DNA of 64,000 nt, taken from positions 186,001 through 250,000 of the forward strand of contig NZ_CP133480.1 of assembly GCF_031195445.1 (NCBI RefSeq), given 5' to 3'. Both the position numbers and the translations under genes were made by a program. Numbering within the stretch: position 1 is the first letter of the stretch; every line of letters begins with the position of its first letter. Below are positions 1 to 64,000 of this stretch, in pieces. Origin of the DNA: Acuticoccus sp. MNP-M23 (GTDB taxonomy: Bacteria > Pseudomonadota > Alphaproteobacteria > Rhizobiales > Amorphaceae). The notes beneath the pieces are model-generated. The model worked only from the letters and a program-made list of their open reading frames with translations. It was not told the DNA's origin and searched no databases.

Positions 1-264
1 CCGCAACGCGCCGATGGCCGGATCGGCGGACATTTCACGCTCCATCGTGCGCTCCAGACCGACCTGTCCGGCAAGCGGCAACCCCAGCATCAGTGCGGTG
101 TGGGCTTCGTTGGCGATCCGCCGGCTGACGGTCTCGAACCGCTCCCCCGTCAGCTCGACATAAGCGGCGCGCACGCTGGCATAATTGAGGTAAGCGCCGA
201 GCAGCAACGTCACCGCCAGAAGCGGCAGGAGCGAGGCAAGAATTGCCAGGGCGAGTGCGCGCAC
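1..264 (-). CDS. Membrane-anchored sensor protein, N-terminal fragment
   Basis: This gene is cut by the left edge of the window; only about 88 N-terminal residues are visible. The frame has no ATG. It opens with GTG at 264, with AAGGGG about six bases upstream; an in-frame GTG at 270 is the alternative. The product starts with one hydrophobic segment (about residues 3-25), followed by a predicted periplasmic helical stretch containing LGLPLAG and an ERTMERE segment. The same LG-hydrophobic-L pattern occurs in the sensor regions of the two genes read divergently from it (486-1226 and 1213-3090), so it probably has a related extracytoplasmic sensor domain. The output domain lies outside the window. 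The gene is divergent from the 486-5139 operon across about 220 bases that must hold both promoters. The function is inferred from architecture only. Confidence 0.6.
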   Translation of the reverse strand, partial: MRALALAILASLLPLLAVTLLLGAYLNYASVRAAYVELTGERFETVSRRIANEAHTALMLGLPLAGQVGLERTMEREMSADPAIGALR

Positions 265-485
265 GATCACCCCTTTTCGGCTTGGCGGCGTGTGGTCCGG
301 TCTGCCGGAAGCTTTCGTCGGCGGTGCAAGGCCACGGCGGGACAGGAATGCACACGACGGTCGCACGGCGTCTTCGCGTGCAGGCTTGCTCGCCACCCCC
401 GATCTTGTCAACGTCGTCACGGCGTGATGGGTGGAACCGAAGTTACGCACCTGACGGGCTCTCCCCCGGGTGCTAGAGAAACATC

Positions 486-1226
486 ATGGGTCGTTTTTCC
501 GTCTTAACTTCAACGGTTCTCATCGCCGTTCTGGGCGTCATCGCCTACACGCTCGTGGCAACGCGGACGATGGAACGGTCTGCCGCGCAGCTTGCGGCCG
601 CCCAGTTCGATTTCATTTTATCGCGCGCCGACGAGGCCATCGAACGCAATCTCCACCTCGGCCTGGCGCTGGGCGAGGTGAACCAGGCCTCCGCCGCGCT
701 GGAGCGTGCCATGTCGCGCTCGCCCTCCATTCTCGGTGCGGACGTGATCTCGGTTGGCGGGACGACCCTTTATTCAACCGATCGCGGCGCCCTTGGCGAA
801 CCCATTCCGGACCGGTGGCGCATCGCCATCAACGACACGCACAACGAGACCTGGCGCGCCGAAGCCTTCGATAGTGTGACCATGGGCCGGCCGGTCAGCA
901 ACGATTTCGGTCAGGTCGAAGGGTGGGCCGCCCTCATCATCGACCGCGACGCCCTCTCCGCTCCACTTTCCGAAGCGCCGCGCACGGTGCGGATGATGCT
1001 GCCGGCCATCATCCTCGTGGCTCTGGGAGCGCTGGTGATTGCGGCCGTCGTGATCCGCTGGTCCTACCGCAGGGCATGGATCGACCTGAAGACACCGCCC
1101 CCGCCGCCGGAGCGGCGCGATGCGTTCGATCAGGCCAATCTCCGCGCCGTCGAAAGCTGTGCAAACACCAATGCGGTGCTGGCCCAAGTCCGCACCGAAA
1201 TCCAGCGGCTCGATGCCATTGTCTGA
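486..1226 (+). CDS. Two-TM sensor-like membrane protein without output domain
   Basis: The product has 246 residues: a TM helix at about 7-25, an extracytoplasmic domain to about 163 and a second TM helix at about 165-188. A short cytoplasmic tail with a five-proline run follows (about 200-204). The periplasmic part carries an LGLALGE motif, then a helix with ALERAM and a beta-rich part, as in small Cache-like sensors. I see no kinase, GGDEF, HAMP-coupled or chemotaxis output domain, so it may be a sensory or regulatory subunit. It is the first gene of an operon with the sensor/MFS-like protein (14 bp overlap) and the SpoIIE phosphatase. The start is ATG 486; the Shine-Dalgarno sequence is weak. 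I do not recognise a named family. Confidence 0.75.
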   Translation: MGRFSVLTSTVLIAVLGVIAYTLVATRTMERSAAQLAAAQFDFILSRADEAIERNLHLGLALGEVNQASAALERAMSRSPSILGADVISVGGTTLYSTDRGALGEPIPDRWRIAINDTHNETWRAEAFDSVTMGRPVSNDFGQVEGWAALIIDRDALSAPLSEAPRTVRMMLPAIILVALGALVIAAVVIRWSYRRAWIDLKTPPPPPERRDAFDQANLRAVESCANTNAVLAQVRTEIQRLDAIV

Positions 1227-3090
1227 GCCAGTCCCGTCACATCAGGCCGGCCAGCGGGATCTTGCCGGTGCCCGCCGCGCCGACAGGGCTGCCTTCGTGC
1301 TGGCCCTCTCGGTCGGCGCGGTGGTGCTCGTGGCAACGCTCTGGCTTGCGACCATCATGATCCAGCCGCGCCTCCAGCGTCTGGAAGTGGCCTCCACCGA
1401 AGCGGCGCAGACCCTCGCCAGCGCCGTGGCCGAGGACTTTGCCGAGGCCGTCGCCCTTGGCATTCCCCTTCCCCAGATGCGCGGCGTCGATGATTATCTG
1501 AGCGCTGTCCTGCGGTCGGATAACCTTGTTTCCGCGGTTCTCGTGCTCGGTGCCGAGGAGCAACGCCTTTTCGCCGTTCCTGCGCGAACAGCGGTGCCGC
1601 GGCCGCTGGTGCGCGCGCAGATCATGGTTGATGACAAGGCGGTGGGCACCATCATCGCCGGTCCCTCGCCGCAGATCGCCGAAACGGCCAGACTGCACCT
1701 GCTGCGCTCTGCCATTGCGATGGCTCTTCTTGTGGGGCTGTTGTCCGGCATCCTGTTTCGCATCGCGCTTCTGGAGCGGTTGAACCTGCCGCAGGCGCGC
1801 CTTGGTGCCGCAGCCGGCGCTGTCGGCCGCGGAACGTTCGGCGAATTCACACCGCCGCGGGCCGGCGCGATGCTGGCGCTCGGGCGCAGTGCGGGGCTGC
1901 TGCTTGCCCCCATCCGGCGCGAATACCGCCGCCTCGTCGCCCTCACCGACGAGGTGCGCGCGCTCGACACGTTCGGCCGGGTCCGCACCGAAATCGACGA
2001 TGCGCTCGCTCCGCTGGCCGCCTACTCGTTCGACAGGCCGCGCAAGGGCCGGATGCTGAGCTCGGCAAATGCCCTGTGGTGGCCGTTCGCAGCGCTGGCT
2101 GCGCTGTTCACGCCGCGCGCCCTCGTTGCAAGCTTTGCCGCCGACCGGGTCGACACGGTCCATGTGCCGCTCGCCATCGGCAGTGCCGTCGGCGCCAATG
2201 CGCTGGGCGCCATTGTCGGCCTTGCGGTTGCATTCGCCCTTGGCGGACGCGCGCCAAAGCTGACGCCGCTCTTTTCCCTCCTGATTGCAGCCGCCGCCAT
2301 CGGCGTCACCGCCATTGTGCGCGACCCCTACATCTTCACCGCCCTCCAGTGCGCGGCCGGGCTGTTCGGCGCCATTGCGGTCGGCAGTACATTTTGCACC
2401 GAAGGCGCATTCGCCCGTCTCCCGTGGCGGGCCGGGATTGTGCTGATTGGTGCGGCCGCCGTGGGGCCCACCCTTGGCGCACTCCTGGCCGAAGCTGCGG
2501 GCCGCCGGATCAGTTTCGCCACCGTCGGCGTCCTCACCGCAATCATCGCGCTCACCGCAGCGGCCGGACCGCCGCGCCGTCGCGCAGCACGGCGGCCGCG
2601 CTGGGGCCTTCCGCTTTCCACGGCGCTCGGGCTTGTGTCGGCAAGTTTTGCGGTGGTCACCTGGATCGACATCAGCTTTTCCGCAGGCGCCATGCGGGAG
2701 GATTATGCAGGTCTCGGCTACGTTGCGGTTGTGACGGGCGCCGCGGCGTTTTTGCCCTTTGCCCTCTCCGGCCCGCCGCAGCGCGCCTTCAGCGTCGGCG
2801 GCGCCGCGCTGGTCGTGGCGCTGTTTGCAGCTGCACTCTTCGCCGAACCGGCGCTGCTTTCCACGCTCGGGGTTGCCGCGGTGGTGGGCCTTTCATTCGG
2901 TCTTGCGGTTCGGGGCGCCGGCAGCCGCGCTTTCGGCTTTGGCGGCGCAACCTGCCTTGCGGCCGGCACCCTCCTTGCCGGCGCGCTCGAAGCCGGTAAA
3001 TTCCTCGTCCCGGCGCTTGGCAGCACGCTCGCCCTGGCCATTGCGGTGGCCGCCCTTGTCGGCGTCATCGCCACCGTGCGGAGGCGCTAG
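1213..3090 (+). CDS. Sensor domain fused to MFS-like polytopic membrane domain
   Basis: The product has about 625 residues. ATG 1213 is chosen because it overlaps the upstream stop by 14 bp and places a TM helix (about 21-43) near the N terminus; in-frame codons further upstream would run deep into the preceding gene. The order is TM1, a periplasmic sensor region (about 44-155) with an LGIPLPQ motif, TM2 (about 160-186), an amphipathic HAMP-like linker, then about 11-12 hydrophobic segments from roughly residue 290 to the end. The polytopic part has an AAAVGPTLGALLAE stretch resembling motif C of MFS transporters and an AGRR loop. A receptor-like N terminus on a transporter-like C terminus is unusual; it could be a transceptor or a membrane receptor feeding the phosphatase gene that follows with no spacing. 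Substrate and role are unknown. Confidence 0.75.
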   Translation: MPLSEPVPSHQAGQRDLAGARRADRAAFVLALSVGAVVLVATLWLATIMIQPRLQRLEVASTEAAQTLASAVAEDFAEAVALGIPLPQMRGVDDYLSAVLRSDNLVSAVLVLGAEEQRLFAVPARTAVPRPLVRAQIMVDDKAVGTIIAGPSPQIAETARLHLLRSAIAMALLVGLLSGILFRIALLERLNLPQARLGAAAGAVGRGTFGEFTPPRAGAMLALGRSAGLLLAPIRREYRRLVALTDEVRALDTFGRVRTEIDDALAPLAAYSFDRPRKGRMLSSANALWWPFAALAALFTPRALVASFAADRVDTVHVPLAIGSAVGANALGAIVGLAVAFALGGRAPKLTPLFSLLIAAAAIGVTAIVRDPYIFTALQCAAGLFGAIAVGSTFCTEGAFARLPWRAGIVLIGAAAVGPTLGALLAEAAGRRISFATVGVLTAIIALTAAAGPPRRRAARRPRWGLPLSTALGLVSASFAVVTWIDISFSAGAMREDYAGLGYVAVVTGAAAFLPFALSGPPQRAFSVGGAALVVALFAAALFAEPALLSTLGVAAVVGLSFGLAVRGAGSRAFGFGGATCLAAGTLLAGALEAGKFLVPALGSTLALAIAVAALVGVIATVRRR

Positions 3091-5139
3091 ATGCTGCTGC
3101 GCACGCGCGTCACACTCCTGTTTGCCTGCGCGATCGTCCTGATCGGGCTTGCGCTTCTGGCTGTCGGGTTTTCCCAGCGCCAATATCAGGCAGACAGGCT
3201 GGGCGCCATTGCGGTCGCGCTGCAACGCTCCCTGTGGGAAAATCTGGTCGCCAACAAGATGGAAGACCTCGAACCCATCGCGACGGATCTTGCGGCGCGC
3301 ATTGCCACCCTTGCACCAAGCCTCTCGCGCGATGATGTGGGCAAGGTCATCGGCGATTCGCCCGCCGTCACCAGCGGCATCACGGTTCAGGTGGTCGACC
3401 TCGACGCCGAGCTCGTCAGCGCCAATGCGCCCCTGTTCCGCGCCGCCCCGCTCATCGATGCACGCGAGATTGCAACGCTCACCGGCCGCGAGCAGATCAT
3501 CGCGGGCCTGCGGCAGGATTCGCCGGACCGCTTCATGATTGCCGTGATCCGGCCCATCGTCATCCGCGGGGTCCTCGCCGGGGCTCTCAGCGTTGCCGTG
3601 GACGCAGCGGCAACGCTGCAAGAGCTGGCGCTCGACATCGGCGAACCGGCCTATCTTCTCTCCCCGCGCGGACGGCTTGCCACCGGAACGGACGTTGCCC
3701 TGTGGACCGAGGCCGCCGACCAGCTTCCGCGCCGCCCCCGCGAACCGCAATTCATCGCCACAGCGACCCGTGACTACTACGCCACCCCCATGACACTGAA
3801 CGACATCAGCGGCCGCCCCACCGGCACGCTTGTGGCGCTGCGCGATGTCACCGAGAGCCGCGAAGCCAGTGAGCGGGTGGAGCGCCTCGGGCTGATTGGC
3901 GTTGCGCTCGCCGGGCTCATCATTCTGGCCGGCGTCTATTTTCTGATGCGCAACGCATTCAAGCCGCTCGAAGGCGCCGTCGGCGCGCTGGATGCGCTGT
4001 CGAAAGGCGACCTGTCGCGCCCGCTCGAGTCGGAAGGCACCGGCGAGATCGCGCGGATCGGCGAAGCCGTCGCCGTGTTCCGCCGCAATGCCCAGCGCCT
4101 CAACGAGCAAGATGAGGGCATTGCCCGCCAGCGCCGGCGACAGGAGCGGGTCATCCGCCGCGAACTTCAGCGCCTTGCCGAGCTTCTGGACGACGAGGGC
4201 CGCGCGGAAATCCTCTCCGACCTTGCCGAAGTCCTGCCCGACGGCAAGGCCGGCGTCGCGCCGGCCAACACCGAGCTTGCCACGCTCGCCACCCTTCTCC
4301 AGCGCATGTCGACCCGCATTGCCGACCAGCAGACCCGGCTGACCGAGCTGATCACCGAGCTGAAGGCCGCCATCGTCACGCGCGCGCGCCTCGCCGCTCT
4401 CGAGCAGGAGCTCGACATTGCGCGCGAGTTGCAGACGAGCTTCCTGCCCAAGCCGCTGCCGCCGCACCCCTCGTTCGATGTCTTCGGGTTGATGGAGAGC
4501 GCCAAGGAAGTGGGCGGCGACTTCTTCGATATCTTCATGATCGACGAGAACCGGCTCGGCATGGTGATTGCCGACGTGTCGGGCAAGGGCGTCCCGGCCG
4601 CGATGTTCATGGCGATCACGCGCACGCTGATCCGGGCAACGGCGCTGACCTCTCCCTCCCCGGCGGCAACCGTTGGCGAGGTGAACAGCTTTCTGGCGGC
4701 GGACAACGAACAGATGATGTTCGTCACCCTCTTCCACGGCGTCCTGCATCTCGATACCGGCGAGTTCGCGTTCGCCAATGCGGGCCACAACCCGCCCTAT
4801 GTGCTGGCTGCCGGCGGGCTGGTCACGCTGCCGCGCGCCAGCGGCCCCGCCCTCGCGGTGGTGGAGGACATTGCCTACAAGGATGATAGTATCGTCCTTG
4901 CGCCGGGCTCCACATTCTTTGCCTACACCGACGGTGTGACGGAGGCGTTCTCCCGCGATGGCACCGAATACGGCACGGACAAGCTGGAAGCGTTCATCGT
5001 GGCGCACGCCGCCGAAACGCCGGCGGCCCTTTGCGCCGACGTGCGCGCCGATGTGCTGGCCTTCGAGGACGGCGCCGACCAGTTTGACGACGTGACATGC
5101 TTCGCGCTGCGCTACGACGGCGCTCCGCCCGCCGCCTAG
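3091..5139 (+). CDS. SpoIIE-family PP2C serine phosphatase with periplasmic sensor and HAMP
   Basis: The product has 682 residues: TM helix 8-27, an extracytoplasmic Cache-like domain about 30-260, TM about 267-286, HAMP about 287-340, a long coiled coil about 340-445, then a SpoIIE/PP2C domain about 445-675. Metal-binding signatures are intact: LQTSFLP at 448, GGDFFD at 475 (D477, D480), DVSGKG at 495, NAGHNPP at 563, YTDGVTEA at 612 and a QFDDVT motif near 664. Such enzymes dephosphorylate STAS anti-anti-sigma factors or similar phosphoproteins in partner switching; no STAS or anti-sigma gene is visible here. ATG 3091 follows directly on the upstream stop, with GGAGG in the upstream coding end. 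The stop codon shares the CTAG at 5136-5139 with the convergent cyclase gene. Confidence 0.9.
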   Translation: MLLRTRVTLLFACAIVLIGLALLAVGFSQRQYQADRLGAIAVALQRSLWENLVANKMEDLEPIATDLAARIATLAPSLSRDDVGKVIGDSPAVTSGITVQVVDLDAELVSANAPLFRAAPLIDAREIATLTGREQIIAGLRQDSPDRFMIAVIRPIVIRGVLAGALSVAVDAAATLQELALDIGEPAYLLSPRGRLATGTDVALWTEAADQLPRRPREPQFIATATRDYYATPMTLNDISGRPTGTLVALRDVTESREASERVERLGLIGVALAGLIILAGVYFLMRNAFKPLEGAVGALDALSKGDLSRPLESEGTGEIARIGEAVAVFRRNAQRLNEQDEGIARQRRRQERVIRRELQRLAELLDDEGRAEILSDLAEVLPDGKAGVAPANTELATLATLLQRMSTRIADQQTRLTELITELKAAIVTRARLAALEQELDIARELQTSFLPKPLPPHPSFDVFGLMESAKEVGGDFFDIFMIDENRLGMVIADVSGKGVPAAMFMAITRTLIRATALTSPSPAATVGEVNSFLAADNEQMMFVTLFHGVLHLDTGEFAFANAGHNPPYVLAAGGLVTLPRASGPALAVVEDIAYKDDSIVLAPGSTFFAYTDGVTEAFSRDGTEYGTDKLEAFIVAHAAETPAALCADVRADVLAFEDGADQFDDVTCFALRYDGAPPAA

Positions 5140-6431
5140 CCTTTTGCGAGCGGCGACCCGTTGTGGAACACCCCGTCCCATCCCGCTGGTGGCGGGGTGA
5201 CCGCGTAGGCCGTGGCGCGTGCCAGCATCAGCTTCGACGGGCCATCGTCCGGCTTGTCGGCCAGCAGCGCCACGAACCCGTCGCGCGCCGTGGCAAATTC
5301 TGCAGCGCGCATCATTTCCACCAGCGCCTCGTATCGCTGCGCGTGGGCCAGCGTTTCGGCCGCAACAGTGCCGGCCGGGCCGAGGATGGTGAAGATGCGC
5401 ACCGGCCGGTGCGAGCCGCGCACGGTGATCCGGTCCAGCTCGCGGAAGGAGAATACATCCGAAGCGCGGGCCTGCGTATCCTCGGAGACGACAACGCGCA
5501 CGCCATAAACCTTGGCCAGATCCTGGATCCGGGCGGCAAGGTTCACCGCGTTGCCGATGACGGTGTAGTTGCGGCTTTCGGGCGGGCCGATGTCGCCGGA
5601 CAGGACGTCGCCCGTGGCAACGCCGACCACAGCGTCGAGACGCTCGCCATTCTCCAGCCCCTCGGCCACCACTTCGGCGCGCAGGGCGTCCACCGCGGCA
5701 AGCTGCCCGAGGGCGGCGCGGCAGGCGTCGGCGGCCTGCGTGTCGGTGTTGGTGAAGGGCGGCCCCCAGCAGGCCATCGCCGCATCGCCGATGAACTTGT
5801 CGGTGATGCCGCCCGCCTCGCCGATGGGCCGCGTCACGGCGGTCAGGAATCGGTTGAGAAGGTCGGTCAGGCGCTCGGCTTCGAGGCGCTCTGACCAGCC
5901 GGTATAATCGCGCATGTCGATGAACGAGATCGTCATGTCGCCGCGCCGGCTCCGGGCCTCGTCCCCGCGGGACAGGATCTCGTCGACGATGCGCGGGTCC
6001 ACGTATTCGCCGAACAGGCGCTTCAGCTTGCGCCGCTTGCGCTGCTCGGTGGTGTCGGAGAAGACGACGACCACGCCGAAACGCTGCGTGGTCCCGTCCG
6101 GGTCGAGGTGGGTGAGAAAGCTGGACGAAACCCGCAGGTCCACCGGCTCGCCGGACTCGTCCGCTGCGGCGAGCACGATGTCGGTGCTGTGCACGACCTC
6201 GTGCTCGTAGACAGCGCGCAGCACAAGCTCGTTGAAGTCGTCGAACCGCTCTTCCAGCAGGAATTCCTCGGCGAACGCCTGCCCCAGAACATCGTCTGGC
6301 GCCTTGCCGAGAATTCGCCCGGCCGCCTCGTTGAAGGTGATGATGCGCCCGGTGAGGTCGATCGCGACGACACCGTCCCGCATCGAATCCAGGATGCGTT
6401 CCGAAAGCAGTGCGTCCCGATCCTGGCTCAT
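5136..6431 (-). CDS. PAS-domain class III adenylate cyclase
   Basis: The product has 431 residues and no TM segment: a PAS domain (about 8-130), a linker with a KRLFGEYVDP motif, then a class III cyclase catalytic domain (about 165-350). Catalytic features are present: metal aspartates D172 (FIDMRDY) and D216 (KFIGDA), purine-specifying K212 with T290 in NYTVIG, and transition-state residues N297 and R301 in VNLAAR. The Lys/Thr pair is typical of class IIIb adenylate cyclases. A C-terminal extension of about 80 residues has no recognised domain. The chosen ATG 6431 lies 7 bases after the ureG stop, so the gene can be co-transcribed with ureEFG. An in-frame upstream start lies inside ureG and lacks homology. 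Confidence 0.9.
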   Translation of the reverse strand: MSQDRDALLSERILDSMRDGVVAIDLTGRIITFNEAAGRILGKAPDDVLGQAFAEEFLLEERFDDFNELVLRAVYEHEVVHSTDIVLAAADESGEPVDLRVSSSFLTHLDPDGTTQRFGVVVVFSDTTEQRKRRKLKRLFGEYVDPRIVDEILSRGDEARSRRGDMTISFIDMRDYTGWSERLEAERLTDLLNRFLTAVTRPIGEAGGITDKFIGDAAMACWGPPFTNTDTQAADACRAALGQLAAVDALRAEVVAEGLENGERLDAVVGVATGDVLSGDIGPPESRNYTVIGNAVNLAARIQDLAKVYGVRVVVSEDTQARASDVFSFRELDRITVRGSHRPVRIFTILGPAGTVAAETLAHAQRYEALVEMMRAAEFATARDGFVALLADKPDDGPSKLMLARATAYAVTPPPAGWDGVFHNGSPLAKG

Positions 6432-6438
6432 CGAGGCA

Positions 6439-7059
6439 TCAGATTTCGAGGCCGCCGGTGTCGCGCAGGAACGCCACAATCTCCGCGACACCGTCGCCGG
6501 CCTTGAGGTTCGTCATCAGGAACGGGCGTTCGCCGCGCATTCGGGTGGCATCGGTGCGCATCACGTCGAGCGAGGCACCGACGAAGGGGGCAAGGTCGGT
6601 CTTGTTGATGAGGAGGAGATCGGACCGCGTGATGCCGGGGCCGCCCTTGCGCGGGATCTTCTCGCCGGCCGAAACGTCGATCACATAGATGGTGATGTCG
6701 GCAAGCTCGGGCGAGAAGGTGGCGGCAAGGTTGTCTCCGCCCGATTCCACCAGCACCAGATCGCACCCCGGAAACTTGCCGCGCATTTCCTTGATGGCGG
6801 CAAGGTTGATGGAGGCGTCCTCGCGGATGGCGGTGTGGGGGCAGCCGCCGGTCTCCACGCCCATGATCCGCTCCACCGGCAAGGCTTCGGCGCGCGACAG
6901 GATCAGCGCGTCTTCCTTGGTGTAGATGTCGTTGGTGATGGCGACGATGTCGATCTTGTCGCGCAGGGCCTTGCACAGGCACTCCATCAGCATTGTCTTG
7001 CCGGAGCCGACCGGCCCGCCGATCCCGACCCGGAGCGGCCCGTGTGCTGTGCGCGTCAT
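6439..7059 (-). CDS. ureG: Urease accessory GTPase UreG
   Basis: The product has 206 residues, the normal UreG length. It has a P-loop GPVGSGKT near the N terminus, the UreG nickel-site motif [13 protein letters not shown], the [13 protein letters not shown] segment and the NKTDLAP guanine-binding motif. UreG is the SIMIBI-class GTPase that drives nickel delivery into apo-urease with UreE, UreF and UreD/H. ATG 7059 is preferred over the TTG at 7062 because an AAGGA sequence lies six bases upstream of it. The gene follows ureF after a 110-base gap and precedes the cyclase gene by 7 bases. Confidence 0.96.
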
Positions 7060-7169
7060 CAATAATCCTTCCCGCCATGGCTCGGCGTACCGCTGGCAAG
7101 GCGCCAGCGCATCGAGCCGTCATCAAAAGTCAGAATTCGGAGGCGAATTCAACCGTGGCGCGCGTCCGA

Positions 7170-7859
7170 TCAGGAGCGGAACAGGCGCACATGCTGATCT
7201 TCGTGGTGCATGGAGGCCACGTCCAGCCCCGGCGTGAAGCCGCCTGCATCGGACAGCGGCGCCGCAGCGCTCTCCCGCGCAATCTCGGCGCAGACGGGGC
7301 CGAGGTCGCGCGTCAACCGCTGCCCGTCGGTCTGCCCCAGCGGGACGAGGCGGACGGCAGCGGAAACGAGGTTGGCGGCAAAGCCCGAAAGATGCGCCTG
7401 CACCAGCGGCACCACCGGGACATTGTAGGCCGCTCCCACCACGCCAACGGCAATGGCAAGCGGGATGGGCGTGTCTTCCGTCAGGAGCGTCTGCCCCGGC
7501 CACACCGCCTCTGTGACGGCGATGAAGGCCGTCCCCTGCTGCACCGCCTCCTCCCACCGCTCGCGCGAGGGCGCCAGCGCCCTGGCGAGCGCCAGAAGGC
7601 TGTCGACGGTGGCTTCATCTTCAGCCAAAGCCGCGGCATGGGCGTGGGCGATGAAGACGCCGTCGGTCCATCCGGCGCCGTGGCGGAGCGCAGCCTCGAT
7701 GGCACCGAACGCTGTGGCGCGGTCGCGGATCGCGCCGGTTTCGCACATCATTTCCAGCCCGTGCGAATAGCTGAACGCGCCAATGGGCAACGCTGGCGAA
7801 AACCACGCCAGAAGCAGCGCCTGAACACGCTCCGCCTCGTCGGCATAGGCGTCAGTCAT
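7170..7859 (-). CDS. ureF: Urease accessory protein UreF
   Basis: The product has 229 residues, all-helical and typical of UreF. The N-terminal region has the family pattern LLAWFSPALPIGAFSYSHGLE and later a GWTDGVFIAHAHAA stretch; the C-terminal half has the VQAHLSGFAANLVSAAVRLVPLGQ region. UreF bridges UreG and UreD/H on apo-urease and acts as the fidelity factor for nickel insertion. ATG 7859 overlaps the end of ureE by 8 bases; upstream in-frame codons would only translate the antisense-like frame of the ureE histidine tract. It is translationally coupled to ureE and followed by ureG. Confidence 0.94.
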   Translation of the reverse strand: MTDAYADEAERVQALLLAWFSPALPIGAFSYSHGLEMMCETGAIRDRATAFGAIEAALRHGAGWTDGVFIAHAHAAALAEDEATVDSLLALARALAPSRERWEEAVQQGTAFIAVTEAVWPGQTLLTEDTPIPLAIAVGVVGAAYNVPVVPLVQAHLSGFAANLVSAAVRLVPLGQTDGQRLTRDLGPVCAEIARESAAAPLSDAGGFTPGLDVASMHHEDQHVRLFRS

Positions 7860-8355
7860 GGTGGTGGTGATGGCCGTGATCGTGATCGTGGTCGTCGTGG
7901 TGGTGGTGATGATGATGGCCGCCACCATCGGCGTAGGCGCCGGCCTCGGGGTCGAACGGGGCTTCCAGCGACTCCACGCGGGCGCCGAGACCCTCGGCCA
8001 TGGCGGCCAGCACATGGTCCGGCTTGATCCGCAGGCGGTCATCGAAGAGCGCGGTGGGGGTGTGGCGGTTGCCAAGGTGCCAGGCCAGGCGGGTAAGCGC
8101 GAACCGGTCGGCGGCGTGAATGTCCATCACGGGCTCCGCCTCCGCCTCGATCACCAGCACGCGGCCGTCGTCCATGGCGATCCGGTCCCCGCCCCGAAGG
8201 CGCGTTGCCTGTGCAAGGTCGAGGAGCACCTTTTCGCCGCCCTCGGCCGTGAGTGTCAGCCGGCGGCGGTGGCGAAGGTCGAAGTTGAGGCGCGCGCGAA
8301 GCGTTGCGGCGTCCGGCTGCTCGCCATCAGCCAGAAGGTGGTGGGCACGGATCAA
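7852..8355 (-). CDS. ureE: Urease nickel metallochaperone UreE with His-rich tail
   Basis: The product has 167 residues: the N-terminal UreE peptide-binding domain, then the metal-binding domain with AWHLGNRHTP and the DDRLRIKPDHVL region. The extreme C terminus holds 15 histidines within the last 21 residues, interspersed with aspartates, which fits a nickel-storage or buffering tail. UreE delivers Ni(II) to the UreG dimer in the cytoplasm. The gene shares an ATGA overlap with the upstream esterase gene and overlaps ureF downstream, so it is co-translated in the operon. No ureA, ureB, ureC or ureD/H lies anywhere in the window. Confidence 0.95.
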   Translation of the reverse strand: MIRAHHLLADGEQPDAATLRARLNFDLRHRRRLTLTAEGGEKVLLDLAQATRLRGGDRIAMDDGRVLVIEAEAEPVMDIHAADRFALTRLAWHLGNRHTPTALFDDRLRIKPDHVLAAMAEGLGARVESLEAPFDPEAGAYADGGGHHHHHHHDDHDHDHGHHHHHD

Positions 8356-9203
8356 TTCGGGTCTCCTTCAAACACGTTGGCCTCCACCCAGTCCGCCGCC
8401 ATCTCCGCCCACTCGGCGTCGGGCCGAATATGGCCGCCCGGCCACAGGGCCAGTTCCAGTGCGGTGCCGGGCGCGCAGCGCGTCCACTTGCGCCGCCAGT
8501 ACCGCCCCTCGGTATCGAACACATCGGCCCGCAGCAACTCGCAGCCATTCTCCTCGCGCCACCGCGCCAGCCCCTCGAAGATGTCGCCCTGATAGATTGC
8601 GCCGGAGCGCAGCGGCCGCCCTTCCAGCGGCACGGTCTGGTCCCGCCACCCATGGGTGTGAAGGAGCTTGACCGGCCCGTCGCAATCAGCCGGATGCGGG
8701 CGCCAGAAGCCGCCGGCATAGGGGGTGTAGCCGGCAGCAACGCCCGCATCGCTGCAAGCAAGATACCACACCAGAGAGCCGCCGATGGAAAAGCCGGTGA
8801 GGATGATGCGGTCCGGATCGACGTCGTGGTTTGCCGCAACGTCCGCGATCAGATCGCGGGTAAAGGCCAGTTCGTCGCGCTGGGCGGGGCTTTCGGGACG
8901 GAACGACCAGCCGGGGCCGAAGCGCGAGTCTGGCCGCTTGAGCCCGTTCGGCGCCACCACCGCATAGCCGCGCGCGTTGAGGGCTTTGGCGAACGCCATC
9001 TCGCGGATGTTGGCGCCCGACGCCCCTGCTCCGTGAAAATAGATGAACGCCGGCACCGGCCCCCTGGCGTCCGCCGGCATGGCGATATGATAGGCGCCGC
9101 CTTCCATCACGCACGGATCGTCCGCGCCGCCGCAGTCCGCCAGCGCGGGCGCGGCCGCCGCGAGGCCGATCAGCCCGGCGGCAATCATGCGGAAATATCC
9201 CAT
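8352..9203 (-). CDS. Secreted LpqC/PHB-depolymerase-like alpha/beta-hydrolase
   Basis: The product has 283 residues with an N-terminal signal peptide (MGYFRM, hydrophobic core, cleavage probably after ALA near residue 22). The alpha/beta-hydrolase features are HGAGASG (oxyanion region), nucleophile motif GFSIGGS, an acid in WRDQTVP and a GGH histidine near the C terminus. This fits the LpqC/CE1 family of PHB depolymerases and feruloyl esterases; the true ester substrate is unknown. ATG 9203 is chosen for the signal peptide and an AAGGGG sequence 8 bases upstream. It overlaps ureE by 4 bases, an uncommon neighbour for urease genes. Cysteines in the mature N terminus (DCGG, DPCVME) may form a disulfide. 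Confidence 0.85.
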   Translation of the reverse strand: MGYFRMIAAGLIGLAAAAPALADCGGADDPCVMEGGAYHIAMPADARGPVPAFIYFHGAGASGANIREMAFAKALNARGYAVVAPNGLKRPDSRFGPGWSFRPESPAQRDELAFTRDLIADVAANHDVDPDRIILTGFSIGGSLVWYLACSDAGVAAGYTPYAGGFWRPHPADCDGPVKLLHTHGWRDQTVPLEGRPLRSGAIYQGDIFEGLARWREENGCELLRADVFDTEGRYWRRKWTRCAPGTALELALWPGGHIRPDAEWAEMAADWVEANVFEGDPN

Positions 9204-9280
9204 CGCCGTTCCCCTTCGGTTGCGAGGCGCAGCGTCGTGCGCCGCACCGCTGCCGTCAACGCAAGGTGTGGTGATTGCTG

Positions 9281-10987
9281 TCAAAAATCGAAGCTCAGAT
9301 TTTCCGGCTTCGGCGGCTTCTTCGGCTTGGTGTCGACGCGCAAAAGCTGCTTGAGGGTGGCAAGCTCGTCGGCCTCATGGGGCGCCTTGTCCCAGCGAAG
9401 CCGCGAGACGCGCGGAAAGCGCATCGCAACGCCGGACTTGTGGCGGGTGGAGCGCTGGAGGCCCTCGAACGCCACCTCAAGCACCAGCCCGGTGTCCCGC
9501 TCGTGCGTCACCTCGCGCACCGGGCCAAAGCGCGCGACCGTGTGGTTGCGCACGAACTTGTCGATTTCCTTCAGCTCGGCATCGGTGAACCCGAAATACG
9601 CCTTGCCGACCGGCACCAGCGCGCCTTCCGCGTCCCAAACGCCGAACGTGTAGTCCGAATAGAACGACGAGCGCTTTCCCGAACCGCGCTGGGCGTACAT
9701 CATCACCGCGTCGATCACGAACGGGTCGCGTTTCCACTTGTACCACGGCCCCTTCGGGCGGCCGGGCACATAGGCGCTGTCGCGGCGCTTGAGCATCACG
9801 CCTTCCACCGCGGCCGCGTCTTCCCCCGCCCCTGCCGACGCCGGGTCCTGCCGCGCCGCAGCAACGTCGGCCCACGTGCCGAACGGGAAGGTGGCGGACA
9901 GATCGAACATCGCGTTTTCACGCGCGGCGAAGGCTTCGAGCCGCGCCCGCCGCGTCTCGAAGGGGAGCGGACGAAGGTCCTCGCCGTTTTCGGACAGGAT
10001 GTCGTAGAGGCGGACCTGGGCCGGGTAGTCGCGCAGCATTTTCGCGCTCACCGTGCGACGGTTCAGGCGCTGCTGGAGCACGTTGAACGGCTGCACCAGC
10101 CCGCCCTTGACGATGAGCAGCTCCCCGTCCACCGCCCCGTCGAATTCGACCGCGTCGCAGACATCGGGAAAGCTGGCGGAAATATCTTCGCCGGAGCGGG
10201 AGAACAGCCGGACCACATGGCGGCCCTGCTTGTCGTGTCCGGCGGATATCTGGATGCGGATGCCGTCCCATTTCCACTCCGCCACGAAGGCGGCCGGGTC
10301 TTCGCTTTTTTCCAGCTGCTCAAGGTCTGTGGGGCTGGCGAGCATGGGGGTGCGGAAGGGGGCGGGATCGTCGCTCTCCGGCGCCTCCGCCCGCCCCTCC
10401 AGCCACGCAAACAGCGGGCCATAAGGCGGCGACAAGCCGTGCCACACCTCTTCGACGGCGTTGGCATCCACCGGGGCAAGGCGGGCAACGGCGGTTTTCG
10501 CAAGCCGCGCGCTGACGCCGACCCGCAGCGCCCCGGTGATGAGCTTGAGGAGCGCCCAGCGGCCGATCTCATCCAGATCGTCCAGCCAGGCGGCCAACTG
10601 CCCGGCAAGGCCCGCCTTGCCGGTGCTCTCCAGCGTGGTGATGACGTCCGACAGTTGCGGCCCGGCCGGCGGGTTGTTGTGGCCAGGGGTGCCCGGCGCC
10701 GCTTCGGCCGGGGCACGGTTCGGCCACATTAGCGCTACGGTTTCGGACAGGTCGCCCACATAATCGCGCGACAGGGCGAAGAGGACCGGGTCGGTCCGTT
10801 CGGCAATGAGCGCGCGGATGAGGCCGGGCTTGGCGTGCTGGAAATTGAGCGCATCGGTCAGAGCGGCCAGCGCGTAGCCGCGTTCGGGGTCCGGCGTTTG
10901 CCGGAAATAGGCTTCCATCAGCGCCAGCTTGCCGTTGCGGCGCGGCTCGTAGCTCAGCCTGTCGAGTAGATGCGCAAACCCCTGCAT
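9281..10987 (-). CDS. ATP-dependent DNA ligase of the bacterial ligase-associated repair cluster
   Basis: The product has 568 residues. An N-terminal helical DNA-binding domain (about 1-205) precedes the nucleotidyltransferase domain with the adenylation motif KWDGIR at 239-244 (K239 is the AMP-accepting lysine). An OB-fold follows, with EGVMLKRRDS and WYKWKRDP motifs. It matches the family annotated as cisplatin-damage-response ATP-dependent DNA ligase, which in Pseudomonas and other proteobacteria is clustered with an Lhr-core helicase, a metallo-exonuclease and an MPE phosphoesterase. It seals nicks in duplex DNA. Helicase and phosphoesterase genes are found about 2.3 kb away on the opposite strand, but no exonuclease is found. 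ATG 10987 is preceded by a GC-rich leader with a weak ribosome site. Confidence 0.93.
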   Translation of the reverse strand: MQGFAHLLDRLSYEPRRNGKLALMEAYFRQTPDPERGYALAALTDALNFQHAKPGLIRALIAERTDPVLFALSRDYVGDLSETVALMWPNRAPAEAAPGTPGHNNPPAGPQLSDVITTLESTGKAGLAGQLAAWLDDLDEIGRWALLKLITGALRVGVSARLAKTAVARLAPVDANAVEEVWHGLSPPYGPLFAWLEGRAEAPESDDPAPFRTPMLASPTDLEQLEKSEDPAAFVAEWKWDGIRIQISAGHDKQGRHVVRLFSRSGEDISASFPDVCDAVEFDGAVDGELLIVKGGLVQPFNVLQQRLNRRTVSAKMLRDYPAQVRLYDILSENGEDLRPLPFETRRARLEAFAARENAMFDLSATFPFGTWADVAAARQDPASAGAGEDAAAVEGVMLKRRDSAYVPGRPKGPWYKWKRDPFVIDAVMMYAQRGSGKRSSFYSDYTFGVWDAEGALVPVGKAYFGFTDAELKEIDKFVRNHTVARFGPVREVTHERDTGLVLEVAFEGLQRSTRHKSGVAMRFPRVSRLRWDKAPHEADELATLKQLLRVDTKPKKPPKPENLSFDF

Positions 10988-11038
10988 CCCGCCGATTTTA
11001 GCGCGCTGCGCGCGAAAGCGAAGGGGACAAGCGCCGGG

Positions 11039-11072
11039 ATGCGGGAGAAACGGGTCGGCCGCCCTCCCGCAT
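11039..11072 (-). terminator. Stem-loop after the coiled-coil gene
   Basis: A perfect 9-bp inverted repeat (ATGCGGGAG / CTCCCGCAT) with a 16-base GC-rich loop lies 15 bases beyond the stop of the coiled-coil gene and 52 bases before the ligase start. There is no U-tract, so intrinsic termination is uncertain; it may be an attenuator or an mRNA 3'-end stabiliser. Confidence 0.4.
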
Positions 11073-11086
11073 GGTCCGGCCTGGCT

Positions 11087-13093
11087 TTATTGCGCCGTTG
11101 CCGGTTCGGCGGCTTCCGGTGCGGGCGTTTCGGCTTCCGCCGCCGGTTCTGCTGCTTCCGGCGCGGGCGTCTCGGCTTCCGCAGCCGGTTCGGCCGCTTC
11201 CGGTGCGGGCGTTTCGGCTTCCGCTGCCGGTTCTGCCGCTTCCGCTGCGGGCGTTTCGGCTTCCGCGGCCGGTTCGGCTGCTTCCGGTGCGGGCGTGTCG
11301 GCTTCCGCTGCCGGTTCTGCCGCTTCCGCTGCGGGCGTCTCGGCTTCCGCGGCCGGTTTGGCTGCTTCCGCCGCGGGCGTTTCGGCTTCTGCGGGCGCCT
11401 CGGCCGGTGCGCTGGCAGCGTTCGCCGGTGCGCTGCGCATGGCGTCAATCTGCGCCACCAGTGCGTCGCGCTGACGGGTCCAGAGTTCTGCGTCGCGCCG
11501 CAGGTCCTTGATCTCGTTTTCCAGCGTCGCGCGCCGTCCGCCAAGCTCGCTTTCGAGGTTGGAGAGCTGGCGGCGAACATCGTTCATTTCCGCGCCAACC
11601 CGCGCCACATCCTGCCGGGCGTCGGCACGCTCGGCCTCAATCGCGGCAACATCGGCCTCCAGCGTTGTCCGCTGCTCCTCGAGCTCTGCAATCTTTGCTT
11701 CGGCTTCAGCGCGTTCGGCCTTTGCGTCGGCAATGTTAGCAGCGCGCGCGGTCCGAGCGACCTCGGCATCGCTCGCCAACAGCGCAGCTTCCGTTTTGAT
11801 GCCCATCACCTCGGCATCCAGCGCGTCGCGTTCGGCCGTCAGCGCGACAATCTGCGCGTCCAGCTCCTCGACGTCTGCGCGCATCGCATCGGCCTTCGCC
11901 GCGTCGGCTTCCAGCGTCTCCTGCCGGGCCGTCAGTGTGGCCACGGCCTCTTCTGCGGCGCGCTGGTCCGCTTGGGCCTCATCGCGCGCGGTGCTGACGT
12001 CCGCCAGCTCGTCCTTGCGCTGCGCCAGCGCCTTGTCGAGCGCGGCGGACTCTGCCTGGAGTTCCGCCAACCGCGCTTCAGTCGATTTCTGCTCCTCGGC
12101 AAGCGCCGCAAGCGTCGTCTCCAGCGTCTGACGCTCGGTTGCCAGCGTCTCGCGCGCTTCGCTCACCCGTGTGCGCGCCTGCTCAAGTTCCGCCTTCACG
12201 CTGTCGTGCTCACGGTTCAGCGCTTCCAGCTGCGCTTTCGTCTCCGCCAGTTCGCTGTTGACCGCCTCTGCCTCCGCCTGCGCCTTTTCGACGGCAGCTT
12301 CCGCCTCGTTCTGCTGGGTCGCCGTTGCATCGAGCGTCGCGCGCGCTGCCTTCCGCTGGTCGGTGAGGTCGGCCAACTCGGCGGTAAGCTTCGCGGTCTG
12401 GTCTTCCAGCGCTGCCACCGCGGCGGTCTTCTCCGCTGCATCCTTCTGCGCAGCGGCAAATGCAGCCTGTGCGGTCGCCCGCTCCTCCTCCAGGCCCGCA
12501 ACCGCCGTCCGGGCGGCGGCCACATCCGCCTCGGCCGTCGCCCTGGCTTCGCTCAGCGCTTCATTTTCGGTCTTGAGCGCGGCCAGCGCGTCCTTTGCTG
12601 CGCGCGTTTCCGCCTGCACGCGCACCAGCTCGGCGCGGTCGGCATCGGCGGTCTCCAGCGCCGTCTCGGCCTCGGCCAGCGCATCGCGGGTGGACTTCAG
12701 CGCACCGGATGCGGCCTGTGCATCAGCCTGCAGCGAGGCAATTTCCGAGGTGATCGCCCCGTGCTCGTCCTGCCGCGCATCAAGAGCCGCAGACGCGTCC
12801 TCGATCCCCTGCTTCAACGTTTCAAGCTCGGCGGTTGCCGCTTCAATATCGGCGCTCAGCTGATCGCGCGCGGCGGTGATAGTGCCAACCTCCGCCTTGA
12901 TTGCATCCAGCGAGCCCGCTTCGCCCTTCAGCTCGTCGATCTGGGAAGTGAGCTGGGCAACCTGATCGTCAGCATCCAGCGTCAGGGTCGCCACCTGGTC
13001 CCGAAGCGCTTCGCGTTCCTGGAAGAAGTAAACGGCCGCAGCCAATGAGGCCACGGTGACGAGTGCAAGCACGATCGTGAAGAAGCGAGACAT
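11087..13093 (-). CDS. Membrane-anchored long coiled-coil protein with Ala/Glu/Pro repeat tail
   Basis: The product has 668 residues. One N-terminal TM helix (about 5-23) is followed by about 530 residues of nearly uninterrupted heptad-type coiled coil rich in Ala, Glu, Gln, Asp and Arg. The tail is an Ala/Glu/Pro low-complexity segment of seven 14-residue repeats (consensus PAAEAETPAPEAAE). No enzymatic motif is visible. The pattern suggests a structural or tethering protein at the inner membrane; orientation cannot be decided. It sits between the ligase gene and the divergent helicase gene, but it has its own leader (about 180 bases shared with the helicase) and a stem-loop after its stop, so it may be transcribed independently. 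I do not recognise the family. Confidence 0.8.
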   Translation of the reverse strand: MSRFFTIVLALVTVASLAAAVYFFQEREALRDQVATLTLDADDQVAQLTSQIDELKGEAGSLDAIKAEVGTITAARDQLSADIEAATAELETLKQGIEDASAALDARQDEHGAITSEIASLQADAQAASGALKSTRDALAEAETALETADADRAELVRVQAETRAAKDALAALKTENEALSEARATAEADVAAARTAVAGLEEERATAQAAFAAAQKDAAEKTAAVAALEDQTAKLTAELADLTDQRKAARATLDATATQQNEAEAAVEKAQAEAEAVNSELAETKAQLEALNREHDSVKAELEQARTRVSEARETLATERQTLETTLAALAEEQKSTEARLAELQAESAALDKALAQRKDELADVSTARDEAQADQRAAEEAVATLTARQETLEADAAKADAMRADVEELDAQIVALTAERDALDAEVMGIKTEAALLASDAEVARTARAANIADAKAERAEAEAKIAELEEQRTTLEADVAAIEAERADARQDVARVGAEMNDVRRQLSNLESELGGRRATLENEIKDLRRDAELWTRQRDALVAQIDAMRSAPANAASAPAEAPAEAETPAAEAAKPAAEAETPAAEAAEPAAEADTPAPEAAEPAAEAETPAAEAAEPAAEAETPAPEAAEPAAEAETPAPEAAEPAAEAETPAPEAAEPATAQ
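11105..11398 (-). repeat. Seven tandem 42-bp coding repeats
   Basis: About seven copies of a 42-bp unit encode the 14-residue PAAEAETPAPEAAE-type repeat at the C terminus of the coiled-coil protein. Copies are similar at DNA level, differing mainly at the Pro/Ala position and in synonymous changes, so copy number could vary between strains by slippage or recombination. Confidence 0.85.
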
Positions 13094-13272
13094 ATTTGCA
13101 GTCGACCCCGTTTTGTTGCCAAAGCTGGCGATGGGGCGACTCTATGGCTCCGGGCGACCCATTGTCGACCGCCTGCACCCAATCCACTAAAAATTCATCG
13201 GCGTGTCATGGGGGGCGAGACGTCGCGCCGGATCCGCAAACACGCGGCTACACGCCGGGGCCAGTCGCCGCT

Positions 13273-15804
13273 ATGTTCTCGCCCATGCAAAAGGCCGTGC
13301 CTTCGCCCGACACCACCAGTGCCCATTCGCTGCCCGAGCCTTTCGCCGGGTGGTTTGCCGGGCGCGGCTGGGCACCCCGTCCCCATCAGCTGGACCTTCT
13401 GGACAAAGCCGAGGCCGGTCTGTCCGCGCTGCTGATTGCGCCCACCGGCGCGGGAAAGACTCTGGCCGGTTTCCTGCCCAGCCTTCTGGAGCTTGCCGCC
13501 AGCAACCCGGCCCGCAACAGCCCGGTTCGCGAAGGGCCGCACACCCTTTACATCTCGCCCCTCAAGGCGCTTGCGGTGGATATTGCCCGCAACCTCGAAA
13601 TGCCGATTTCGGAGATGAACCTTCCCATCACCGTGGAAACGCGCACGGGGGACACGCCGCAGAACCGCCGGAAGCGGCAACGCGAAAACCCGCCCGACAT
13701 CCTTCTCACCACCGCCGAGCAGGTGGCTCTCCTCATCAGCCAGCCGGACGCCGCGCGCTTCTTTTCCCAGCTGAAGGTGGTGATCGTCGACGAGCTGCAT
13801 TCCCTCGTCACCTCCAAGCGAGGCGACCTTTTGGCGCTGGGTCTGGCGCGGCTGCGCCAGCATGCACCAGGCCTGCGGACCGTCGGCCTTTCCGCAACCG
13901 TTGCCCATCCGGATGATCTGCGCGGCTGGCTGGTCGCCCAGCGTCCCGGCGAGACCCCGCTTGCCGAGCTGATTGTGGTGGACGGCGGCGCCAAGCCCGA
14001 CGTGTCGATCCTGAAATCCGAGGCGCGGGTCCCGTGGTCGGGCCACATGACCCGCTACGCGCTTCCCGACATTCTGGCCCTCATCAAGGCGCACCGCACC
14101 ACGCTGGTTTTCGTCAACACCCGCAGCCAGGCGGAGCTGTTGTTCCACGAGCTTTGGCGGATCAACGAAGATACGCTGCCGATCGCCCTCCACCACGGCT
14201 CGCTGGACCGCGGCCAGCGGCGCAAGGTAGAGGCCGCCATGGCGGAAAACCGCCTGCGCGCCGTGGTCTGCACCTCAACGCTGGACCTCGGGATCGACTG
14301 GGGCGATGTGGATCTGGTCGTCAATGTCGGCGCCCCCAAGGGGGCTTCGCGCCTTGCCCAGCGCATCGGCCGCGCCAACCACCGGATGGACGAGCCGTCC
14401 AAAGCCATCCTCGTCCCCTCCAACCGGTTCGAGGTGCTGGAATGCCAGGCTGCGCTGGACGCGTCATATCTCGGCCATCAGGACACGCCGCCCGTGCGCG
14501 AGGGCAGCCTCGACGTTCTTGCCCAGCACGTTCTGGGTGCCGCCGTCGCCGCCCCGTTCGATGCCCTTGCCCTTTACGATGAACTGTGCTCGGCCTACCC
14601 CTACCGCACGCTCGACTGGGAGACCTTCGAGCGCGTGGTGGATTTCGTCGCCACAGGCGGCTACGCGCTGCGCGCCTATGAGCGCTACGCCAAGATCCGC
14701 CGCCGCAAGGACGGCCTCTGGCGCGTTGCCAACCCGAAGATTGCGCAGCAATACCGCCTCAACGTCGGCACCATCGTCGAAATTCCCAACCTTTCGGTGC
14801 GGCTCGTCTCCAAGCGGGGCGGACGGCTGGGGCGCGGCGGCCGGATGCTGGGGCAGATCGAGGAATATTTCGTCAACCAGCTGGCGCCGGGCGACACGTT
14901 CCTGTTCGCCGGCCAGTGCCTGCGGCTGGAAGGGGTGCGCGACAGCGAGGCGCTGGTCACCAAGTCACAGATGAACGAGCCTAAGATCCCCTATTATGGC
15001 GGGTCCAAATTTCCCCTCACCACCTACCTTGCCAGTGTCGTGCGCGGGATGCTCGCCGAGCCGGAGCGCCGCGCGGACCTGCCCGATCAGGTGCGCGAAT
15101 GGGTCGACCTGCAGGGCGTCCGCTCGCACCTGCCGCGGCGGGACGAGCTTCTGATCGAGACCTTTCCCCGCGGCAAACGGCATTACATTGTCGCCTACCC
15201 GTTCGAGGGGCGCCTTGCCCACCAGACGCTGGGGATGCTCCTCACCCGGCGGCTGGAACGGATGCGCCTCAAGCCCATCGGCTTCGTCGCGTCGGACTAT
15301 GCGCTGGCCATCTGGGGCCTTGAGGATTATTCCGCCGCCTTCTCCGGCCGCGGCCCCGCCATGGGCGACCTCTTTTCCGAGGATCTCCTCGGCGACGATC
15401 TCGACGAATGGCTTGCCCAGTCGGTCCTGATGAAGCGCACCTTCCGGGCCTGCGCCGAAATTGCGCAGCTGATCGAGCGCCGCCACCCCGGCACGGAAAA
15501 GACCGGCCGGCAGGTCACCGTCTCGACCGACCTGATTTACGATGTGTTGCGCTCTCACGAGGCCGACCACATTCTTCTGCGCGCCACCTGGGCGGATGCG
15601 GCCACAGGCCTTCTCGACATCCGCCGCCTCGGCGCGATGCTTGCCCGCGTCAAGCGCGACATCGTGCACCAGCGGCTTGAGCGGATATCCCCGCTTGCCG
15701 TCCCCATCATGCTCGAAATCGGACGTGAGATCGTCCATGGTGAGGCCAGTGAATCGCTGCTGGCAGAAGCGGCGGACGAGCTGGTTGCGGAGGCGATGCG
15801 TTGA
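13273..15804 (+). CDS. Ligase-associated Lhr-core DEXH-box DNA helicase
   Basis: The product has about 843 residues. A superfamily 2 helicase core has a P-loop APTGAGKT (about 56-63), a DELH box in VIVDELHSL, SATVAHP (motif III), HHGSLDRGQR, TSTLDLGIDWGDVD (motif V) and QRIGRANHR (motif VI). The winged-helix and Lhr C-terminal (DUF4010-like) regions follow. It matches the ligase-associated DNA-damage-response helicase family (Lhr-core), a 3'-5' ssDNA-dependent translocase and helicase. ATG 13273 is chosen over the in-frame ATG 13285 and over upstream codons that encode non-conserved sequence. The downstream pdeM gene overlaps its stop by 4 bases, confirming an operon. The gene is divergent from the coiled-coil gene. 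Confidence 0.94.
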   Translation: MFSPMQKAVPSPDTTSAHSLPEPFAGWFAGRGWAPRPHQLDLLDKAEAGLSALLIAPTGAGKTLAGFLPSLLELAASNPARNSPVREGPHTLYISPLKALAVDIARNLEMPISEMNLPITVETRTGDTPQNRRKRQRENPPDILLTTAEQVALLISQPDAARFFSQLKVVIVDELHSLVTSKRGDLLALGLARLRQHAPGLRTVGLSATVAHPDDLRGWLVAQRPGETPLAELIVVDGGAKPDVSILKSEARVPWSGHMTRYALPDILALIKAHRTTLVFVNTRSQAELLFHELWRINEDTLPIALHHGSLDRGQRRKVEAAMAENRLRAVVCTSTLDLGIDWGDVDLVVNVGAPKGASRLAQRIGRANHRMDEPSKAILVPSNRFEVLECQAALDASYLGHQDTPPVREGSLDVLAQHVLGAAVAAPFDALALYDELCSAYPYRTLDWETFERVVDFVATGGYALRAYERYAKIRRRKDGLWRVANPKIAQQYRLNVGTIVEIPNLSVRLVSKRGGRLGRGGRMLGQIEEYFVNQLAPGDTFLFAGQCLRLEGVRDSEALVTKSQMNEPKIPYYGGSKFPLTTYLASVVRGMLAEPERRADLPDQVREWVDLQGVRSHLPRRDELLIETFPRGKRHYIVAYPFEGRLAHQTLGMLLTRRLERMRLKPIGFVASDYALAIWGLEDYSAAFSGRGPAMGDLFSEDLLGDDLDEWLAQSVLMKRTFRACAEIAQLIERRHPGTEKTGRQVTVSTDLIYDVLRSHEADHILLRATWADAATGLLDIRRLGAMLARVKRDIVHQRLERISPLAVPIMLEIGREIVHGEASESLLAEAADELVAEAMR

Positions 15805-16562
15805 GTTCCTGCCACACCGGGTACGGCATGGCGGCCATGGCGGCCTTCTCCCTCCCCGGCCCGAAAAAGCCCGGCCCCGTCAAGGCAGACGAGCGGCCCC
15901 CGACCGCGCCTGCGAGGCTTGCGGGCATGGAGGCCACGCTCGACACTTCCGGCGCGCTCTACTGGGCGGCCGAGGAAACGCTCGTCGTGTCGGACCTTCA
16001 CCTCGAGACCGGGTCGTCCTACGCGCGCAGCGGCCAGATGCTCCCGCCCTACGACACGGGGCTCACCCTTGCCCGCCTGGCAGATGCCATCGCCCATCAC
16101 CGCCCGCGCCGCCTGATCTCGCTGGGCGACAGCTTTCACGACCCCTACGGCCCCGAGCGCCTGTCGCCCACCCACCGCAACTGGCTGGCGGACCTGTGCC
16201 AGCAGATCGAAACCGTCTGGATCACCGGCAACCACGACCATGCTTCTGCCGCATCCTTCGGCGGCACGGCAGCCGAGAGCGCGACGATTGCCGGAATCAC
16301 CTTCCGCCACATCCCGACCGAAGGCCCGGTCGATGGCATGGAGGTGGCCGGCCATCTGCACCCGGCCGGGGTGGTGATCCTCAGGAACCGCCGCATCAAG
16401 CGCCGCGCCTTCATCGGCTGTGCGCGACGCATGGTCATGCCAGCGTTCGGCGTCCTCACCGGCGGCCTGCCACACACCGATGCTGCCTTTGCCGGCCTCT
16501 GGCCAAAGCCGTTGCGCCCGCAGCTCCACCTCATCGGCAGACAGAAGATCCACTCGCTCTAA
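15801..16562 (+). CDS. pdeM: Ligase-associated metallophosphoesterase PdeM
   Basis: Calcineurin-like phosphoesterase with all metal-binding motifs: SDLHLE, GDSFHD, GNHDH and GHLHP. It belongs to the ligase-associated DNA-damage-response endonuclease/phosphodiesterase family, a partner of the helicase just upstream and the ligase. The start is ambiguous. TTG 15801 overlaps the helicase stop (TTGA) and suggests translational coupling; ATG 15828 and 15837 are alternatives; ATG 15927 is probably too late, since family-like sequence (APARLAG and onward) begins before it. Residues between 15 and 40 are Pro/Lys-rich and probably disordered. Confidence 0.9.
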   Translation: MSSCHTGYGMAAMAAFSLPGPKKPGPVKADERPPTAPARLAGMEATLDTSGALYWAAEETLVVSDLHLETGSSYARSGQMLPPYDTGLTLARLADAIAHHRPRRLISLGDSFHDPYGPERLSPTHRNWLADLCQQIETVWITGNHDHASAASFGGTAAESATIAGITFRHIPTEGPVDGMEVAGHLHPAGVVILRNRRIKRRAFIGCARRMVMPAFGVLTGGLPHTDAAFAGLWPKPLRPQLHLIGRQKIHSL

Positions 16563-16593
16563 GGCTGCGGCAAGGGTCAAGGGATCGGGCCGG

Positions 16594-16633
16594 GTCAAGG
16601 GCGCCGAAGGCGGGCGAAGCCTTCACCCTTGAC
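16594..16633. terminator. Interrupted stem-loop between convergent genes
   Basis: GTCAAGGG (16594-16601) pairs with CCCTTGAC (16626-16633), and GAAGGC (16606-16611) pairs with GCCTTC (16619-16624) inside it. It lies just after pdeM and faces the convergent ThDP-enzyme gene, so it may terminate either transcript. No clear U-tract is present. Confidence 0.4.
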
Positions 16634-16661
16634 GCGGCCCGAGCCCGGCACACGCTCGCAT

Positions 16662-16712
16662 CAGGGGTTCAGGAAAGAAGGACGCGAAGCGGCCATCTGC
16701 CCTGAACCCCTG
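16662..16712. repeat. 11-bp inverted repeat
   Basis: CAGGGGTTCAG at 16662-16672 is exactly inverted as CTGAACCCCTG at 16702-16712. The interval of 29 bases shows no coding signal. It lies with two other hairpins in the 245-base gap between pdeM and the ThDP-enzyme gene and could be part of a dispersed intergenic repeat. Confidence 0.5.
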
Positions 16713-16736
16713 CCACGTGGCGAACGGGAGGGAGCA

Positions 16737-16755
16737 CGAGGGAGGAAATCCCTCG
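16737..16755. terminator. Short hairpin in the pdeM / ThDP-enzyme gap
   Basis: CGAGGGA and TCCCTCG flank a five-base GGAAA loop; TCTTTC follows on the plus strand. It may be a terminator for the leftward pdeM operon or part of the same repeat array as the neighbouring inverted repeats. Confidence 0.4.
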
Positions 16756-16807
16756 TCTTTCAAGTAATAAGCCGGTGCGCAGCGCCGTCCGAACCACGGC
16801 GCAAGGG

Positions 16808-18535
16808 TCAGGCGACCCGGTCGCCCTTCTTCACTTTTACCGCGCGGCTGTCGGCGGCGGGCAGCATCTTGGCCGCATCGCGCGTCACCACAACGTCGAG
16901 CACCGTGGGGCCGCCTTCGTGGGCAAAGGCTTTGCCGAGCGCCGCCGCAAGGTCGTCCGGCGCTTCGACGCGGATGCCCTTTGCACCCAGCGCCGTGGCG
17001 GCCGCCGCGTAGTTGGTGTCGTTGAGGTCGGAGGACTGGTAGTTGCCTTCGCCGTACATCAGGTGCTGAAGCGCCTTCACGTAGCCAGACGCGGCATTGT
17101 TCACCACAATGATGGTGACGGCGAGGTTGGCCCGCACTGCGGTCTCCAGCTCGCCCAGCGTCATGTTGAAGCCTCCGTCTCCGGTCAGCGCCACAACCTT
17201 GCGCGACGGCGCTGCCAGCTTGGCGCCCATCGCGCCGGGCAGGCCGTAGCCGATGGATGCAAAGCCGCGGTCCGGCACAAAGGTCCGGCCCGGCTCACGC
17301 GTGTCGAACAAAAGCCCGCCCCAGTGCGCCGCAAAACCGCCGTCCGCCACAAGAATGCCGTCATCCGGCAGGGCCTGCCGCACTTCGTGCAGAAGCCGGC
17401 CCATGGCGATGGGCACCTCGTCCGACGTGTAGCGCGGGGCGGCCTGTTCGCGCCACGCGTCCATCTTGGCGGCAATCTCGCTGTGGTACGCCGCGCGGCC
17501 CGATGCACTCGTGCCGGCGCTGGAGGCCAGCGCGTCTTCAAGGTCTTCGAGGCCCGCCCTGGCATCGCCCCACAGGCGGACGTCGGGGTTCAGCGTCCGG
17601 CCCATTTCCTCGGCGACACTGTCGAGGTGGATGACAGGCGCGCCGGGGGGCGGCACGGTGTAGCGCTTGGTGGCAATTTCGCCGAGCTTGCAGCCCACCA
17701 CCAAAATCGCATCGGAGGCTTCGATCAGCGCATTGGCAATCCGGTCGTACCTTCCGAAAAGGCCGACGGAAAGCGGATGCGTGCAGGCGATTGCCCCCTT
17801 GCCGGTGAGGGTGTGGGCAACGGGAATGCCGTTGGCCTCGGCAAAGCGCGTCAGTGTCCGGGCCGCGCCCGAAATGTGGACGCCCCCGCCGGCCAGAATG
17901 ATGGGCCGCTTCGCCGCCGCCAGCCGGCGTGCCGCCTCGGCCACCGCATCGCGCGCGGGCCGGCACCGCAGCGCGGGCGCTGCCTGGAACGCTGCATCGA
18001 CGAAGAACGCGTCATCCTCGAACCCGTGGGTGCCGTGGGACACGTCTTCGGCCACGTTCACCACCACCGGGCCGGGGCGGCCGGATGTGGCGATCTCGAA
18101 GGCGCGGCGCATCATCTCCGGAATGCGGGCAACGGTGTTCACCGTCAGGAAGGCCTTGCAGGCGGGCCGCAGGATTGCGGCCTGGTCGGTCTCCTGCGTC
18201 ATGTTCTTGCCAGCATGATCGCGGTTGGCATCGCCGATGATGACCACCAGCGGCGAACCGGCGTTCAGCGCTTCCACCAGCCCCGTGACAAGGTTGGTCG
18301 CCCCCGGCCCCAGTGTCGCGTCTGCAAGGCCGACCCGGCCCGACACCTTGGCGTAGGCATCTGCGATGAAGACCGCACAGCGCTCGTCGTTGATCAGATG
18401 ATGGTCGAGCCCCAGGCGCCGCGCCGCATCGTAGAACGGCAGAAGCTGAAAGCCCCCCATGCCGAACATGGGGCCGGCGTTTGCGGCGAGGAGCATCCGC
18501 GCAAGGGCTTCGCCGCCGGTCATCTCATTCGTCAT
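16808..18535 (-). CDS. Thiamine-diphosphate enzyme, acetolactate-synthase-like
   Basis: The product has 575 residues with the three-domain architecture of the ThDP-dependent decarboxylase/ligase family. The PYR domain has the catalytic glutamate in NDERCAVFIADAYAKVSG, a central domain follows, and the PP domain has GDGGFNMTLGELETA and NNAASG, which bind Mg-ThDP. The ALS-type FAD-binding segment is not obvious by eye, so acetolactate synthesis itself is not assured; a carboligase, a 2-oxoacid decarboxylase or a sulfoacetaldehyde-type activity are possible. ATG 18535 overlaps the upstream SDR gene by 11 bases. It is the last gene of a leftward operon with two SDRs and a TRAP importer, so it probably acts on a product of an imported acid or polyol. 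Confidence 0.85.
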   Translation of the reverse strand: MTNEMTGGEALARMLLAANAGPMFGMGGFQLLPFYDAARRLGLDHHLINDERCAVFIADAYAKVSGRVGLADATLGPGATNLVTGLVEALNAGSPLVVIIGDANRDHAGKNMTQETDQAAILRPACKAFLTVNTVARIPEMMRRAFEIATSGRPGPVVVNVAEDVSHGTHGFEDDAFFVDAAFQAAPALRCRPARDAVAEAARRLAAAKRPIILAGGGVHISGAARTLTRFAEANGIPVAHTLTGKGAIACTHPLSVGLFGRYDRIANALIEASDAILVVGCKLGEIATKRYTVPPPGAPVIHLDSVAEEMGRTLNPDVRLWGDARAGLEDLEDALASSAGTSASGRAAYHSEIAAKMDAWREQAAPRYTSDEVPIAMGRLLHEVRQALPDDGILVADGGFAAHWGGLLFDTREPGRTFVPDRGFASIGYGLPGAMGAKLAAPSRKVVALTGDGGFNMTLGELETAVRANLAVTIIVVNNAASGYVKALQHLMYGEGNYQSSDLNDTNYAAAATALGAKGIRVEAPDDLAAALGKAFAHEGGPTVLDVVVTRDAAKMLPAADSRAVKVKKGDRVA

Positions 18536-19361
18536 GGCGGGTCTCCGCAGGGGTTCCGCGGCGGATGGCAGCCGCGCTCTGTGCAATGGTGACGCCCATC
18601 CCGGCCGACATGTAGCCGCCGTCCACAAACAGCGTCTGGCCGGTGATGTAGCCGGCCTGATCCTCGGCGAGGAAAGCCGTTGCATGGGCGACTTCTTCAG
18701 CCTCGCCAAAGCGCGCCAGCGGAATGGTGCGCTGATAGTCGGCGCGCTGCTCGGCGGTGTGGTTGGCACGGCTGAACGCCGTGTCCACCGGCCCCGGCGC
18801 CACCGCGTTGGCGGTGATCCCGTACGGCCCCAGCTCCAGCGAGATCTGGCCCATGAGGTGGATCAGCGCCGCCTTGGAGGTGCCATAGGCGGTCCGCCCG
18901 AACCCGGCGCGCGCGCCCGAGACCGAGGCGATGGAGATGAACCGCCCCGCACTGCCATCAGCGACCAGATCGATCCCGGCCAGGCGGAAGATCTCGAACG
19001 CCGCGGTCACGTTGATGGCAAGCGCTTCCTCGAAGTTGGCGCGGTCGCAATCCAGAAACGGGTCGACGCGGGCTGCCCCGGCCGCATGAACAACCACGCC
19101 CACCGGACCGAGCTGGCGCACCACCTCGCGGTAGGCGGTGTTGAGGGACGCGCTGTCTGCAAGGTCGCACGACAGGCCGATAGCATCGGGCAGTGCGGCA
19201 GCCCGCTCGGCGACGTTGTCGCCAATGTCCACCAACGCCACCGTCCGGTCGGTGCCGAGCCGCTGCGCAATGGCAAACCCCAGAGCCCCCGCACCACCCG
19301 TGACGAGAACGGTACGGGGAACGCGCTTGGCGTGGGTCGCGGGCAACTGGCTTGAAATCAT
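18525..19361 (-). CDS. SDR-family NAD(P)-dependent oxidoreductase (first copy)
   Basis: The product has 278 residues, a classical short-chain dehydrogenase: cofactor loop TGGAGALG near residue 21, AGAARVD, catalytic Tyr/Lys in YGTSK with the serine in IASVSG upstream, and the C-terminal GQTLFVDGGY. The D-rich end of beta-2 (VDIGDN) suggests NAD(H) preference. About 12 residues before the Rossmann fold are not conserved, so a later start is possible. It overlaps the second SDR gene by ATGA and the ThDP-enzyme gene by 11 bases. The likely role is oxidation of a hydroxyl group in the pathway served by the neighbouring importer; the substrate is unknown. Confidence 0.87.
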   Translation of the reverse strand: MISSQLPATHAKRVPRTVLVTGGAGALGFAIAQRLGTDRTVALVDIGDNVAERAAALPDAIGLSCDLADSASLNTAYREVVRQLGPVGVVVHAAGAARVDPFLDCDRANFEEALAINVTAAFEIFRLAGIDLVADGSAGRFISIASVSGARAGFGRTAYGTSKAALIHLMGQISLELGPYGITANAVAPGPVDTAFSRANHTAEQRADYQRTIPLARFGEAEEVAHATAFLAEDQAGYITGQTLFVDGGYMSAGMGVTIAQSAAAIRRGTPAETRHDE

Positions 19362-20155
19362 GCTGGGGGAACCGTGAGTGTGAGGCCGCCATCGACGGGA
19401 AGGGCGACACCGGTGATGTAGCCGGCCGCGTCGGAGGCAAGGAAAACCGAAGCTTCCGCAACATCCCAGGCCGATCCTTGGCGGCGCATGGGCGGGGCTT
19501 TGGCGCGGCGGGCACCGATGTCGTCGGCATCCGTCATCTTGCCTGCAATCATGTGCGTCACGTGCGGCGTGTCAATCAGGCCCGGCATCACCACGTTGGA
19601 GCGGATGCCCTCGGCGGCATGTGCCACCGCAATGGTTTGCGACATCCGGTTGAGTGCAGCCTTGGACGCCTCGTAGGCCGCATAGGCATAGCCGCCGGCC
19701 GCAACGGAGGCGATCGACGAGATGAACACGAACGCCCCGCCCGTCTTGCGCATGTAGGGGATCGCGGCACGGGACACGCTGAACGCCCCGCCAAGGTTGA
19801 CTGCGAAAACCCGTGCCCAGTCCTCGTCCGTGGTGTCCTCGATGCCGCCGGGGCTGCTGATCCCCACATTGTAGTGGACAATGTCGAGCCCGTCATAGAT
19901 GGCGCCGCAGCGGGCAAGCGCGCGGGGGCCGCTCTCGCCGTCGGTCACGTCTGCGGTTTCGGCGCGCGCGATGCCGCCTTCGCCGCGGATGATGGCGGCG
20001 GTCTCCTCCGCCGCGTCGCCGTTAACGTCGACGCACAGCACCTTTGCCCCCTCGCGGGCGTAGAGAACGGCGGCGGCCTTGCCGTTGCCCCAGCCCGGGC
20101 CGATGGAGCCCGCGCCAAAGACGATGGCAACCTTGCCTTCGACCCGTCCGCTCAT
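19358..20155 (-). CDS. SDR-family oxidoreductase with GSIGPGWGNG cofactor loop (second copy)
   Basis: The product has 265 residues. The glycine-rich loop is extended (GAGSIGPGWGNGKA), a variant found in one branch of classical SDRs. The catalytic residues are in SSIASVAAGG and YEASK; the C terminus has GVALPVDGG. VDVNGD after beta-2 suggests NAD(H). ATG 20155 overlaps the stop of the TRAP large permease gene by ATGA, so its translation is tied to transporter synthesis. It is not a recent duplicate of the neighbouring SDR: the cofactor loops and catalytic-loop regions differ clearly. The pair could carry out two successive dehydrogenations of the imported compound; the substrate cannot be read from sequence. 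Confidence 0.87.
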   Translation of the reverse strand: MSGRVEGKVAIVFGAGSIGPGWGNGKAAAVLYAREGAKVLCVDVNGDAAEETAAIIRGEGGIARAETADVTDGESGPRALARCGAIYDGLDIVHYNVGISSPGGIEDTTDEDWARVFAVNLGGAFSVSRAAIPYMRKTGGAFVFISSIASVAAGGYAYAAYEASKAALNRMSQTIAVAHAAEGIRSNVVMPGLIDTPHVTHMIAGKMTDADDIGARRAKAPPMRRQGSAWDVAEASVFLASDAAGYITGVALPVDGGLTLTVPPA

Positions 20156-21525
20156 TGCGACAGCGCCGTGGGAAGCCACAGGATCAGATCAGGAAATGCA
20201 ATGGCGAGGGCCAGCACCGAGAGCTGAAGGAGCACGAACGGGATGATCCCCTTGTAGACATCTTCCATGGACACCAGCGTTCCCGCCGCCCCCTTCAGGT
20301 AAAACAGCGCGAAGCCGAATGGCGGCGTCAGAAACGAGGTTTGCAGGTTGATCGCAACCAGCACGGCGAACCAGTAGACGAGGTTCTGGCTTGCAACATG
20401 GTCGCCAAGATCCATCAGGGCGACGATGGGCGCGAAGATCGGCAGGACGATGAGCGTGATCTCGATCCAGTCGAAGAAGAAGCCCATGACGAAGATCATC
20501 CCCATCATCGCAAACAGCAGACCCCAGTCGCCAAGGTTGAGGGACTGGGCCGTTTCCACCAGAAACGCGTCGCCGCCGATCATGCGGAAAATGTAGGAAA
20601 ACGCCGTCGCGCCGACGAAGATGAAGAACAGCATGGCGACGGTGCGGATGGTCCCGTCCGCGCTGTCCGCCAGTGCGCTCAGCGAAAGGCGCCCGCGCAG
20701 GAGACCCAGAAGGAGCGCGCCGGCAGCGCCGATGCCGGCGGCCTCGGTCGGCGTTGCAAAGCCGCCCAGAATGGACCCGAGAACGATGACGATCAGCGCA
20801 AAGGGGACGATCAGCGCCACCAGCGTGTCGAGCCACAGGCCCTTGCGGTCTTCCTGCGTTGCCGCGGTGCGGGGCGCCCGCGGCGCAATCGAGGGCCGGA
20901 GCCAGCTGTAAAGAACGATATACGCCACATAAAGGAGCGAGAGCACCAGCCCTGGCATCAAGGCCGCCACGAACAGCCGCCCGATGGAGACCGACAGGAG
21001 ATCCCCCATGAAAACCAGCATGATGGATGGCGGGATGAGAATGCCGAGCGTGCCGGACGCGGCCACGGTGCCCGCCGCCAGCGAAGGCCGGTAGCCGCTG
21101 CCGACCATGGTGGGGAGCGCCAGCACGGTCAGCATCACCACCGAGGCACCGATGATGCCGGTGGCCGCGGCCAGGATGGTCCCCATCAGCACCACCGCGA
21201 GGCCGAGCCCCCCCGGCACCACGCGCATGAGCCGCTGGAGGGTGACGAGCAGATCCTCCGCAATGCGGGTCCGCTCCATGATGAGGCCCATGAAGATGAA
21301 CATCGGCGCTGCCACCAGCACCGGATTTTCGATGGTGCCGCCGAAAATGCGGTTGGGGATGAGGGTTGCCTGCACCAGCCGCATTTCGCCAAGGAGGATG
21401 GCAATGGTGCCGAACACCAGCGAAACCCCCATCAGCATCACCGCGACGGGCGCGCCGGAAAACAGGCACACGACGAGCGCCAGGAACATGAGGCCCGGCA
21501 GGATATCAATCAGGAGTTCAAGCAT
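20152..21525 (-). CDS. dctM: TRAP transporter large permease DctM (system 1)
   Basis: The product has 457 residues and about 12-14 TM segments of the DctM/ion-transporter superfamily. Family-typical stretches are PMFIFMGLIMERT, SGTLGILIPPS, GGFATPTEAAGIGAAGA and TSFLTPPFGFALFYLKG. With DctQ and DctP it forms a sodium-driven, binding-protein-dependent importer for organic acids. ATG 21525 overlaps the end of dctQ by 8 bases; upstream in-frame sequence has no family similarity. LTPPFGFALFYLKG and the helix before it resemble the subfamily annotated for mannitol/chloroaromatic-type substrates, but the substrate is not predictable here. Confidence 0.93.
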   Translation of the reverse strand: MLELLIDILPGLMFLALVVCLFSGAPVAVMLMGVSLVFGTIAILLGEMRLVQATLIPNRIFGGTIENPVLVAAPMFIFMGLIMERTRIAEDLLVTLQRLMRVVPGGLGLAVVLMGTILAAATGIIGASVVMLTVLALPTMVGSGYRPSLAAGTVAASGTLGILIPPSIMLVFMGDLLSVSIGRLFVAALMPGLVLSLLYVAYIVLYSWLRPSIAPRAPRTAATQEDRKGLWLDTLVALIVPFALIVIVLGSILGGFATPTEAAGIGAAGALLLGLLRGRLSLSALADSADGTIRTVAMLFFIFVGATAFSYIFRMIGGDAFLVETAQSLNLGDWGLLFAMMGMIFVMGFFFDWIEITLIVLPIFAPIVALMDLGDHVASQNLVYWFAVLVAINLQTSFLTPPFGFALFYLKGAAGTLVSMEDVYKGIIPFVLLQLSVLALAIAFPDLILWLPTALSQ

Positions 21526-22084
21526 AGGGCTGCATGTCGGCGTCAGGCGCCGGGTCGGCGAACGGGTCGGCCAGAAGGTCGGGCCGGCGCAGCGCGACGA
21601 TGGCGCGCAGCGCCACCGAGATGCCGCCAAAGAGCGTGAGCACCGCCGAGAGCGGCACAGCGGACTTGATGATCCAGCGGTGGGGCACGCCAATGCCGCC
21701 GAGAGAACCTTCGCTGCGCACAAAAGCGCGTTCGGCGAATTCGTAGCCGTAGATGGCAATGAAGATCATGCAGGGGACGAGAAACAGGACGATGGCCGCG
21801 ACCTCGATGCGCAGCCGCATGCGGTTGCTGAGCCTGAGCGCCAGAACGTCGATCCGCACATGGGCATTCTTGATGTAGGCATAGCCGAAGGCGAGCACGG
21901 CGATAGCCCCGTGGAGATGCCACTCCAGCTCCTGCAGAAAAAACGACCCGGTGGCGAAGAAGCGCCGGCCGATCACGTCGTAGACGATGACCCCCGTCAG
22001 GACAAACAGGAGGATACCGCAGAACACGGCAAAGATGCGGCACGGCCAGGCAAGCAACGCAGCGAGGCGAAGTGCGTTGGTCAT
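21518..22084 (-). CDS. dctQ: TRAP transporter small permease DctQ (system 1)
   Basis: The product has 188 residues with four TM helices, the last near residues 140-165. It has the family features VYDVIGRRFFATGSFFLQELEWHLHGAIAVLAFGYAYI and ADPFADP near the C terminus. The NAHVRIDVL segment is the conserved DctQ loop. The start is taken at ATG 22084; an in-frame start at 22123 would add 13 unconserved residues. It lies between dctP (135 bases away, separated by a strong stem-loop) and dctM (8-base overlap). Confidence 0.9.
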   Translation of the reverse strand: MTNALRLAALLAWPCRIFAVFCGILLFVLTGVIVYDVIGRRFFATGSFFLQELEWHLHGAIAVLAFGYAYIKNAHVRIDVLALRLSNRMRLRIEVAAIVLFLVPCMIFIAIYGYEFAERAFVRSEGSLGGIGVPHRWIIKSAVPLSAVLTLFGGISVALRAIVALRRPDLLADPFADPAPDADMQPYA

Positions 22085-22183
22085 TGCCGCTGACCGCCGC
22101 TGTCGGGCAATGCACTCGGGCACGGGTCGATGATTTTCATGGGTGTACTGGCAATTGCGGCTGATGGATGCCGAACAAGGATC

Positions 22184-22210
22184 GCGGGGCTGGCGCCGAG
22201 CCAGCCCCGC
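22184..22210 (-). promoter_or_regulatory. Intercistronic stem-loop between dctP1 and dctQ1
   Basis: A perfect 10-bp GC stem (GCGGGGCTGG / CCAGCCCCGC) with a 7-base loop starts 10 bases past the dctP stop. There is no U-tract. Such hairpins behind binding-protein genes usually protect the upstream mRNA or partly terminate transcription, so that binding protein exceeds permease. Confidence 0.6.
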
Positions 22211-22219
22211 AAAGGAAAT

Positions 22220-23245
22220 TTACTGCAGGTAACCGAGGTTACCCCATTCCTTGTAGTTCTCGCGGAAATCCTGGAAATTCTTCCAAACGCGGGCGAACTC
22301 TTCGTCCTCGGCGCTCATTTCGACGGCCACCTCGTCCCAGGCGCCGCGGAAGGCGTCCAGCATCTCGGGGCTCCAGGTCTGGAAGTTCACGCCGGCGTCC
22401 TTGAGCTTGGCCATGGGCTCCAGCTGCATCGACTCGCCGCGCGCCATCGTCCGCGTGACGTTGGCTGCACACACTTCCTCGATCACCGCGCGCTTCTGGT
22501 CGCTGAGGCCATCCCACACCGCCTTGTTGACGATGAAGGTGATCAGTGAGGTCTGCTGATGCCAGCCGGGGAAGTAGTAATTGTTGGCGTAGGTGTTCAT
22601 TTCAAGGTTCAGGTCGATGGCGGGGAACGAGATTTCCGCCGAATCGATGGTGCCGAGCCGCAGCGCCGTCATCGTGTCTGCGGGCGGCAGCGACTGTGCC
22701 TGCACGCCGAGTTTCTGAAGGACGCGGGCGCCGAGGCCGAAGATGCGCATCTTCAGGCCCTGCAGGTCCTCAACGCTCTCGATCGGCTCGCGGAACCAGC
22801 CCGAAGCTTCCGGCACCAGCACGGCGCACAGCTCCGAATGGATGTCGAAGCGCTCGCCGATCTTGTTCCACTCTTCCTCGCCGCCGCCGAAATACCACCA
22901 CGCGGTGTACTCGCGCACGTCCGGTCCGAAAGGAACTGCCGTGAAGAGGCCGGCGGCCGGAATGATGCCTTGCGCAAAGCCCGGCGAGTACCAGCCCGCA
23001 TCCACCGCGCCGGTGGACACAGCGTCCCAGATCTCGTTGGACGCGACGATGGCGCCCGGATCGTTGAACTCGATCTCGAGGTCGCCGCCGGTGAGCCGCG
23101 AGACGCGCTCGCCCAGCTCGCGCCCGGTGTCGCCCAGCAGCGGCAACGTTCCGGCATAGATCGACTGCATGATGAGTGTTTCGGCCTGCGCGGCGCCCGA
23201 AAGCATGGTGATCGCGGCCGCAGCCGCCAACGTTTTCTTCAGCAA
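22220..23245 (-). CDS. dctP: TRAP transporter periplasmic binding protein DctP (system 1)
   Basis: The product has about 341 residues. The start is TTG at 23245: GGAGGA lies six bases upstream and the codon gives a clean signal peptide (MLKKT, Ala-rich core, cleavage after AQA). A start further upstream would put about 26 polar residues before the signal. The mature protein has the DctP fold pattern with the conserved arginine in GLKMRIFGLGARV and ALRLGTIDSAEISFPAIDLNLEM, close to the mannitol/2-oxo-acid-binding TRAP subfamily. It captures the substrate in the periplasm for DctQM. The gene precedes dctQM in a leftward operon; the E1 beta gene lies 102 bases upstream. Confidence 0.9.
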   Translation of the reverse strand: MLKKTLAAAAAITMLSGAAQAETLIMQSIYAGTLPLLGDTGRELGERVSRLTGGDLEIEFNDPGAIVASNEIWDAVSTGAVDAGWYSPGFAQGIIPAAGLFTAVPFGPDVREYTAWWYFGGGEEEWNKIGERFDIHSELCAVLVPEASGWFREPIESVEDLQGLKMRIFGLGARVLQKLGVQAQSLPPADTMTALRLGTIDSAEISFPAIDLNLEMNTYANNYYFPGWHQQTSLITFIVNKAVWDGLSDQKRAVIEEVCAANVTRTMARGESMQLEPMAKLKDAGVNFQTWSPEMLDAFRGAWDEVAVEMSAEDEEFARVWKNFQDFRENYKEWGNLGYLQ

Positions 23246-23347
23246 CGGAAGTCCTCCCTCAAGCGCCCGCTTTTTGTTTCCGGGCTTACGGTTTTGTCTA
23301 AAGCATAGTGCAGGAGCGTGCAAAACGCCGCGCGGGATTTCTTGCCG

Positions 23348-24322
23348 TCAGGCCGCTTGTGCCACCATTTTGCGCGCACGCTCGGCAATGTGCGCAGCGG
23401 TCACGCGCACTGCGTTTTCCATTGTGGGCGCGTAGGATATCGGTGCGCGCGGAGCACCGACGCGGGCAATCGGCGCACGCAGCGGCAGGTTCTCTGCAAC
23501 GCTCGCCGCAATTTCGGCGCCGAAGCCGCCCACCTGCACCGCCTCGTGGGCCACCAGCAGGCGGCCGGTCTTTTTCACCGAGGCAAACACCGCGTCCCTG
23601 TCCCACGGCCAGAGCGAACGCAGGTCGATCACCTCGGCATCAACCCCCTCGTCCGCCAGAAGGGTGGCGGCGGCCAGTGCTTCGTGGACGCAAGCCGACC
23701 ATGACACCAGCGTCAGGTCCGCCCCCTCCCGGCGGATCGCCGCCTTGCCGATGGGGAGAGGCGCAGCGTCGATGTCGACCTCGCCTTCCAGCGGCCACAG
23801 ACCCTTGTGTTCCAGGTAGACCACCGGATCATCGCACCGGATGGCCGAGAGAAGCAGGCCGAAATTGTCCTGCGGGGTGGAGGGACACACCACCACCAGC
23901 CCCGGAATGTGCGTATACCAGGCCTCCAGCGACTGGGAGTGCTGGGCGGCCGACGAGCGCCACATGCCCATCGGCTCGCGCACCGTGATCGGCACCTTGG
24001 ACTGCCCGCCGAACATGAAGCGCGCCTTGGCCGCCTGGTTGACCAGCTCGTCGATGGCGCAGAGCGCGAAATCGGAAAAGCGCATTTCCACGACGGGGCG
24101 CGTGCCGGTCATGGCCGCACCCACGGCAACGCCCATGATCGCCGCTTCCGAGATGGGCGCATCGCAGATGCGGGCAGCGCCGAACTCGTCCACCAGCCCC
24201 TTGTACTGGCCGAACACGCCGCCGCGGCCAAGATCCTCGCCAAGGCACCAGACCGACGGGTCGGCCTGCATGGCAACGCGGACTGCCTGGCGCCCCGCTT
24301 CGATGTAGGTGGTGATTGTCAT
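23348..24322 (-). CDS. 2-oxoacid/acetoin dehydrogenase E1 component, beta subunit
   Basis: The product has 324 residues, the usual length for a pyruvate/branched-chain/acetoin dehydrogenase E1 beta. Family signatures are ALGED-like WCLGEDLGRGGVFGQYKGL, DAPISEAAIMGVAVGAAM, RPVVEMRFSDF and LVVVCPSTPQDNFGLL; the C-terminal transketolase domain has LRSLWPWD and HEAVQVGGFGAEIA. It pairs with the alpha subunit encoded immediately upstream (TGATG overlap). ThDP-bound E1 decarboxylates a 2-oxo acid or cleaves acetoin. No E2 acyltransferase or E3 gene is nearby. The substrate class is inferred; acetoin-type fits the ThDP enzyme and SDRs downstream, but this is not proven. Confidence 0.9.
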   Translation of the reverse strand: MTITTYIEAGRQAVRVAMQADPSVWCLGEDLGRGGVFGQYKGLVDEFGAARICDAPISEAAIMGVAVGAAMTGTRPVVEMRFSDFALCAIDELVNQAAKARFMFGGQSKVPITVREPMGMWRSSAAQHSQSLEAWYTHIPGLVVVCPSTPQDNFGLLLSAIRCDDPVVYLEHKGLWPLEGEVDIDAAPLPIGKAAIRREGADLTLVSWSACVHEALAAATLLADEGVDAEVIDLRSLWPWDRDAVFASVKKTGRLLVAHEAVQVGGFGAEIAASVAENLPLRAPIARVGAPRAPISYAPTMENAVRVTAAHIAERARKMVAQAA

Positions 24323-25314
24323 CAGTAGGCCATTTCGCGGGGGGAGCCGGTGTCCTGCACATCGTCGAAGGCGCCATCGGCATCCGGATAGGGCTGGGCT
24401 GCCGCAAAGGCGGCGTGCCCGCCCATTTCGGCACGGGCGGCTGCAAGGTCGGCGTCCAGCGCGGCGGGATCGACCCCAGCAAGGCGGAGCGCCTCCCTGG
24501 TGGCGGCGACGGGATCTTCCTCGGCAATCCGCCGGGCGACCTCCTCGGCAGGACGGTAGGCGCCGGGGTCGGCGGAGGTGTGGCCCGTGTGGCGGAAGGT
24601 GATGGCGTGAATGAGCATCGGCCCCTCCCCTGCACGGACACGGGCGATGGCAGCGCGCGAAACTTCTTCCACGGCGCCGACATCGTTGCCGTTCACCGTT
24701 TCGGCGGGAAGGCCGATGGACCTTGCGCGGGCGGCGGCACCGTCCCCGCCGGTCATGGTGGACGTGCGCGTTGTCGCGGCCCAGCCATTGTCCTCGCACA
24801 CGAACAGGACGGGGAGCTGGAAGACCTGCGCCCAGTTCAGCCCTTCCAGAAACGGCCCGCGGTTGATGGCGCCATCGCCGAACAGGCAGGCGACGATCCG
24901 GTCGTCACCGGCAAGCTTGATGGCGTGCGCTGCGCCGGCGGCAATGGTGATGTTGGCCGACACGACGCCGTTGGCGCCCAGCATTCCCACCGAAAAATCT
25001 GCGATATGCATGGAGCCGCCCTTGCCGCCGCAGGAGCCGCCGGCGCGTCCGAACAGCTCGCACATCATCGCGCGCGGGTCGGCGCCCTTGGCCAGCGTGT
25101 GGCCGTGGCCGCGGTGGGTGGACAAGAGCCGGTCGTCCCGCCGGAGGTTGGACACCACGCCCGCCGCCACCGCTTCCTGTCCGATGGAGGGGTGGATCGC
25201 GCCGAGAACACGCTTTTCCACCGCCCCTTCGATGGCGCACTCTTCGAAGGCGCGAATGCGCAGCATCAGGCGGTAGTGTTCGCGAAGACGGTCGGCATCT
25301 ATGTTCGGGCGCAT
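24322..25314 (-). CDS. 2-oxoacid/acetoin dehydrogenase E1 component, alpha subunit
   Basis: The product has 330 residues, without mitochondrial-type extensions. Motifs are HPSIGQEAVAAGV, THRGHGHTLAKG, the GKGGSMH signature shared by pyruvate and acetoin E1 alpha, and the ThDP-binding FGDGAINRGPFLEGLNWAQV followed by CEDNGW. The RHTGHTSADPGAYRP segment is the conserved phosphorylation-loop-like region. ATG 25314 is chosen by family length. The gene is divergent from the duplicated-domain gene at 25402 with only 87 bases between starts, so they share a promoter region and possibly regulation. Confidence 0.91.
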   Translation of the reverse strand: MRPNIDADRLREHYRLMLRIRAFEECAIEGAVEKRVLGAIHPSIGQEAVAAGVVSNLRRDDRLLSTHRGHGHTLAKGADPRAMMCELFGRAGGSCGGKGGSMHIADFSVGMLGANGVVSANITIAAGAAHAIKLAGDDRIVACLFGDGAINRGPFLEGLNWAQVFQLPVLFVCEDNGWAATTRTSTMTGGDGAAARARSIGLPAETVNGNDVGAVEEVSRAAIARVRAGEGPMLIHAITFRHTGHTSADPGAYRPAEEVARRIAEEDPVAATREALRLAGVDPAALDADLAAARAEMGGHAAFAAAQPYPDADGAFDDVQDTGSPREMAY

Positions 25315-25401
25315 GGTCGGCAGCGGACCTTGTTGCGGTTTGCGGGCCGGACAGGCTACCGGGCGGCAACCCCCCGTCAAGCCAGCGCCCAAGGAGATCA
25401 G

Positions 25402-26211
25402 ATGGACGGATACGTGCTTGCCGATACCGCAACAAAGCTCAGCGCCGCTCGCGGAAAGGTCGTCATCTGCGGCTCCCATGGCGGCGTCTATGCCGGGCTT
25501 CTGGCCGCATCTGCCGGGGTGCGCGGCATCCTTCTCAACGACGCGGGGGTCGGCCTCAACAATGCCGGCATTGCCGGGCTTGGCGTGTGCCAGACCCACG
25601 GCATGGCCGCTGCCGCCGTCGGCCACGACAGCTGCCGGATTGGCGACGCTGCCGATTGTGGCAGGCGCGGCGTGGTCTCCGCTGCCAACGCCATTGCGGC
25701 AGGCCTTGGCATTGTGGCCGGCATCGGCGCGGTGGAAGCGGCCGGCCTTCTGGCCGGCGCGCCGGAGCCGACCGGCACGCCCGTGGTGGACGAGGAGCAC
25801 CGGATCGAGCACGATCTTGGCGGCTGGCGGCTCACCATCATCGACAGCGCTTCGCTGGTGGATTTTGCGCGCGACCGGGGGGCGCTGGTGGTCACCGCGT
25901 CGCACGGCGGACTTGTGGGCGGCAATCCGGCCACCGCAGGCCGGGCAGACGCAGCGCTGTTTGCCTACAACGACGCCGGGATCGGCTGCGACAGGGCGGG
26001 CGTCTCCCGCCTTCCGGTCTTGCAGGAGCGCGGCATTGCGGCGGTGACGGTGGATTGCCGGAGTGCCGAAATCGGCGTTGGTCAATCCACCTACGACCGG
26101 GGCGTCATCAGCGCGGCCAATCAGGCCGCGCGCACCCTTGGCGCAAAGGACGGCATGCCACTTAAGGCGCTCATTGCGGCAATTGCCGCGCGGCCGCCGG
26201 TCAGAGGTTGA
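25402..26211 (+). CDS. Uncharacterised protein with internal SHGG/NDAG duplication
   Basis: The product has 269 residues, no signal peptide and no TM segment. AAGGAGA five bases before ATG 25402 is a strong ribosome site. Two halves are related: residues about 18-104 and 160-248 share, at a constant offset of about 144 residues, SHGG (25 and 167), NDAG (46 and 190), AG (55 and 199) and RGV-SAAN (89 and 233). This shows an internal gene duplication of an alpha/beta unit of about 88 residues. I do not recognise the family. It is divergent from E1 alpha, and its last 11 bases overlap the convergent TRAP dctM gene. Context suggests a role in the same catabolic programme, as an enzyme or a sensor of a small acid. 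Confidence 0.75.
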   Translation: MDGYVLADTATKLSAARGKVVICGSHGGVYAGLLAASAGVRGILLNDAGVGLNNAGIAGLGVCQTHGMAAAAVGHDSCRIGDAADCGRRGVVSAANAIAAGLGIVAGIGAVEAAGLLAGAPEPTGTPVVDEEHRIEHDLGGWRLTIIDSASLVDFARDRGALVVTASHGGLVGGNPATAGRADAALFAYNDAGIGCDRAGVSRLPVLQERGIAAVTVDCRSAEIGVGQSTYDRGVISAANQAARTLGAKDGMPLKALIAAIAARPPVRG

Positions 26212-27475
26212 ACGGCAGCCAGAGGACGATCTGCGGCAGCAGCGAGATCACCAGCGCGGTGAGCAGCATCAGAGCGAGGAACGGCAGCACGCCCTTGGAG
26301 ATCTCGGTGAGCGAGCCGCCGCTGACCGCCTGGATCACATAAAGGTTGAGCCCCACCGGCGGGGTGATCAGCGCACACTCCACCATGATGACGAAGAAGA
26401 TGCCGAACCAGATGGGGTCGATCCCCAGCACGGTGAGCGAGCCTGCCAGCACCGGCACCATGATGAGGAGCATCGACAGCGCCTCCATGAAGAGGCCCAT
26501 GATGAGAAGCACGATGGCCACCACAAGGATGAACAGCCCCGCGGTGTCGATGTTGGTGGAGATGAACACCGAAACGTCCTGCGGGATGCGGTAGAGCGCG
26601 ATCGCCTTGCCGAACACCTTGGCGCCCGCGACGATGAGCAAGATCACCACCGTGGTGCGCATCGAATCGACCACCGCTTCGGTGAGGCCCTTCCACGTCA
26701 GCGTGCGCAGGACGACAACGGTCACGAACAGCGCGCCGGCAAAGCCGATGGCCGCAGCCTCGGTGGGCGTATACCAGCCGCGGTAGATGCCGGTGATGAC
26801 GGTGAGCGCCAGCGCGATGGTCGGCAGGGCGCGCACGCCCGTGGTCCAGCGTTCGCCCCACCCGGCCCGCGGGATCTTCTCCAATTCGGGCAGCCGCCGG
26901 GCGTAGAAGATCGAAAACGCGATGAAGAAGCCGATCATCAGAAGGCCGGGCCCGACACCGGCCATGAACAGGGCCAGCACCGATTCCTCGGTGATCACGC
27001 CGTAGATGATCATGATCAGCGATGGCGGGATGAGGATGCCCAGGGTCCCGCCCGCGGCAAGCACGCCGTAGGTGAAGCTCTTCGGGTAGCCGCGCGAGGT
27101 CATCTCGGGGATCGCCACGGTGCCGATGGTGGCGGCAGTGGCGACAGAGGACCCGGAAATTGCCGCGAACACGCCGCACGAAATGATGGTGGCCACGGCA
27201 AGCCCGCCCGGCCAGTGGCCGACGAAGGCCTGCACCGCGGCAAACAGGTCCTTGCCCACCCCGCCCTTCAGCATGACGTTGGCCATGAGGAGGAACAGCG
27301 GCACCGCAATGAGAACGAAGCTGTCCATGGCCGACAGGAGGCCCGCCGGCGCCATCAGCGGCGAGAAGCCCCCGATGGCGAGCAGGATCACCCCGAGCCC
27401 GCCAAGGGCGAAGGCCACGGGAACGCCCAGAAGCAGCAGGCCGAACAGACTGGCCAGAATGAGAACGGTGTCCAC
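26201..27475 (-). CDS. dctM: TRAP transporter large permease DctM (system 2)
   Basis: The product has 424 residues, the standard DctM length, with about 12 TM segments. Family-typical stretches are AVPLFLLMANVML, AAISGSSVATAATIGTVAIPEM, GGTLGILIPPSL, YTPTEAAAIGFAGALF and PPVGLNLYVIQAVSG. The start is GTG 27475. The gene follows dctQ after 56 bases, and its 3' end overlaps the convergent 25402-26211 gene by 11 bp. This is the C4-dicarboxylate-type DctM branch, distinct from the longer permease of system 1, so the two TRAP systems are not recent duplicates. Confidence 0.93.
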   Translation of the reverse strand: MDTVLILASLFGLLLLGVPVAFALGGLGVILLAIGGFSPLMAPAGLLSAMDSFVLIAVPLFLLMANVMLKGGVGKDLFAAVQAFVGHWPGGLAVATIISCGVFAAISGSSVATAATIGTVAIPEMTSRGYPKSFTYGVLAAGGTLGILIPPSLIMIIYGVITEESVLALFMAGVGPGLLMIGFFIAFSIFYARRLPELEKIPRAGWGERWTTGVRALPTIALALTVITGIYRGWYTPTEAAAIGFAGALFVTVVVLRTLTWKGLTEAVVDSMRTTVVILLIVAGAKVFGKAIALYRIPQDVSVFISTNIDTAGLFILVVAIVLLIMGLFMEALSMLLIMVPVLAGSLTVLGIDPIWFGIFFVIMVECALITPPVGLNLYVIQAVSGGSLTEISKGVLPFLALMLLTALVISLLPQIVLWLPFNL

Positions 27476-27531
27476 GTCAGACCCCTGTGGTTTGAAGAGG
27501 GCGGACGAAACGAAGGCGCGCCACGACGACC

Positions 27532-28038
27532 TCAGGCCTCATGGGAGACCGGTGCCGCGGGCCGCTCGGCCCCTGCGATGACCGCAACCGCCAGCGCCAG
27601 CGCCTGCACGCAAAGCAGCGCGAAGCCGATGGGCACGGCTGCCTGCATCCACCATGACGGCATGTCGAGCATGGAGCCGGTGGTGCGGCCCACCTCGAAG
27701 CTGTTAATTGCAGCGGGTGCGCCGAACCAGGCCACGAAGCCCGAGATCACCGCAACGAAGACGAGGCTGACCACCTCGCAGATCCGCTGCACGATGACGG
27801 GGAACTGATCCACCAGCACGGTGACGCGGATATGGTCGCGCCCGTACAGCAAGCCGGCGCTGCCGATGAAGACAGCCCAGATCATGCACAGGCGCGAAAG
27901 CTCCTCTGCCCAGATGGTGGGCGCGTTGAAGAAATAGCGCGCCACCACCTCATAGGTGAGCATGGCCCCTGTTGCGAACAGGAGCCATGCGGCAAGGAGG
28001 GAAAGGGCGGTGGTGAACCGCCCCAGAAGTCCGAGCAT
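27532..28038 (-). CDS. dctQ: TRAP transporter small permease DctQ (system 2)
   Basis: The product has 168 residues with four TM helices. Family features are EVVARYFFNAPTIWAEELSR and the DHIRVTVL loop, then SWWMQAAVPIGFALL in the last helix. It associates with DctM and links it to the periplasmic binding protein. ATG 28038 lies 7 bases after the dctP2 stop, so it is translated from the same leftward mRNA; unlike system 1 there is no hairpin between binding protein and permease genes. Confidence 0.9.
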   Translation of the reverse strand: MLGLLGRFTTALSLLAAWLLFATGAMLTYEVVARYFFNAPTIWAEELSRLCMIWAVFIGSAGLLYGRDHIRVTVLVDQFPVIVQRICEVVSLVFVAVISGFVAWFGAPAAINSFEVGRTTGSMLDMPSWWMQAAVPIGFALLCVQALALAVAVIAGAERPAAPVSHEA

Positions 28039-28045
28039 GGCGGCG

Positions 28046-29053
28046 CTAGTTCTGCGTCGCGGCGTCGTACACCTGCTGGCCGAGGTCGCCGGCGCCCTTC
28101 AGCCATTCGTCGATGACGGGCTGAGACGCGGTCTTCCAGGCTTCGAGATCGCTGTCGGACAGTTCGTAAACGGTCATGCCGTTTTCAACCGAGTCGGCAT
28201 AGGCCTTGGCTTCGATCTCGGACATCCGGTTGCGCACGTCGTCCTCGGCGCGCACGGCCGCCTCGTTGATCCACAGCTGCTGCTGTTCGGTGAGGCCTTC
28301 CCAGAAATTCTGGTTGATCACGACGATGAACTCGATGTCGGCCACGTCCACCTTGGTGACAGTGTCCATCACGTCCCAGAGCGAGCGGCTCTGGACGCCG
28401 GAGATGCCGGTCATGCCGATATCGACCGTGCCGCGCTGGTAGGCGAGGAACTGCTCGGAGCCGGAAATCAGCGTCGGCACGCCGCCGACGGTCTGCACCC
28501 ACTGGCCCAGCGTCTTGCCGAACACGCGGGCCTTCTTGCCCTTCATCAGGTCCGGCGTTGCCAGCGGCTCGCCGTTGGACAGGAGCACGACCGAGCCATA
28601 GGCCTGCCACCACAGCACCTTGGAGCCGGTTTCCGCAATGGCCTCGTCGATCAGGCGGCGGACCGGGCTGTCAGGTGCGACAGCGGCGCGGACCTTTTCT
28701 TCGGTGTTGAACACGAAGGGCAGATAAAAAACGTCCACCGCGGGGATCTCGCCCACGTAGCGGGTGAGCGAGGCAACGCCCATCTCGATCTGGCCGGAGC
28801 CGACTGCCTCGGGCACTTCGCTGTCTTTGTAAAGCTGGGCGGAGTCGTAGATCTCGACGGCGATCTCGCCGTCAGAGAGTTTTTCCACCTCTTCCTTGAA
28901 CAGAACGATGTTCTGCCCGAGGTGCGCCTTCAGCGGCAGCTGAAGCGTTACGCGGAGCGTAACGTCCTGCGCCATGGCAGGGCCTGCAACGGCCGTGGTC
29001 CCTGCAATCAGGAACGCGGCAGCCGTCCGCTTGAAGGTGGTGATCGAAGCCAT
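28046..29053 (-). CDS. dctP: TRAP transporter periplasmic binding protein DctP (system 2)
   Basis: The product has 335 residues with a signal peptide (MASITTFKR, hydrophobic core, cleavage after AMA near residue 29). ATG 29053 has GGGAGG seven bases upstream; an in-frame ATG at 29131 would put 26 polar residues before the signal. The mature protein follows the DctP pattern, with the conserved ligand arginine in GKKARVFGKTLGQW and a GGVPTLISGSEQFLAYQRGTVD segment. It binds an organic acid in the periplasm. It is the first gene of the dctPQM2 operon, with about 110 bases of leader behind the small gene at 29165-29500. Confidence 0.91.
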   Translation of the reverse strand: MASITTFKRTAAAFLIAGTTAVAGPAMAQDVTLRVTLQLPLKAHLGQNIVLFKEEVEKLSDGEIAVEIYDSAQLYKDSEVPEAVGSGQIEMGVASLTRYVGEIPAVDVFYLPFVFNTEEKVRAAVAPDSPVRRLIDEAIAETGSKVLWWQAYGSVVLLSNGEPLATPDLMKGKKARVFGKTLGQWVQTVGGVPTLISGSEQFLAYQRGTVDIGMTGISGVQSRSLWDVMDTVTKVDVADIEFIVVINQNFWEGLTEQQQLWINEAAVRAEDDVRNRMSEIEAKAYADSVENGMTVYELSDSDLEAWKTASQPVIDEWLKGAGDLGQQVYDAATQN

Positions 29054-29164
29054 AGTGGTCCTCCCAGACAAATATTTGGGTGCCAGCTCTGAAGGCTGGC
29101 CGAAGACCGGATATGCCCCGGTTCTTTTCACCCCTGCAAGAGGAATTATCCGAGAGTCAAAGTC

Positions 29165-29500
29165 TCAAGCCGCCGCGCGGAAGGGAGAATCGGTGGTCTC
29201 GCCCTGCCCGCACCCATCACCGTGGAGACGCCATGACCGGTTCGGCGCGGTCAGCCACAACTGCGCCGCAGCCGACAGGACCGGAACGAAGTCACGGGTC
29301 ATTGCGGCAACGAAAAGCTTGTCCCGGCCCGAAATGATCGACCGCATGGAGGTTGCCACGTAGTCCGCATCGTGCGCGGTATCCACCAGCCAGAACTCGA
29401 CGCCCACGCGGTAGACCTCCGAGAAGCGCTGACGGAGCGTCGCATCGATGGAAGAGCCGTCTCTGGTCGTGGAGCTGATAAAGACGCAATGAATCGCCAT
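29165..29500 (-). CDS. Small protein of unknown function
   Basis: The product is about 111 residues and soluble, with no signal peptide. The N-terminal half alternates hydrophobic strands and helices (MAIHCVFIS, VGVEFWLVD, KLFVAAMTRD); the last 25 residues are polar and probably disordered. The start is placed at the ATG near 29500; a GTG at 29584 would lengthen it by 28 residues without visible structure. It lies upstream of dctP2 on the same strand, separated by about 110 bases, and is divergent from uup. I do not recognise the family. Composition and codon use match the neighbours, so it is probably a real gene. Confidence 0.55.
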   Translation of the reverse strand: MAIHCVFISSTTRDGSSIDATLRQRFSEVYRVGVEFWLVDTAHDADYVATSMRSIISGRDKLFVAAMTRDFVPVLSAAAQLWLTAPNRSWRLHGDGCGQGETTDSPFRAAA

Positions 29501-29599
29501 GTTCGTTTTCCCTTGCCCGATGGGACAAAGGTGAACGGGCGTGGTTAACCGCAGACTAATGTCCTTCCATTTCTTCCCGTTCACACCACTTGCCGGATC

Positions 29600-31411
29600 A
29601 TGGCCAGACCTCCCCTACTCACGCTCCAAGACATCGCCCTCACCTTCGGCGGCACGCCGCTCCTGTCGGAGGCGACCCTCATGGTCTCCGCCGGCGACAG
29701 GATCGCGCTGGTCGGCCGCAACGGCTCGGGCAAATCCACCCTCCTGAAAATTGCAGCAGGGCTGATCGACGCTGATTCGGGCGATCGATTCGCCTCGCCG
29801 GATGCGACGATCCGCTATCTGGCGCAGGAGCCGGACCTTTCCGCGTTTGCCACGGTCGGAGAATATGTCGCCACCGGCCTTGCCGAGGGGGACGACCCCT
29901 ATGCCGGCATCATGGCGCTGGAGGCACTGAAGCTCGACCCGGACGCCTCGCCCGCCCCCATGTCCGGCGGCGAGAAGAGGCGCGCCGCGCTCGCCCACGC
30001 CCTTGCGCCAGACCCCGACGTGCTGCTCCTCGACGAGCCCACCAACCACCTCGACATTGCGGCCATCGCCTGGCTGGAGGCGACCTTGCGCGAGCGGCGC
30101 AAGGCGCTCGTCCTCATCAGCCACGACAGGCGCTTTCTGGAGGAGCTTTCCACTGCCACCGTGTGGCTGGACCGCGGCCAGACCCACCGCATGGACAAGG
30201 GGTTCACCGAGTTCGAGGACTGGCGCGACGAGATCCTCAACGCCGAGGACGAGGAGCGCCGCAAGCTCGACAAGAAGATTGCAGCCGAGCAGGACTGGGT
30301 GCGCTACGGCGTCACCGCCCGGCGCAAGCGCAACATGGGGCGGCTCAGGAAGCTCCAGTCGCTGCGGCAGGAGCGGCGCGACCAGCGCCAGGCCACCGGG
30401 CTTGCCGACATGAGCCTCACCGGCGCCACCCGCTCCGGCCAGCGCCTGTTCGTGGCCAAGAACATCGCCAAGGCCTATGACGGCCGGCCCATTGTCGCGG
30501 ACCTCTCGATGACGGTGATGCGCGGCGACAAGATCGGCCTCGTCGGCCCCAACGGCGCCGGCAAGACGACGCTGGTCAACCTGCTGCTGGGCCGTCTGGC
30601 GCCTGATTCGGGCTCGATCAAGTTCGGCACCGACATCGAGGCCAACTACATCGACCAGACCCGCGAGGGCCTCGACCCCGAAATGCCGCTGCGCCAGGCA
30701 ATCAGCCCGTCCGGCGGTGACCAGATCACAATCGGCAATTCAACCAAGCACGTTGCGGGCTACCTCAAGGACTTCCTGTTCTCGCCCGAGCAGTTCAACA
30801 CCCCCGTGGGTGCGCTGTCGGGCGGCGAGCGGGCGCGCGTGCTCCTCGGCCGTGCCTTCGCGATGCCGGCCAACGTTCTGGTGCTGGATGAGCCCACCAA
30901 CGACCTCGACCTCGAAACGCTGGATCTCCTCGCCGAGATCATCGCCGACTATGACGGCACGCTGATTCTCGTCAGCCATGATCGAGACTTTCTGGACCGC
31001 ACCGTCACCACCACGCTGGTGGCCGAGGGCGACGGCCAGTGGGGCGAGTACCCCGGCGGCTATTCCGACATGGTGACCCAGCGCGGCCTGCCGCCGGTGG
31101 GCGACGGCCCCGCGCCAAGCTCCCGAAGCAAGAAGACGAGGGCCGAACCCGCCAAGCCGTCCAAAAACAAGGGCAAGCTCTCCTTTCGCGAAAAGCACGA
31201 CCTCGAAACCCTGCCGGGCCGGGTGCAGGAGATCGAGCGCGAGGTCGCAAAGCTCGGCAACGAGCTCGCCGACCCCAAGCTCTACGCGAAGAACCCGAAG
31301 CGGTTCGACAAGCTGACCGCCGACATCGCGAAGCTCGAGGCCGAGAAGGCCGCCGCCGAGGAGCGCTGGCTGGAGGTGGAGATGAAGCGCGAAGAGATGG
31401 AAGGCGGCTGA
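29600..31411 (+). CDS. uup: ABC-F family ATPase Uup
   Basis: The product has 603 residues with two ABC domains. The first has GRNGSGKST, MSGGEKRR and LLLDEPTNHLD; the second has GPNGAGKTT, LSGGERAR and LVLDEPTNDLD. A charged linker lies between them, and a C-terminal coiled coil of about 90 residues rich in Lys/Glu is typical of Uup (DNA/ribosome-binding tail). There is no membrane domain, so it acts on ribosomes or on branched DNA intermediates rather than in transport. ATG 29600 starts the conserved LTLQDIALTFGG region. The methyltransferase gene follows after 3 bases. Confidence 0.93.
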   Translation: MARPPLLTLQDIALTFGGTPLLSEATLMVSAGDRIALVGRNGSGKSTLLKIAAGLIDADSGDRFASPDATIRYLAQEPDLSAFATVGEYVATGLAEGDDPYAGIMALEALKLDPDASPAPMSGGEKRRAALAHALAPDPDVLLLDEPTNHLDIAAIAWLEATLRERRKALVLISHDRRFLEELSTATVWLDRGQTHRMDKGFTEFEDWRDEILNAEDEERRKLDKKIAAEQDWVRYGVTARRKRNMGRLRKLQSLRQERRDQRQATGLADMSLTGATRSGQRLFVAKNIAKAYDGRPIVADLSMTVMRGDKIGLVGPNGAGKTTLVNLLLGRLAPDSGSIKFGTDIEANYIDQTREGLDPEMPLRQAISPSGGDQITIGNSTKHVAGYLKDFLFSPEQFNTPVGALSGGERARVLLGRAFAMPANVLVLDEPTNDLDLETLDLLAEIIADYDGTLILVSHDRDFLDRTVTTTLVAEGDGQWGEYPGGYSDMVTQRGLPPVGDGPAPSSRSKKTRAEPAKPSKNKGKLSFREKHDLETLPGRVQEIEREVAKLGNELADPKLYAKNPKRFDKLTADIAKLEAEKAAAEERWLEVEMKREEMEGG

Positions 31412-31414
31412 CCC

Positions 31415-32221
31415 GTGCCGCCTCTCGATCCAATCCTCATCTCCGACGCAGACGACCCGCGGATCGCCGTCTTCACCGCGCTGCAGGAGCGCGACAGGAT
31501 CGGCCGCGACGGTGTGTTCATCGCGGAAGGGGCGACGGTGCTCACCGTCCTCCTCAACTCGGCGCTCGTCACCGATGCGATCCTCATCGAGGAAGGCCGC
31601 GTGCCCCGGCTGCCGGTGCTGGCATCCCGCGGCAACGCACCGCTCTACGTGGCGCCGCAAGGGGTGCTGGACCGGATTGCGGGCTACCACCTTCACCGCG
31701 GCATTCTGGCGGCCGGGCGCATTCCCCCGGCCGTTGACGTTGCCGCCCTCCCCGCCGGGCCGCTGCGGCTGCCGGTGCTGGTCGGCCTTTCCAACCACGA
31801 CAATGTGGGCGGCATCTACCGCAACGCCGCCGCGTTCGGCGCCTCTGCCGTGGCGATCGACGCGACCACCGCCAACCCGTTCTACCGCAAGGCGATCCGC
31901 GTCGGCGTCGGCGCCCCGCTGATCGTGCCGACGCTGCGCACCGCCGATGTCGCGGCGCTGCTGGCCGCCCTCGCCGCCGCCGGCATCACCCCGTACGCGC
32001 TGACCCCCGCCGCCCCCGCCGCGCTGCACGAGACGGCGCTTGCCCCCCGCGCGGCCTTCCTGCTGGGCACCGAGGGGCCGGGGTTGCCGGATACGCTGAT
32101 TGCGGCTGCAACCCCGCTCTCCATCGCCATCGCGCCGGGGTTCGACAGCCTCAACGTGGCGACAACCAGCGGCATCGTGCTGGCCGCCCACGCGGCGCAG
32201 CACGGCCTCCCGCCCGCGTAG
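31415..32221 (+). CDS. SpoU/TrmH-family RNA 2'-O-methyltransferase
   Basis: The product has 268 residues. It has an N-terminal L30e-like substrate domain and a C-terminal SPOUT knot with the three SpoU motifs: NHDNVGGIYRNAAAFG, LLGTEGPGLP and DSLNVATTSG. It transfers a methyl group from SAM to a ribose 2'-OH in tRNA or rRNA; the target nucleotide cannot be assigned. The start is GTG 31415, 3 bases after the uup stop; no ATG fits the family alignment. Co-transcription with uup is likely. Confidence 0.9.
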   Translation: MPPLDPILISDADDPRIAVFTALQERDRIGRDGVFIAEGATVLTVLLNSALVTDAILIEEGRVPRLPVLASRGNAPLYVAPQGVLDRIAGYHLHRGILAAGRIPPAVDVAALPAGPLRLPVLVGLSNHDNVGGIYRNAAAFGASAVAIDATTANPFYRKAIRVGVGAPLIVPTLRTADVAALLAALAAAGITPYALTPAAPAALHETALAPRAAFLLGTEGPGLPDTLIAAATPLSIAIAPGFDSLNVATTSGIVLAAHAAQHGLPPA

Positions 32222-32280
32222 ATTTCCTCCGCCGGCAAAGCGCGCTAGAGGGGGCGGACCCACCAATCCGGAGCGTCCCA

Positions 32281-32697
32281 ATGCCCATTCCCGTCAAAGT
32301 CACCGCAGGCCCGTTCACGTTCGATGCCCAGCTCGAGGACGAGCTTGCGCCCAAGACCGTCGAGGCGTTTCTCAAGGCGATGCCGTTCGAGAGCCAGGTG
32401 GTGCATGTGCGCTGGTCCGGCGAAGGCGTGTGGGTGCCGCTCGGCGAGCGCGACTTTGGCGTCGGTTATGAGAATCATACCAGCTATCCCGCGCCCGGCC
32501 ACATGATCCTCTACCCCGGCGGCATCTCCGAAACCGAGATCCTGCTGGCCTACAGCGGCGTGCAGTTTGCCTGCAAAATGGGGCAGCTGGCGGGCAATCA
32601 CTTCCTCACGATCACCGGCGGCCTTGAGAACCTTTATGCCCTCGGCACCAAAACCCTGTGGGAAGGTGCGCAGCCACTCAAGATCGAGCGCGTTTAA
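32281..32697 (+). CDS. DUF3830 (cyclophilin-like fold) protein
   Basis: The product has 138 residues and no signal peptide. The sequence matches the DUF3830 pattern: ELAPKTVEAFLKAMP, VHVRWSGEGVWVPLG, the Pro-rich PAPGHMILYPGG and a final GAQPLKIERV. The family is predicted to have a cyclophilin-like barrel and often lies next to amidohydrolases or transporters; its biochemical role is not established. A plausible promoter lies in the 59 bases after the methyltransferase gene, or the three genes are one transcript. The tRNA-Pro gene follows. Confidence 0.75.
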   Translation: MPIPVKVTAGPFTFDAQLEDELAPKTVEAFLKAMPFESQVVHVRWSGEGVWVPLGERDFGVGYENHTSYPAPGHMILYPGGISETEILLAYSGVQFACKMGQLAGNHFLTITGGLENLYALGTKTLWEGAQPLKIERV

Positions 32698-32746
32698 CCC
32701 CTTGTGGTCCGCGGCGTCAGCGGTTACATCACCGCGACGCAAGCGG

Positions 32747-32823
32747 CGGAGTGTAGCGCAGCCTGGTAGCGCACCTCGTTCGGGACGAGGGGGTCGGAGG
32801 TTCGAATCCTCCCACTCCGACCA
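32747..32823 (+). tRNA. tRNA-Pro (CGG anticodon)
   Basis: A 77-base tRNA with an encoded CCA end. The acceptor stem CGGAGTG pairs with CACTCCG, followed by discriminator A. The D-arm contains AGCGCAGCCTGGTAGCGCA, the anticodon stem CCTCG/CGAGG encloses loop TTCGGGA with CGG at 32781-32783, and the T-arm has GGTTCGAATC. CGG reads CCG, the dominant proline codon of this GC-rich genome. Confidence 0.97.
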
Positions 32824-32883
32824 CTCCATGCCAATTTCGCCACCAAGGCGGACGCTGGATGGTCTGCCGCTTGAGCACTCCCC

Positions 32884-33321
32884 TTAAATTGTCATGTCGC
32901 TTTCGTTGCCGGGCCTTGCCGTGTTTTCGTGCATGGCAAGATAGCTGCTCTTGCCGTGGAGCACCGCCTCACAGACCATCTCGCCATAAATCGGCTTGTT
33001 GAGGATGGCGTGCGGGCCAACCGCGCGCATCCGCGCCGTGGTCTGCGGTTCGGTGGAACCGGTGGCGAAGATTATCTTCGTGCCAAGCTGCGCCGCCACG
33101 ATCCGCTGCGCAACGTCGACGCCATCGAGCGTATCGTCGAGCCGCACGTCGAGCAGCACGACATCTGGCTTGTGCTCGGTCAGCGCGTCGATCGCTTCCT
33201 GCGCACCATGGCAGAGACACAACACGTTCATTCCAATGTCTTCGCAGGCATATTGCATCATGCGCGCGATAAGAAACTCGTCATCCACAATGATGACAGA
33301 AAGGTTTGCAGCATCTGCCAT
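32884..33321 (-). CDS. Single-domain response regulator
   Basis: The product has 145 residues, one receiver domain and no output domain. The acidic pocket is D13/D14, the phosphoacceptor D58 in VVLLDVRL, the switch Thr near T87 (FATGST) and the conserved K109 in NKP. The last 20 residues are an unstructured tail. It lies 3 bases downstream of the histidine kinase gene on the same strand and is the obvious phosphorylation partner. Single-domain regulators next to HWE/HisKA_2 kinases in alphaproteobacteria often act in phosphorelays or by protein interaction. Confidence 0.92.
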
Positions 33322-33324
33322 TGT

Positions 33325-34857
33325 TCAGACCTTCTTTGCGCGGAATTTCGGTTTGAATTCGATAGTGATGTCGGAGCCGTCTGCTGTGCTTGCTTTCATC
33401 TGGCCGCGCAGCTGGCGGACAAAACCCTGGATTATCATGCTGCCGATGCCCTGGTTCTGCTGTTTTTCCTCGTAGCCGTCACCGCTGTCTGTCACCCGCA
33501 AGATAACCCTGTCGCCGTCGTCGCGGTAGGTGACGGCAATCTCGCCGCCCTTGTCAGGGAAGGCGTGCTTGATGGAGTTGGTGACAAGCTCGTTGACGAG
33601 GAGGCCGACCGGCACGGCCGCATCAATGGAAAGCTCGACCGGCGCCGCTTCCAGCGTCAGCGCGATTCCGCGCTTTTCCAGGTCGAAGCCGCTTGAAAGG
33701 CCTTCTGTCACCTGGGACAGAAAATCTTCCATGTCGACGTGGGAGGGTGTGCCCGCGCCGATCAGCAGCTGGTGCACGAATGCAATGGTTTTCACCCGGC
33801 CAAGAATGCCGGCAAGGCGCTCGCGGCTGTATTCATCTTCCAGACCGCGGCGCTCGAAGTCGATGATGGCGGCAACCTGCTGGAGGTTGTTCTTGACCCG
33901 GTGGTAGACCTCGGCAATCAGGACGCCCTTGTCCTCGTTGGAGCGTTGCAGCTCCGCGATGTATTCGTTGATACGCTGCTGGTCTTCGTTCTCAAGCGCT
34001 GCATTTCGGAAAATGGCAAAGCCCGCCACCGTGATCATCACGATCGCAACCACGCAATAGCCGAACGTAGCGGTGATCGACCCGCTGAGCTGCAGGCTGA
34101 CAAGGCCGTAACAGATGAGAAGCGGCATCAGCACCACCAGCGGAAACAGCCGGCGGGCGCCGATGCTGCCGATCCCACTGTCGCTGAAATGCCGGACCCA
34201 GCTGGTGTGGGGCCGATAGACCAGAAATGCCAGAAAGATCACCGCAAAGCCGACCGACGTGAAGACCGACGCGGTAGAGAAGAACCAGATCTGATAAACA
34301 GACTGCGGATCGCAGACATAGGCGAACAGGATCACGCCGTTCAGAAGCAGGCCGAACGTTGCGATGGTGTTGAAGACAAGAATCGAGCGCTCCTCAGTCT
34401 GCTGGATGAGCAGGAGGCAGCCGGTGACGACCATCGCGTTGAACGACGTCGAATAGGAAAACCCATCGGCCCCGATCACCTCGGGCATGATGAAATGGTC
34501 GATACCCTGGCTGTCGAGGACAAGGCGCACGACAAGGTTGGCCGCCGCAATTGCCGCAACCAAGGCGGCCAAGACCCGTGCGCAACGCTTCGCCCACGCG
34601 GCGGATTGGGGGACCGCAAGGAGCGCTGTCGCAGCGGCGATCAGGATGATGCCCGTGCACGGCACCATCGCCGAAAGGCCACCCAGCCCGCGCTTGAATG
34701 CGTCCATGCCAAGGCCCCAGCCGAGAACGAGGTTGGCAACGCCGAGAACGATCGCGAGAATGCCGAACAGCGTCGTCAGACGCGGGCAAAGCTCTTCCGG
34801 AATGCGGAACGGATCCCACGATGATTCGAAACGGCCGATGTGCGAATCGAGGTTCAT
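33325..34857 (-). CDS. HisKA_2-type membrane histidine kinase
   Basis: The product has 510 residues. About eight TM segments lie in residues 25-285, with a short coiled coil 288-312. The HisKA_2 dimerisation domain has H319 in EVYHRVKNNLQQ, and the HATPase domain has N422/N427 (LLVNELVTNSIKHAF), a D-x-G box in TDSGDG and GIGSMII. It belongs to the HWE/HisKA_2 superfamily common in Hyphomicrobiales. The sensor is the polytopic membrane domain itself; no PAS is visible. ATG 34857 has GGGGAG nine bases upstream. It is co-transcribed with the single-domain regulator and is divergent from the binding-protein gene at 35053 across 195 bases. Confidence 0.92.
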   Translation of the reverse strand: MNLDSHIGRFESSWDPFRIPEELCPRLTTLFGILAIVLGVANLVLGWGLGMDAFKRGLGGLSAMVPCTGIILIAAATALLAVPQSAAWAKRCARVLAALVAAIAAANLVVRLVLDSQGIDHFIMPEVIGADGFSYSTSFNAMVVTGCLLLIQQTEERSILVFNTIATFGLLLNGVILFAYVCDPQSVYQIWFFSTASVFTSVGFAVIFLAFLVYRPHTSWVRHFSDSGIGSIGARRLFPLVVLMPLLICYGLVSLQLSGSITATFGYCVVAIVMITVAGFAIFRNAALENEDQQRINEYIAELQRSNEDKGVLIAEVYHRVKNNLQQVAAIIDFERRGLEDEYSRERLAGILGRVKTIAFVHQLLIGAGTPSHVDMEDFLSQVTEGLSSGFDLEKRGIALTLEAAPVELSIDAAVPVGLLVNELVTNSIKHAFPDKGGEIAVTYRDDGDRVILRVTDSGDGYEEKQQNQGIGSMIIQGFVRQLRGQMKASTADGSDITIEFKPKFRAKKV

Positions 34858-35052
34858 CGCAATGTACTCCCCATTAGGAAGGCACAACAAAACACCCGTA
34901 GCTTGGATGTAGCTTGCACGGCGGCAACCCTCGCGCGCCTTGTGGGATGGCACGAACCATGCCTTTTCGCGGCGGACACGGCGCGCTATCGTGCGCCGCA
35001 TCGTGGCCGCATGGCCGAACACGTTGCCCCTATCAAAACAGGATCGGCCGAC

Positions 35053-36075
35053 ATGAAGAGAATGATTTTGGCCTCGTGCATTGCCGCAATCATCGGCATT
35101 GCCCCAGCCAGCGCACAGGACCGGACCCTCACCATCTCCGTCTATGCCTTCGCGCAGGACGCCTTCAAGAAACTGGTCTACGACCCGTTCGAGGCAAAAT
35201 GCGGCTGCGAGATTGTCGTCGAGACCGGCAACAGCGTGGAGCGGCTGGCCAAGATGGAAGCCAATCAGGACAAGCCCGTCATCGACATGGCGGTCATGTC
35301 CATGGCCGATGCGCTGGCCGGCGCCCGCAAGGGCCTGCTCGCGCCCATCGAATTCGATGACCTCGAAAATTACGACAAGCTCTATGACATCGCCAAAGAC
35401 CCCAACGGCGATGGCATGAGCGTCGGCTACACCCTTTATGCCACCTCCATCGCCTACCGCTCCGACAAGGTGAGCATCGAAAGCTGGGCCGACCTTCTGG
35501 GCGATGACCTGGCCGGCCGCGTCGCGTTCCCCAACGTGACCACCAACCAGGGCCCGCCGGCGCTCTACATGCTCGGCCTTGCCATGGGCGAGGATTCGCC
35601 GACGCTGGAGGCCCCCATCGCCGCCATCGGCGAGCACCGGGACGAGATCGTCACCTTCTATGTCCGCTCCTCGCAGCTGGCGACGCTGATGCAGCAGGAA
35701 GAAATCTGGGCCGCCCCCATCGGCCGCTTCGCCTGGGAGCGGTTCACGAAAATGGGCCTGCCCATTGAATGGGCCGAGCCGAAAGAAGGGCAGACCGGCG
35801 GCCTCAACGTGATGGTGATGACCAAGGGCAGCGAAAATCAGGATCTCGCCATGGAGTTCATGGACTTCTGGCTGTCCACCGAGATCCAGACGGCCCTTGC
35901 CGAAGCGCTGATCGACAGCCCCGCCAACAAGGACGTGGTGGTGTCCGACGAGGTTGCGGCCAATCTCACCTATGGCGCAGAAACCGCAGACAGCCTCAAG
36001 CTGATCCCGTCCGACGTTGCACTCGACCACCGCGAAGAGTGGCTCGCCGAGTGGAACGAGACGGTCGGCCAGTAA
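35053..36075 (+). CDS. ABC transporter periplasmic binding protein, PotD-like
   Basis: The product has 340 residues with a signal peptide (MKRM, hydrophobic core to about residue 20, cleavage after ASA). ATG 35053 is chosen because it gives this signal; in-frame codons before it would not. The mature protein has the type-II solute-binding fold of the spermidine/putrescine (PotD) and iron/thiamine group, with YGTETSIAYR-like YATSIAYRSD and LVPLA-type lobes. It feeds the permease pair and ATPase encoded downstream. Nucleoside hydrolase and adenine deaminase genes in the same operon suggest the ligand may be a purine nucleoside or base rather than a polyamine; this is inference. Confidence 0.88.
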   Translation: MKRMILASCIAAIIGIAPASAQDRTLTISVYAFAQDAFKKLVYDPFEAKCGCEIVVETGNSVERLAKMEANQDKPVIDMAVMSMADALAGARKGLLAPIEFDDLENYDKLYDIAKDPNGDGMSVGYTLYATSIAYRSDKVSIESWADLLGDDLAGRVAFPNVTTNQGPPALYMLGLAMGEDSPTLEAPIAAIGEHRDEIVTFYVRSSQLATLMQQEEIWAAPIGRFAWERFTKMGLPIEWAEPKEGQTGGLNVMVMTKGSENQDLAMEFMDFWLSTEIQTALAEALIDSPANKDVVVSDEVAANLTYGAETADSLKLIPSDVALDHREEWLAEWNETVGQ

Positions 36076-36080
36076 CACCC

Positions 36081-36105
36081 GCGCCGGGCCTCATCCGCCC
36101 GGCGC
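36081..36105 (+). promoter_or_regulatory. Intercistronic stem-loop between binding-protein and permease genes
   Basis: A perfect 9-bp GC stem (GCGCCGGGC / GCCCGGCGC) with a 7-base loop begins 5 bases after the binding-protein stop, followed by ATTTCGTTTC. It may partly terminate or stabilise the upstream mRNA so that binding protein exceeds permease, as with the stem-loop at 22184-22210. Confidence 0.6.
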
Positions 36106-36136
36106 ATTTCGTTTCCCCACAAGCGTCCGGCTTTTC

Positions 36137-36964
36137 ATGTTCCAGAACCGCACCGCGGGCTACGCCCTCGTCCTGCCAGCGGTGGTTTTCGCGGGGGCGG
36201 TGTTTCTCGTCCCCGTCGCCATCCTGCTGGCGGAGGGGTTCAAGACCGGCGACGGCTGGTTTTTCGCCAACTACGTCGACTTTTTCTCCAAATCCATCAA
36301 CCGCACCGTCTTTCTGCGCACGTTGAAGCTCGGCGCGCTGGTCACGCTCACGGCTGCCATCATCGGCTATGCGGCGGCGTTCGCCATCGTCAGCCTGCCG
36401 CCCACGGCCAAGGGCCGCATGGTCGGCCTCGTCGTTTTGCCGCTGATGATCTCGCCCGTTGCGCGCACCTATGCGTGGATCGTGATCCTCGGCCGCACCG
36501 GCATCTTCAACAAGGCGCTGGTGGCGCTCGGCATCAGCGACGAGCCGATCCGCTTCCTCTTCACCGAAACCGCCGTCTTCATCGGCCTCCTGCAACTCTT
36601 CCTGCCGCTCATGATCATCTCCCTCATCAGCGCGCTGGAAAACCTGCCCGAAGACACCGTGCAGGCCGCTCGCGTCCTTGGCGCCAACTGGTTCCAGGTG
36701 TTCTGGAAGGTGATCCTGCCGCTCACGCGCGAGGGGCTGGTGATCGGCGGCACGCTCGTCTTCACCGGTTCGCTGACGGCCTACATCACCCCCGCCATCC
36801 TCGGCGGCTCCAAGGTCTTGATGCTGGAAACGCTCCTCTACCAGCGTGTCACCATCGCCAACGACCTGATCTCGGCCAGCGTCATCGCGCTGATCCTCGT
36901 CGTGATGAGCTTTGCCGCCAACCTTCTCCTGCGCCGCCTTGCCACCGCGAGAAACAAGCGATGA
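36137..36964 (+). CDS. ABC transporter permease 1, PotB-like
   Basis: The product has 275 residues and six TM segments, with the binding-protein-dependent permease EAA loop in AARVLGANWFQVFWKVILPL. It is the first of two permeases encoded back to back. ATG 36137 is chosen; an in-frame start upstream would lie inside the binding-protein gene. Its stop overlaps the start of the second permease gene by 4 bases (ATGA). Confidence 0.92.
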   Translation: MFQNRTAGYALVLPAVVFAGAVFLVPVAILLAEGFKTGDGWFFANYVDFFSKSINRTVFLRTLKLGALVTLTAAIIGYAAAFAIVSLPPTAKGRMVGLVVLPLMISPVARTYAWIVILGRTGIFNKALVALGISDEPIRFLFTETAVFIGLLQLFLPLMIISLISALENLPEDTVQAARVLGANWFQVFWKVILPLTREGLVIGGTLVFTGSLTAYITPAILGGSKVLMLETLLYQRVTIANDLISASVIALILVVMSFAANLLLRRLATARNKR

Positions 36965-37740
36965 ACCTGCGCCTTGCCAACCCCATCATCCTGGCTCTGG
37001 TGCTGGCGTTCCTGATCGGGCCGTTCATCGTCATCGTCGCCGCGTCGTTCTCCGCCGGGGAGACGCTGGCGTTCCCGCCGCAAGGGTTCTCGCTGCGCTG
37101 GATCATCAAGGTCTTCGAGATCGAGAGCTTTCGCGACAGTTTCGCGATCTCCATCATCCTCGCCGTGTTCGGCACGCTGCTGGCGCTGATCCTCGGCGTG
37201 CCGGCCGCCTATGCGCTGTCGCGCTACAAGCTGCCGGGCGCGGAGACGGCACGGCTCATCGTCTCCTCGCCGATCATCGTGCCGGGGCTGATCGTCGGCC
37301 TTGCGCTGCTGCGCTACTTCGTCGTGCCGCTCGGCGTGGAGGTGCTGCCGGCGCTGTTCCTCGCGCACACCGCGCTGGTGCTCCCCTATGCGGTGCGGGT
37401 GGTGTCGGCGAGCCTCAACAATCTGCGCGTCGACATCGAGGAAGCGGCCGTGCTGCTCGGCTGCTCGCCGGTGGGGGCCTTCATCCGCGTGGTGCTTCCC
37501 AACATCCGCGGCGGCATTCTCGCGGCCTTCATTCTGGGCTTCGTGACCAGCTTCAACCAGGTGCCGGTCTCACTGTTCCTCACCGGGCCCGGCGTGCGCA
37601 CCCTCCCCATCGACATGCTGGGCTACATGGAAATCACCTACGACCCGTCCATCGCGGCGCTTTCCTCGCTGCTGGCGTTCATGTCTGTTGGCATCGTCTT
37701 TCTCGCCGAGCGTTTTCTGGGGTTCTCCCGCTATGTCTGA
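36961..37740 (+). CDS. ABC transporter permease 2, PotC-like
   Basis: The product has 259 residues and six TM segments; the EAA loop is EEAAVLLGCSPVGAFIRVVLP. It forms a heterodimer with the preceding permease. ATG 36961 overlaps the previous stop (ATGA), and its end overlaps the ATPase gene by 8 bases, so the transporter is translationally coupled. The FVTSFNQVPVSLFLTGP segment is typical of PotC-type permeases. Confidence 0.92.
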   Translation: MNLRLANPIILALVLAFLIGPFIVIVAASFSAGETLAFPPQGFSLRWIIKVFEIESFRDSFAISIILAVFGTLLALILGVPAAYALSRYKLPGAETARLIVSSPIIVPGLIVGLALLRYFVVPLGVEVLPALFLAHTALVLPYAVRVVSASLNNLRVDIEEAAVLLGCSPVGAFIRVVLPNIRGGILAAFILGFVTSFNQVPVSLFLTGPGVRTLPIDMLGYMEITYDPSIAALSSLLAFMSVGIVFLAERFLGFSRYV

Positions 37741-38755
37741 TGCGTACCTTTCGCTGGAAAAGCTCACCCTTGCCTATGGCGACACGGTCGCCGTGAAGGA
37801 CCTCGACCTTGCCATCGACAATGGCGAGCTCGTCACCCTTCTTGGCCCCTCCGGCTGCGGCAAGACCACGACCATGCGCGCCATCGCGGGCCTGCTGAAG
37901 CCTGCCGGCGGGCGCATCCGGCTCGATGGCGCGGACATCACGCGGGTTGCCGCCAACCGGCGCGCGGTGGGGCTGGTGTTCCAGTCCTACGCCCTATTCC
38001 CGCACCTCAACGTGTTCGAGAACGTGGCGTTCGGCCTCAAGCTCAAGCGCACGCCCTCGGCTGACCTGGAGCGCCGCGTGGCCGAGGGTCTTGCGTCCGT
38101 CGGCCTGTCCGAATACGCGGCGCGGCGCCCGGCCGAACTCTCCGGCGGCCAGCAGCAGCGCGTCGCCCTTGCCAGAGCGATGGTGATGCAGCCCAAAGTG
38201 CTCCTCCTCGACGAGCCCCTCTCCAACCTCGACGCGCGCCTCCGCCTCGAAATGCGCACCGAGCTCCAGCGCGTCCAGCGCGAGACCGGCACCACCATGA
38301 TCTTCGTCACCCACGACCAGGCCGAGGCGCTGGCGCTGGCGGACCGGATCATCGTGATGCTGAATGGCGCCATCGAGCAGATCGGCACGCCCGAAGACCT
38401 CTACAACCGCCCCGCCTCCGCCTTCGTCGCCGACTTTGTGGGCTTCGAGAACGTGTTTGCGGTGCGCGATGGCGAGCTCGTCACCGATGCGGGCGCCGTG
38501 CCGGTATCCGGCCCCGTGCCGCCGGGCGCTGCGGGCCTTGCCTGGCGTCCGGGCATGGTGACGCTCGGCGAAGGCCCGTTCGAGGGGCAGGTGATGGGCG
38601 GTTCGTTCGCAGGCCGCAGCCGCGAATATCTCATCGCCTCGCCGCTCGGCACCATCAAGGCCGAGGCCGATGCCGCGCTGCCGGCCCACGCGCCCGGCGC
38701 CACCGTCGCCTTCGACCTGCCGGTCGACCGCGCGGCTCCCCTGGCGCGCACCTGA
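37733..38755 (+). CDS. ABC transporter ATPase, PotA/CUT1-like
   Basis: The product has 340 residues. The ABC domain has Walker A GPSGCGKT, Q-loop FQSYALFPH, signature LSGGQQQR, Walker B LLLDEPLSNLD and H-loop THDQ; the C-terminal TOBE-like regulatory domain covers about 240-335. It energises uptake by the two permeases. ATG 37733 overlaps the permease stop by 8 bases. The stop overlaps the nucleoside hydrolase start by TGATG. Confidence 0.95.
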   Translation: MSDAYLSLEKLTLAYGDTVAVKDLDLAIDNGELVTLLGPSGCGKTTTMRAIAGLLKPAGGRIRLDGADITRVAANRRAVGLVFQSYALFPHLNVFENVAFGLKLKRTPSADLERRVAEGLASVGLSEYAARRPAELSGGQQQRVALARAMVMQPKVLLLDEPLSNLDARLRLEMRTELQRVQRETGTTMIFVTHDQAEALALADRIIVMLNGAIEQIGTPEDLYNRPASAFVADFVGFENVFAVRDGELVTDAGAVPVSGPVPPGAAGLAWRPGMVTLGEGPFEGQVMGGSFAGRSREYLIASPLGTIKAEADAALPAHAPGATVAFDLPVDRAAPLART

Positions 38756-39666
38756 TGGACCTGTGGATCGACACCGACGCCGGGTTCGACGACCTGCTGG
38801 CGCTCCTCATCGTGGCGCACACCGGAACGCCGGTGGACGGCATCTCGCTGGTGTTCGGCAACAGCACCATCGACCATGTGGCCGAGAACGCCGCCAGCGC
38901 CGTGGCCGCCTTCGGGCTTGGCGCTCCGGTCTATATCGGCCGTGCGGCCTCGGTGCTCGGCACGGCCGAAACCGCACAGCGGGTGCTTGGCGACAGCGGC
39001 ATCTTGTCCAGCGGGCCGCCGCTGCCGCCCGGTCCGCACCCCACCGGCGATGCGTTTTCCGCGCTTTGTGACTGGCTCTCCGGCCCGGGGCCGCACACGG
39101 TTCTGGCGCTGGGGCCGCTCACCAACATCGCCGCGCTGGCGCTGGCACGGCCGGACCTTGCCGCGCGCATCACATCGCTGGTGTGGATGGGCGGCGGCGT
39201 CACCGCAGGCAACCACACCGCCTCGGCCGAGTTCAATGCGTTCGCCGACCCGGAGGCCGTTGCCATCGTCCTCGGTCACCGCCTCCCCCTCAAAATGGTC
39301 GACCTCGACCTTTGCCGACAGGTCACCGCCACCCCCGCCGACGTGGCGCCGGTGCTCGGCGCCGGCGGCCCCAACGCGGAGGCGCTGGCGGGCATGTTCG
39401 GCGCCTTCATCGACATTGCCATCTCCCGCGGCCGGCACGAGATGGCCCTTTACGATGCCGCTGCCGCCATTGCCGTGGTGCGGCCGGATCTCGTCACCTT
39501 CACGCCGGCGCACATTGCAATGGAGCTTGCCGGCACCCACACCCGCGGCCGCACCGTGGTGGACCGGCGCACCCCCGCGAACGCCAACGCCGAAGTTGCC
39601 ACCGCCATCGACGCTCCGGCCGCCCGCGCGCTGGTGCTCGCCGCCCTCGAAGCTGCCGCCCGATGA
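38755..39666 (+). CDS. Inosine/uridine-preferring nucleoside hydrolase family protein
   Basis: The product has 303 residues. The calcium-binding IUNH motif DTDAGFDD lies at residues 6-13; LALGPLTNIA and ASAEFNAFADPEA hold further active-site residues. It hydrolyses the N-glycosidic bond of nucleosides to free base plus ribose, in the cytoplasm. The base specificity cannot be read, but the adenine deaminase gene downstream suggests purine nucleosides. It overlaps the ATPase and deaminase genes by 1 and 4 bases. Confidence 0.92.
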   Translation: MDLWIDTDAGFDDLLALLIVAHTGTPVDGISLVFGNSTIDHVAENAASAVAAFGLGAPVYIGRAASVLGTAETAQRVLGDSGILSSGPPLPPGPHPTGDAFSALCDWLSGPGPHTVLALGPLTNIAALALARPDLAARITSLVWMGGGVTAGNHTASAEFNAFADPEAVAIVLGHRLPLKMVDLDLCRQVTATPADVAPVLGAGGPNAEALAGMFGAFIDIAISRGRHEMALYDAAAAIAVVRPDLVTFTPAHIAMELAGTHTRGRTVVDRRTPANANAEVATAIDAPAARALVLAALEAAAR

Positions 39667-41450
39667 CCCCGCCCCGCCCCGCCAGCGACCTCGACGCGCC
39701 TGACCTGCGCGCCCGCGCGGTAAAGGCTGCACGCGGCGATGCGCCGTTCGATATCCTCATTGCGGGCGGCACATTGATCGACATGGTGACCGGCGCGCAT
39801 AGGGACGCCGACGTCGGCCTCGTCGGCCCGCTCATCGCCAGCGTTCACCCGCGCGGCACAAGGCAGGACGCGCACCGGACCATCGACGCAGCACGCCACT
39901 TCGTGTCGCCCGGCCTCATCGACACGCACATGCATGTGGAAAGCTCGATGGTGACTCCCGCAGCCTATGCCGGGGCTGTCCTGCCCCGCGGCGTGACCAC
40001 CGCGGTGTGGGACCCGCACGAGTTCGGCAACGTGTGCGGCGTTGCGGGCGTGCGGTGGGCGGTGGAGGCTGCAAAGAACCTGCCGCTGCGCTTCCTCACC
40101 CTTGCCCCGTCGTGCGTCCCTTCCGCGCCGGGCCTCGAATGCGCCGGCGCGGATTTTGACGCCGCCACAATCGCCGAGCTTCTGGCGTGGCCGGAGATCG
40201 CCGGCCTTGCCGAGGTGATGACCATGCGCCCGGTGATCGACGGGGACCCGCGCATGACCGCCATCGTCAATGCGGCGCTGGCGTCCGGCAAGCTGGTGCG
40301 CGGCCATGCGCGCGGCCTCACCGGCGCCGATCTCAACGCCTTCATGGCCGCCGGCATCAGCTCCGACCACGAGCTGACCTCTGCCGACGATCTCCTGGAA
40401 AAGCTGACGGCGGGCCTCACTATCGAACTGCGCGGCTCGCATCCGCACCTGCTGGCCGAGTTTGCGCAGGCTCTGATCGCCCTTGGCCACCTCCCGCCGA
40501 CGCTGACCCTGTGCACCGACGATACCTTTCCGGACGATCTGGCCGCGCACGGTGGGCTCGACAACGTGCTGCGTCATCTGACGCGCCACGGCATGCGGGC
40601 CGAATGGGCGCTGCGTGCTGCCACCTACAATGCGGCCGTTGCCATCAACCGCCCTGATCTCGGCCTCATCGCGCCCGGCCGCCGCGCCGACATTGCGGTC
40701 TTCCGCGACCTGGAGGCGTTCAGCGCTGCGCACGTGCTGGCGGACGGCGTGCCCGTCGCAGCAGACGGCCGCATCACCGCCGCGTTGCCGGAGCACGATC
40801 CGGCGCCGCTTCTGGACACAATGAAGCTTGCTCCGTTCACCCCCGCCGATTTCGAGGTGAAGGCCGATGGCGACCGGGCGCGGATCGCCACCATCGCCCA
40901 GCCGCGCTTCACGCAATGGGGCAAGCTTGATGCGGACGTGGTGGACGGCTGCATCGTTCCGCCTGCGGGAACGGCACTGATTGCCGTCGTTCACCGCCAT
41001 GGACGGGCAGATGGCCGCCCCCGCGTCGGCTTTCTGGAAGGCTGGGGCACATGGCGCGGCGCGTTCGCCACCACCGTCTCCCACGACAGCCACAACCTTA
41101 CGATTTTTGGCGGGAGTGCCGCGGACCTTGCCGCCGCCGCCAACGCGGTGATTGCCGCCGGCGGCGGCATGGCTGTCGCATCAGATGGCAAGGTGACGGC
41201 GGTGCTGCCGCTTCCCTTGTGCGGTCTCGTCTCCGACCAGCCGCTCGCCGGTGTGGCCGAAGGGTTCCGCGCGATCCGCACGGCGGTGGACGCAATTGCC
41301 GACTGGGCGCCGCCCTTGCGCGTCTTCAAGGCCTGTTTCGGCGCAACGCTTGCCTGCAACGCCGGCCCCCACCAGACTGATCGGGGCATTGCCGACATCG
41401 GCGCCGGCCGCCTCATGGAAAGCCCCGTTCTCTCCGGTCAGCCCGGCTGA
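39663..41450 (+). CDS. ade: Adenine deaminase
   Basis: The product has 595 residues of the AdeC-type adenine deaminase family. The amidohydrolase domain has GLIDTHMHVESSM, the DPHEFGNVCG loop, GHARGLTGADLNAF and SSDHE; the C-terminal adenine-deaminase domain has GFLEGWGTWRGAFATTVSHDSHN. It hydrolyses adenine to hypoxanthine and ammonia with a binuclear metal centre. ATG 39663 overlaps the nucleoside hydrolase stop. The 3' end overlaps the convergent M20 gene by 13 bp. It completes a nucleoside to base to hypoxanthine route in this operon. Confidence 0.93.
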   Translation: MTPPRPASDLDAPDLRARAVKAARGDAPFDILIAGGTLIDMVTGAHRDADVGLVGPLIASVHPRGTRQDAHRTIDAARHFVSPGLIDTHMHVESSMVTPAAYAGAVLPRGVTTAVWDPHEFGNVCGVAGVRWAVEAAKNLPLRFLTLAPSCVPSAPGLECAGADFDAATIAELLAWPEIAGLAEVMTMRPVIDGDPRMTAIVNAALASGKLVRGHARGLTGADLNAFMAAGISSDHELTSADDLLEKLTAGLTIELRGSHPHLLAEFAQALIALGHLPPTLTLCTDDTFPDDLAAHGGLDNVLRHLTRHGMRAEWALRAATYNAAVAINRPDLGLIAPGRRADIAVFRDLEAFSAAHVLADGVPVAADGRITAALPEHDPAPLLDTMKLAPFTPADFEVKADGDRARIATIAQPRFTQWGKLDADVVDGCIVPPAGTALIAVVHRHGRADGRPRVGFLEGWGTWRGAFATTVSHDSHNLTIFGGSAADLAAAANAVIAAGGGMAVASDGKVTAVLPLPLCGLVSDQPLAGVAEGFRAIRTAVDAIADWAPPLRVFKACFGATLACNAGPHQTDRGIADIGAGRLMESPVLSGQPG

Positions 41451-42622
41451 TCGGCCGCCAGCTCGCCTTCCACCAGCGCGCTCCAGTAGGCCGCCCCTGT
41501 GGCAATGGCGTCATCGTTGAAATCATAGCCGGTGTTGTGATGGAGCGCGCCGTCGACCGCCGGACCGTTGCCAAGCCAGATGTAGCACCCCGGCGCCTCA
41601 CCTGCGAAAACCGAGAAATCGTCTCCGGCCGTTGATGGCGGAAAGCGGCGCGCGACCTTGTCGCCCACCACCGCCTCTGCCGCCTTCATTGCGCGGGCGG
41701 TGGCATCCGCATCGTTCACCACGGGCGCAATTCGGCGGATGAAATCGTATTCGGCTTCAATGCCGAACATCTCCGCCGTGCCGCGGGCCAGCCGGCCGAT
41801 CTCGGCCTCCAGCTGGTCGCGCACTTCGGGCGTATAGGCGCGCGCGGTGCCGCCGATCTCCACAACGTCGGGGATCACGTTGAGCGCCCGCGGGTCGCCA
41901 GCCTGCAGCGAACAGGCGCTGACCACCGCCGGCTGCAGCGGGTCCACCACCCGGCCGGGAATCGTCTGCAACGCGGCCAGAAAAGTGCCGGCAGCCGTGA
42001 TCGGGTCACGCCCGAGATGCGGCTTGGCGCCGTGAGTGCCGACACCCCTGAAGGTCAGCCGCCAGCTGTCGGAGGAGGCCAGTTGCGGCCCCTCCACTAC
42101 GGCAATCTCGTCCACACTCAATCCCGGCATGTTGTGAAGGCCGTACACGGCATCGCACGGAAACTGCTCGAACAGCCCGTCCTCGACCATCTTCCTCGCG
42201 CCGCCGCGCCCCTCCTCCGCAGGCTGGAAGATGAAATGGACGGTCCCGGAAAAGTTGCGCGCACGGGCCAGATGACGCGCCGCCCCCAGAAGCATGGTGG
42301 TGTGCCCGTCATGTCCGCAGGCATGCATCTTTCCCGGCACCGTGGACTGGTAGGACCGCGCCACCGTTTCCGGCATCGCCAGTGCATCCATATCCGCGCG
42401 CAGCCCGATCCGCCGCGTTCCGTTCCCCACCTGAAGCGTGCCGACGACCCCCGTCCCCCCAAGGCCCCGGTGCACCTGAATGCCTTCCTCCGCCAGCATC
42501 TCGGCGACAATGGCGCTGGTCCGCGTCTCTTCGAAGCCAAGCTCCGGATGGGCATGAAGATCCCGCCGCAACGCCGTGAGTGCGGGAAGGTCGGCGATGA
42601 TGGCAGGCGGGATACGGGTCAT
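41438..42622 (-). CDS. M20-family metal-dependent amidohydrolase
   Basis: The product has 394 residues, a hippurate hydrolase/N-acyl-amino-acid amidohydrolase-like M20D peptidase. Metal and catalytic motifs are ADMDALAMPE, CGHDGHT, FQPAEEG and GTHGAKP; the family His near the C terminus is in LHHNTGYDFND. It cleaves N-acyl amino acids or related amides in the cytoplasm. ATG 42622 is chosen; upstream in-frame codons encode poorly conserved sequence. It is convergent with ade, with a 13-bp overlap of the 3' ends. The 359-base gap upstream, shared with the divergent RTX gene, holds its promoter. Confidence 0.9.
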   Translation of the reverse strand: MTRIPPAIIADLPALTALRRDLHAHPELGFEETRTSAIVAEMLAEEGIQVHRGLGGTGVVGTLQVGNGTRRIGLRADMDALAMPETVARSYQSTVPGKMHACGHDGHTTMLLGAARHLARARNFSGTVHFIFQPAEEGRGGARKMVEDGLFEQFPCDAVYGLHNMPGLSVDEIAVVEGPQLASSDSWRLTFRGVGTHGAKPHLGRDPITAAGTFLAALQTIPGRVVDPLQPAVVSACSLQAGDPRALNVIPDVVEIGGTARAYTPEVRDQLEAEIGRLARGTAEMFGIEAEYDFIRRIAPVVNDADATARAMKAAEAVVGDKVARRFPPSTAGDDFSVFAGEAPGCYIWLGNGPAVDGALHHNTGYDFNDDAIATGAAYWSALVEGELAADQPG

Positions 42623-42981
42623 GGCGTGGTTCGCGTTGTTCGGTGCATTGCTCGGATGTTGATCACATGCATCGAAGTGGCCGTCAAAGACCATAGAAGC
42701 CCGCCAGCTCACCGCAAATCGGTGAGAACCGGACTATCCGCATTGCTTCAATTTCTGTGCGTTCTACCGCAATTTGGCAAACCGCCGGGCAGTTTTCGCG
42801 GAAATTTCAGTTCTTGAAAAAATCTTCGGCATGAAAGCTCGTTTCACAAACCACGCCAAGTACGAAATTTCAAAAATGAAAAATAGAATTTTAAATATAA
42901 AATCTCGTTATATAATGTTGACGTTTATTTGCGTTGTGTGAATTATTTTTGAATTAAACAATTTAAATTGGTGGGAATGTA
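42623..42981. other. 359-base intergenic gap with an AT-rich island
   Basis: No protein or RNA gene is visible. The left half has normal composition and must contain the leftward promoter of the amidohydrolase gene. From about 42810 to 42981 the sequence becomes strikingly AT-rich, with A- and T-runs, in contrast to the GC-rich surroundings. It contains the candidate rightward promoter of the RTX gene. I see no terminal repeats of an insertion sequence and no direct-repeat target duplication. Confidence 0.8.
42918..42946 (+). promoter_or_regulatory. Candidate sigma-70-like promoter of the RTX gene
   Basis: TTGACG at 42918-42923, a 17-base spacer, then AATTAT at 42941-42946, in the AT-rich leader 36 bases before the GTG start. 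The -35 matches five of six consensus bases; the -10 is weaker. An upstream TATAAT at 42911-42916 overlaps and may be fortuitous. Confidence 0.45.
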
Positions 42982-45312
42982 GTGATAACTGGAACAAATA
43001 GTGCAGACGTGCTCGTAGGCACAGTCAATGGCGAAATTATCGATGCCCTTGGCGGCAATGACAGTGTTTATGCTAATGGCGGCAATGATACGGTCTACGG
43101 TCGCGATGGCAATGACGATATTTACGGCGGGTCGGGCAACGACGAGCTTTACGGTCAAGGGGGAAATGACACACTCTCTGGCAACGAAGGCTCCGACCTT
43201 CTTTACGGTGGAGAAGGTGACGACTGGGTCAGAGACCTGACCGCGGATGGCGGTAATGATTTCCTTTCCGGCGGCAACGGAAACGACCTCATCCAGTTGA
43301 CAGCAGGCGGTTCCGATACTGTCAACGGTGGCGGCGGCAACGACACAATATCATTCGAAACCGCATCTTTCAGCGCGATAGTTAATCTAACAACAAATTA
43401 CTTCAATTTCAGAGGCTCTAATGGTATTGTTACTGAAGTCGAAAATGTTACCGGCGGCGGCAACAGTGATTCGCTAACCGGAAACAGTGTCGGCAACCGC
43501 ATGATTGGAAACCTTGGGGGAGATACGATCTATGGTGCGGGGGGCAACGATACGATCTACGGCGGACATGGCTGGCAGAGTTCGGATCCTGAAGGAACCA
43601 CATTCGACAACGCGACCGATCGCATCTACGGAGGCGATGGTAACGACTTGCTCAGCGGTGGGAATGGCGGCGACTCGATCGACGGCGGATCGGGCAATGA
43701 CACGATCCACGGCAACAGCGCTGAGTTTAGCGGCTTCAATTCGAATGAAGTCCTCGATTCAAACGACACGCTAAGCGGCGGTGTCGGGAATGATCTGGTT
43801 TTTGGGAATCAACGCAACGACCTCCTTTTCGGCGACAGCGGAAGCGACACGCTGATCGGCGGCCGCGATCAGGACACCCTGTACGGCGGCACCGATAACG
43901 ACCTTCTGTACGGTGACGGCGATGGCGCTCAGGTCACGACTTCAACCACGCAGAGCTATCAGGACGTTCTGTATGGTGACGACGGCAACGACACGCTGTA
44001 TGGCGGCGAAAGCAACGACACGCTGAACGGCGGAAGCGGCGCCGACTTTCTCTACGGCAACGTCGACAACGACAGCCTGAACGGCGACACAGGCAACGAC
44101 TATCTCGACGGCGGATCCGGCAATGACGGCCTTCATGGCGGCGACGGCACCGACACGCTGTACGGCGGCACCGGCAACGACACGCTGGATGGCGGCGCCG
44201 GCAACGATACGATGAACGGCGGCAGCGGCGATGACCGCTACCTGGTGGACGAGCTGGGCGACCAGATCATCGACAGTGCGGGCGACGACACGGTCGCCTC
44301 CACCCGCAGCTACACACTGAGCGCGTCCCTCGAAAACCTCGAACTCCTTGGCGCAACCAACCTCTCGGGCACCGGCAACGCCGGCAACAACCTCATCATC
44401 GGCAACAGCGGCTTCAATGCGCTTGACGGTGCCGGCGGCATCGACACGCTTCTGGGCGGGAGCGGCGAGGATACGCTCACAGATACCGATGGTGGAGACC
44501 AGCTCGACGGCGGGCTTGGCGACGACACCTACAACGTCGATTTTGCGAGCAGCCTTGTGGAGGAAGCGGTCGGCGGCGCTGCTGGCGGGGTCGACCGGGT
44601 CCGCGCGTCATCGTCCTTCACCATCGGTGACAACGTGGAGTATCTGCGGCTCCTCGGCAGCGGAAATATCGACGGAACCGGCAACGCGATCGACAATATC
44701 GTGAATGGCACCGGCGGCGACAACCGGCTTTACGGCGAGGGCGGCGATGACCGGCTGAATGCGAAAGCCGGCAGCGACACGCTGCAAGGCGGCGACGGCG
44801 CCGATACGCTGAGCGGCGACGGCGGGGACGACAAGCTGTCTGGCCAGAATGGCGACGATGAGCTGAATGGCGGCAGCGGCGAGGATCAGCTCGCCGGCCA
44901 AAGCGGTGACGATGTCTTGTTCGGCGGTGACGATGACGACGAGCTGACCGGCAACGTTGGCGATGACACGCTTGATGGCGGCACCGGCTTCGACACGCTG
45001 GACGGCGGCGGCGGCGAGGACGTGTTCCTCTTCGAGGGCGCCTTTGGGCGCGACACGATCACCCTCTTCCAGTTCGGCATGGACACGATCGACCTCACCG
45101 ATCTGCGAGACGAGAACGGCGGCAGCCCGATCGTGTTCAACCAGCTCATCGTGCAGCAGACCGGCACCAGCGCCACCATCTACCTCGACCTCGATCAGGA
45201 TGGAGTTATCGAGCAGGAAGACCTCGACGACGACGGCGATACCGAAGGCGCGTCCATCGAGCTTCTGGACACCAGCGCCGCATCGCTGAGCGCAAGCGAC
45301 TTCCTCTTCTGA
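42982..45312 (+). CDS. RTX calcium-binding repeat protein, probable type I secretion substrate
   Basis: The product has 776 residues, almost wholly glycine/aspartate-rich nonapeptide repeats of the GGxGxDxLx type, roughly fifty by eye, which bind calcium in a parallel beta-roll outside the cell. There is no N-terminal signal peptide, as for type I secretion substrates. Two inserts of about 65 residues share a VD...S(Y/F)T...LE-L-LLGxxNxxGTGN pattern near residues 425 and 510. The C terminus is acidic and ends in SASDFLF, a plausible secretion signal. No enzymatic domain is visible. The start is GTG 42982 (GGTGGG upstream; the nearby ATG is followed directly by a stop). The first third uses more A/T-ending codons than the rest. 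No secretion genes are adjacent. Confidence 0.88.
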   Translation: MITGTNSADVLVGTVNGEIIDALGGNDSVYANGGNDTVYGRDGNDDIYGGSGNDELYGQGGNDTLSGNEGSDLLYGGEGDDWVRDLTADGGNDFLSGGNGNDLIQLTAGGSDTVNGGGGNDTISFETASFSAIVNLTTNYFNFRGSNGIVTEVENVTGGGNSDSLTGNSVGNRMIGNLGGDTIYGAGGNDTIYGGHGWQSSDPEGTTFDNATDRIYGGDGNDLLSGGNGGDSIDGGSGNDTIHGNSAEFSGFNSNEVLDSNDTLSGGVGNDLVFGNQRNDLLFGDSGSDTLIGGRDQDTLYGGTDNDLLYGDGDGAQVTTSTTQSYQDVLYGDDGNDTLYGGESNDTLNGGSGADFLYGNVDNDSLNGDTGNDYLDGGSGNDGLHGGDGTDTLYGGTGNDTLDGGAGNDTMNGGSGDDRYLVDELGDQIIDSAGDDTVASTRSYTLSASLENLELLGATNLSGTGNAGNNLIIGNSGFNALDGAGGIDTLLGGSGEDTLTDTDGGDQLDGGLGDDTYNVDFASSLVEEAVGGAAGGVDRVRASSSFTIGDNVEYLRLLGSGNIDGTGNAIDNIVNGTGGDNRLYGEGGDDRLNAKAGSDTLQGGDGADTLSGDGGDDKLSGQNGDDELNGGSGEDQLAGQSGDDVLFGGDDDDELTGNVGDDTLDGGTGFDTLDGGGGEDVFLFEGAFGRDTITLFQFGMDTIDLTDLRDENGGSPIVFNQLIVQQTGTSATIYLDLDQDGVIEQEDLDDDGDTEGASIELLDTSAASLSASDFLF

Positions 45313-45341
45313 GGTTTCGGCGCCGCCATGTGGGGGCCGTT

Positions 45342-45366
45342 GCGGCCGGATTTTCGATCCGGCCGC
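45342..45366. terminator. Stem-loop between convergent RTX and CmcI-like genes
   Basis: A perfect 10-bp stem (GCGGCCGGAT / ATCCGGCCGC) with a TTTCG loop sits in the 71-base gap between the two convergent stop codons. It can serve as a terminator on either strand; there is no long U-tract. Confidence 0.55.
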
Positions 45367-45383
45367 CCGTCGCCGGCACGCCC

Positions 45384-46205
45384 TCAGGTGCGGCGCAGGA
45401 ATCCGCCGGGTGCTGCCGTCAGGATCAGTTTTTCCTCGATTGCGCGGTCCGGCACGAAGGCGAGAGGCGCCCCGTCAACGCCGGTAAGACCGTCGCGCGC
45501 GCAACGCGCCATGTAGGCGTCGATTGCGGTTCGGGGGCTGTCGCCGGGGTTCCACGGACGGGCGGGGAAAAAATCTCTCGGCAGCGCCTCGATGATGGTG
45601 TCGAACACCACGCAGTGGGCATCGCGGGAGGTGAGCGGGGCGTAGGCGCACAGCTCGGCCAGCACATGGTCGTGGGTGTGGTTGCTGTCGAGGCAGACCA
45701 TCACCCTGTTCGCGCCCCGCGCCAACGCATGAACCTCGGCAATCACACCGGCATCAACGCTGGAACCTTCGATCAGCGTGATGCGGGGCTTGAGCGGATG
45801 GGCTTCCAGCGCGGCGCGGTTGTGGGCACGAATGTCGATGTCCACCGCCACCACGCGGCGTTTGGGGTGGAGCGGGTCGAGAAGTTCGCCCTTTGCGGTG
45901 GCGTCGGCAAGGTCGAGAAGGGCCAGCTGCGCTGCGGAGTGCACCACCGAGCCGCCGTGCGCGATACCCGTTTCGACGATGAGATCGGGCTTCACCATCC
46001 AGATGATTTCGGACAGCGCCATCATGTCTGCCGGAAGCTGGATCACCGGGCGGCCGAACGCCTCCCAGTTGTACATGTAGCGGCGCCCGTACGCTGCCTT
46101 CATCCAGTCCGCAGAAAGGGCCTGAAACGCCGCGTCTTCAGGGTAGCTTTCAATGGTCTGCGCACGCGCCTTGCGGAAGGCTCCGGCCGGATCGTCGTCG
46201 GTCAC
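45384..46205 (-). CDS. CmcI-like (cephalosporin-hydroxylase family) SAM-dependent methyltransferase
   Basis: The product has 273 residues. It matches the CmcI/rhamnosyl-O-methyltransferase family: DLIVETGIAHGGS (SAM motif I), VVAVDIDI, ITLIEGSSVD, and MVCLDSNHTHDHVLAEL, the metal-binding aspartate/His region. Members methylate sugar or small-molecule hydroxyls. The start is GTG 46205, overlapping the upstream reductase stop (GTGA). As the last gene of the CDP-sugar operon it probably methylates the sugar or the assembled glycan. The function is inferred from family and context. Confidence 0.8.
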   Translation of the reverse strand: MTDDDPAGAFRKARAQTIESYPEDAAFQALSADWMKAAYGRRYMYNWEAFGRPVIQLPADMMALSEIIWMVKPDLIVETGIAHGGSVVHSAAQLALLDLADATAKGELLDPLHPKRRVVAVDIDIRAHNRAALEAHPLKPRITLIEGSSVDAGVIAEVHALARGANRVMVCLDSNHTHDHVLAELCAYAPLTSRDAHCVVFDTIIEALPRDFFPARPWNPGDSPRTAIDAYMARCARDGLTGVDGAPLAFVPDRAIEEKLILTAAPGGFLRRT

Positions 46206-47032
46206 CTGGCGGGTCGGAGCCTTGCGCGGAAAAAGTCGGTCAGTTCGGCTTCCACCCGGCGCGTCATGCTGCCGAATTCTCCCGTCAGGCGGCCCGTGTC
46301 GATTTCGGCCAGGCGGCGCAGCGGGGCCCCCGGTGCGTAGGAAATTGTTATGCCGAGTGTTTCGGCCAGAAGCTCGGCAACATCCTCGTGGCTGAGCGGC
46401 GCCCCGCTGGCCACGTTGTAGATGCGTTCGCGACCTGACAGCACAATGTCGGTCAACCGGCCGGCCGCGAAGGCGAGCGGCACGTAGTCCTTGGCGGATG
46501 CGGGGTCTTCGCGCAGGGTGACGTCGCCGGAGGCCGCCTCGTTCAAGATGGACGCGAGGAAGGTGGACGGGTGCATCCCCTCCCCGAACACATTGGACAG
46601 CCGCGCCACCCGTGCCGTCGGCGACGGATGCGAGAGCACGAGCGCATCACCCAGAAGCTTGGAAAGGTCGTAAAGGCTGTCGGCGCTGGGGACGAGGGTG
46701 ATCGGGTCACCTTCGCGGGCGGGCCTGTCTCCTCTTGCGCCATAGACCCGCGTGGAGGAGAGCGCCAGAAAGCTGTCCCACCTGGTACCGTGGAGCACGC
46801 GGGCGAGCATGGCCGCATGGGCTTCCACCGTTTCCACCGGCATGGTGCGGAAATTGCCGGTGAGGCCGATCGCGTAGACCACATGGCCGAGCGAACGGTC
46901 CATCCCGGCGCCGGAGGCAATGTCCGCGCGGGTCGGGCACCACACGTAAAGTCCCTGCGCCCGCAGCGCTTCACTCACCGCCCGGCCGATGAAGCCGGTC
47001 GCACCGAAGACTGTCGCTTCTACTGCCGCCAT
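46202..47032 (-). CDS. NAD-dependent epimerase/dehydratase (extended SDR) of the CDP-sugar operon
   Basis: The product has 276 residues. A Rossmann motif GATGFIG opens the protein; the catalytic Tyr/Lys is in YDLSK and a serine in ALSSTRVYG. The C-terminal part fits sugar-nucleotide 4-ketoreductases or epimerases. ATG 47032 overlaps the acyltransferase gene by 13 bases. It probably reduces the 4-keto group of the CDP-6-deoxy sugar or epimerises it. Expected extended-SDR length is about 300 residues, so it is slightly short. Confidence 0.82.
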   Translation of the reverse strand: MAAVEATVFGATGFIGRAVSEALRAQGLYVWCPTRADIASGAGMDRSLGHVVYAIGLTGNFRTMPVETVEAHAAMLARVLHGTRWDSFLALSSTRVYGARGDRPAREGDPITLVPSADSLYDLSKLLGDALVLSHPSPTARVARLSNVFGEGMHPSTFLASILNEAASGDVTLREDPASAKDYVPLAFAAGRLTDIVLSGRERIYNVASGAPLSHEDVAELLAETLGITISYAPGAPLRRLAEIDTGRLTGEFGSMTRRVEAELTDFFRARLRPAR

Positions 47033-47511
47033 GTTTTCACCGTCAGCGGATCGCCCGCTGCCACACCGTAGGACGGAACCTCGCCGCGCACCAGCGAGCC
47101 GGCGGCCACCACGGCCCCTTTGCGCACGACCGCGCCGTCGAGCAGGATTACCCCTGCACCGAGCCACACGTCGTCTTCCACCACAATGCCGCCGCGCGAG
47201 GGCAAAAAGCCCTGCTCGCGGATGAGCCTGCTCTTGTCGTGATACTCATGATTGACCGAAGCGAACACGCAGTTGGCGGCCACCGCAACGTCGTTGCCGA
47301 TGCTGACGCCGTTGCCGCTGTAGATCACGCAGCCGGCGTTGATCACGGTGCGGGCGCCGATCAGCACGTCGCCCATGCCGCCGGCCGGTTTGATCTTCAC
47401 GAAACTGTCGATCACGCTGTCCGGCCCGACCACCACGCGCGTTCCGCGCCGGCTGGGCTCGATATCGGCAAGCGGGGAAATTTCGGCGGTCGGATCGACC
47501 TCGATACTCAT
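47020..47511 (-). CDS. Hexapeptide-repeat acyltransferase, WbbJ-like
   Basis: The product has 163 residues with left-handed beta-helix hexapeptide repeats across most of the chain (VIDSFVKIKPAGG, VLIGARTVINAGCVIYSG, VSIGNDVAVAANCVF) and the catalytic histidine in SVNHEYHD. The C-terminal VVAAGSLVRGEVPSYGVAAGDP is typical of sugar O-acetyltransferases. It probably acetylates the sugar made by this operon. ATG 47511 lies 2 bases after the C-methyltransferase stop. Confidence 0.88.
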   Translation of the reverse strand: MSIEVDPTAEISPLADIEPSRRGTRVVVGPDSVIDSFVKIKPAGGMGDVLIGARTVINAGCVIYSGNGVSIGNDVAVAANCVFASVNHEYHDKSRLIREQGFLPSRGGIVVEDDVWLGAGVILLDGAVVRKGAVVAAGSLVRGEVPSYGVAAGDPLTVKTWRQ

Positions 47512-47513
47512 CT

Positions 47514-48737
47514 TCAGAACTCTCGTATTTCGGGGACGGCCGTCATGAAGCGGGCACCCCAGTCGCGCGTATATTCAAGCTGCCGTGCAATCTCGCCCGC
47601 AATATTCCAAGGCAGAATCACGATGCGATCAGGCCGCCGTTGGCGCAAGACGTCCTCCGCAACAATGGGAATGCGGCTGCCGGGCATATAGCGCCCGACC
47701 TTTCCGGGGCTACGGTCGACCACGAACTCAATGAGGTCGCCGCGCACGCCGGCAAAGTTGAGAAGCGTGTTGCCCTTGGCTGCGGCCCCGTATGCCGCAA
47801 CGCCGAGGCCGTTTGCACGCATCGATAGAAGCGTCCCCAGAAAACCGTTCTTCACGGCCTCCGCCCGCGCCTGAAAGGCATCGTAGACAGCGCCGTCGCA
47901 CAGGCCGGCGGCCCGCTCTGCGGCGATGATCCGGGCCGGGGCGCTTGTGACCTGACGGGCACTGCCGGCAAGTGCCGCAAACACCCGCAGCGACCCGCCA
48001 TGGGTGGGCAGCTCGGCCGCATCGAACACCGTGAGGCCAGCGAGCGCGAAAATGCGGGTGACGACCGCCAGCGACAGATAGCTGAAATGCTCGTGGTAGA
48101 TCGTATCGAACTGCGCATGCTCGATGAGTTGCAGGAGGTGCGGAAATTCGAAGATGGCAACGCCGCCCGGCTTCAGCAGCGCGGCAAAACCTTTTGCGAA
48201 ATCGTTGATGTCCGGCACATGGGCCAGCACGTTGTTGGCGACGATGAGGTCTGCGGTGCGGCCCTCCGCCGCCAGCTTGCGCCCCAGCGCGTGGTTGAAG
48301 AATGCGCCCAGAATCTCGAGGCCCAGGCCCCGCGCGACGGCGGCGGTGCCGGCCGCAGGCTCGATGCCGTAGCAGGGGATCCCCCGTGCGGCCACGTACT
48401 GGAGGAGGTAGCCGTCGTTGGCCGCCACCTCCACCACAACAGAGCCCGCGCCAAGGTTGAACCTTGCCACCATGTCGGCCACCAAGCGCCGGGCATGGGC
48501 CAGCCACGATGCGGAGGTTGCGCTGAAATAGGCGTAGTCGGCGCCAAACAGCGTGGCGGCTGCGGCAAAATCCTCGGTCTGGACCAGCCAGCACCCGTCG
48601 CAGACCCTGACCCTCAGCGGAAGATGCATCTCCCCCGCGCCGAGATCGGCGGCGTTGAGATAGGCATTGGAGGGCGGCGCTGTGCCCAGATCGACGAAAT
48701 TGCGGGTGAGCGGCGCACTGCAATGGCGGCAGTTCAC
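47514..48737 (-). CDS. NDP-sugar C-methyltransferase
   Basis: The product has 407 residues with the three-domain layout of NDP-hexose C-methyltransferases: an N-terminal zinc-binding region with paired cysteines (CRHCSAPL, VRVCDGCWLVQ), a central SAM-binding domain (VVEVAANDGYLL, ANNVLAHVPD) and a C-terminal domain (AAYGAAAKGNTLLNFAG). Such enzymes transfer a methyl group to C3 or C5 of a 4-keto-deoxy sugar nucleotide, giving a branched sugar. The start is GTG 48737, overlapping the epimerase stop (GTGA). With rfbFG it implies a CDP-linked branched-chain hexose. Confidence 0.9.
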   Translation of the reverse strand: MNCRHCSAPLTRNFVDLGTAPPSNAYLNAADLGAGEMHLPLRVRVCDGCWLVQTEDFAAAATLFGADYAYFSATSASWLAHARRLVADMVARFNLGAGSVVVEVAANDGYLLQYVAARGIPCYGIEPAAGTAAVARGLGLEILGAFFNHALGRKLAAEGRTADLIVANNVLAHVPDINDFAKGFAALLKPGGVAIFEFPHLLQLIEHAQFDTIYHEHFSYLSLAVVTRIFALAGLTVFDAAELPTHGGSLRVFAALAGSARQVTSAPARIIAAERAAGLCDGAVYDAFQARAEAVKNGFLGTLLSMRANGLGVAAYGAAAKGNTLLNFAGVRGDLIEFVVDRSPGKVGRYMPGSRIPIVAEDVLRQRRPDRIVILPWNIAGEIARQLEYTRDWGARFMTAVPEIREF

Positions 48738-49291
48738 CTTGTGTCCTCACCCAGCGGGCGGAAACTGTCGTCCAGAACGGGGAGCGCGTGATCGCGCGCC
48801 GAAACCGAATGCGGCGCCAGCGGCCAGCCTATGCCCAATGTGGGCGAGGCGTGGTGGACACCCCCTTCCGCGTCCGGCGCATAGGGAACGCTGTGCAGAT
48901 ACAGAAGCTGGCAATCCGGCGTCAGCGCCTGAAAGCCGTGGGCGCAGCCTTCGGGCACCAGCAAGGCACGGTGGTTCTCTGCCGACAGCTCTGCGCTGAC
49001 ATGCTGGCCGTACGTGGGCGACCCTGCGCGCAGATCCACCGCCACATCGAAGATGCGGCCGGCAAGACACGACACGAGCCGGGTCTCCCCGCGGGGCGCC
49101 CGCTGAAAGTGCAGGCCGCGGATCGTCCCCGCCGTCCGCGTGACGCTGTGGTTGACCTGCGCGATGGTTTCGAGGGGGAGCGCGCCGGGCTCGTAGATCC
49201 GCTCGAACGTGCCGCGCGCATCACCGTGCGGATGCCGCTCCACAATGACCACTCCGGCAATGGCGGTCGTGTGGCAGGTGAAGAGGCTCAT
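48734..49291 (-). CDS. rfbC: dTDP-4-dehydrorhamnose 3,5-epimerase-like protein
   Basis: The product has 185 residues, the cupin-fold RmlC length. Family motifs are HGDARGTFERIYE, RGLHFQRAPRGETRLV, GRIFDVAVDLRAGSPTYG (catalytic His in LHFQ, Asp in DVAVD) and VPEGCAHGFQAL. It epimerises C3 and/or C5 of a 4-keto-6-deoxy sugar nucleotide; here the substrate is probably CDP- rather than dTDP-linked. ATG 49291 overlaps the dehydratase stop by 4 bases. Confidence 0.9.
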   Translation of the reverse strand: MSLFTCHTTAIAGVVIVERHPHGDARGTFERIYEPGALPLETIAQVNHSVTRTAGTIRGLHFQRAPRGETRLVSCLAGRIFDVAVDLRAGSPTYGQHVSAELSAENHRALLVPEGCAHGFQALTPDCQLLYLHSVPYAPDAEGGVHHASPTLGIGWPLAPHSVSARDHALPVLDDSFRPLGEDTR

Positions 49292-50373
49292 GGCGCCCCT
49301 TCCCCGCCGGCAGCAGCCTCGAATGCCGCCAACTGGCGCAGGGTGATTTCGGCCATTGGCGCGCCGCCGTGCCATGCGCGGTACCACGCCAGTGTTTCGT
49401 CCAGCGCGCGATCGAGGCCCCACACCGGCGTCCATCCGAGGCCAAGGCGGGCCTTGGTGCTGTCGAGGCGGAGGATGCCGGCCTCGTGAACAGCGGAACT
49501 TGCCGGGGCGGCGGCAACCGCGGCGCCGTCGCCCCATCCCCTGGCAAGGCGCTCGGCAACGGCACCGACGGTGAGGTCGTCGCCCGGCGCAGGGCCGAAA
49601 TTCCAGGCGCCGTCCGAGTTCTCCACCGCGTCCAGCAACGCTGCGGCAAGGCGGAGGTAGCCGGCAAGCCCGTCCAGCACATGAAGAAAGGGGCGCACGG
49701 CATCCGGCCGGCGCAACACCAGCGGCGCACCCGCTGCAAACGCGCGCATTGCGTCCGGCACCAGACGGCTGCCCGCAAAATCGCCGCCACCGATCATGTT
49801 GCCAGCCCGCGCCGTGGCAATCCGCGCATCGGTATCGAGGCTGTGGCGCAGCGATGCCGCGACCAGTTCTGCCGCCGCCTTGGAGCTGGAATAGGGGTCG
49901 AGGCCGCCGAGCCGGTCGCACTCGCGGTACGGGTGCACCGACTCTGCGTTGTGATAGACCTTGTCGGTGGTGACGCAGACGATCGCCTTGACGCTGCCCG
50001 ACGCCGCCGCCGCGGTGAGCACATTGGCCGTGCCCATCACGTTGGTTGCAAAATTCTCGCGCGGGTGCGCGTAGCCTTCTGGCACCAGCGGCTGGGCTGC
50101 GAGGTGGAACACCACCTCCGGCGCGGCGTCGCGGATGGCGGCCTCGGTCGCGGTGCTGTCACGAATGTCGACGCGGTGGTCGGCGGCGAGCCTGCTGGCA
50201 ACGGACGCCAGCGCGAACAGAGACGGCACGGTGGGCGGGTCCAGCGCAAGGCCGGACACCGATGCACCGCAGCGCGCCAGCCAGAGTGAAAGCCAGCTTC
50301 CCTTGAAACCGGTGTGTCCGGTGACCAGAACCCTGCGGCCTACGAAGCGCTCTTGGTATCCCATACCCGCCAT
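49288..50373 (-). CDS. rfbG: CDP-glucose 4,6-dehydratase
   Basis: The product has 361 residues, the RfbG/DdhB length. Rossmann motif GHTGFKGSWL, catalytic triad in TTDKVY and YSSSKAAAE, and the RPFLHVLDGLAGYL region are typical of CDP-glucose 4,6-dehydratases, which make CDP-4-keto-6-deoxyglucose with bound NAD. ATG 50373 overlaps rfbF by 34 bases; ATG 50364 is an alternative. It is the second step after rfbF. Confidence 0.93.
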   Translation of the reverse strand: MAGMGYQERFVGRRVLVTGHTGFKGSWLSLWLARCGASVSGLALDPPTVPSLFALASVASRLAADHRVDIRDSTATEAAIRDAAPEVVFHLAAQPLVPEGYAHPRENFATNVMGTANVLTAAAASGSVKAIVCVTTDKVYHNAESVHPYRECDRLGGLDPYSSSKAAAELVAASLRHSLDTDARIATARAGNMIGGGDFAGSRLVPDAMRAFAAGAPLVLRRPDAVRPFLHVLDGLAGYLRLAAALLDAVENSDGAWNFGPAPGDDLTVGAVAERLARGWGDGAAVAAAPASSAVHEAGILRLDSTKARLGLGWTPVWGLDRALDETLAWYRAWHGGAPMAEITLRQLAAFEAAAGGEGAP

Positions 50374-51128
50374 GCCGCCCGATCGGTGTTCCAGAGGTCG
50401 TCCAGCCGGTTCTTTTCGCGCAGCGTATCCATGGGCTGCCAGAAGCCGTTGTGCTCATAGGCGACAAGCTCCCCCTCGGCGGCAAGGCGCGCCATTGGCT
50501 CCGCCTCCCAGGCGGTGGAATCATCGTCGATATAATCCATCACGCCCGGCGACAGCACGAAGAAGCCACCATTGATGCGCCCGCTTTCCCCGCGCGGCTT
50601 TTCCATGAAGCGGCGGACGCTCCCCTTCGCCCCCAGCTCCATCGCACCGTAGCGGCCGGGCGGGGTAACGGCCATCACGGTGGCCAGCTTTCCGTGCGCC
50701 TTGTGGAAGGCGACCTGACGGGCAACGTCCACATCGGCAACGCCATCGCCGTAGGTGAAGCAGAACGGCTCGTCGCCAATGGCGTCGGCAACGCGGCGCA
50801 GGCGCCCGCCGGTCATGGTGAGCTGGCCGGTGTCGATCAGCGTCACACGCCACGGTTCGGCACGGCGCTCGTGGTAGATGATCTCGTTGCTGCGCATGTC
50901 AAAGGTTACGTCGGACATGTGCATGAAGTAGTTGGAGAAGTATTCCTTGATGATGTAGCCCTTGTAACCGCAGCATATAATGAAGTCGTTCACCCCGTAG
51001 TGCGAATAGATCTTCATGATGTGCCACAGGATCGGGCGGCCGCCGATCTCGACCATCGGCTTGGGGCGCACCGAGGTTTCCTCACTGATGCGTGTGCCGA
51101 GCCCACCGGCCAGGAGCACGGCCTTCAT
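50340..51128 (-). CDS. rfbF: Glucose-1-phosphate cytidylyltransferase
   Basis: The product has 262 residues. Nucleotidyltransferase signature LLAGGLGTRISEETSVRPKPMVEIGGRPILWHI, CCGYKGYIIKEYF and YGDGVADVD are diagnostic of RfbF/DdhA. It forms CDP-glucose from CTP and glucose-1-phosphate and opens the CDP-sugar pathway. ATG 51128 matches the family start exactly; upstream codons encode unrelated sequence. It is the first gene of the leftward operon, with the promoter in the 426-base gap behind it. Confidence 0.96.
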   Translation of the reverse strand: MKAVLLAGGLGTRISEETSVRPKPMVEIGGRPILWHIMKIYSHYGVNDFIICCGYKGYIIKEYFSNYFMHMSDVTFDMRSNEIIYHERRAEPWRVTLIDTGQLTMTGGRLRRVADAIGDEPFCFTYGDGVADVDVARQVAFHKAHGKLATVMAVTPPGRYGAMELGAKGSVRRFMEKPRGESGRINGGFFVLSPGVMDYIDDDSTAWEAEPMARLAAEGELVAYEHNGFWQPMDTLREKNRLDDLWNTDRAAWRVWDTKSAS

Positions 51129-51554
51129 GGCGCAGCAACGCCTGTTGTGCGGATGGGTTGGGCGACCCGGCAGGCCGCGGCGGGTGTAACGCAATGGGGC
51201 ACGACGGAACCGGTCAGGAAAGCTGCGGCCGCATCTGGCGGCGCCAGCAACCTCATTAATGTCTCCGTGTGGAGCATGCCACCCGAGAATGCGCCGCGCC
51301 GGCGTGACAAGCCTCCGGGCCGCACAGCTGCGCCCGGAAAATGCGGGGCGCGCCAATTTTGCCGATGGGAAGACCGGCGCCCCCGTACGTCTGCGCAGCA
51401 CCGCAGGCGGCCCGAAACATGGTCCGAGAGCGGAAGCTTAACCGCCTTCGGTTAAAACGCGCGCCACCGACTGCCTCTCGATGCAGCAGACATCGGGCTT
51501 GATTTCCCACCTCGCACTGGTCACCGTCGAAATGAAGAGCATGTTTGAGCAGAG
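51129..51554. other. 426-base divergent intergenic region
   Basis: No convincing gene on either strand. It must carry the leftward promoter of the CDP-sugar operon and the rightward promoter of the ATP-grasp operon. A perfect inverted repeat TTAACCG-CCTT-CGGTTAA lies at 51438-51455. Composition is ordinary. Confidence 0.8.
51438..51455. promoter_or_regulatory. Perfect inverted repeat, possible operator or terminator
   Basis: TTAACCG and CGGTTAA flank a four-base CCTT spacer, about 100 bases before the ATP-grasp gene. The symmetry fits a dimeric regulator site; AAAAC follows on the plus strand, so a leftward terminator is less likely. Confidence 0.35.
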
Positions 51555-52970
51555 ATGACACACTTTTTCGACGAGATGAGCGCCAAGGGCGTAACCCGCG
51601 ACGGCTACGCCAGAATTGGCGAGTGGTTAGAAAATTCTCCGCCAGACCAGTTGCGCGCGCGCGCCCGGGAGGCGGAAATGCTGTTCCGCCGCATTGGCAT
51701 CACTTTCGCCGTCTACGGCGAGAACGATGCCGAAGAACGGATCATCCCATTCGACATCGTGCCGCGCGTGATCACCAGCGACGAGTGGACCAAGCTCTCC
51801 AAAGGGCTTGAGCAGCGCGTCCGGGCACTCAACCTCTTCCTCGGGGACATCTATAACGAGGGCAAGATCCTCAAGGCCGGACTGATCCCCGAAGAGCTGA
51901 TCTACCAGAACACCTACTACCGGCCCGAAATGTTCGGCGTGAAGGTCCCGCACGGCGTCTATACGCCGGTGTGCGGGATCGACGTGGTGCGCGTGGACGC
52001 CGACACGTTCTATGTGCTGGAAGACAACCTGCGCACCCCCTCCGGCGTCTCCTACATGCTGGAAAATCGGGAGGTGACGATGCGTCTCTTCCCGGACCTC
52101 TTCAACGACCACAAGATCGAGCCGGTCGAGCAATATCCCGACGAGCTCCTGTCCACGCTCCAGTCGCTGGCGCCGGCCGGTGCCCCGCGCGATCCCAACG
52201 TGGTGATCCTCACGCCGGGCTCCTTCAACAGCGCCTTTTACGAGCACTCCTTTCTGGCCGACCGGCTGGGCGTGGAGCTGGTGGAAGGACGCGACCTTTT
52301 CGTGCGCGACAACCACGTCTTCATGCGCACCACGGAAGGACCGCGGCAGGTCGACGTGATCTACCGCCGCCTCGATGACGATTATCTCGACCCCCTCGCC
52401 TTCCGTCCCGATTCGGTGCTCGGTGTGCCGGGGCTGATTGCGGCCTACCGCGCCGGCAACGTGGCCGTCGCCAACGCCATGGGCACCGGCGTGGCGGACG
52501 ACAAGGCCGTCTACACCTACATGCCGGAAATCGTTAAGTTCTACCTTGGCGAAGAACCGATCCTCCAGAACGTGCCGACCTACCGCTGCCGCGAACCCGA
52601 TGTGCTGAAATACGTGCTCGAACACCTCCCCGAACTGGTGGTGAAGATGGTGTCCGGCTCCGGCGGTTACGGGATGCTGGTCGGCCCGCGCGCCACCAAG
52701 GAAGAGATCGAGGCGTTCCGCGCCAAGCTGATTGCGGATCCCGACGAGTTCATCGCCCAGCCGACGCTGGCGCTCTCCACCTGCCCCACGTTCGTCGGCG
52801 AAGGCGTCGCGCCCCGCCACGTGGACCTGCGCCCGTTCGTGCTGATGGGCTCCAACGGCATCAAGACCATCCCGGGCGGGCTCACCCGGGTTGCACTCAA
52901 GGAAGGCTCTCTCGTGGTGAACTCAAGTCAGGGTGGCGGCACCAAGGATACGTGGGTGCTCGGCCGATGA
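51555..52970 (+). CDS. Circularly permuted ATP-grasp protein (DUF404/DUF407)
   Basis: The product has 471 residues of the circularly permuted ATP-grasp type 2 family: ITFAVYGENDAEERIIPFDIVPR near the N terminus, VLEDNLRTPSGVSYMLENR, VVKMVSGSGGYGML and APRHVDLRPFVL (ATP/metal-binding parts). ATP-grasp enzymes ligate a carboxylate to an amine; this family is predicted to make or modify a peptide. It is the first gene of the conserved cluster ATP-grasp, alpha-E, transglutaminase, Anbu. ATG 51555 is preceded by AGCAGAG. Confidence 0.92.
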   Translation: MTHFFDEMSAKGVTRDGYARIGEWLENSPPDQLRARAREAEMLFRRIGITFAVYGENDAEERIIPFDIVPRVITSDEWTKLSKGLEQRVRALNLFLGDIYNEGKILKAGLIPEELIYQNTYYRPEMFGVKVPHGVYTPVCGIDVVRVDADTFYVLEDNLRTPSGVSYMLENREVTMRLFPDLFNDHKIEPVEQYPDELLSTLQSLAPAGAPRDPNVVILTPGSFNSAFYEHSFLADRLGVELVEGRDLFVRDNHVFMRTTEGPRQVDVIYRRLDDDYLDPLAFRPDSVLGVPGLIAAYRAGNVAVANAMGTGVADDKAVYTYMPEIVKFYLGEEPILQNVPTYRCREPDVLKYVLEHLPELVVKMVSGSGGYGMLVGPRATKEEIEAFRAKLIADPDEFIAQPTLALSTCPTFVGEGVAPRHVDLRPFVLMGSNGIKTIPGGLTRVALKEGSLVVNSSQGGGTKDTWVLGR

Positions 52971-53007
52971 ACCTGACAAAACGCTTCACTTTCGGGGAGA
53001 TCGCCTG

Positions 53008-53952
53008 ATGCTTCTGTCACGCGTCGCCGCGGACCTGTTCTGGCTCGCCCGCTATACCGAGCGCGCTGAAAATACCGCGCGCATTCTGGATGTCGCCTCG
53101 CGCCTGTCCGCCATGCCGACCTCCTACGGCGGCACCACCAACGAGTGGGAATCGGCCGTCCTTGCCACCGGCTCCGGCGCCGCGTTCTCCGAGCGCTATG
53201 ACGAGGCCAACCGGCGCAACGTGATCGACTGGCTGGCGTTCAGCCCGGAAAACTCGTCCTCGATCCGCTCCTGCCTCGACGTTGCGCGCCGCTCCGCCCG
53301 CTCGGTGCGCACGGCGCTCACCCGCGAGATGTGGGAGGCCATCAACGACGGCTGGCTGGAAATGCGCCGCTATTCGGTGGATTCGATGAGCCCGCGCCAG
53401 CTCACCGAGTTCTTGTCGTTCGTCAAGGAAACCTGCCTCAGGTTCGACGGCTCCACCTACCGCACCATGTTGCGCACGGATGCGCACTGCTTCTTCCGCC
53501 TCGGCACCTTCATCGAGCGGTCCGATGCCACGGCCCGCATCCTCGATGTGAAATATCATGTGCTTTTGCCCGAGGGCGACACGGTGGGCGGCGGCCTCGA
53601 CTATTTCCAGTGGTCGTCGATCCTGCGCGCCGCCTCTGCGCTGTCGGCCTACCAGTGGGTGTTTCGCGAGGCGCTGCGGCCCTGGCGGGTTGCGGAACTG
53701 CTGATCCTGCGGCCCGAGCTGCCGCGCTCCATCGCGTCGTGCTCGGACAATGCCAGCCGTTTTCTGGACCAGCTCGCCGGCGATTATGGCCGCCACGGCC
53801 CGGCCCAGCGCGCGGCCCGCGCCATGCACGCAAGGCTTGCCAACCAGTCGATCGATGCGATCTACCGCGAAGGGCTGCACGAGTTTCTGGTGCGCACCGT
53901 TGCGGAGAACAACGCGCTCGGCGCTGCCATCGAGGAGCAGTATCTGCGCTGA
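53008..53952 (+). CDS. Alpha-E domain protein (DUF403)
   Basis: The product has 314 residues, all-helical, with the opening MLLSRVAADLFWLARYTERAENTARILD diagnostic of the alpha-E family. Members always co-occur with the circularly permuted ATP-grasp protein and are thought to act with it. ATG 53008 has GGGGAGA nine bases upstream. It lies 37 bases after the ATP-grasp gene and is co-transcribed with it. Confidence 0.93.
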   Translation: MLLSRVAADLFWLARYTERAENTARILDVASRLSAMPTSYGGTTNEWESAVLATGSGAAFSERYDEANRRNVIDWLAFSPENSSSIRSCLDVARRSARSVRTALTREMWEAINDGWLEMRRYSVDSMSPRQLTEFLSFVKETCLRFDGSTYRTMLRTDAHCFFRLGTFIERSDATARILDVKYHVLLPEGDTVGGGLDYFQWSSILRAASALSAYQWVFREALRPWRVAELLILRPELPRSIASCSDNASRFLDQLAGDYGRHGPAQRAARAMHARLANQSIDAIYREGLHEFLVRTVAENNALGAAIEEQYLR

Positions 53953-54046
53953 CTGCGCACCGGGTCGGCATAAATGCCAGTTGCGCATTTATCGCGCATG
54001 TGCGCCAACATAAGCCACGTGCAGGATTGCTGCTGCATATCCACAG

Positions 54047-54067
54047 CGCGTTGCCTCCGGCAACGCG
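54047..54067 (+). terminator. Perfect hairpin before the transglutaminase gene
   Basis: CGCGTTGCC and GGCAACGCG enclose a three-base TCC loop, 95 bases after the alpha-E stop and 60 bases before the transglutaminase start. There is no U-tract; it may attenuate read-through or stabilise RNA between the two halves of the operon. Confidence 0.45.
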
Positions 54068-54126
54068 ACGGGGTCGTCAGTCGGCGCTAGCCTTGCGAGT
54101 GGACGGACGACCTTTGGGGGAACACC

Positions 54127-54999
54127 ATGCGGCTCATGATCGAACACGAGACGCGGTATCGCTACGACCTTGCACCCGTTTCGGTGATCGAGGTGTTGCG
54201 CCTGACACCCTGCAACTCCGACAGCCAGTCGATCCGGGACTGGCGCATCACGGTGAGCGGCGACGCGCCGCTGCGCCGGTTCGAGGATGCGTTCGGCAAC
54301 GTCAACCACACCTTCACCACCCCCGTGGGCGCAAACGAGGACCTTGTGGTCACCGCAACCGGCACGGTGGACACCTCCAGCACCAACGGCGTGATTTCCG
54401 GCACGCGTGAACGCCTGCCCCTGCCGGTGTTCCTGCGCGAGACCGACCTCACCCTTCCCTCGCCCGAAATCGTCGCGCTGGGCGAAGAGGCGCGCAACGG
54501 CGCCAGCGGCCTGCTCGACACCGCACACCGGCTGAACGGCCTCATCAACGAGCGTGTGAAGTTCGTGACAGGGTCCACCAACGTCGCCACCCACGCCAGC
54601 GACGCGCTGATTGCCGGCGAAGGCGTGTGCCAGGATCTGACGCACATCATTCTGGCCACGGCCCGCGCCGTCGGCCTGCCGGCACGCTATGTCTCCGGTT
54701 ACCAGTTCGCTTCCGGTCAGGCGCGGGACGAGCATGCAGGCCACGCCTGGGCCGAAATTCATATCGAAGACCTCGGCTGGGTCGGCTTCGACCCCACCGC
54801 CGGCGGCAGCACCGATGACACCTATGTCCGCGTTGCCATCGGGCTCGACCATTTCGGCGCGTCGCCGGTGCGCGGTGCCACGTATGGCGGCGCGGGCGAG
54901 ACGCTGGACGTCAACGTCACCATGGATCCCGGCGGGCGACGGCCGGGTAACACAGGGTCGCAATCCCAGACCCAGTCTTCTCAGTCACAGTCCCAGTAA
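54127..54999 (+). CDS. Bacterial transglutaminase-like cysteine peptidase
   Basis: The product has 290 residues: an N-terminal beta-rich domain (about 1-100) and a transglutaminase core with the triad C168 (GVCQD), H206 (GHAWAE) and D222 (FDPTAGG). It belongs to the transglutaminase family of the ATP-grasp/Anbu clusters, predicted to cleave or cross-link amide bonds of the peptide those genes make. The last 17 residues are a Ser/Gln/Thr low-complexity tail, absent from typical members. ATG 54127 has GGGGGA nearby. The 174-base spacing from the alpha-E gene contains a strong hairpin. Confidence 0.92.
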   Translation: MRLMIEHETRYRYDLAPVSVIEVLRLTPCNSDSQSIRDWRITVSGDAPLRRFEDAFGNVNHTFTTPVGANEDLVVTATGTVDTSSTNGVISGTRERLPLPVFLRETDLTLPSPEIVALGEEARNGASGLLDTAHRLNGLINERVKFVTGSTNVATHASDALIAGEGVCQDLTHIILATARAVGLPARYVSGYQFASGQARDEHAGHAWAEIHIEDLGWVGFDPTAGGSTDDTYVRVAIGLDHFGASPVRGATYGGAGETLDVNVTMDPGGRRPGNTGSQSQTQSSQSQSQ

Positions 55000-55092
55000 C
55001 GGGCGTACCCGGAACTGGCCGGCTGGACTGCGTTTCAATAGCGGCCAACCGCCCATTGCCCGGGCGCGAAAGATCAAGCCGGTGGAGCATCA

Positions 55093-55872
55093 ATGACATA
55101 CTGCATGGGCCTTCTCTTGCGGGACGGGCTGGTGATGGTCGGCGACACCCGCACCAACGCCGGCGTCGACAACATCGCCACCTTCCGCAAACTCCAGGTT
55201 TTCGAAGTTCCGGGCGAGCGGGTGATTGCCATCGCCACCGCCGGCAACCTTGCGGTGACCCAGGCCGTCATCAGCCATCTTCAGGATGGCCTCCCCTCCC
55301 CGACGGGCGAATTGCAGACGGTGTACACCGTTCCCTCCATGTTCGAGATGGCGCAGTTTGTCGGCCGTGCGGTGCACACGGTCCGCGACAGGGACGCCGC
55401 GGCGCTGGCCGAAGATGGCGGCCAGTTCGACTGTTCGCTGCTGGTGGCCGGCCAGATCGGCGACCGGCGGTTGCGCCTCTTCATGGTCTACCGTGCCGGC
55501 AACTTCCTCGAAACCACCGAGGACACCCCCTACGCGCAGATCGGCGAGCACAAATACGGCAAACCGATCCTCGATCGTTCGATCAACTTCGATACCCCGC
55601 TGGATGAGGCGCTGAAGATCGCACTGATCTCAATGGACTCGACCATGCGCTCCAACCTTGCGGTGGGCCTGCCGGTGGACGCGATGATCCTGCCGCGCGA
55701 CAAGCTCCGAACCGCCGTCAACGTGCGCATCACCGAAGACGACACCTACTTCAACAGCGTGCGCAACCGCTGGTCCGAAGCACTTTGCGCCGCCCACAAG
55801 TCGATCCCCGATCCGCCCTACAGCAAGGCAGTCGACCCGCGGCGGGACATCAAGTCCGTCGGCACCGGCTGA
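55093..55872 (+). CDS. Anbu, proteasome/HslV-related peptidase
   Basis: The product has 259 residues of the Anbu (ancestral beta subunit) family: MTYCMGLLLRDGLVMVGDTRTNAGVDN, GNLAVTQAVISHL and NFDTPLDEALKIALISMDSTMRSNLAVGLP are family-typical. The Ntn nucleophile would be Thr2 after removal of the initiator Met. Unlike HslV it has no ATPase partner gene nearby; published Anbu proteins form open helical or ring assemblies with little demonstrated proteolysis. It is the last gene of the ATP-grasp/alpha-E/transglutaminase cluster. ATG 55093 has GGTGGAG eight bases upstream. Confidence 0.94.
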   Translation: MTYCMGLLLRDGLVMVGDTRTNAGVDNIATFRKLQVFEVPGERVIAIATAGNLAVTQAVISHLQDGLPSPTGELQTVYTVPSMFEMAQFVGRAVHTVRDRDAAALAEDGGQFDCSLLVAGQIGDRRLRLFMVYRAGNFLETTEDTPYAQIGEHKYGKPILDRSINFDTPLDEALKIALISMDSTMRSNLAVGLPVDAMILPRDKLRTAVNVRITEDDTYFNSVRNRWSEALCAAHKSIPDPPYSKAVDPRRDIKSVGTG

Positions 55873-55991
55873 CCATATCTGCCCGGCCCGCAACGCAGCG
55901 GGCTGTCATGCCGGAACGGTATGGATAGGCTCGTGCAAGCCATGCGTTTCACTCTGAACCCGAAAATTCTCCCGTTCAGAGCGGTGCCGCG

Positions 55992-57203
55992 GTGTCCAGT
56001 GTTGCAAGCGTCCTTCCGAACCTCCTGAACCCCTTTGCGATCGTTATTATCGGCTCGCTTGCTGCCGGTTTCCTGTTCGACAGGGTGGCGGCGGGTCGGC
56101 GGCGCAATGTGCTGATCGGCCTTATCGGCGGCGCCGGATCGCTGGCAGTCATGTTCACCCCGTCCGGCGTGGCCCCCTTCGCGATCGACGGGCATATCTG
56201 CATCATTCTGGTGGCAAGTTTCTTTGGCGGACCGCTCGGGGCGCTGGCTGCCGTGCCGCTCCCCCTTGCCATGCAACTGGAACTTGGCGGCCCCGCCGTA
56301 CCCATCGGGCTTGGCGCCATCGTCCTTGCGGCCTTGGTGGGCGCTGGCGTTCGCCTCGCCTGCAACAGGCTGGGTTTGCGCACCAGACGGCGCGCCGTGC
56401 TGCTGCTCGCCGCCGCCTCGCCACTGGTGGTGTGTGCGCTGGCTGTCCCGTCCGGCGGTTTTCTTGCAGGCCCGACCCTCCTCAGCCTCATAGGCTTCCT
56501 GGTATGGATGCCGACGCTCACTTTCCTGTTCGGCATCCTCGTCGGCAACGAGCTTGCCAGATCCGACGCCAAACGCCGGCAAGATGACGAGCAGCTTTTC
56601 TTCAGTCTCACGCAGACCGTGCGCGACAGCCTGCTGCGCTCACAGATCGAGCATCACGAGCGCCTCCATGAGCGCTACGGCGTCCACTATGCCTACCTGC
56701 TGGTTGCGCTGGACGACGGTGAGGCCATGTACGAGCGCACGCCGCCGGCCGACTGGGTCCGCTTCAAGGCCGCCGTTGCCCGGCAGCTGCGCGATTGTAT
56801 TCGCGATTCCGACGTGTGCGCCCCGCTCGGCGAAGACCGGTTCGGCATTCTCCTGCCTTATACCAGCGCCGCCAACGCATACACCGTCGCGGAGCGGATC
56901 CAGGCTGCCGCCAACACCATCCTCAAGTTCGAGGGCAAGCCCGTCTCCGTATCCATCGGCCTTGCCCATGTGGACGACACCATGCCCGCCAACGACGTGA
57001 TGATCACCGCGGAGGGTGCGCTGTTTCTGGCCAGCGCCAACGGCCAGAAGAATGTCATCGGCCCCTTCCCGAGCGACCGGCTGGAAGGCAATCCGGTGGT
57101 GCGTTCGTTTCCCGGCGCTCTGGTGCGGGCATCGGGGGCCAATGCCGCCCGCCTGCCCTCGCCCATTTCCCCCGATGGCCCTTCCAACGTCATACGATTG
57201 TAA
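55992..57203 (+). CDS. LytS-type 5TM receptor with degenerate GGDEF domain
   Basis: The product has 403 residues. The N-terminal part (about 1-190) has five or six TM helices; the GHICIILVASFFGGPLGALAAVPLP stretch followed by LELGGPAVPIGLG resembles the 5TMR-LYT receptor module. A coiled linker leads to a GGDEF-like domain (about 220-360) whose signature reads GEDRF instead of GGDEF, so cyclase activity is doubtful; it may bind c-di-GMP, GTP or a partner. The tail of about 40 residues is disordered. The start is GTG 55992. It lies between anbu and hss on the same strand; the link to either is unknown. Confidence 0.8.
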   Translation: MSSVASVLPNLLNPFAIVIIGSLAAGFLFDRVAAGRRRNVLIGLIGGAGSLAVMFTPSGVAPFAIDGHICIILVASFFGGPLGALAAVPLPLAMQLELGGPAVPIGLGAIVLAALVGAGVRLACNRLGLRTRRRAVLLLAAASPLVVCALAVPSGGFLAGPTLLSLIGFLVWMPTLTFLFGILVGNELARSDAKRRQDDEQLFFSLTQTVRDSLLRSQIEHHERLHERYGVHYAYLLVALDDGEAMYERTPPADWVRFKAAVARQLRDCIRDSDVCAPLGEDRFGILLPYTSAANAYTVAERIQAAANTILKFEGKPVSVSIGLAHVDDTMPANDVMITAEGALFLASANGQKNVIGPFPSDRLEGNPVVRSFPGALVRASGANAARLPSPISPDGPSNVIRL

Positions 57204-57266
57204 AGCCAAAGCGCTTCTTGCGATCCGATCCGGTGCACATCCTCCTGCACGGATTTCCTTTCCGAG

Positions 57267-57286
57267 CGTCACCGCACTAAGTGACG
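57267..57286 (+). promoter_or_regulatory. Small hairpin in the hss leader
   Basis: CGTCAC and GTGACG flank an 8-base loop, 30 bases before the hss start codon. It is too short to name a riboswitch; it could modulate translation initiation. Confidence 0.25.
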
Positions 57287-57316
57287 GGAATGGACATCAC
57301 GCGAAAGGAAGCACGA

Positions 57317-58753
57317 ATGACCGACTGGCCGAACCATGGGACCATCACAGGACCGATCGTCATGATCGGGTTCGGCTCCATCGGACGGGGAACGCTGCCG
57401 CTGATCGAGCGTCACTTCACCTTCGACAAGAGCCGCATGGTGGTCATCGACCCGTCGGATGCCGACAAGGCACTGCTGGACGAGCACGGCGTCGCATTCA
57501 AGCAGATCGCCATCACCAAGGACAATTATCGCGACGTGCTGACACCGCTCCTCACCGAGGGTGAGGGTCAGGGCTTCTGCGTGAACCTTTCGGTCGACAC
57601 CGGCTCGGTGGACCTGATGCGCCTGATGCGCGAACTCGGTGTCCTTTACATCGACACCGTGGTCGAGCCCTGGCCGGGTTTCTACTTCGACAAGAACGCC
57701 ACCAATGCCACCCGCACCAACTACCACCTGCGCGAGACCGCCCGTGCCGAAAAGCGCGCGAACCCCGGCGGCACAACCGCTGTGTCCTGCTGCGGTGCCA
57801 ACCCCGGCATGGTCTCCTGGTTCGTCAAGCAGGCCCTTGTAAACCTTAAGGACGACCTTGGCGACACGGGGCCCAAGCCGGAAAGCCGCGAAGAGTGGGC
57901 CGGGCTGATGCAGCGCCTCGGCGTCAAGGGCGTGCACATTGCCGAGCGCGACACCCAGCGCGCCAAGAAGCCCAAGCCGCTCGACGCATTCTGGAACACT
58001 TGGTCGGTGGAAGGCTTCATTTCCGAAGGCCTGCAACCGGCCGAGCTTGGCTGGGGCACACACGAAAAGTGGATGCCGGACAACATGGAAACCCAGGCCG
58101 ACGGCTCGGGCTGCCAGGCCGCCCGCTTCCTCCTCCAGCCCGGCGCTGCGACCCGCGTTCGCACCTGGTGCCCCACCCCCGGCGAGCAGTACGGCTTTCT
58201 GGTGACGCACAATGAAAGCGTCTCCATCGCCGACTACTACACCGTCGGCGAGGGCCTCGACCCCGAGTACCGCCCCACCTGCCACTACGCCTACCACCCT
58301 GCCAACGACGCGGTGCTGTCGCTCCACGAGATGTTCGGCAAGGCCGGCAAGGCGCAGCCGGTGCTGCATGTGCTGGACGAAAACGAGATTGTCGACGGGA
58401 TCGACGAGCTGGGCGTCCTTCTCTACGGCCACGACAAGAACGCCTACTGGTACGGTTCGCAGCTGTCGGTGGAAGAAACCCGCCGCATTGCCCCATACCA
58501 GAACGCCACCGGCCTTCAGGTGACCTCCGCCGTCCTCGCCGGAATGGTGTGGGCGCTGGAAAACCCGGAAGCCGGCATCGTCGAGGCGGACGAGATGGAC
58601 CACGAGCGCTGCCTTGAAGTGCAGATGCCGTACCTCGGCCCCGTCAACGGTTTCTACACCGACTGGACGCCGCTCCACGGCCGTCCGGGCCTCTTCCCCG
58701 AGGACCTCGACATGGATGACCCCTGGCAGTTCCGCAACGTACTGGTCCGGTAG
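57317..58753 (+). CDS. hss: Homospermidine synthase
   Basis: The product has 478 residues, matching bacterial homospermidine synthases. The NAD-binding motif GFGSIGRG is near residue 17; family stretches VDTVVEPWPGFYFDKN, CCGANPGMVSWFVKQAL, TWCPTPGEQYGFLVTHNESVSIADYYT and GHDKNAYWYGSQL follow. It makes sym-homospermidine from putrescine with NAD as hydride carrier, the main long-chain polyamine of many alphaproteobacteria. ATG 57317 has AAAGGAAG five bases upstream; an in-frame start at 57281 adds 12 unconserved residues. A rho-independent terminator follows. Confidence 0.97.
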   Translation: MTDWPNHGTITGPIVMIGFGSIGRGTLPLIERHFTFDKSRMVVIDPSDADKALLDEHGVAFKQIAITKDNYRDVLTPLLTEGEGQGFCVNLSVDTGSVDLMRLMRELGVLYIDTVVEPWPGFYFDKNATNATRTNYHLRETARAEKRANPGGTTAVSCCGANPGMVSWFVKQALVNLKDDLGDTGPKPESREEWAGLMQRLGVKGVHIAERDTQRAKKPKPLDAFWNTWSVEGFISEGLQPAELGWGTHEKWMPDNMETQADGSGCQAARFLLQPGAATRVRTWCPTPGEQYGFLVTHNESVSIADYYTVGEGLDPEYRPTCHYAYHPANDAVLSLHEMFGKAGKAQPVLHVLDENEIVDGIDELGVLLYGHDKNAYWYGSQLSVEETRRIAPYQNATGLQVTSAVLAGMVWALENPEAGIVEADEMDHERCLEVQMPYLGPVNGFYTDWTPLHGRPGLFPEDLDMDDPWQFRNVLVR

Positions 58754-58775
58754 AACCAACCCGCGCGCGAACGGC

Positions 58776-58805
58776 AAAAGGGGCGGCTGCAAGGTCGCCC
58801 CTTTT
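58776..58805 (+). terminator. Rho-independent terminator after hss
   Basis: A perfect 10-bp stem (AAAAGGGGCG / CGCCCCTTTT) with a 10-base loop continues into a T run, 23 bases after the hss stop. The A-tract on the other side makes it usable also for the convergent DUF1513 operon. Confidence 0.88.
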
Positions 58806-58818
58806 TCGTGCCCGGGTG

Positions 58819-59916
58819 TCAGGCAGCGCGCGGCGGGATCGGCACCAGATGGTTGTCGAACGCGGCATCGCTTTGCGTGCCTGTGCCGTCGGACAGGCGG
58901 AAGACGCCGGTGCCGCTCGTCACCGCATAGCCTGTGGGGGCGGAGGCGGTGCCGGCAACATCGGGCACAACGTGCATCCTGCGCATCTGGCGGGTGGCCG
59001 CATTCCATTCCAGAAACACGCCGCCGGGCGGGCTGGTGGTGATCACCGTCTCGCCATCGGGCGTGACGGCGACCGAGCCCACATAGCGGTCCAGGCGGGC
59101 CATGGCATCGAGGTCGGCCTCGTTGAGGGTGAGGCCGCGATTGGCGTCGAACGTGCCGACCAGCGACAGGCGGTCCGTCTTCGGCCCCTCATACTGGCCG
59201 CCGAACCAGATCACGCCGGGCGCCGCCTCCGCCATGTGGCGCAGCGACAGCTGATAATAGTCGTGTGGCAGCGCCGCCTCGGCAATGAGGTCGCCGCTTG
59301 CGATGTCGATCAGCGTGAAGTTGGGCGCCATGTCCGGCAGGTTGAGCTTCTGGCGCGGATAGTCGGGGTGGGTGATGATCCCGCCGTTGGCCACCGCAAT
59401 GGTCCGCCCGTCGCGCAGGAGCAGCGCCTCGTGCGGGCCGATGCCGTAGGTGGGAAATTCGCCGACGCGGGCATAGCCGCCGGTGGCATCGTAGATGCCG
59501 AGGACGCCGCGTTCGGCGTCGAAATCATTTTCTGTCGCGAACAGAAGCCTGCCGTCGGCGGAGAAGAAGCCGTGGCCCTCGAACAGGCGGTCCGGCGGGG
59601 GCGCGAAAACCGCGTCCACCGTCAGGCTCTCGACATCCACCGCAATGGCGAACTTGCCCGGACGGCGGGCGAACACCACCGCCGTGCGTGGCTGCGCGCG
59701 TACCGCGGCGGAGTGCCCGCGGGCGGCCATGCGGTGGCTGTAGAGCACCTCGCCATGGGGGCCGAGGATCGCCATGTCGAAGCCACCGCCGGCGTTGCGA
59801 CGGGCGGTGACGAACGCCGGCTCGTTCGCGCCGGCAAATTCGGCTGCAAGAGCCGCCGGCACCGGCAGGAGAAGCGAGCCAGCGCCGGCCAGAAAGGCGC
59901 GCCGGGAGGTTGTCAT
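58819..59916 (-). CDS. DUF1513 periplasmic protein
   Basis: The product has 365 residues. The N terminus (SRRAFLAGAGSLLLPVPAALAAE) is a twin-arginine-type signal. The body is beta-rich with the DUF1513 pattern: YGIGPHEALLLRDGRTIAVANGGI, LRHMAEAAPGVIWFGGQYEG and TSPPGGVFLEWN. A beta-propeller fold is likely. The family is nearly always the last gene of imelysin/di-haem oxidoreductase clusters linked to iron acquisition; the molecular role is unknown. ATG 59916 overlaps the imelysin stop (TGATG). Confidence 0.9.
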   Translation of the reverse strand: MTTSRRAFLAGAGSLLLPVPAALAAEFAGANEPAFVTARRNAGGGFDMAILGPHGEVLYSHRMAARGHSAAVRAQPRTAVVFARRPGKFAIAVDVESLTVDAVFAPPPDRLFEGHGFFSADGRLLFATENDFDAERGVLGIYDATGGYARVGEFPTYGIGPHEALLLRDGRTIAVANGGIITHPDYPRQKLNLPDMAPNFTLIDIASGDLIAEAALPHDYYQLSLRHMAEAAPGVIWFGGQYEGPKTDRLSLVGTFDANRGLTLNEADLDAMARLDRYVGSVAVTPDGETVITTSPPGGVFLEWNAATRQMRRMHVVPDVAGTASAPTGYAVTSGTGVFRLSDGTGTQSDAAFDNHLVPIPPRAA

Positions 59917-60989
59917 CAGTCGCCGTCCATTGCGTTGAAGCCGGCAACGAAGCCCAGCTCGCCCGGAATGCGAACGGCCAGAATGGTATGGGCGCCAGCC
60001 AGGGGATGCGCGGCATAGGCCATGCGGCGGTGGCCTTCAGCGTCGGTGGCTAGTTCCCCGAACGGGCGGCCATCCGCGATCAGCGCTGCCAGCGTCCGGT
60101 GCACCAGCTCAAGCTCGAAGCGCACGCTTTGCAGCCACACATCATCCGCATTCAGCACTTCGACGAGCGGCGGGGCCAGAAGCGCATCCACGCCCGCCAC
60201 GTTGCCCTCCAGGGCTGGCAGCGCGCCACCCGAGCGCCAGAACGGAATGCGTTTGGGATGCGCATCGTCGGGACTGTCGCCGATGCTGGCGCCGAGCTTC
60301 AGGTCCTTCACCATCTCGATCTGTTCGGCCGCGGCCTGCAGGATGTCCTGCAACGCTTCGCCGTGGTTGCGGTAGACGGGATTGTTCGGCCCGGCATCTT
60401 CCATCAGGGCCGCAAACGGGCCGCGCCAGTCTGCCTCCAGCGCACCAGCAACGTCGACAATGGTTGCGGCAATGGCGCTGCCATAGCGGCAGCGGAAGCT
60501 GCCGGGCGCCAGAAGGTCCTTTGCGCCCGTGCCAAACAGCACGAACTCCAGCGCCGGCAAGCCCTGCACCGCCACGCTCTTGACCTTGAGCGTCTCGGCT
60601 GTGGCTGCGGTCTCGTCGGCCTCGGCAATCAGGCCCTGGATCTGGCGGAGGCCTCGTCCCCGCCGGTCCGGCCAGAAGAACAGCCGATCGATCCGGTTGT
60701 CTTCCCGCGCCGGGCCGAAGCGGAACATCTCCACCTGGCTGAATGCGGTGAGGGACGCCAGAAACCCGTCGCGCGCTGCGGCAAGGCGCGCTTCGTCCGG
60801 CGCGGCACAAAGGTCGGCCACCAAGGCGGCCTCTGCCTTCGCCGCTTCGGTAAAGCGCGCATATTGCGGCACGATCACGGTCTCTATCAGCCCGGCGACG
60901 GCGGGGGCGAAGGCGCGTCCGCCCCCCTCCTGCGCCAAGGCCGGGCTGACCGCGAGTGCCACCATTGCGGCGAGGACGGCAGTCTTCAT
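59916..60989 (-). CDS. Imelysin-family (peptidase M75) periplasmic protein, second copy
   Basis: The product has 357 residues with a signal peptide (MKTAVLAAMVALAVSPALA). The helical-bundle imelysin pattern shows in a FWPDRRGRGLRQIQ segment, QGLPALEFVLFG and SVRFELELVHRTLAAL. Related imelysin-like proteins sit in the bacterial envelope and are linked to iron uptake; true insulin-cleaving activity is not implied. ATG 60989 (preferred to the TTG at 60992) overlaps the di-haem oxidoreductase stop (TGATG). Confidence 0.88.
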   Translation of the reverse strand: MKTAVLAAMVALAVSPALAQEGGGRAFAPAVAGLIETVIVPQYARFTEAAKAEAALVADLCAAPDEARLAAARDGFLASLTAFSQVEMFRFGPAREDNRIDRLFFWPDRRGRGLRQIQGLIAEADETAATAETLKVKSVAVQGLPALEFVLFGTGAKDLLAPGSFRCRYGSAIAATIVDVAGALEADWRGPFAALMEDAGPNNPVYRNHGEALQDILQAAAEQIEMVKDLKLGASIGDSPDDAHPKRIPFWRSGGALPALEGNVAGVDALLAPPLVEVLNADDVWLQSVRFELELVHRTLAALIADGRPFGELATDAEGHRRMAYAAHPLAGAHTILAVRIPGELGFVAGFNAMDGD

Positions 60990-62512
60990 CAAAGCGACTC
61001 CAGATACCGGATCAGAGCAGCGCGGGCTTCGGGGTCCAGCGCCACCACCTTGTCACGCGCAGCCTGCGCTTCCCCACCATGCCACAGGATCGCCTCCAGA
61101 AGGTTGCGCGCCCGCCCATCGTGCAAAAAGTTGGTATGGCCGTTGACGGTTTCGGTGAGACCGATGCCCCACAGCGGCGCGGTGCGCCACTCCTGCCCGC
61201 TGGCGCTGCCGACGGGGCGACCATCGGCAAGGCCCTCGCCCATGTCATGCAACAGCATGTCGGTGTAGGGCCAGATGAGCTGGAACCGCTGCGCCCTGTT
61301 CTCGGCATCGCGCGAGGTCACGAACTTGGGCGTGTGGCAGGAGGCGCAGCCGGTGTTGTAGAACACGGCCTTGCCGGCCAGCACCTCGGGATCATCAAGG
61401 TCGCGGCGGGCCGGCACGGCGAGGTTGGCGGAATAGAACGCCACCAGCGGCAGGATCGGATCCGGCGCCTCCACCTCACCCAGACGCGGCTGAACGCCGC
61501 TCGGCAGGTCCCGGCATTCCGACTGGGCGATGGAGCACTCGCCGAACGCGTCCGTCACCAGCGGCGTGGAGATGCCGATATCGCCCGAAAACGCCTCCGC
61601 GGACTGGACCTTCACGCTCGGCGTCGATGCCTTCCAGCCAAAGCGGCCAAGGGTGAGCGCCCCGGTTTCCGGATCGCGCACCAGCGAGGGCTTGCCCGAG
61701 ATCCCGTCGCCGTCTGCATCGTCCGGATCGGCCAGCGCCAGAATGTCGGCCGGATGGATCGCGTCCAGCAGCCCGAGCCCGATCATGGGGTTCGCAATCC
61801 GCAGCGAGGTCATCACGTCCGGCGCCATGGGGCCGTAGGCAAGGTCCTCGATGGTGATTTCGGGTTTGCGGAGCGATGCGGTCTCGCCGCCTGCAAGCTC
61901 TATCTCGGTCTCGTCATAGTTGATCGAGAAGCGGCCCTCGGCGGCAAGGCCGGGGACGGCAAAGTCCTGAAGCTGGCCGCCATAGGACGGTTCCGGGATG
62001 CGCAGGGTGTCGAAGTTTGCAAGGCGCGCCTCGTCCTCGGCCGTGCGCGGCGGAACCGACAGGCGCATCAGCATGGAGGTCGCGTCATCGTCCGCGCTGC
62101 GGGGCGGATGGCCCCGCCCGTCCTTCAGGTGGCAGCGCTGGCACGCACGGGCGTTGTAAAGCGGGCCGAGCCCATCGGACGCCGCGGTGGACGACGGCGA
62201 GGACACCCACAGCTTCTTGAAGATGCCGTTGCCGACGAAGAACGGCTCTCGCTCCTCGAACGTGAGGTTGGCGGACGGATGCGAGAACGCATTGCCGTCG
62301 GTGGCCGCTGTGGAGGTGGCAGCACCGCCGGGCTTTGCCTCGAAGGGTTCGGCGGCATCGAACCGGCTCGTCGGCCGGGTGACGCTTTGAACGCGCGCAA
62401 GGTCCGTTGCGGAAAGGTCGTTGCGCTTTGTGCCGAAAGGCAGCGCGTCGCTGGGTTCAAGATCGAGGGCGGCGGCCGTTACGGACAGGCCGGCGCCAAT
62501 GGCGAGGACCAC
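60989..62512 (-). CDS. Di-haem oxidoreductase (DHOR/thiol-oxidoreductase family)
   Basis: The product is about 507 residues from GTG 62512, which lies 31 bases after the bfr stop and gives an N-terminal hydrophobic export signal; no ATG fits. Two c-type haem sites are present: CQRCH at 124-128 and CASCH at 389-393, plus the NFLHDGRARNLLEAILWHGGEA segment of the family. It is a periplasmic di-haem cytochrome proposed to oxidise or reduce iron for the imelysin partners. The start remains uncertain by about ten codons. Confidence 0.88.
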   Translation of the reverse strand: MVLAIGAGLSVTAAALDLEPSDALPFGTKRNDLSATDLARVQSVTRPTSRFDAAEPFEAKPGGAATSTAATDGNAFSHPSANLTFEEREPFFVGNGIFKKLWVSSPSSTAASDGLGPLYNARACQRCHLKDGRGHPPRSADDDATSMLMRLSVPPRTAEDEARLANFDTLRIPEPSYGGQLQDFAVPGLAAEGRFSINYDETEIELAGGETASLRKPEITIEDLAYGPMAPDVMTSLRIANPMIGLGLLDAIHPADILALADPDDADGDGISGKPSLVRDPETGALTLGRFGWKASTPSVKVQSAEAFSGDIGISTPLVTDAFGECSIAQSECRDLPSGVQPRLGEVEAPDPILPLVAFYSANLAVPARRDLDDPEVLAGKAVFYNTGCASCHTPKFVTSRDAENRAQRFQLIWPYTDMLLHDMGEGLADGRPVGSASGQEWRTAPLWGIGLTETVNGHTNFLHDGRARNLLEAILWHGGEAQAARDKVVALDPEARAALIRYLESL

Positions 62513-62543
62513 GAGGGCCCCGCCATATATCGTCGCGGATCGG

Positions 62544-63029
62544 TCAGCTGACCTCGTCCGCGGACTCGGCGTTGAGAAGGCAGTAGCGCTCCTCGCCGAT
62601 TTTCTTGAGGAGCGCGATTTGCGTCTCCAAAAAGTCAATGTGACCCTCCTCGTCTTCCAGGAGCCGGTCAAAGAGCTCCTTGGATACATAGTCGCGCTCC
62701 TGGGCGCAGATTTCGCGCGAGTCGCGGTACGCTGTGCGGGCGTCGTGTTCGCCCGCCAGATCGGCTTCGAGCACTTCGCTGACATTGGTTCCGATGCGCA
62801 GGGGTGCCAGAGTCTGCAAGTTGGGGTGACCGCCGAGAAAGATGATGCGCGACGTTATGCGGTCGGCATGCTGCATCTCTTCGATGGATTCGGCGCGCTC
62901 TTTCTTGGCGAGCTTGCCGAGGCCCCAGTCTTCGAGGAGCCGGTAGTGCAGCCAATATTGATTGACGGCCCCAAGCTCGAGAAACAATGCTTGATTGAGT
63001 CGTTCAATAACGCGGGGGTTACCGTCCAT
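62544..63029 (-). CDS. bfr: Bacterioferritin
   Basis: The product has 161 residues. The di-iron ferroxidase ligands E18, E51, H54, E94, E127 and H130 are all at canonical positions, and the haem ligand M52 is present (EEMQHAD). It stores iron as a 24-mer with 12 haem b. ATG 63029 shares one base with the stop of the bfd gene. Its position between bfd and the di-haem oxidoreductase places iron storage inside a periplasmic iron operon. Confidence 0.97.
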
Positions 63030-63289
63030 TATCCGTCCTTAGGCACCAGAGATTTGAGCGGTGATGCCGAAAGGATGGCCGCCCCGTCAACCTCATTCAT
63101 TGCTTGAGTGAGGAGTTCAGAAACGATCCGCGCAACCGAAGGAAAACAGCTGCAGCAGCGGCCGCGCTTCTGAATTGCGCGGTAGATGGACTGCGGTTCG
63201 AGCGAAGCACCGGGGTCTGCCGCCAGAATTTGCCTGGCCGCATCCTCGACTTCTGCCCGCAGGATGACATTGCAGTGACAGACGATCAT
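63029..63289 (-). CDS. bfd: Bacterioferritin-associated ferredoxin
   Basis: The product has 86 residues. Four cysteines in a C4-x-C6 ... C45-x2-C48 pattern (CHC and CCSC) bind the [2Fe-2S] cluster of the BFD family; C46 is extra. It passes electrons to bacterioferritin haem to release stored iron. About 20 extra residues follow the BFD core. ATG 63289; coupled to bfr by a one-base overlap. Confidence 0.93.
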
Positions 63290-63315
63290 CGCTCGATTCC
63301 CCGCGTTCTGGGATT

Positions 63316-64000
63316 TTACTGGAAGACTGCGTTCGGGGCGTCGAGGCTGTCGGAGCCTTCGATCTCGATCGCACCGAGGTCGAGAGTGGCCACCACCCGC
63401 TCGATGGACGGCGTCTGGTTGATGAGGCCGTCAATGGCAGCCTGCACCACAGCATTGCCCTCTTCGTTGCCTTCGCCGATCATCTGGTCGTAGGCCTCGA
63501 TGCTCTCGGCCCGGGCCTTCATGGCTGCCATGGCGGCCACGGTCTCGTCCAGCGCAGCCAGCATCTCGTCGTCGAGGTCAGCATTGTCTGCTGCAACAAC
63601 GTCCGACAGGGACGGACCGCTGACGATCGAGCCGTCAATCCGGCGATAGCTGCCGGTGTAGACGTTGCGGATGCCGATGGCATCGAAGTAGTGCGAATTG
63701 TGCGTGTTGTCGGAGAAGCAGTCGTGCTCTTCCTCCGGATCGTGCAGGAGGAGACCGAGCTTCATGCGCTCGCCGGCCAGCTCGCCGTAAGAGAGCGACC
63801 CCATGCCGATGAGGATGGAGGCAAGCCCCGCCTGCTCATCGTCCAGCAGCACCTGGCGCGCTTCGCCCTCGGGACCCCATGCGACAACCATGTCTTCCAG
63901 GTCGCTCAGCAGAAGTTCGGATGCGGCCTTGAGAAAGGCGCCGCGGCGGTCGCAATTGCCGTTGGTGCAGTCTTCGGTGTCGAAGTCGGACGCCTCGCGC
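63316..64000 (-). CDS. IrpA-like imelysin-family protein, C-terminal part
   Basis: The right edge of the window cuts this gene; about 228 C-terminal residues are visible and the frame stays open to 64000. It has the IrpA-type imelysin pattern: CTNGNCDRRGAFLK, AGERMKLGLLLHDPEEEHDCFSDNTHNSHYFDAIG and GPSLSDVV, clearly a different branch from the second imelysin in this operon. It is a periplasmic or lipoprotein iron-regulated protein. The frame continues beyond the ATG at 63891, so that codon is internal. The stop lies 26 bases upstream of bfd, so it is the proximal visible gene of the leftward iron operon. Confidence 0.92.
   Translation of the reverse strand, partial: REASDFDTEDCTNGNCDRRGAFLKAASELLLSDLEDMVVAWGPEGEARQVLLDDEQAGLASILIGMGSLSYGELAGERMKLGLLLHDPEEEHDCFSDNTHNSHYFDAIGIRNVYTGSYRRIDGSIVSGPSLSDVVAADNADLDDEMLAALDETVAAMAAMKARAESIEAYDQMIGEGNEEGNAVVQAAIDGLINQTPSIERVVATLDLGAIEIEGSDSLDAPNAVFQ

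Follow-up and report, generated by a model that had tools for sequence, protein, structure and literature searches.

The 64,000-nucleotide stretch of DNA analysed here, referred to as the window, corresponds to C1:186001-250000 of the 5.16-Mb genome of Acuticoccus sp. MNP-M23 and opens within the locus described below. Three genes run rightward from near its left edge, namely sen_R (486..1226, + strand), encoding a two-TM sensor of 246 aa with a predicted Cache-type periplasmic domain and no output domain; senMFS_R (1213..3090, +), encoding a 625-aa sensor-MFS protein whose MFS domain is degenerate and which has no Pfam match; and the gene of a 682-aa SpoIIE/PP2C phosphatase (3091..5139, +; Pfam SpoIIE 166.3 bits) endowed with an N-terminal sensor and a HAMP domain (Pfam, 27.1 bits). 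Convergent with the latter, at the right end of the locus, is the gene of a 431-aa protein that combines PAS with a class III nucleotide cyclase (5136..6431, − strand; Pfam Guanylate_cyc 66 bits, PAS), hereafter called PAS-cyclase. A second SpoIIE match is found in the genome about 110 kb away (C1:301746-302234).

The left half of the locus crosses the window edge and was followed through the adjoining 12 kb (L004; L-numbers denote loci or contigs and G-numbers genomes), gene calls in flanks coming from a heuristic reading of ORFs and not from a gene finder. Window positions equal L004 positions minus 12000, so that negative values lie left of the window. Divergent from sen_R is sen_L (-410..264, L004:11590-12264, −), encoding a two-TM sensor of 224 aa (286 aa in an alternative reading from an upstream GTG) that belongs to no Pfam family. 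On the same strand there follow, going leftward, the genes of a sensor-MFS protein, senMFS_L (-2407..-407, L004:9593-11593; Pfam MFS_1 111.6 bits, above cut-off), of a PF04392 periplasmic binding protein (-3396..-2404, L004:8604-9596; Pfam 83.5 bits, above cut-off) and of a GNAT enzyme (-4073..-3393, L004:7927-8607; Pfam GNAT 33.8 bits). A STAS protein (-4442..-4098, L004:7558-7902, +; Pfam STAS 70.8 bits) and an RsbW-type kinase (-4858..-4439, L004:7142-7561, +; Pfam HATPase_c_2 69.6 bits) complete the set, the left-to-right order being kinase, STAS, GNAT, binding protein, senMFS_L, sen_L and then, divergently, sen_R, senMFS_R and SpoIIE. The four related sensors are arranged as a mirror image (sen_L/senMFS_L versus sen_R/senMFS_R), and the few-base overlaps between several adjacent genes are operon-like.

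Reading beyond the edge changes the picture in several respects. The first-pass annotation had proposed three related sensors adjoining a SpoIIE phosphatase; the ORF coordinates are as claimed and the sensors are related, their number being four instead of three, with senMFS_L encoded outside the window. The same annotation had taken the leftmost gene for truncated and had looked to the sequence on the left for its output domain. This idea is abandoned, since the ORF stops after 224 aa and sen_L is complete without a further domain. Finally, the statement that no STAS or anti-sigma gene is in view holds within the window and fails for the locus, both genes lying about 4.1-4.9 kb left of the edge; a system lacking STAS and kinase is likewise ruled out, since both are encoded just beyond that edge.

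The likeness of the sensors had been surmised from an LG-x-x-L motif located at residue 60 of sen_L, 58 of sen_R and 82 of senMFS_R, the N-terminus of which is longer; a looser fourth copy, YGIPV, is found at residue 61 of senMFS_L. This likeness is more than chance, because in profile-profile comparison (hhalign) of the periplasmic pieces, each represented by an alignment of 22 loci, all six sensor pairs come out as related with a probability of 96.1-99.7%, while comparisons of the four pieces with the binding protein yield 0.17-0.42%. The claim that the sensors are paralogous is thereby borne out. Single-sequence BLASTP, which counts against relatedness inasmuch as it connects some pairs poorly or not at all, gives E 1e-6 for sen_L and sen_R, E 0.005 for senMFS_L and senMFS_R and no match between the sen_R and senMFS_R of the window. 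Compared with the PDB, the predicted model of sen_R (mean pLDDT 86) gave 28 matches with E values of 0.001 or lower; Cache-type sensor domains are numerous among them, and the model resembles those of the solved histidine kinases CitA, DcuS, DctB, KinD and WalK, so that a Cache/PDC fold is predicted for sen_R and, by profile, assigned to the other sensors. Unrelated folds, named earlier as the finding that would speak against common ancestry, do not appear in the profile comparisons; the structure models cover sen_R and senMFS_R. The sensor of SpoIIE itself gave probabilities of 3.9-88% in four comparisons with the periplasmic pieces; its relation being doubtful and its fused relatives matching dCache profiles, it is not counted as a fifth member of the family.

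The two MFS domains appear to have had different fates. Pfam leaves the MFS part of senMFS_R undetected and its membership derives from the predicted fold, the model (mean pLDDT 81) matching MFS transporters that include, among its best 50 matches, NorA and VMAT2. Across 22 aligned rows, the MFS domain of senMFS_L has 100 of 393 columns conserved at 90% or more, 17 of them charged, and that of senMFS_R 14 of 339, five of them charged. Judging from these patterns, a transport function may persist in the left copy, and the right copy is perhaps a receptor under relaxed constraint.

Binders of tyrosine and, going by the name of the NCBIfam entry that it matches, of tryptophan are among the members of PF04392, the family of the binding protein. 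In the NCBIfam equivalog test for TrpX the protein scores 83.2 bits, below the cut-off of 390. An RR pair near the N-terminus is seen by eye in 21 of the 22 binding proteins. Some loci carry additional enzymes, namely an alanine-racemase-like gene between GNAT and STAS in 12/22 (confirmed by Pfam in the three scanned, and lacking from the loci of Acuticoccus and Amorphus), a gene at L079 that is PanB-like by Pfam and a similar one, identified by eye, at L075. Found in 12 of the 22 loci only, the racemase-like gene was not adopted as an essential part. It is a matter of speculation that the racemase, PanB-like and GNAT neighbours fit an amino-acid-like ligand.

The phosphatase, the STAS protein and the kinase are, on the strength of their motifs, predicted to form a partner-switching system. 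SpoIIE retains the metal-binding motifs GGD, DVSGKG, TDG and DD in all 21 sequences; the STAS protein, whose identity is supported by both Pfam and NCBIfam, retains the region of the phosphorylatable serine, YISSAGLR, in 18/18; and the N-box and ATP-lid residues of the kinase (E45, N49, D79 and GGLG) are invariant in the nine sequences aligned.

The conservation of this arrangement was followed in 61 genomes, i.e., that of the window and 60 relatives. SpoIIE is found at E 1e-20 in 15 of them, near-full-length in 11, and sen_R occurs in the same 11; neither was found in G001, a genome of the same genus that is 89% complete and in 550 contigs. A wider scan of contigs gave 16 loci, from genera including Acuticoccus, Amorphus, Mesorhizobium, Chelatococcus, Jiella and Albimonas, and 11 of these were new (five being the same contigs), which brings the distinct loci to 22. 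The GNAT enzyme, the binding protein and the four sensors are present in the same order and orientation in 22/22, and order and orientation agree in all 22 for every part detected, the layout persisting while pairwise sensor identities fall to about 20%. SpoIIE is present in 21, its position at L050 lying beyond the end of the contig, the kinase in 19 and STAS in 18. The four loci at which STAS was undetected are L028 and L030, in which the kinase-STAS pair is encoded elsewhere in the genome, and L044 and L049, in which a profile search within the locus gave no STAS; L049 lacks the kinase at the locus as well. Linkage among these relatives is not independent, many loci coming from related genera with partly inherited synteny. 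The neighbourhood check proposed along with the idea of a set conserved with SpoIIE has thus been carried out with a positive outcome, and the locus very probably constitutes one functional signalling module.

Besides the parts first recognised, the module contains the binding protein, the GNAT enzyme and, at 21/22 distinct loci, a class III cyclase having one of two unrelated architectures. The PAS-cyclase stands beside SpoIIE in 12 loci, and a different cyclase, cyc2, lies directly upstream of the kinase in nine, L049 having neither. Orthologues of the PAS-cyclase with at least 54% identity exist in 10 of the 61 genomes, in each case at the module; the next matches listed have 38% identity or less. 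In class III enzymes two Asp bind the metals, a Lys and a Thr are of the adenine type, and an Asn and an Arg are catalytic; all six are of the expected type in 12/12 PAS-cyclases, which by these residues would be class III adenylate cyclases. The cyc2 protein scores above the Pfam cut-off in the three cases scanned, and the adenine-type Lys that usually precedes the second metal Asp is absent in 9/9, its place being taken by Asn in eight and Glu in one, so that cyc2, as read from these positions, departs from the usual base-recognition residues.

A survey at the level of the class separates constant from variable elements. The senMFS_L profile at E 1e-60 matched 20 of 385 genomes, including that of the window; the other 19 were surveyed, G306 among them being the genome of L051, already counted, and several contigs being short. 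The trio of sensor, senMFS_L and binding protein occurs in 17 of these 19 loci, the contigs of the remaining two measuring 3.5 and 6.2 kb, and SpoIIE is found in 10, the kinase in seven, STAS in six and a cyclase in five. The outputs thus vary around a trio that stays constant. In G426, G163 and G410 neither a SpoIIE nor a STAS orthologue was found, and G426 and G163 nonetheless have the trio; the G163 genome has no class III cyclase among the matches listed. G218 has SpoIIE, STAS and kinase all at the locus. Its output must differ, because the switch is present and its genome has no class III cyclase among the matches listed. The kinase-STAS pair is displaced from the locus in G005 and G007, where it has no consistent neighbour: no class III cyclase was recognised beside the pair of G005, and a GGDEF gene adjoins that of G007 upstream.

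Two kinds of natural gene fusion, each represented by two genomes of a single genus, bear on how the parts may be connected. In G424 and G347 a sensor of the senMFS kind is in frame with nearly the whole of SpoIIE (an ORF of 973-987 codons from stop to stop), an arrangement that favours a sensing function exercised jointly with the phosphatase. The first-pass annotation had suggested that the sensors act together on one phosphatase, and it is the link between sensor and phosphatase that this fusion supports. In G223 and G321 the mirror-image locus is kept and the SpoIIE slot holds a 727-aa sensor-HAMP-cyclase, residues 1-285 of which match the sensor of the window SpoIIE (32.6% identity, E 3e-31), the phosphatase domain being replaced by a class III cyclase. 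In a tree of 38 rows (12 PAS-cyclases, the two fusions, the CHASE2 cyclase of L085 and 23 other cyclases from four genomes) the cyclase domain of the fusions groups with the stand-alone PAS-cyclases with 100/100 support, a result with which the best BLAST matches agree and that applies to a sample leaving out the nine cyc2 rows, so that a wider one might place other cyclases in between. The 23 others derive from 30 loci after exclusion of two module copies, one cyclase missed by the profile and four low-scoring ones. No STAS orthologue was found genome-wide in G223 and G321 at E 1e-8, and other, lower-scoring SpoIIE proteins are encoded elsewhere in both. The simplest account of these sequences would be a single pathway that starts at the sensor and finishes at the cyclase, the relay having been dropped upon fusion.

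The scheme that would connect these elements begins with the exported PF04392 protein, which would bind a small solute and present it to the Cache-type domains of the four membrane proteins. The state of this sensor array, two members of which are joined to MFS domains, would set the activity of the membrane SpoIIE phosphatase, which has a sensor and a HAMP domain of its own; SpoIIE would dephosphorylate the STAS protein, the RsbW-type kinase would rephosphorylate it, and the phosphorylation state of STAS, or else the free kinase, would switch the class III nucleotide cyclase. The output would be a cyclic-nucleotide signal, instead of or besides a sigma factor. The parts, their conservation, the intact catalytic motifs and the two kinds of fusion can be read directly from the sequences, and gene order together with the natural fusions suggests the wiring; we infer ligand binding, the contact with the sensors, phosphorylation and the step from STAS to cyclase. 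The last of these steps is modelled on SiaABCD, in which SiaC without its phosphate activates SiaD, a diguanylate cyclase, according to the portions of PMC8457831 drawn upon here. For the full chain, from the array fed by the binding protein through the partner switch to the cyclase, the chances appear evenly balanced. Observations that weigh against it are the linkage of a cyclase in only five of the 19 class-level loci, the switch of G218, in whose genome no class III cyclase is among the matches listed, the displaced kinase-STAS pairs of G005 and G007, the unusual base-recognition residues of cyc2, and the existence of L049, with no cyclase, STAS or kinase at the locus; a cyclase as universal output is likewise opposed by the several lineages in which the switch has no cyclase linked to it.

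Several known systems share elements with the module. The RsbU/V/W and SpoIIE/AA/AB systems of Bacillus use the same families of phosphatase, STAS protein and kinase; here, on the other hand, the phosphatase is a membrane protein with sensor and HAMP, accompanied by a sensor array, and none of the genes of the conserved set was recognised, by eye, as encoding a sigma factor. In TorT-TorS and LuxP-LuxQ a periplasmic binding protein acts on a membrane sensor; the present binding protein belongs to PF04392, its contact with the sensors is putative and the module proper has no histidine kinase. UhpC, an MFS protein used for sensing, signals to a histidine kinase and is not known to carry a Cache domain, whereas the MFS domains described here are joined to Cache-type sensors, again with no histidine kinase in the module proper.

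Closer in composition is RbaV/RbaW/RbaY of Rhodobacter capsulatus, an alphaproteobacterial set of STAS protein, kinase and PP2C phosphatase; in the sections of PMC3999984 considered here, rbaV and rbaW make up an operon that does not include rbaY and has just these two genes, a receiver domain forms the N-terminal part of RbaY, unlike the present SpoIIE, with its sensor and HAMP and no Pfam receiver match, and a set of sensor, MFS and binding proteins is not mentioned. The greatest likeness is to SiaABCD of Pseudomonas aeruginosa, which as presented in the cited portions of PMC8457831 comprises a membrane PP2C phosphatase (SiaA), a kinase (SiaB), a STAS protein (SiaC) whose phosphorylation prevents its binding to and activation of SiaD, and a cyclase as output. 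SiaA is the best NCBIfam match of the present SpoIIE, albeit at 59.1 bits against a cut-off of 700. The two differ in that the output is a GGDEF protein there and would be a class III cyclase, the kind conserved at these loci, here, a single GGDEF gene having been noticed, beside the displaced pair of G007; moreover, no binding protein, Cache two-TM or MFS sensor is named in those portions of the paper. In the available main text of a review of STAS proteins (PMC8256260) a word search found no mention of cyclases, and a literature search, thin on subscription journals and preprints, returned no description of this module.

Could the locus encode an ordinary sigma-factor switch, the kinase holding a sigma factor encoded elsewhere until STAS frees it and the cyclases being parallel neighbours? 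The kinase and STAS families are named for sigma control, G218 has the switch and, among the matches listed, no class III cyclase, and for the R. capsulatus set an unknown sigma factor has been put forward as the target, although RbaW bound none of those tested (both in the sections of PMC3999984 considered here). No sigma-factor gene was recognised by eye among the flanking ORFs common to at least three loci, and the presence of a cyclase fusion in the SpoIIE slot, with STAS absent, would be left unexplained, so that this reading is regarded as rather unlikely. Mere neighbourhood kept by descent, with no common function, would draw on the related genera from which many loci come and on the partial inheritance of their synteny; it is disfavoured, and indeed very improbable, in view of a layout that survives sensor identities down to about 20%, of the joint occurrence of SpoIIE and sen_R in the same 11/61 genomes and of the fusion of the parts in other lineages.

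The constancy of the trio, found in 17/19 class-level loci with the remainder on short contigs and kept in G426 and G163 without a SpoIIE or STAS orthologue, also lends itself to being read as a transport core, in which binding protein, two-TM protein and MFS permease would form a binding-protein-dependent MFS transporter, with signalling outputs attached in some lineages. The strong conservation of the senMFS_L MFS domain, charged residues included, fits this proposal, as does the binding-protein dependence reported for a secondary transporter outside the classical TRAP group in the part of PMC12344293 relied upon. Yet transport gives no account of two-TM sensors devoid of a permease, of the degenerate right MFS domain or of the conserved phosphatase, kinase, STAS and cyclase, and as the whole explanation it is unlikely. 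It is compatible with the signalling chain favoured above, for a single complex could combine the roles of transporter and receptor.

By its features the locus encodes a partner switch whose front end is new and whose target is probably of a new kind. More specifically, it is tentatively proposed, with somewhat more doubt than confidence, that this is an undescribed system in which paired Cache/MFS proteins, of which one would be transporter-like and the other receptor-like, act with a periplasmic binding protein to drive a phosphatase-STAS-kinase switch whose output is a class III cyclase, and that the lineages with the sensor-cyclase fusion have connected the same kind of sensor directly to the same cyclase with the switch cut out. 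If this were true, the binding of a solute outside the cell would set the level of a cyclic nucleotide inside it, and a partner switch targeting a class III cyclase would take its place beside the known case of a diguanylate cyclase. The module would also offer a tractable instance of MFS proteins in sensing, with conserved and degenerate copies side by side, and possibly one of a binding protein serving an MFS protein. Furthermore, the lineages would represent natural experiments in which the same array occurs with the relay, with a sensor-phosphatase fusion and with a fused cyclase standing in for the relay, raising the question of why a three-protein relay should be kept where direct fusion also occurs.

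An alanine-racemase-like gene lies between the GNAT and STAS genes of the module in 12 of the 22 distinct loci whose gene order was compared (extracted loci L036, L037, L043–L049 and L051–L053), and the genome of strain MNP-M23 contains other genes of the racemase family, the nearest of which are approximately 30–34% identical to it.

As to the two relatives in which the RsbW-type kinase and STAS genes are displaced from the module, the pair of G007 is directly preceded, upstream and on the same strand, by a diguanylate cyclase gene (L073, 6912–8006) having 5TM-5TMR_LYT and GGDEF domains; inspection of the neighbourhood of the corresponding pair of G005 revealed no adjoining GGDEF gene. In another relative, G163, the trio formed by the sensor, the MFS-bearing sensor and the PF04392 binding protein is followed by an additional binding protein, belonging to the NMT1_3 (TAXI-like) family (L090, 7187–8167); this genome yielded no SpoIIE matches, and no class III cyclase among the matches listed. 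The binding-protein gene of G424 is flanked by two ORFs of unknown kind (L088, 11804–12841 and 13917–14945) that, judged by eye, resemble each other.

Other signalling genes of the MNP-M23 genome are found outside the module. A large histidine kinase endowed with several PAS domains and a receiver domain is encoded to its left (1591–5046 of the extracted locus L004, ~7–10.4 kb before the window begins) and is absent from the flanking ORF clusters listed as common to at least three loci. Approximately 110 kb to the right of the module, also beyond the window, a second SpoIIE-domain gene is surrounded by several HATPase_c_2 matches (genome coordinates C1:300633–303100).

Within the window, ORF reading identified on the minus strand a gene (11087–13093) for a 668-amino-acid, coiled-coil-like protein, which includes a tandem repeat (11100–11406) with a period of 42 or 84 that encodes repeats rich in Ala, Glu and Pro.
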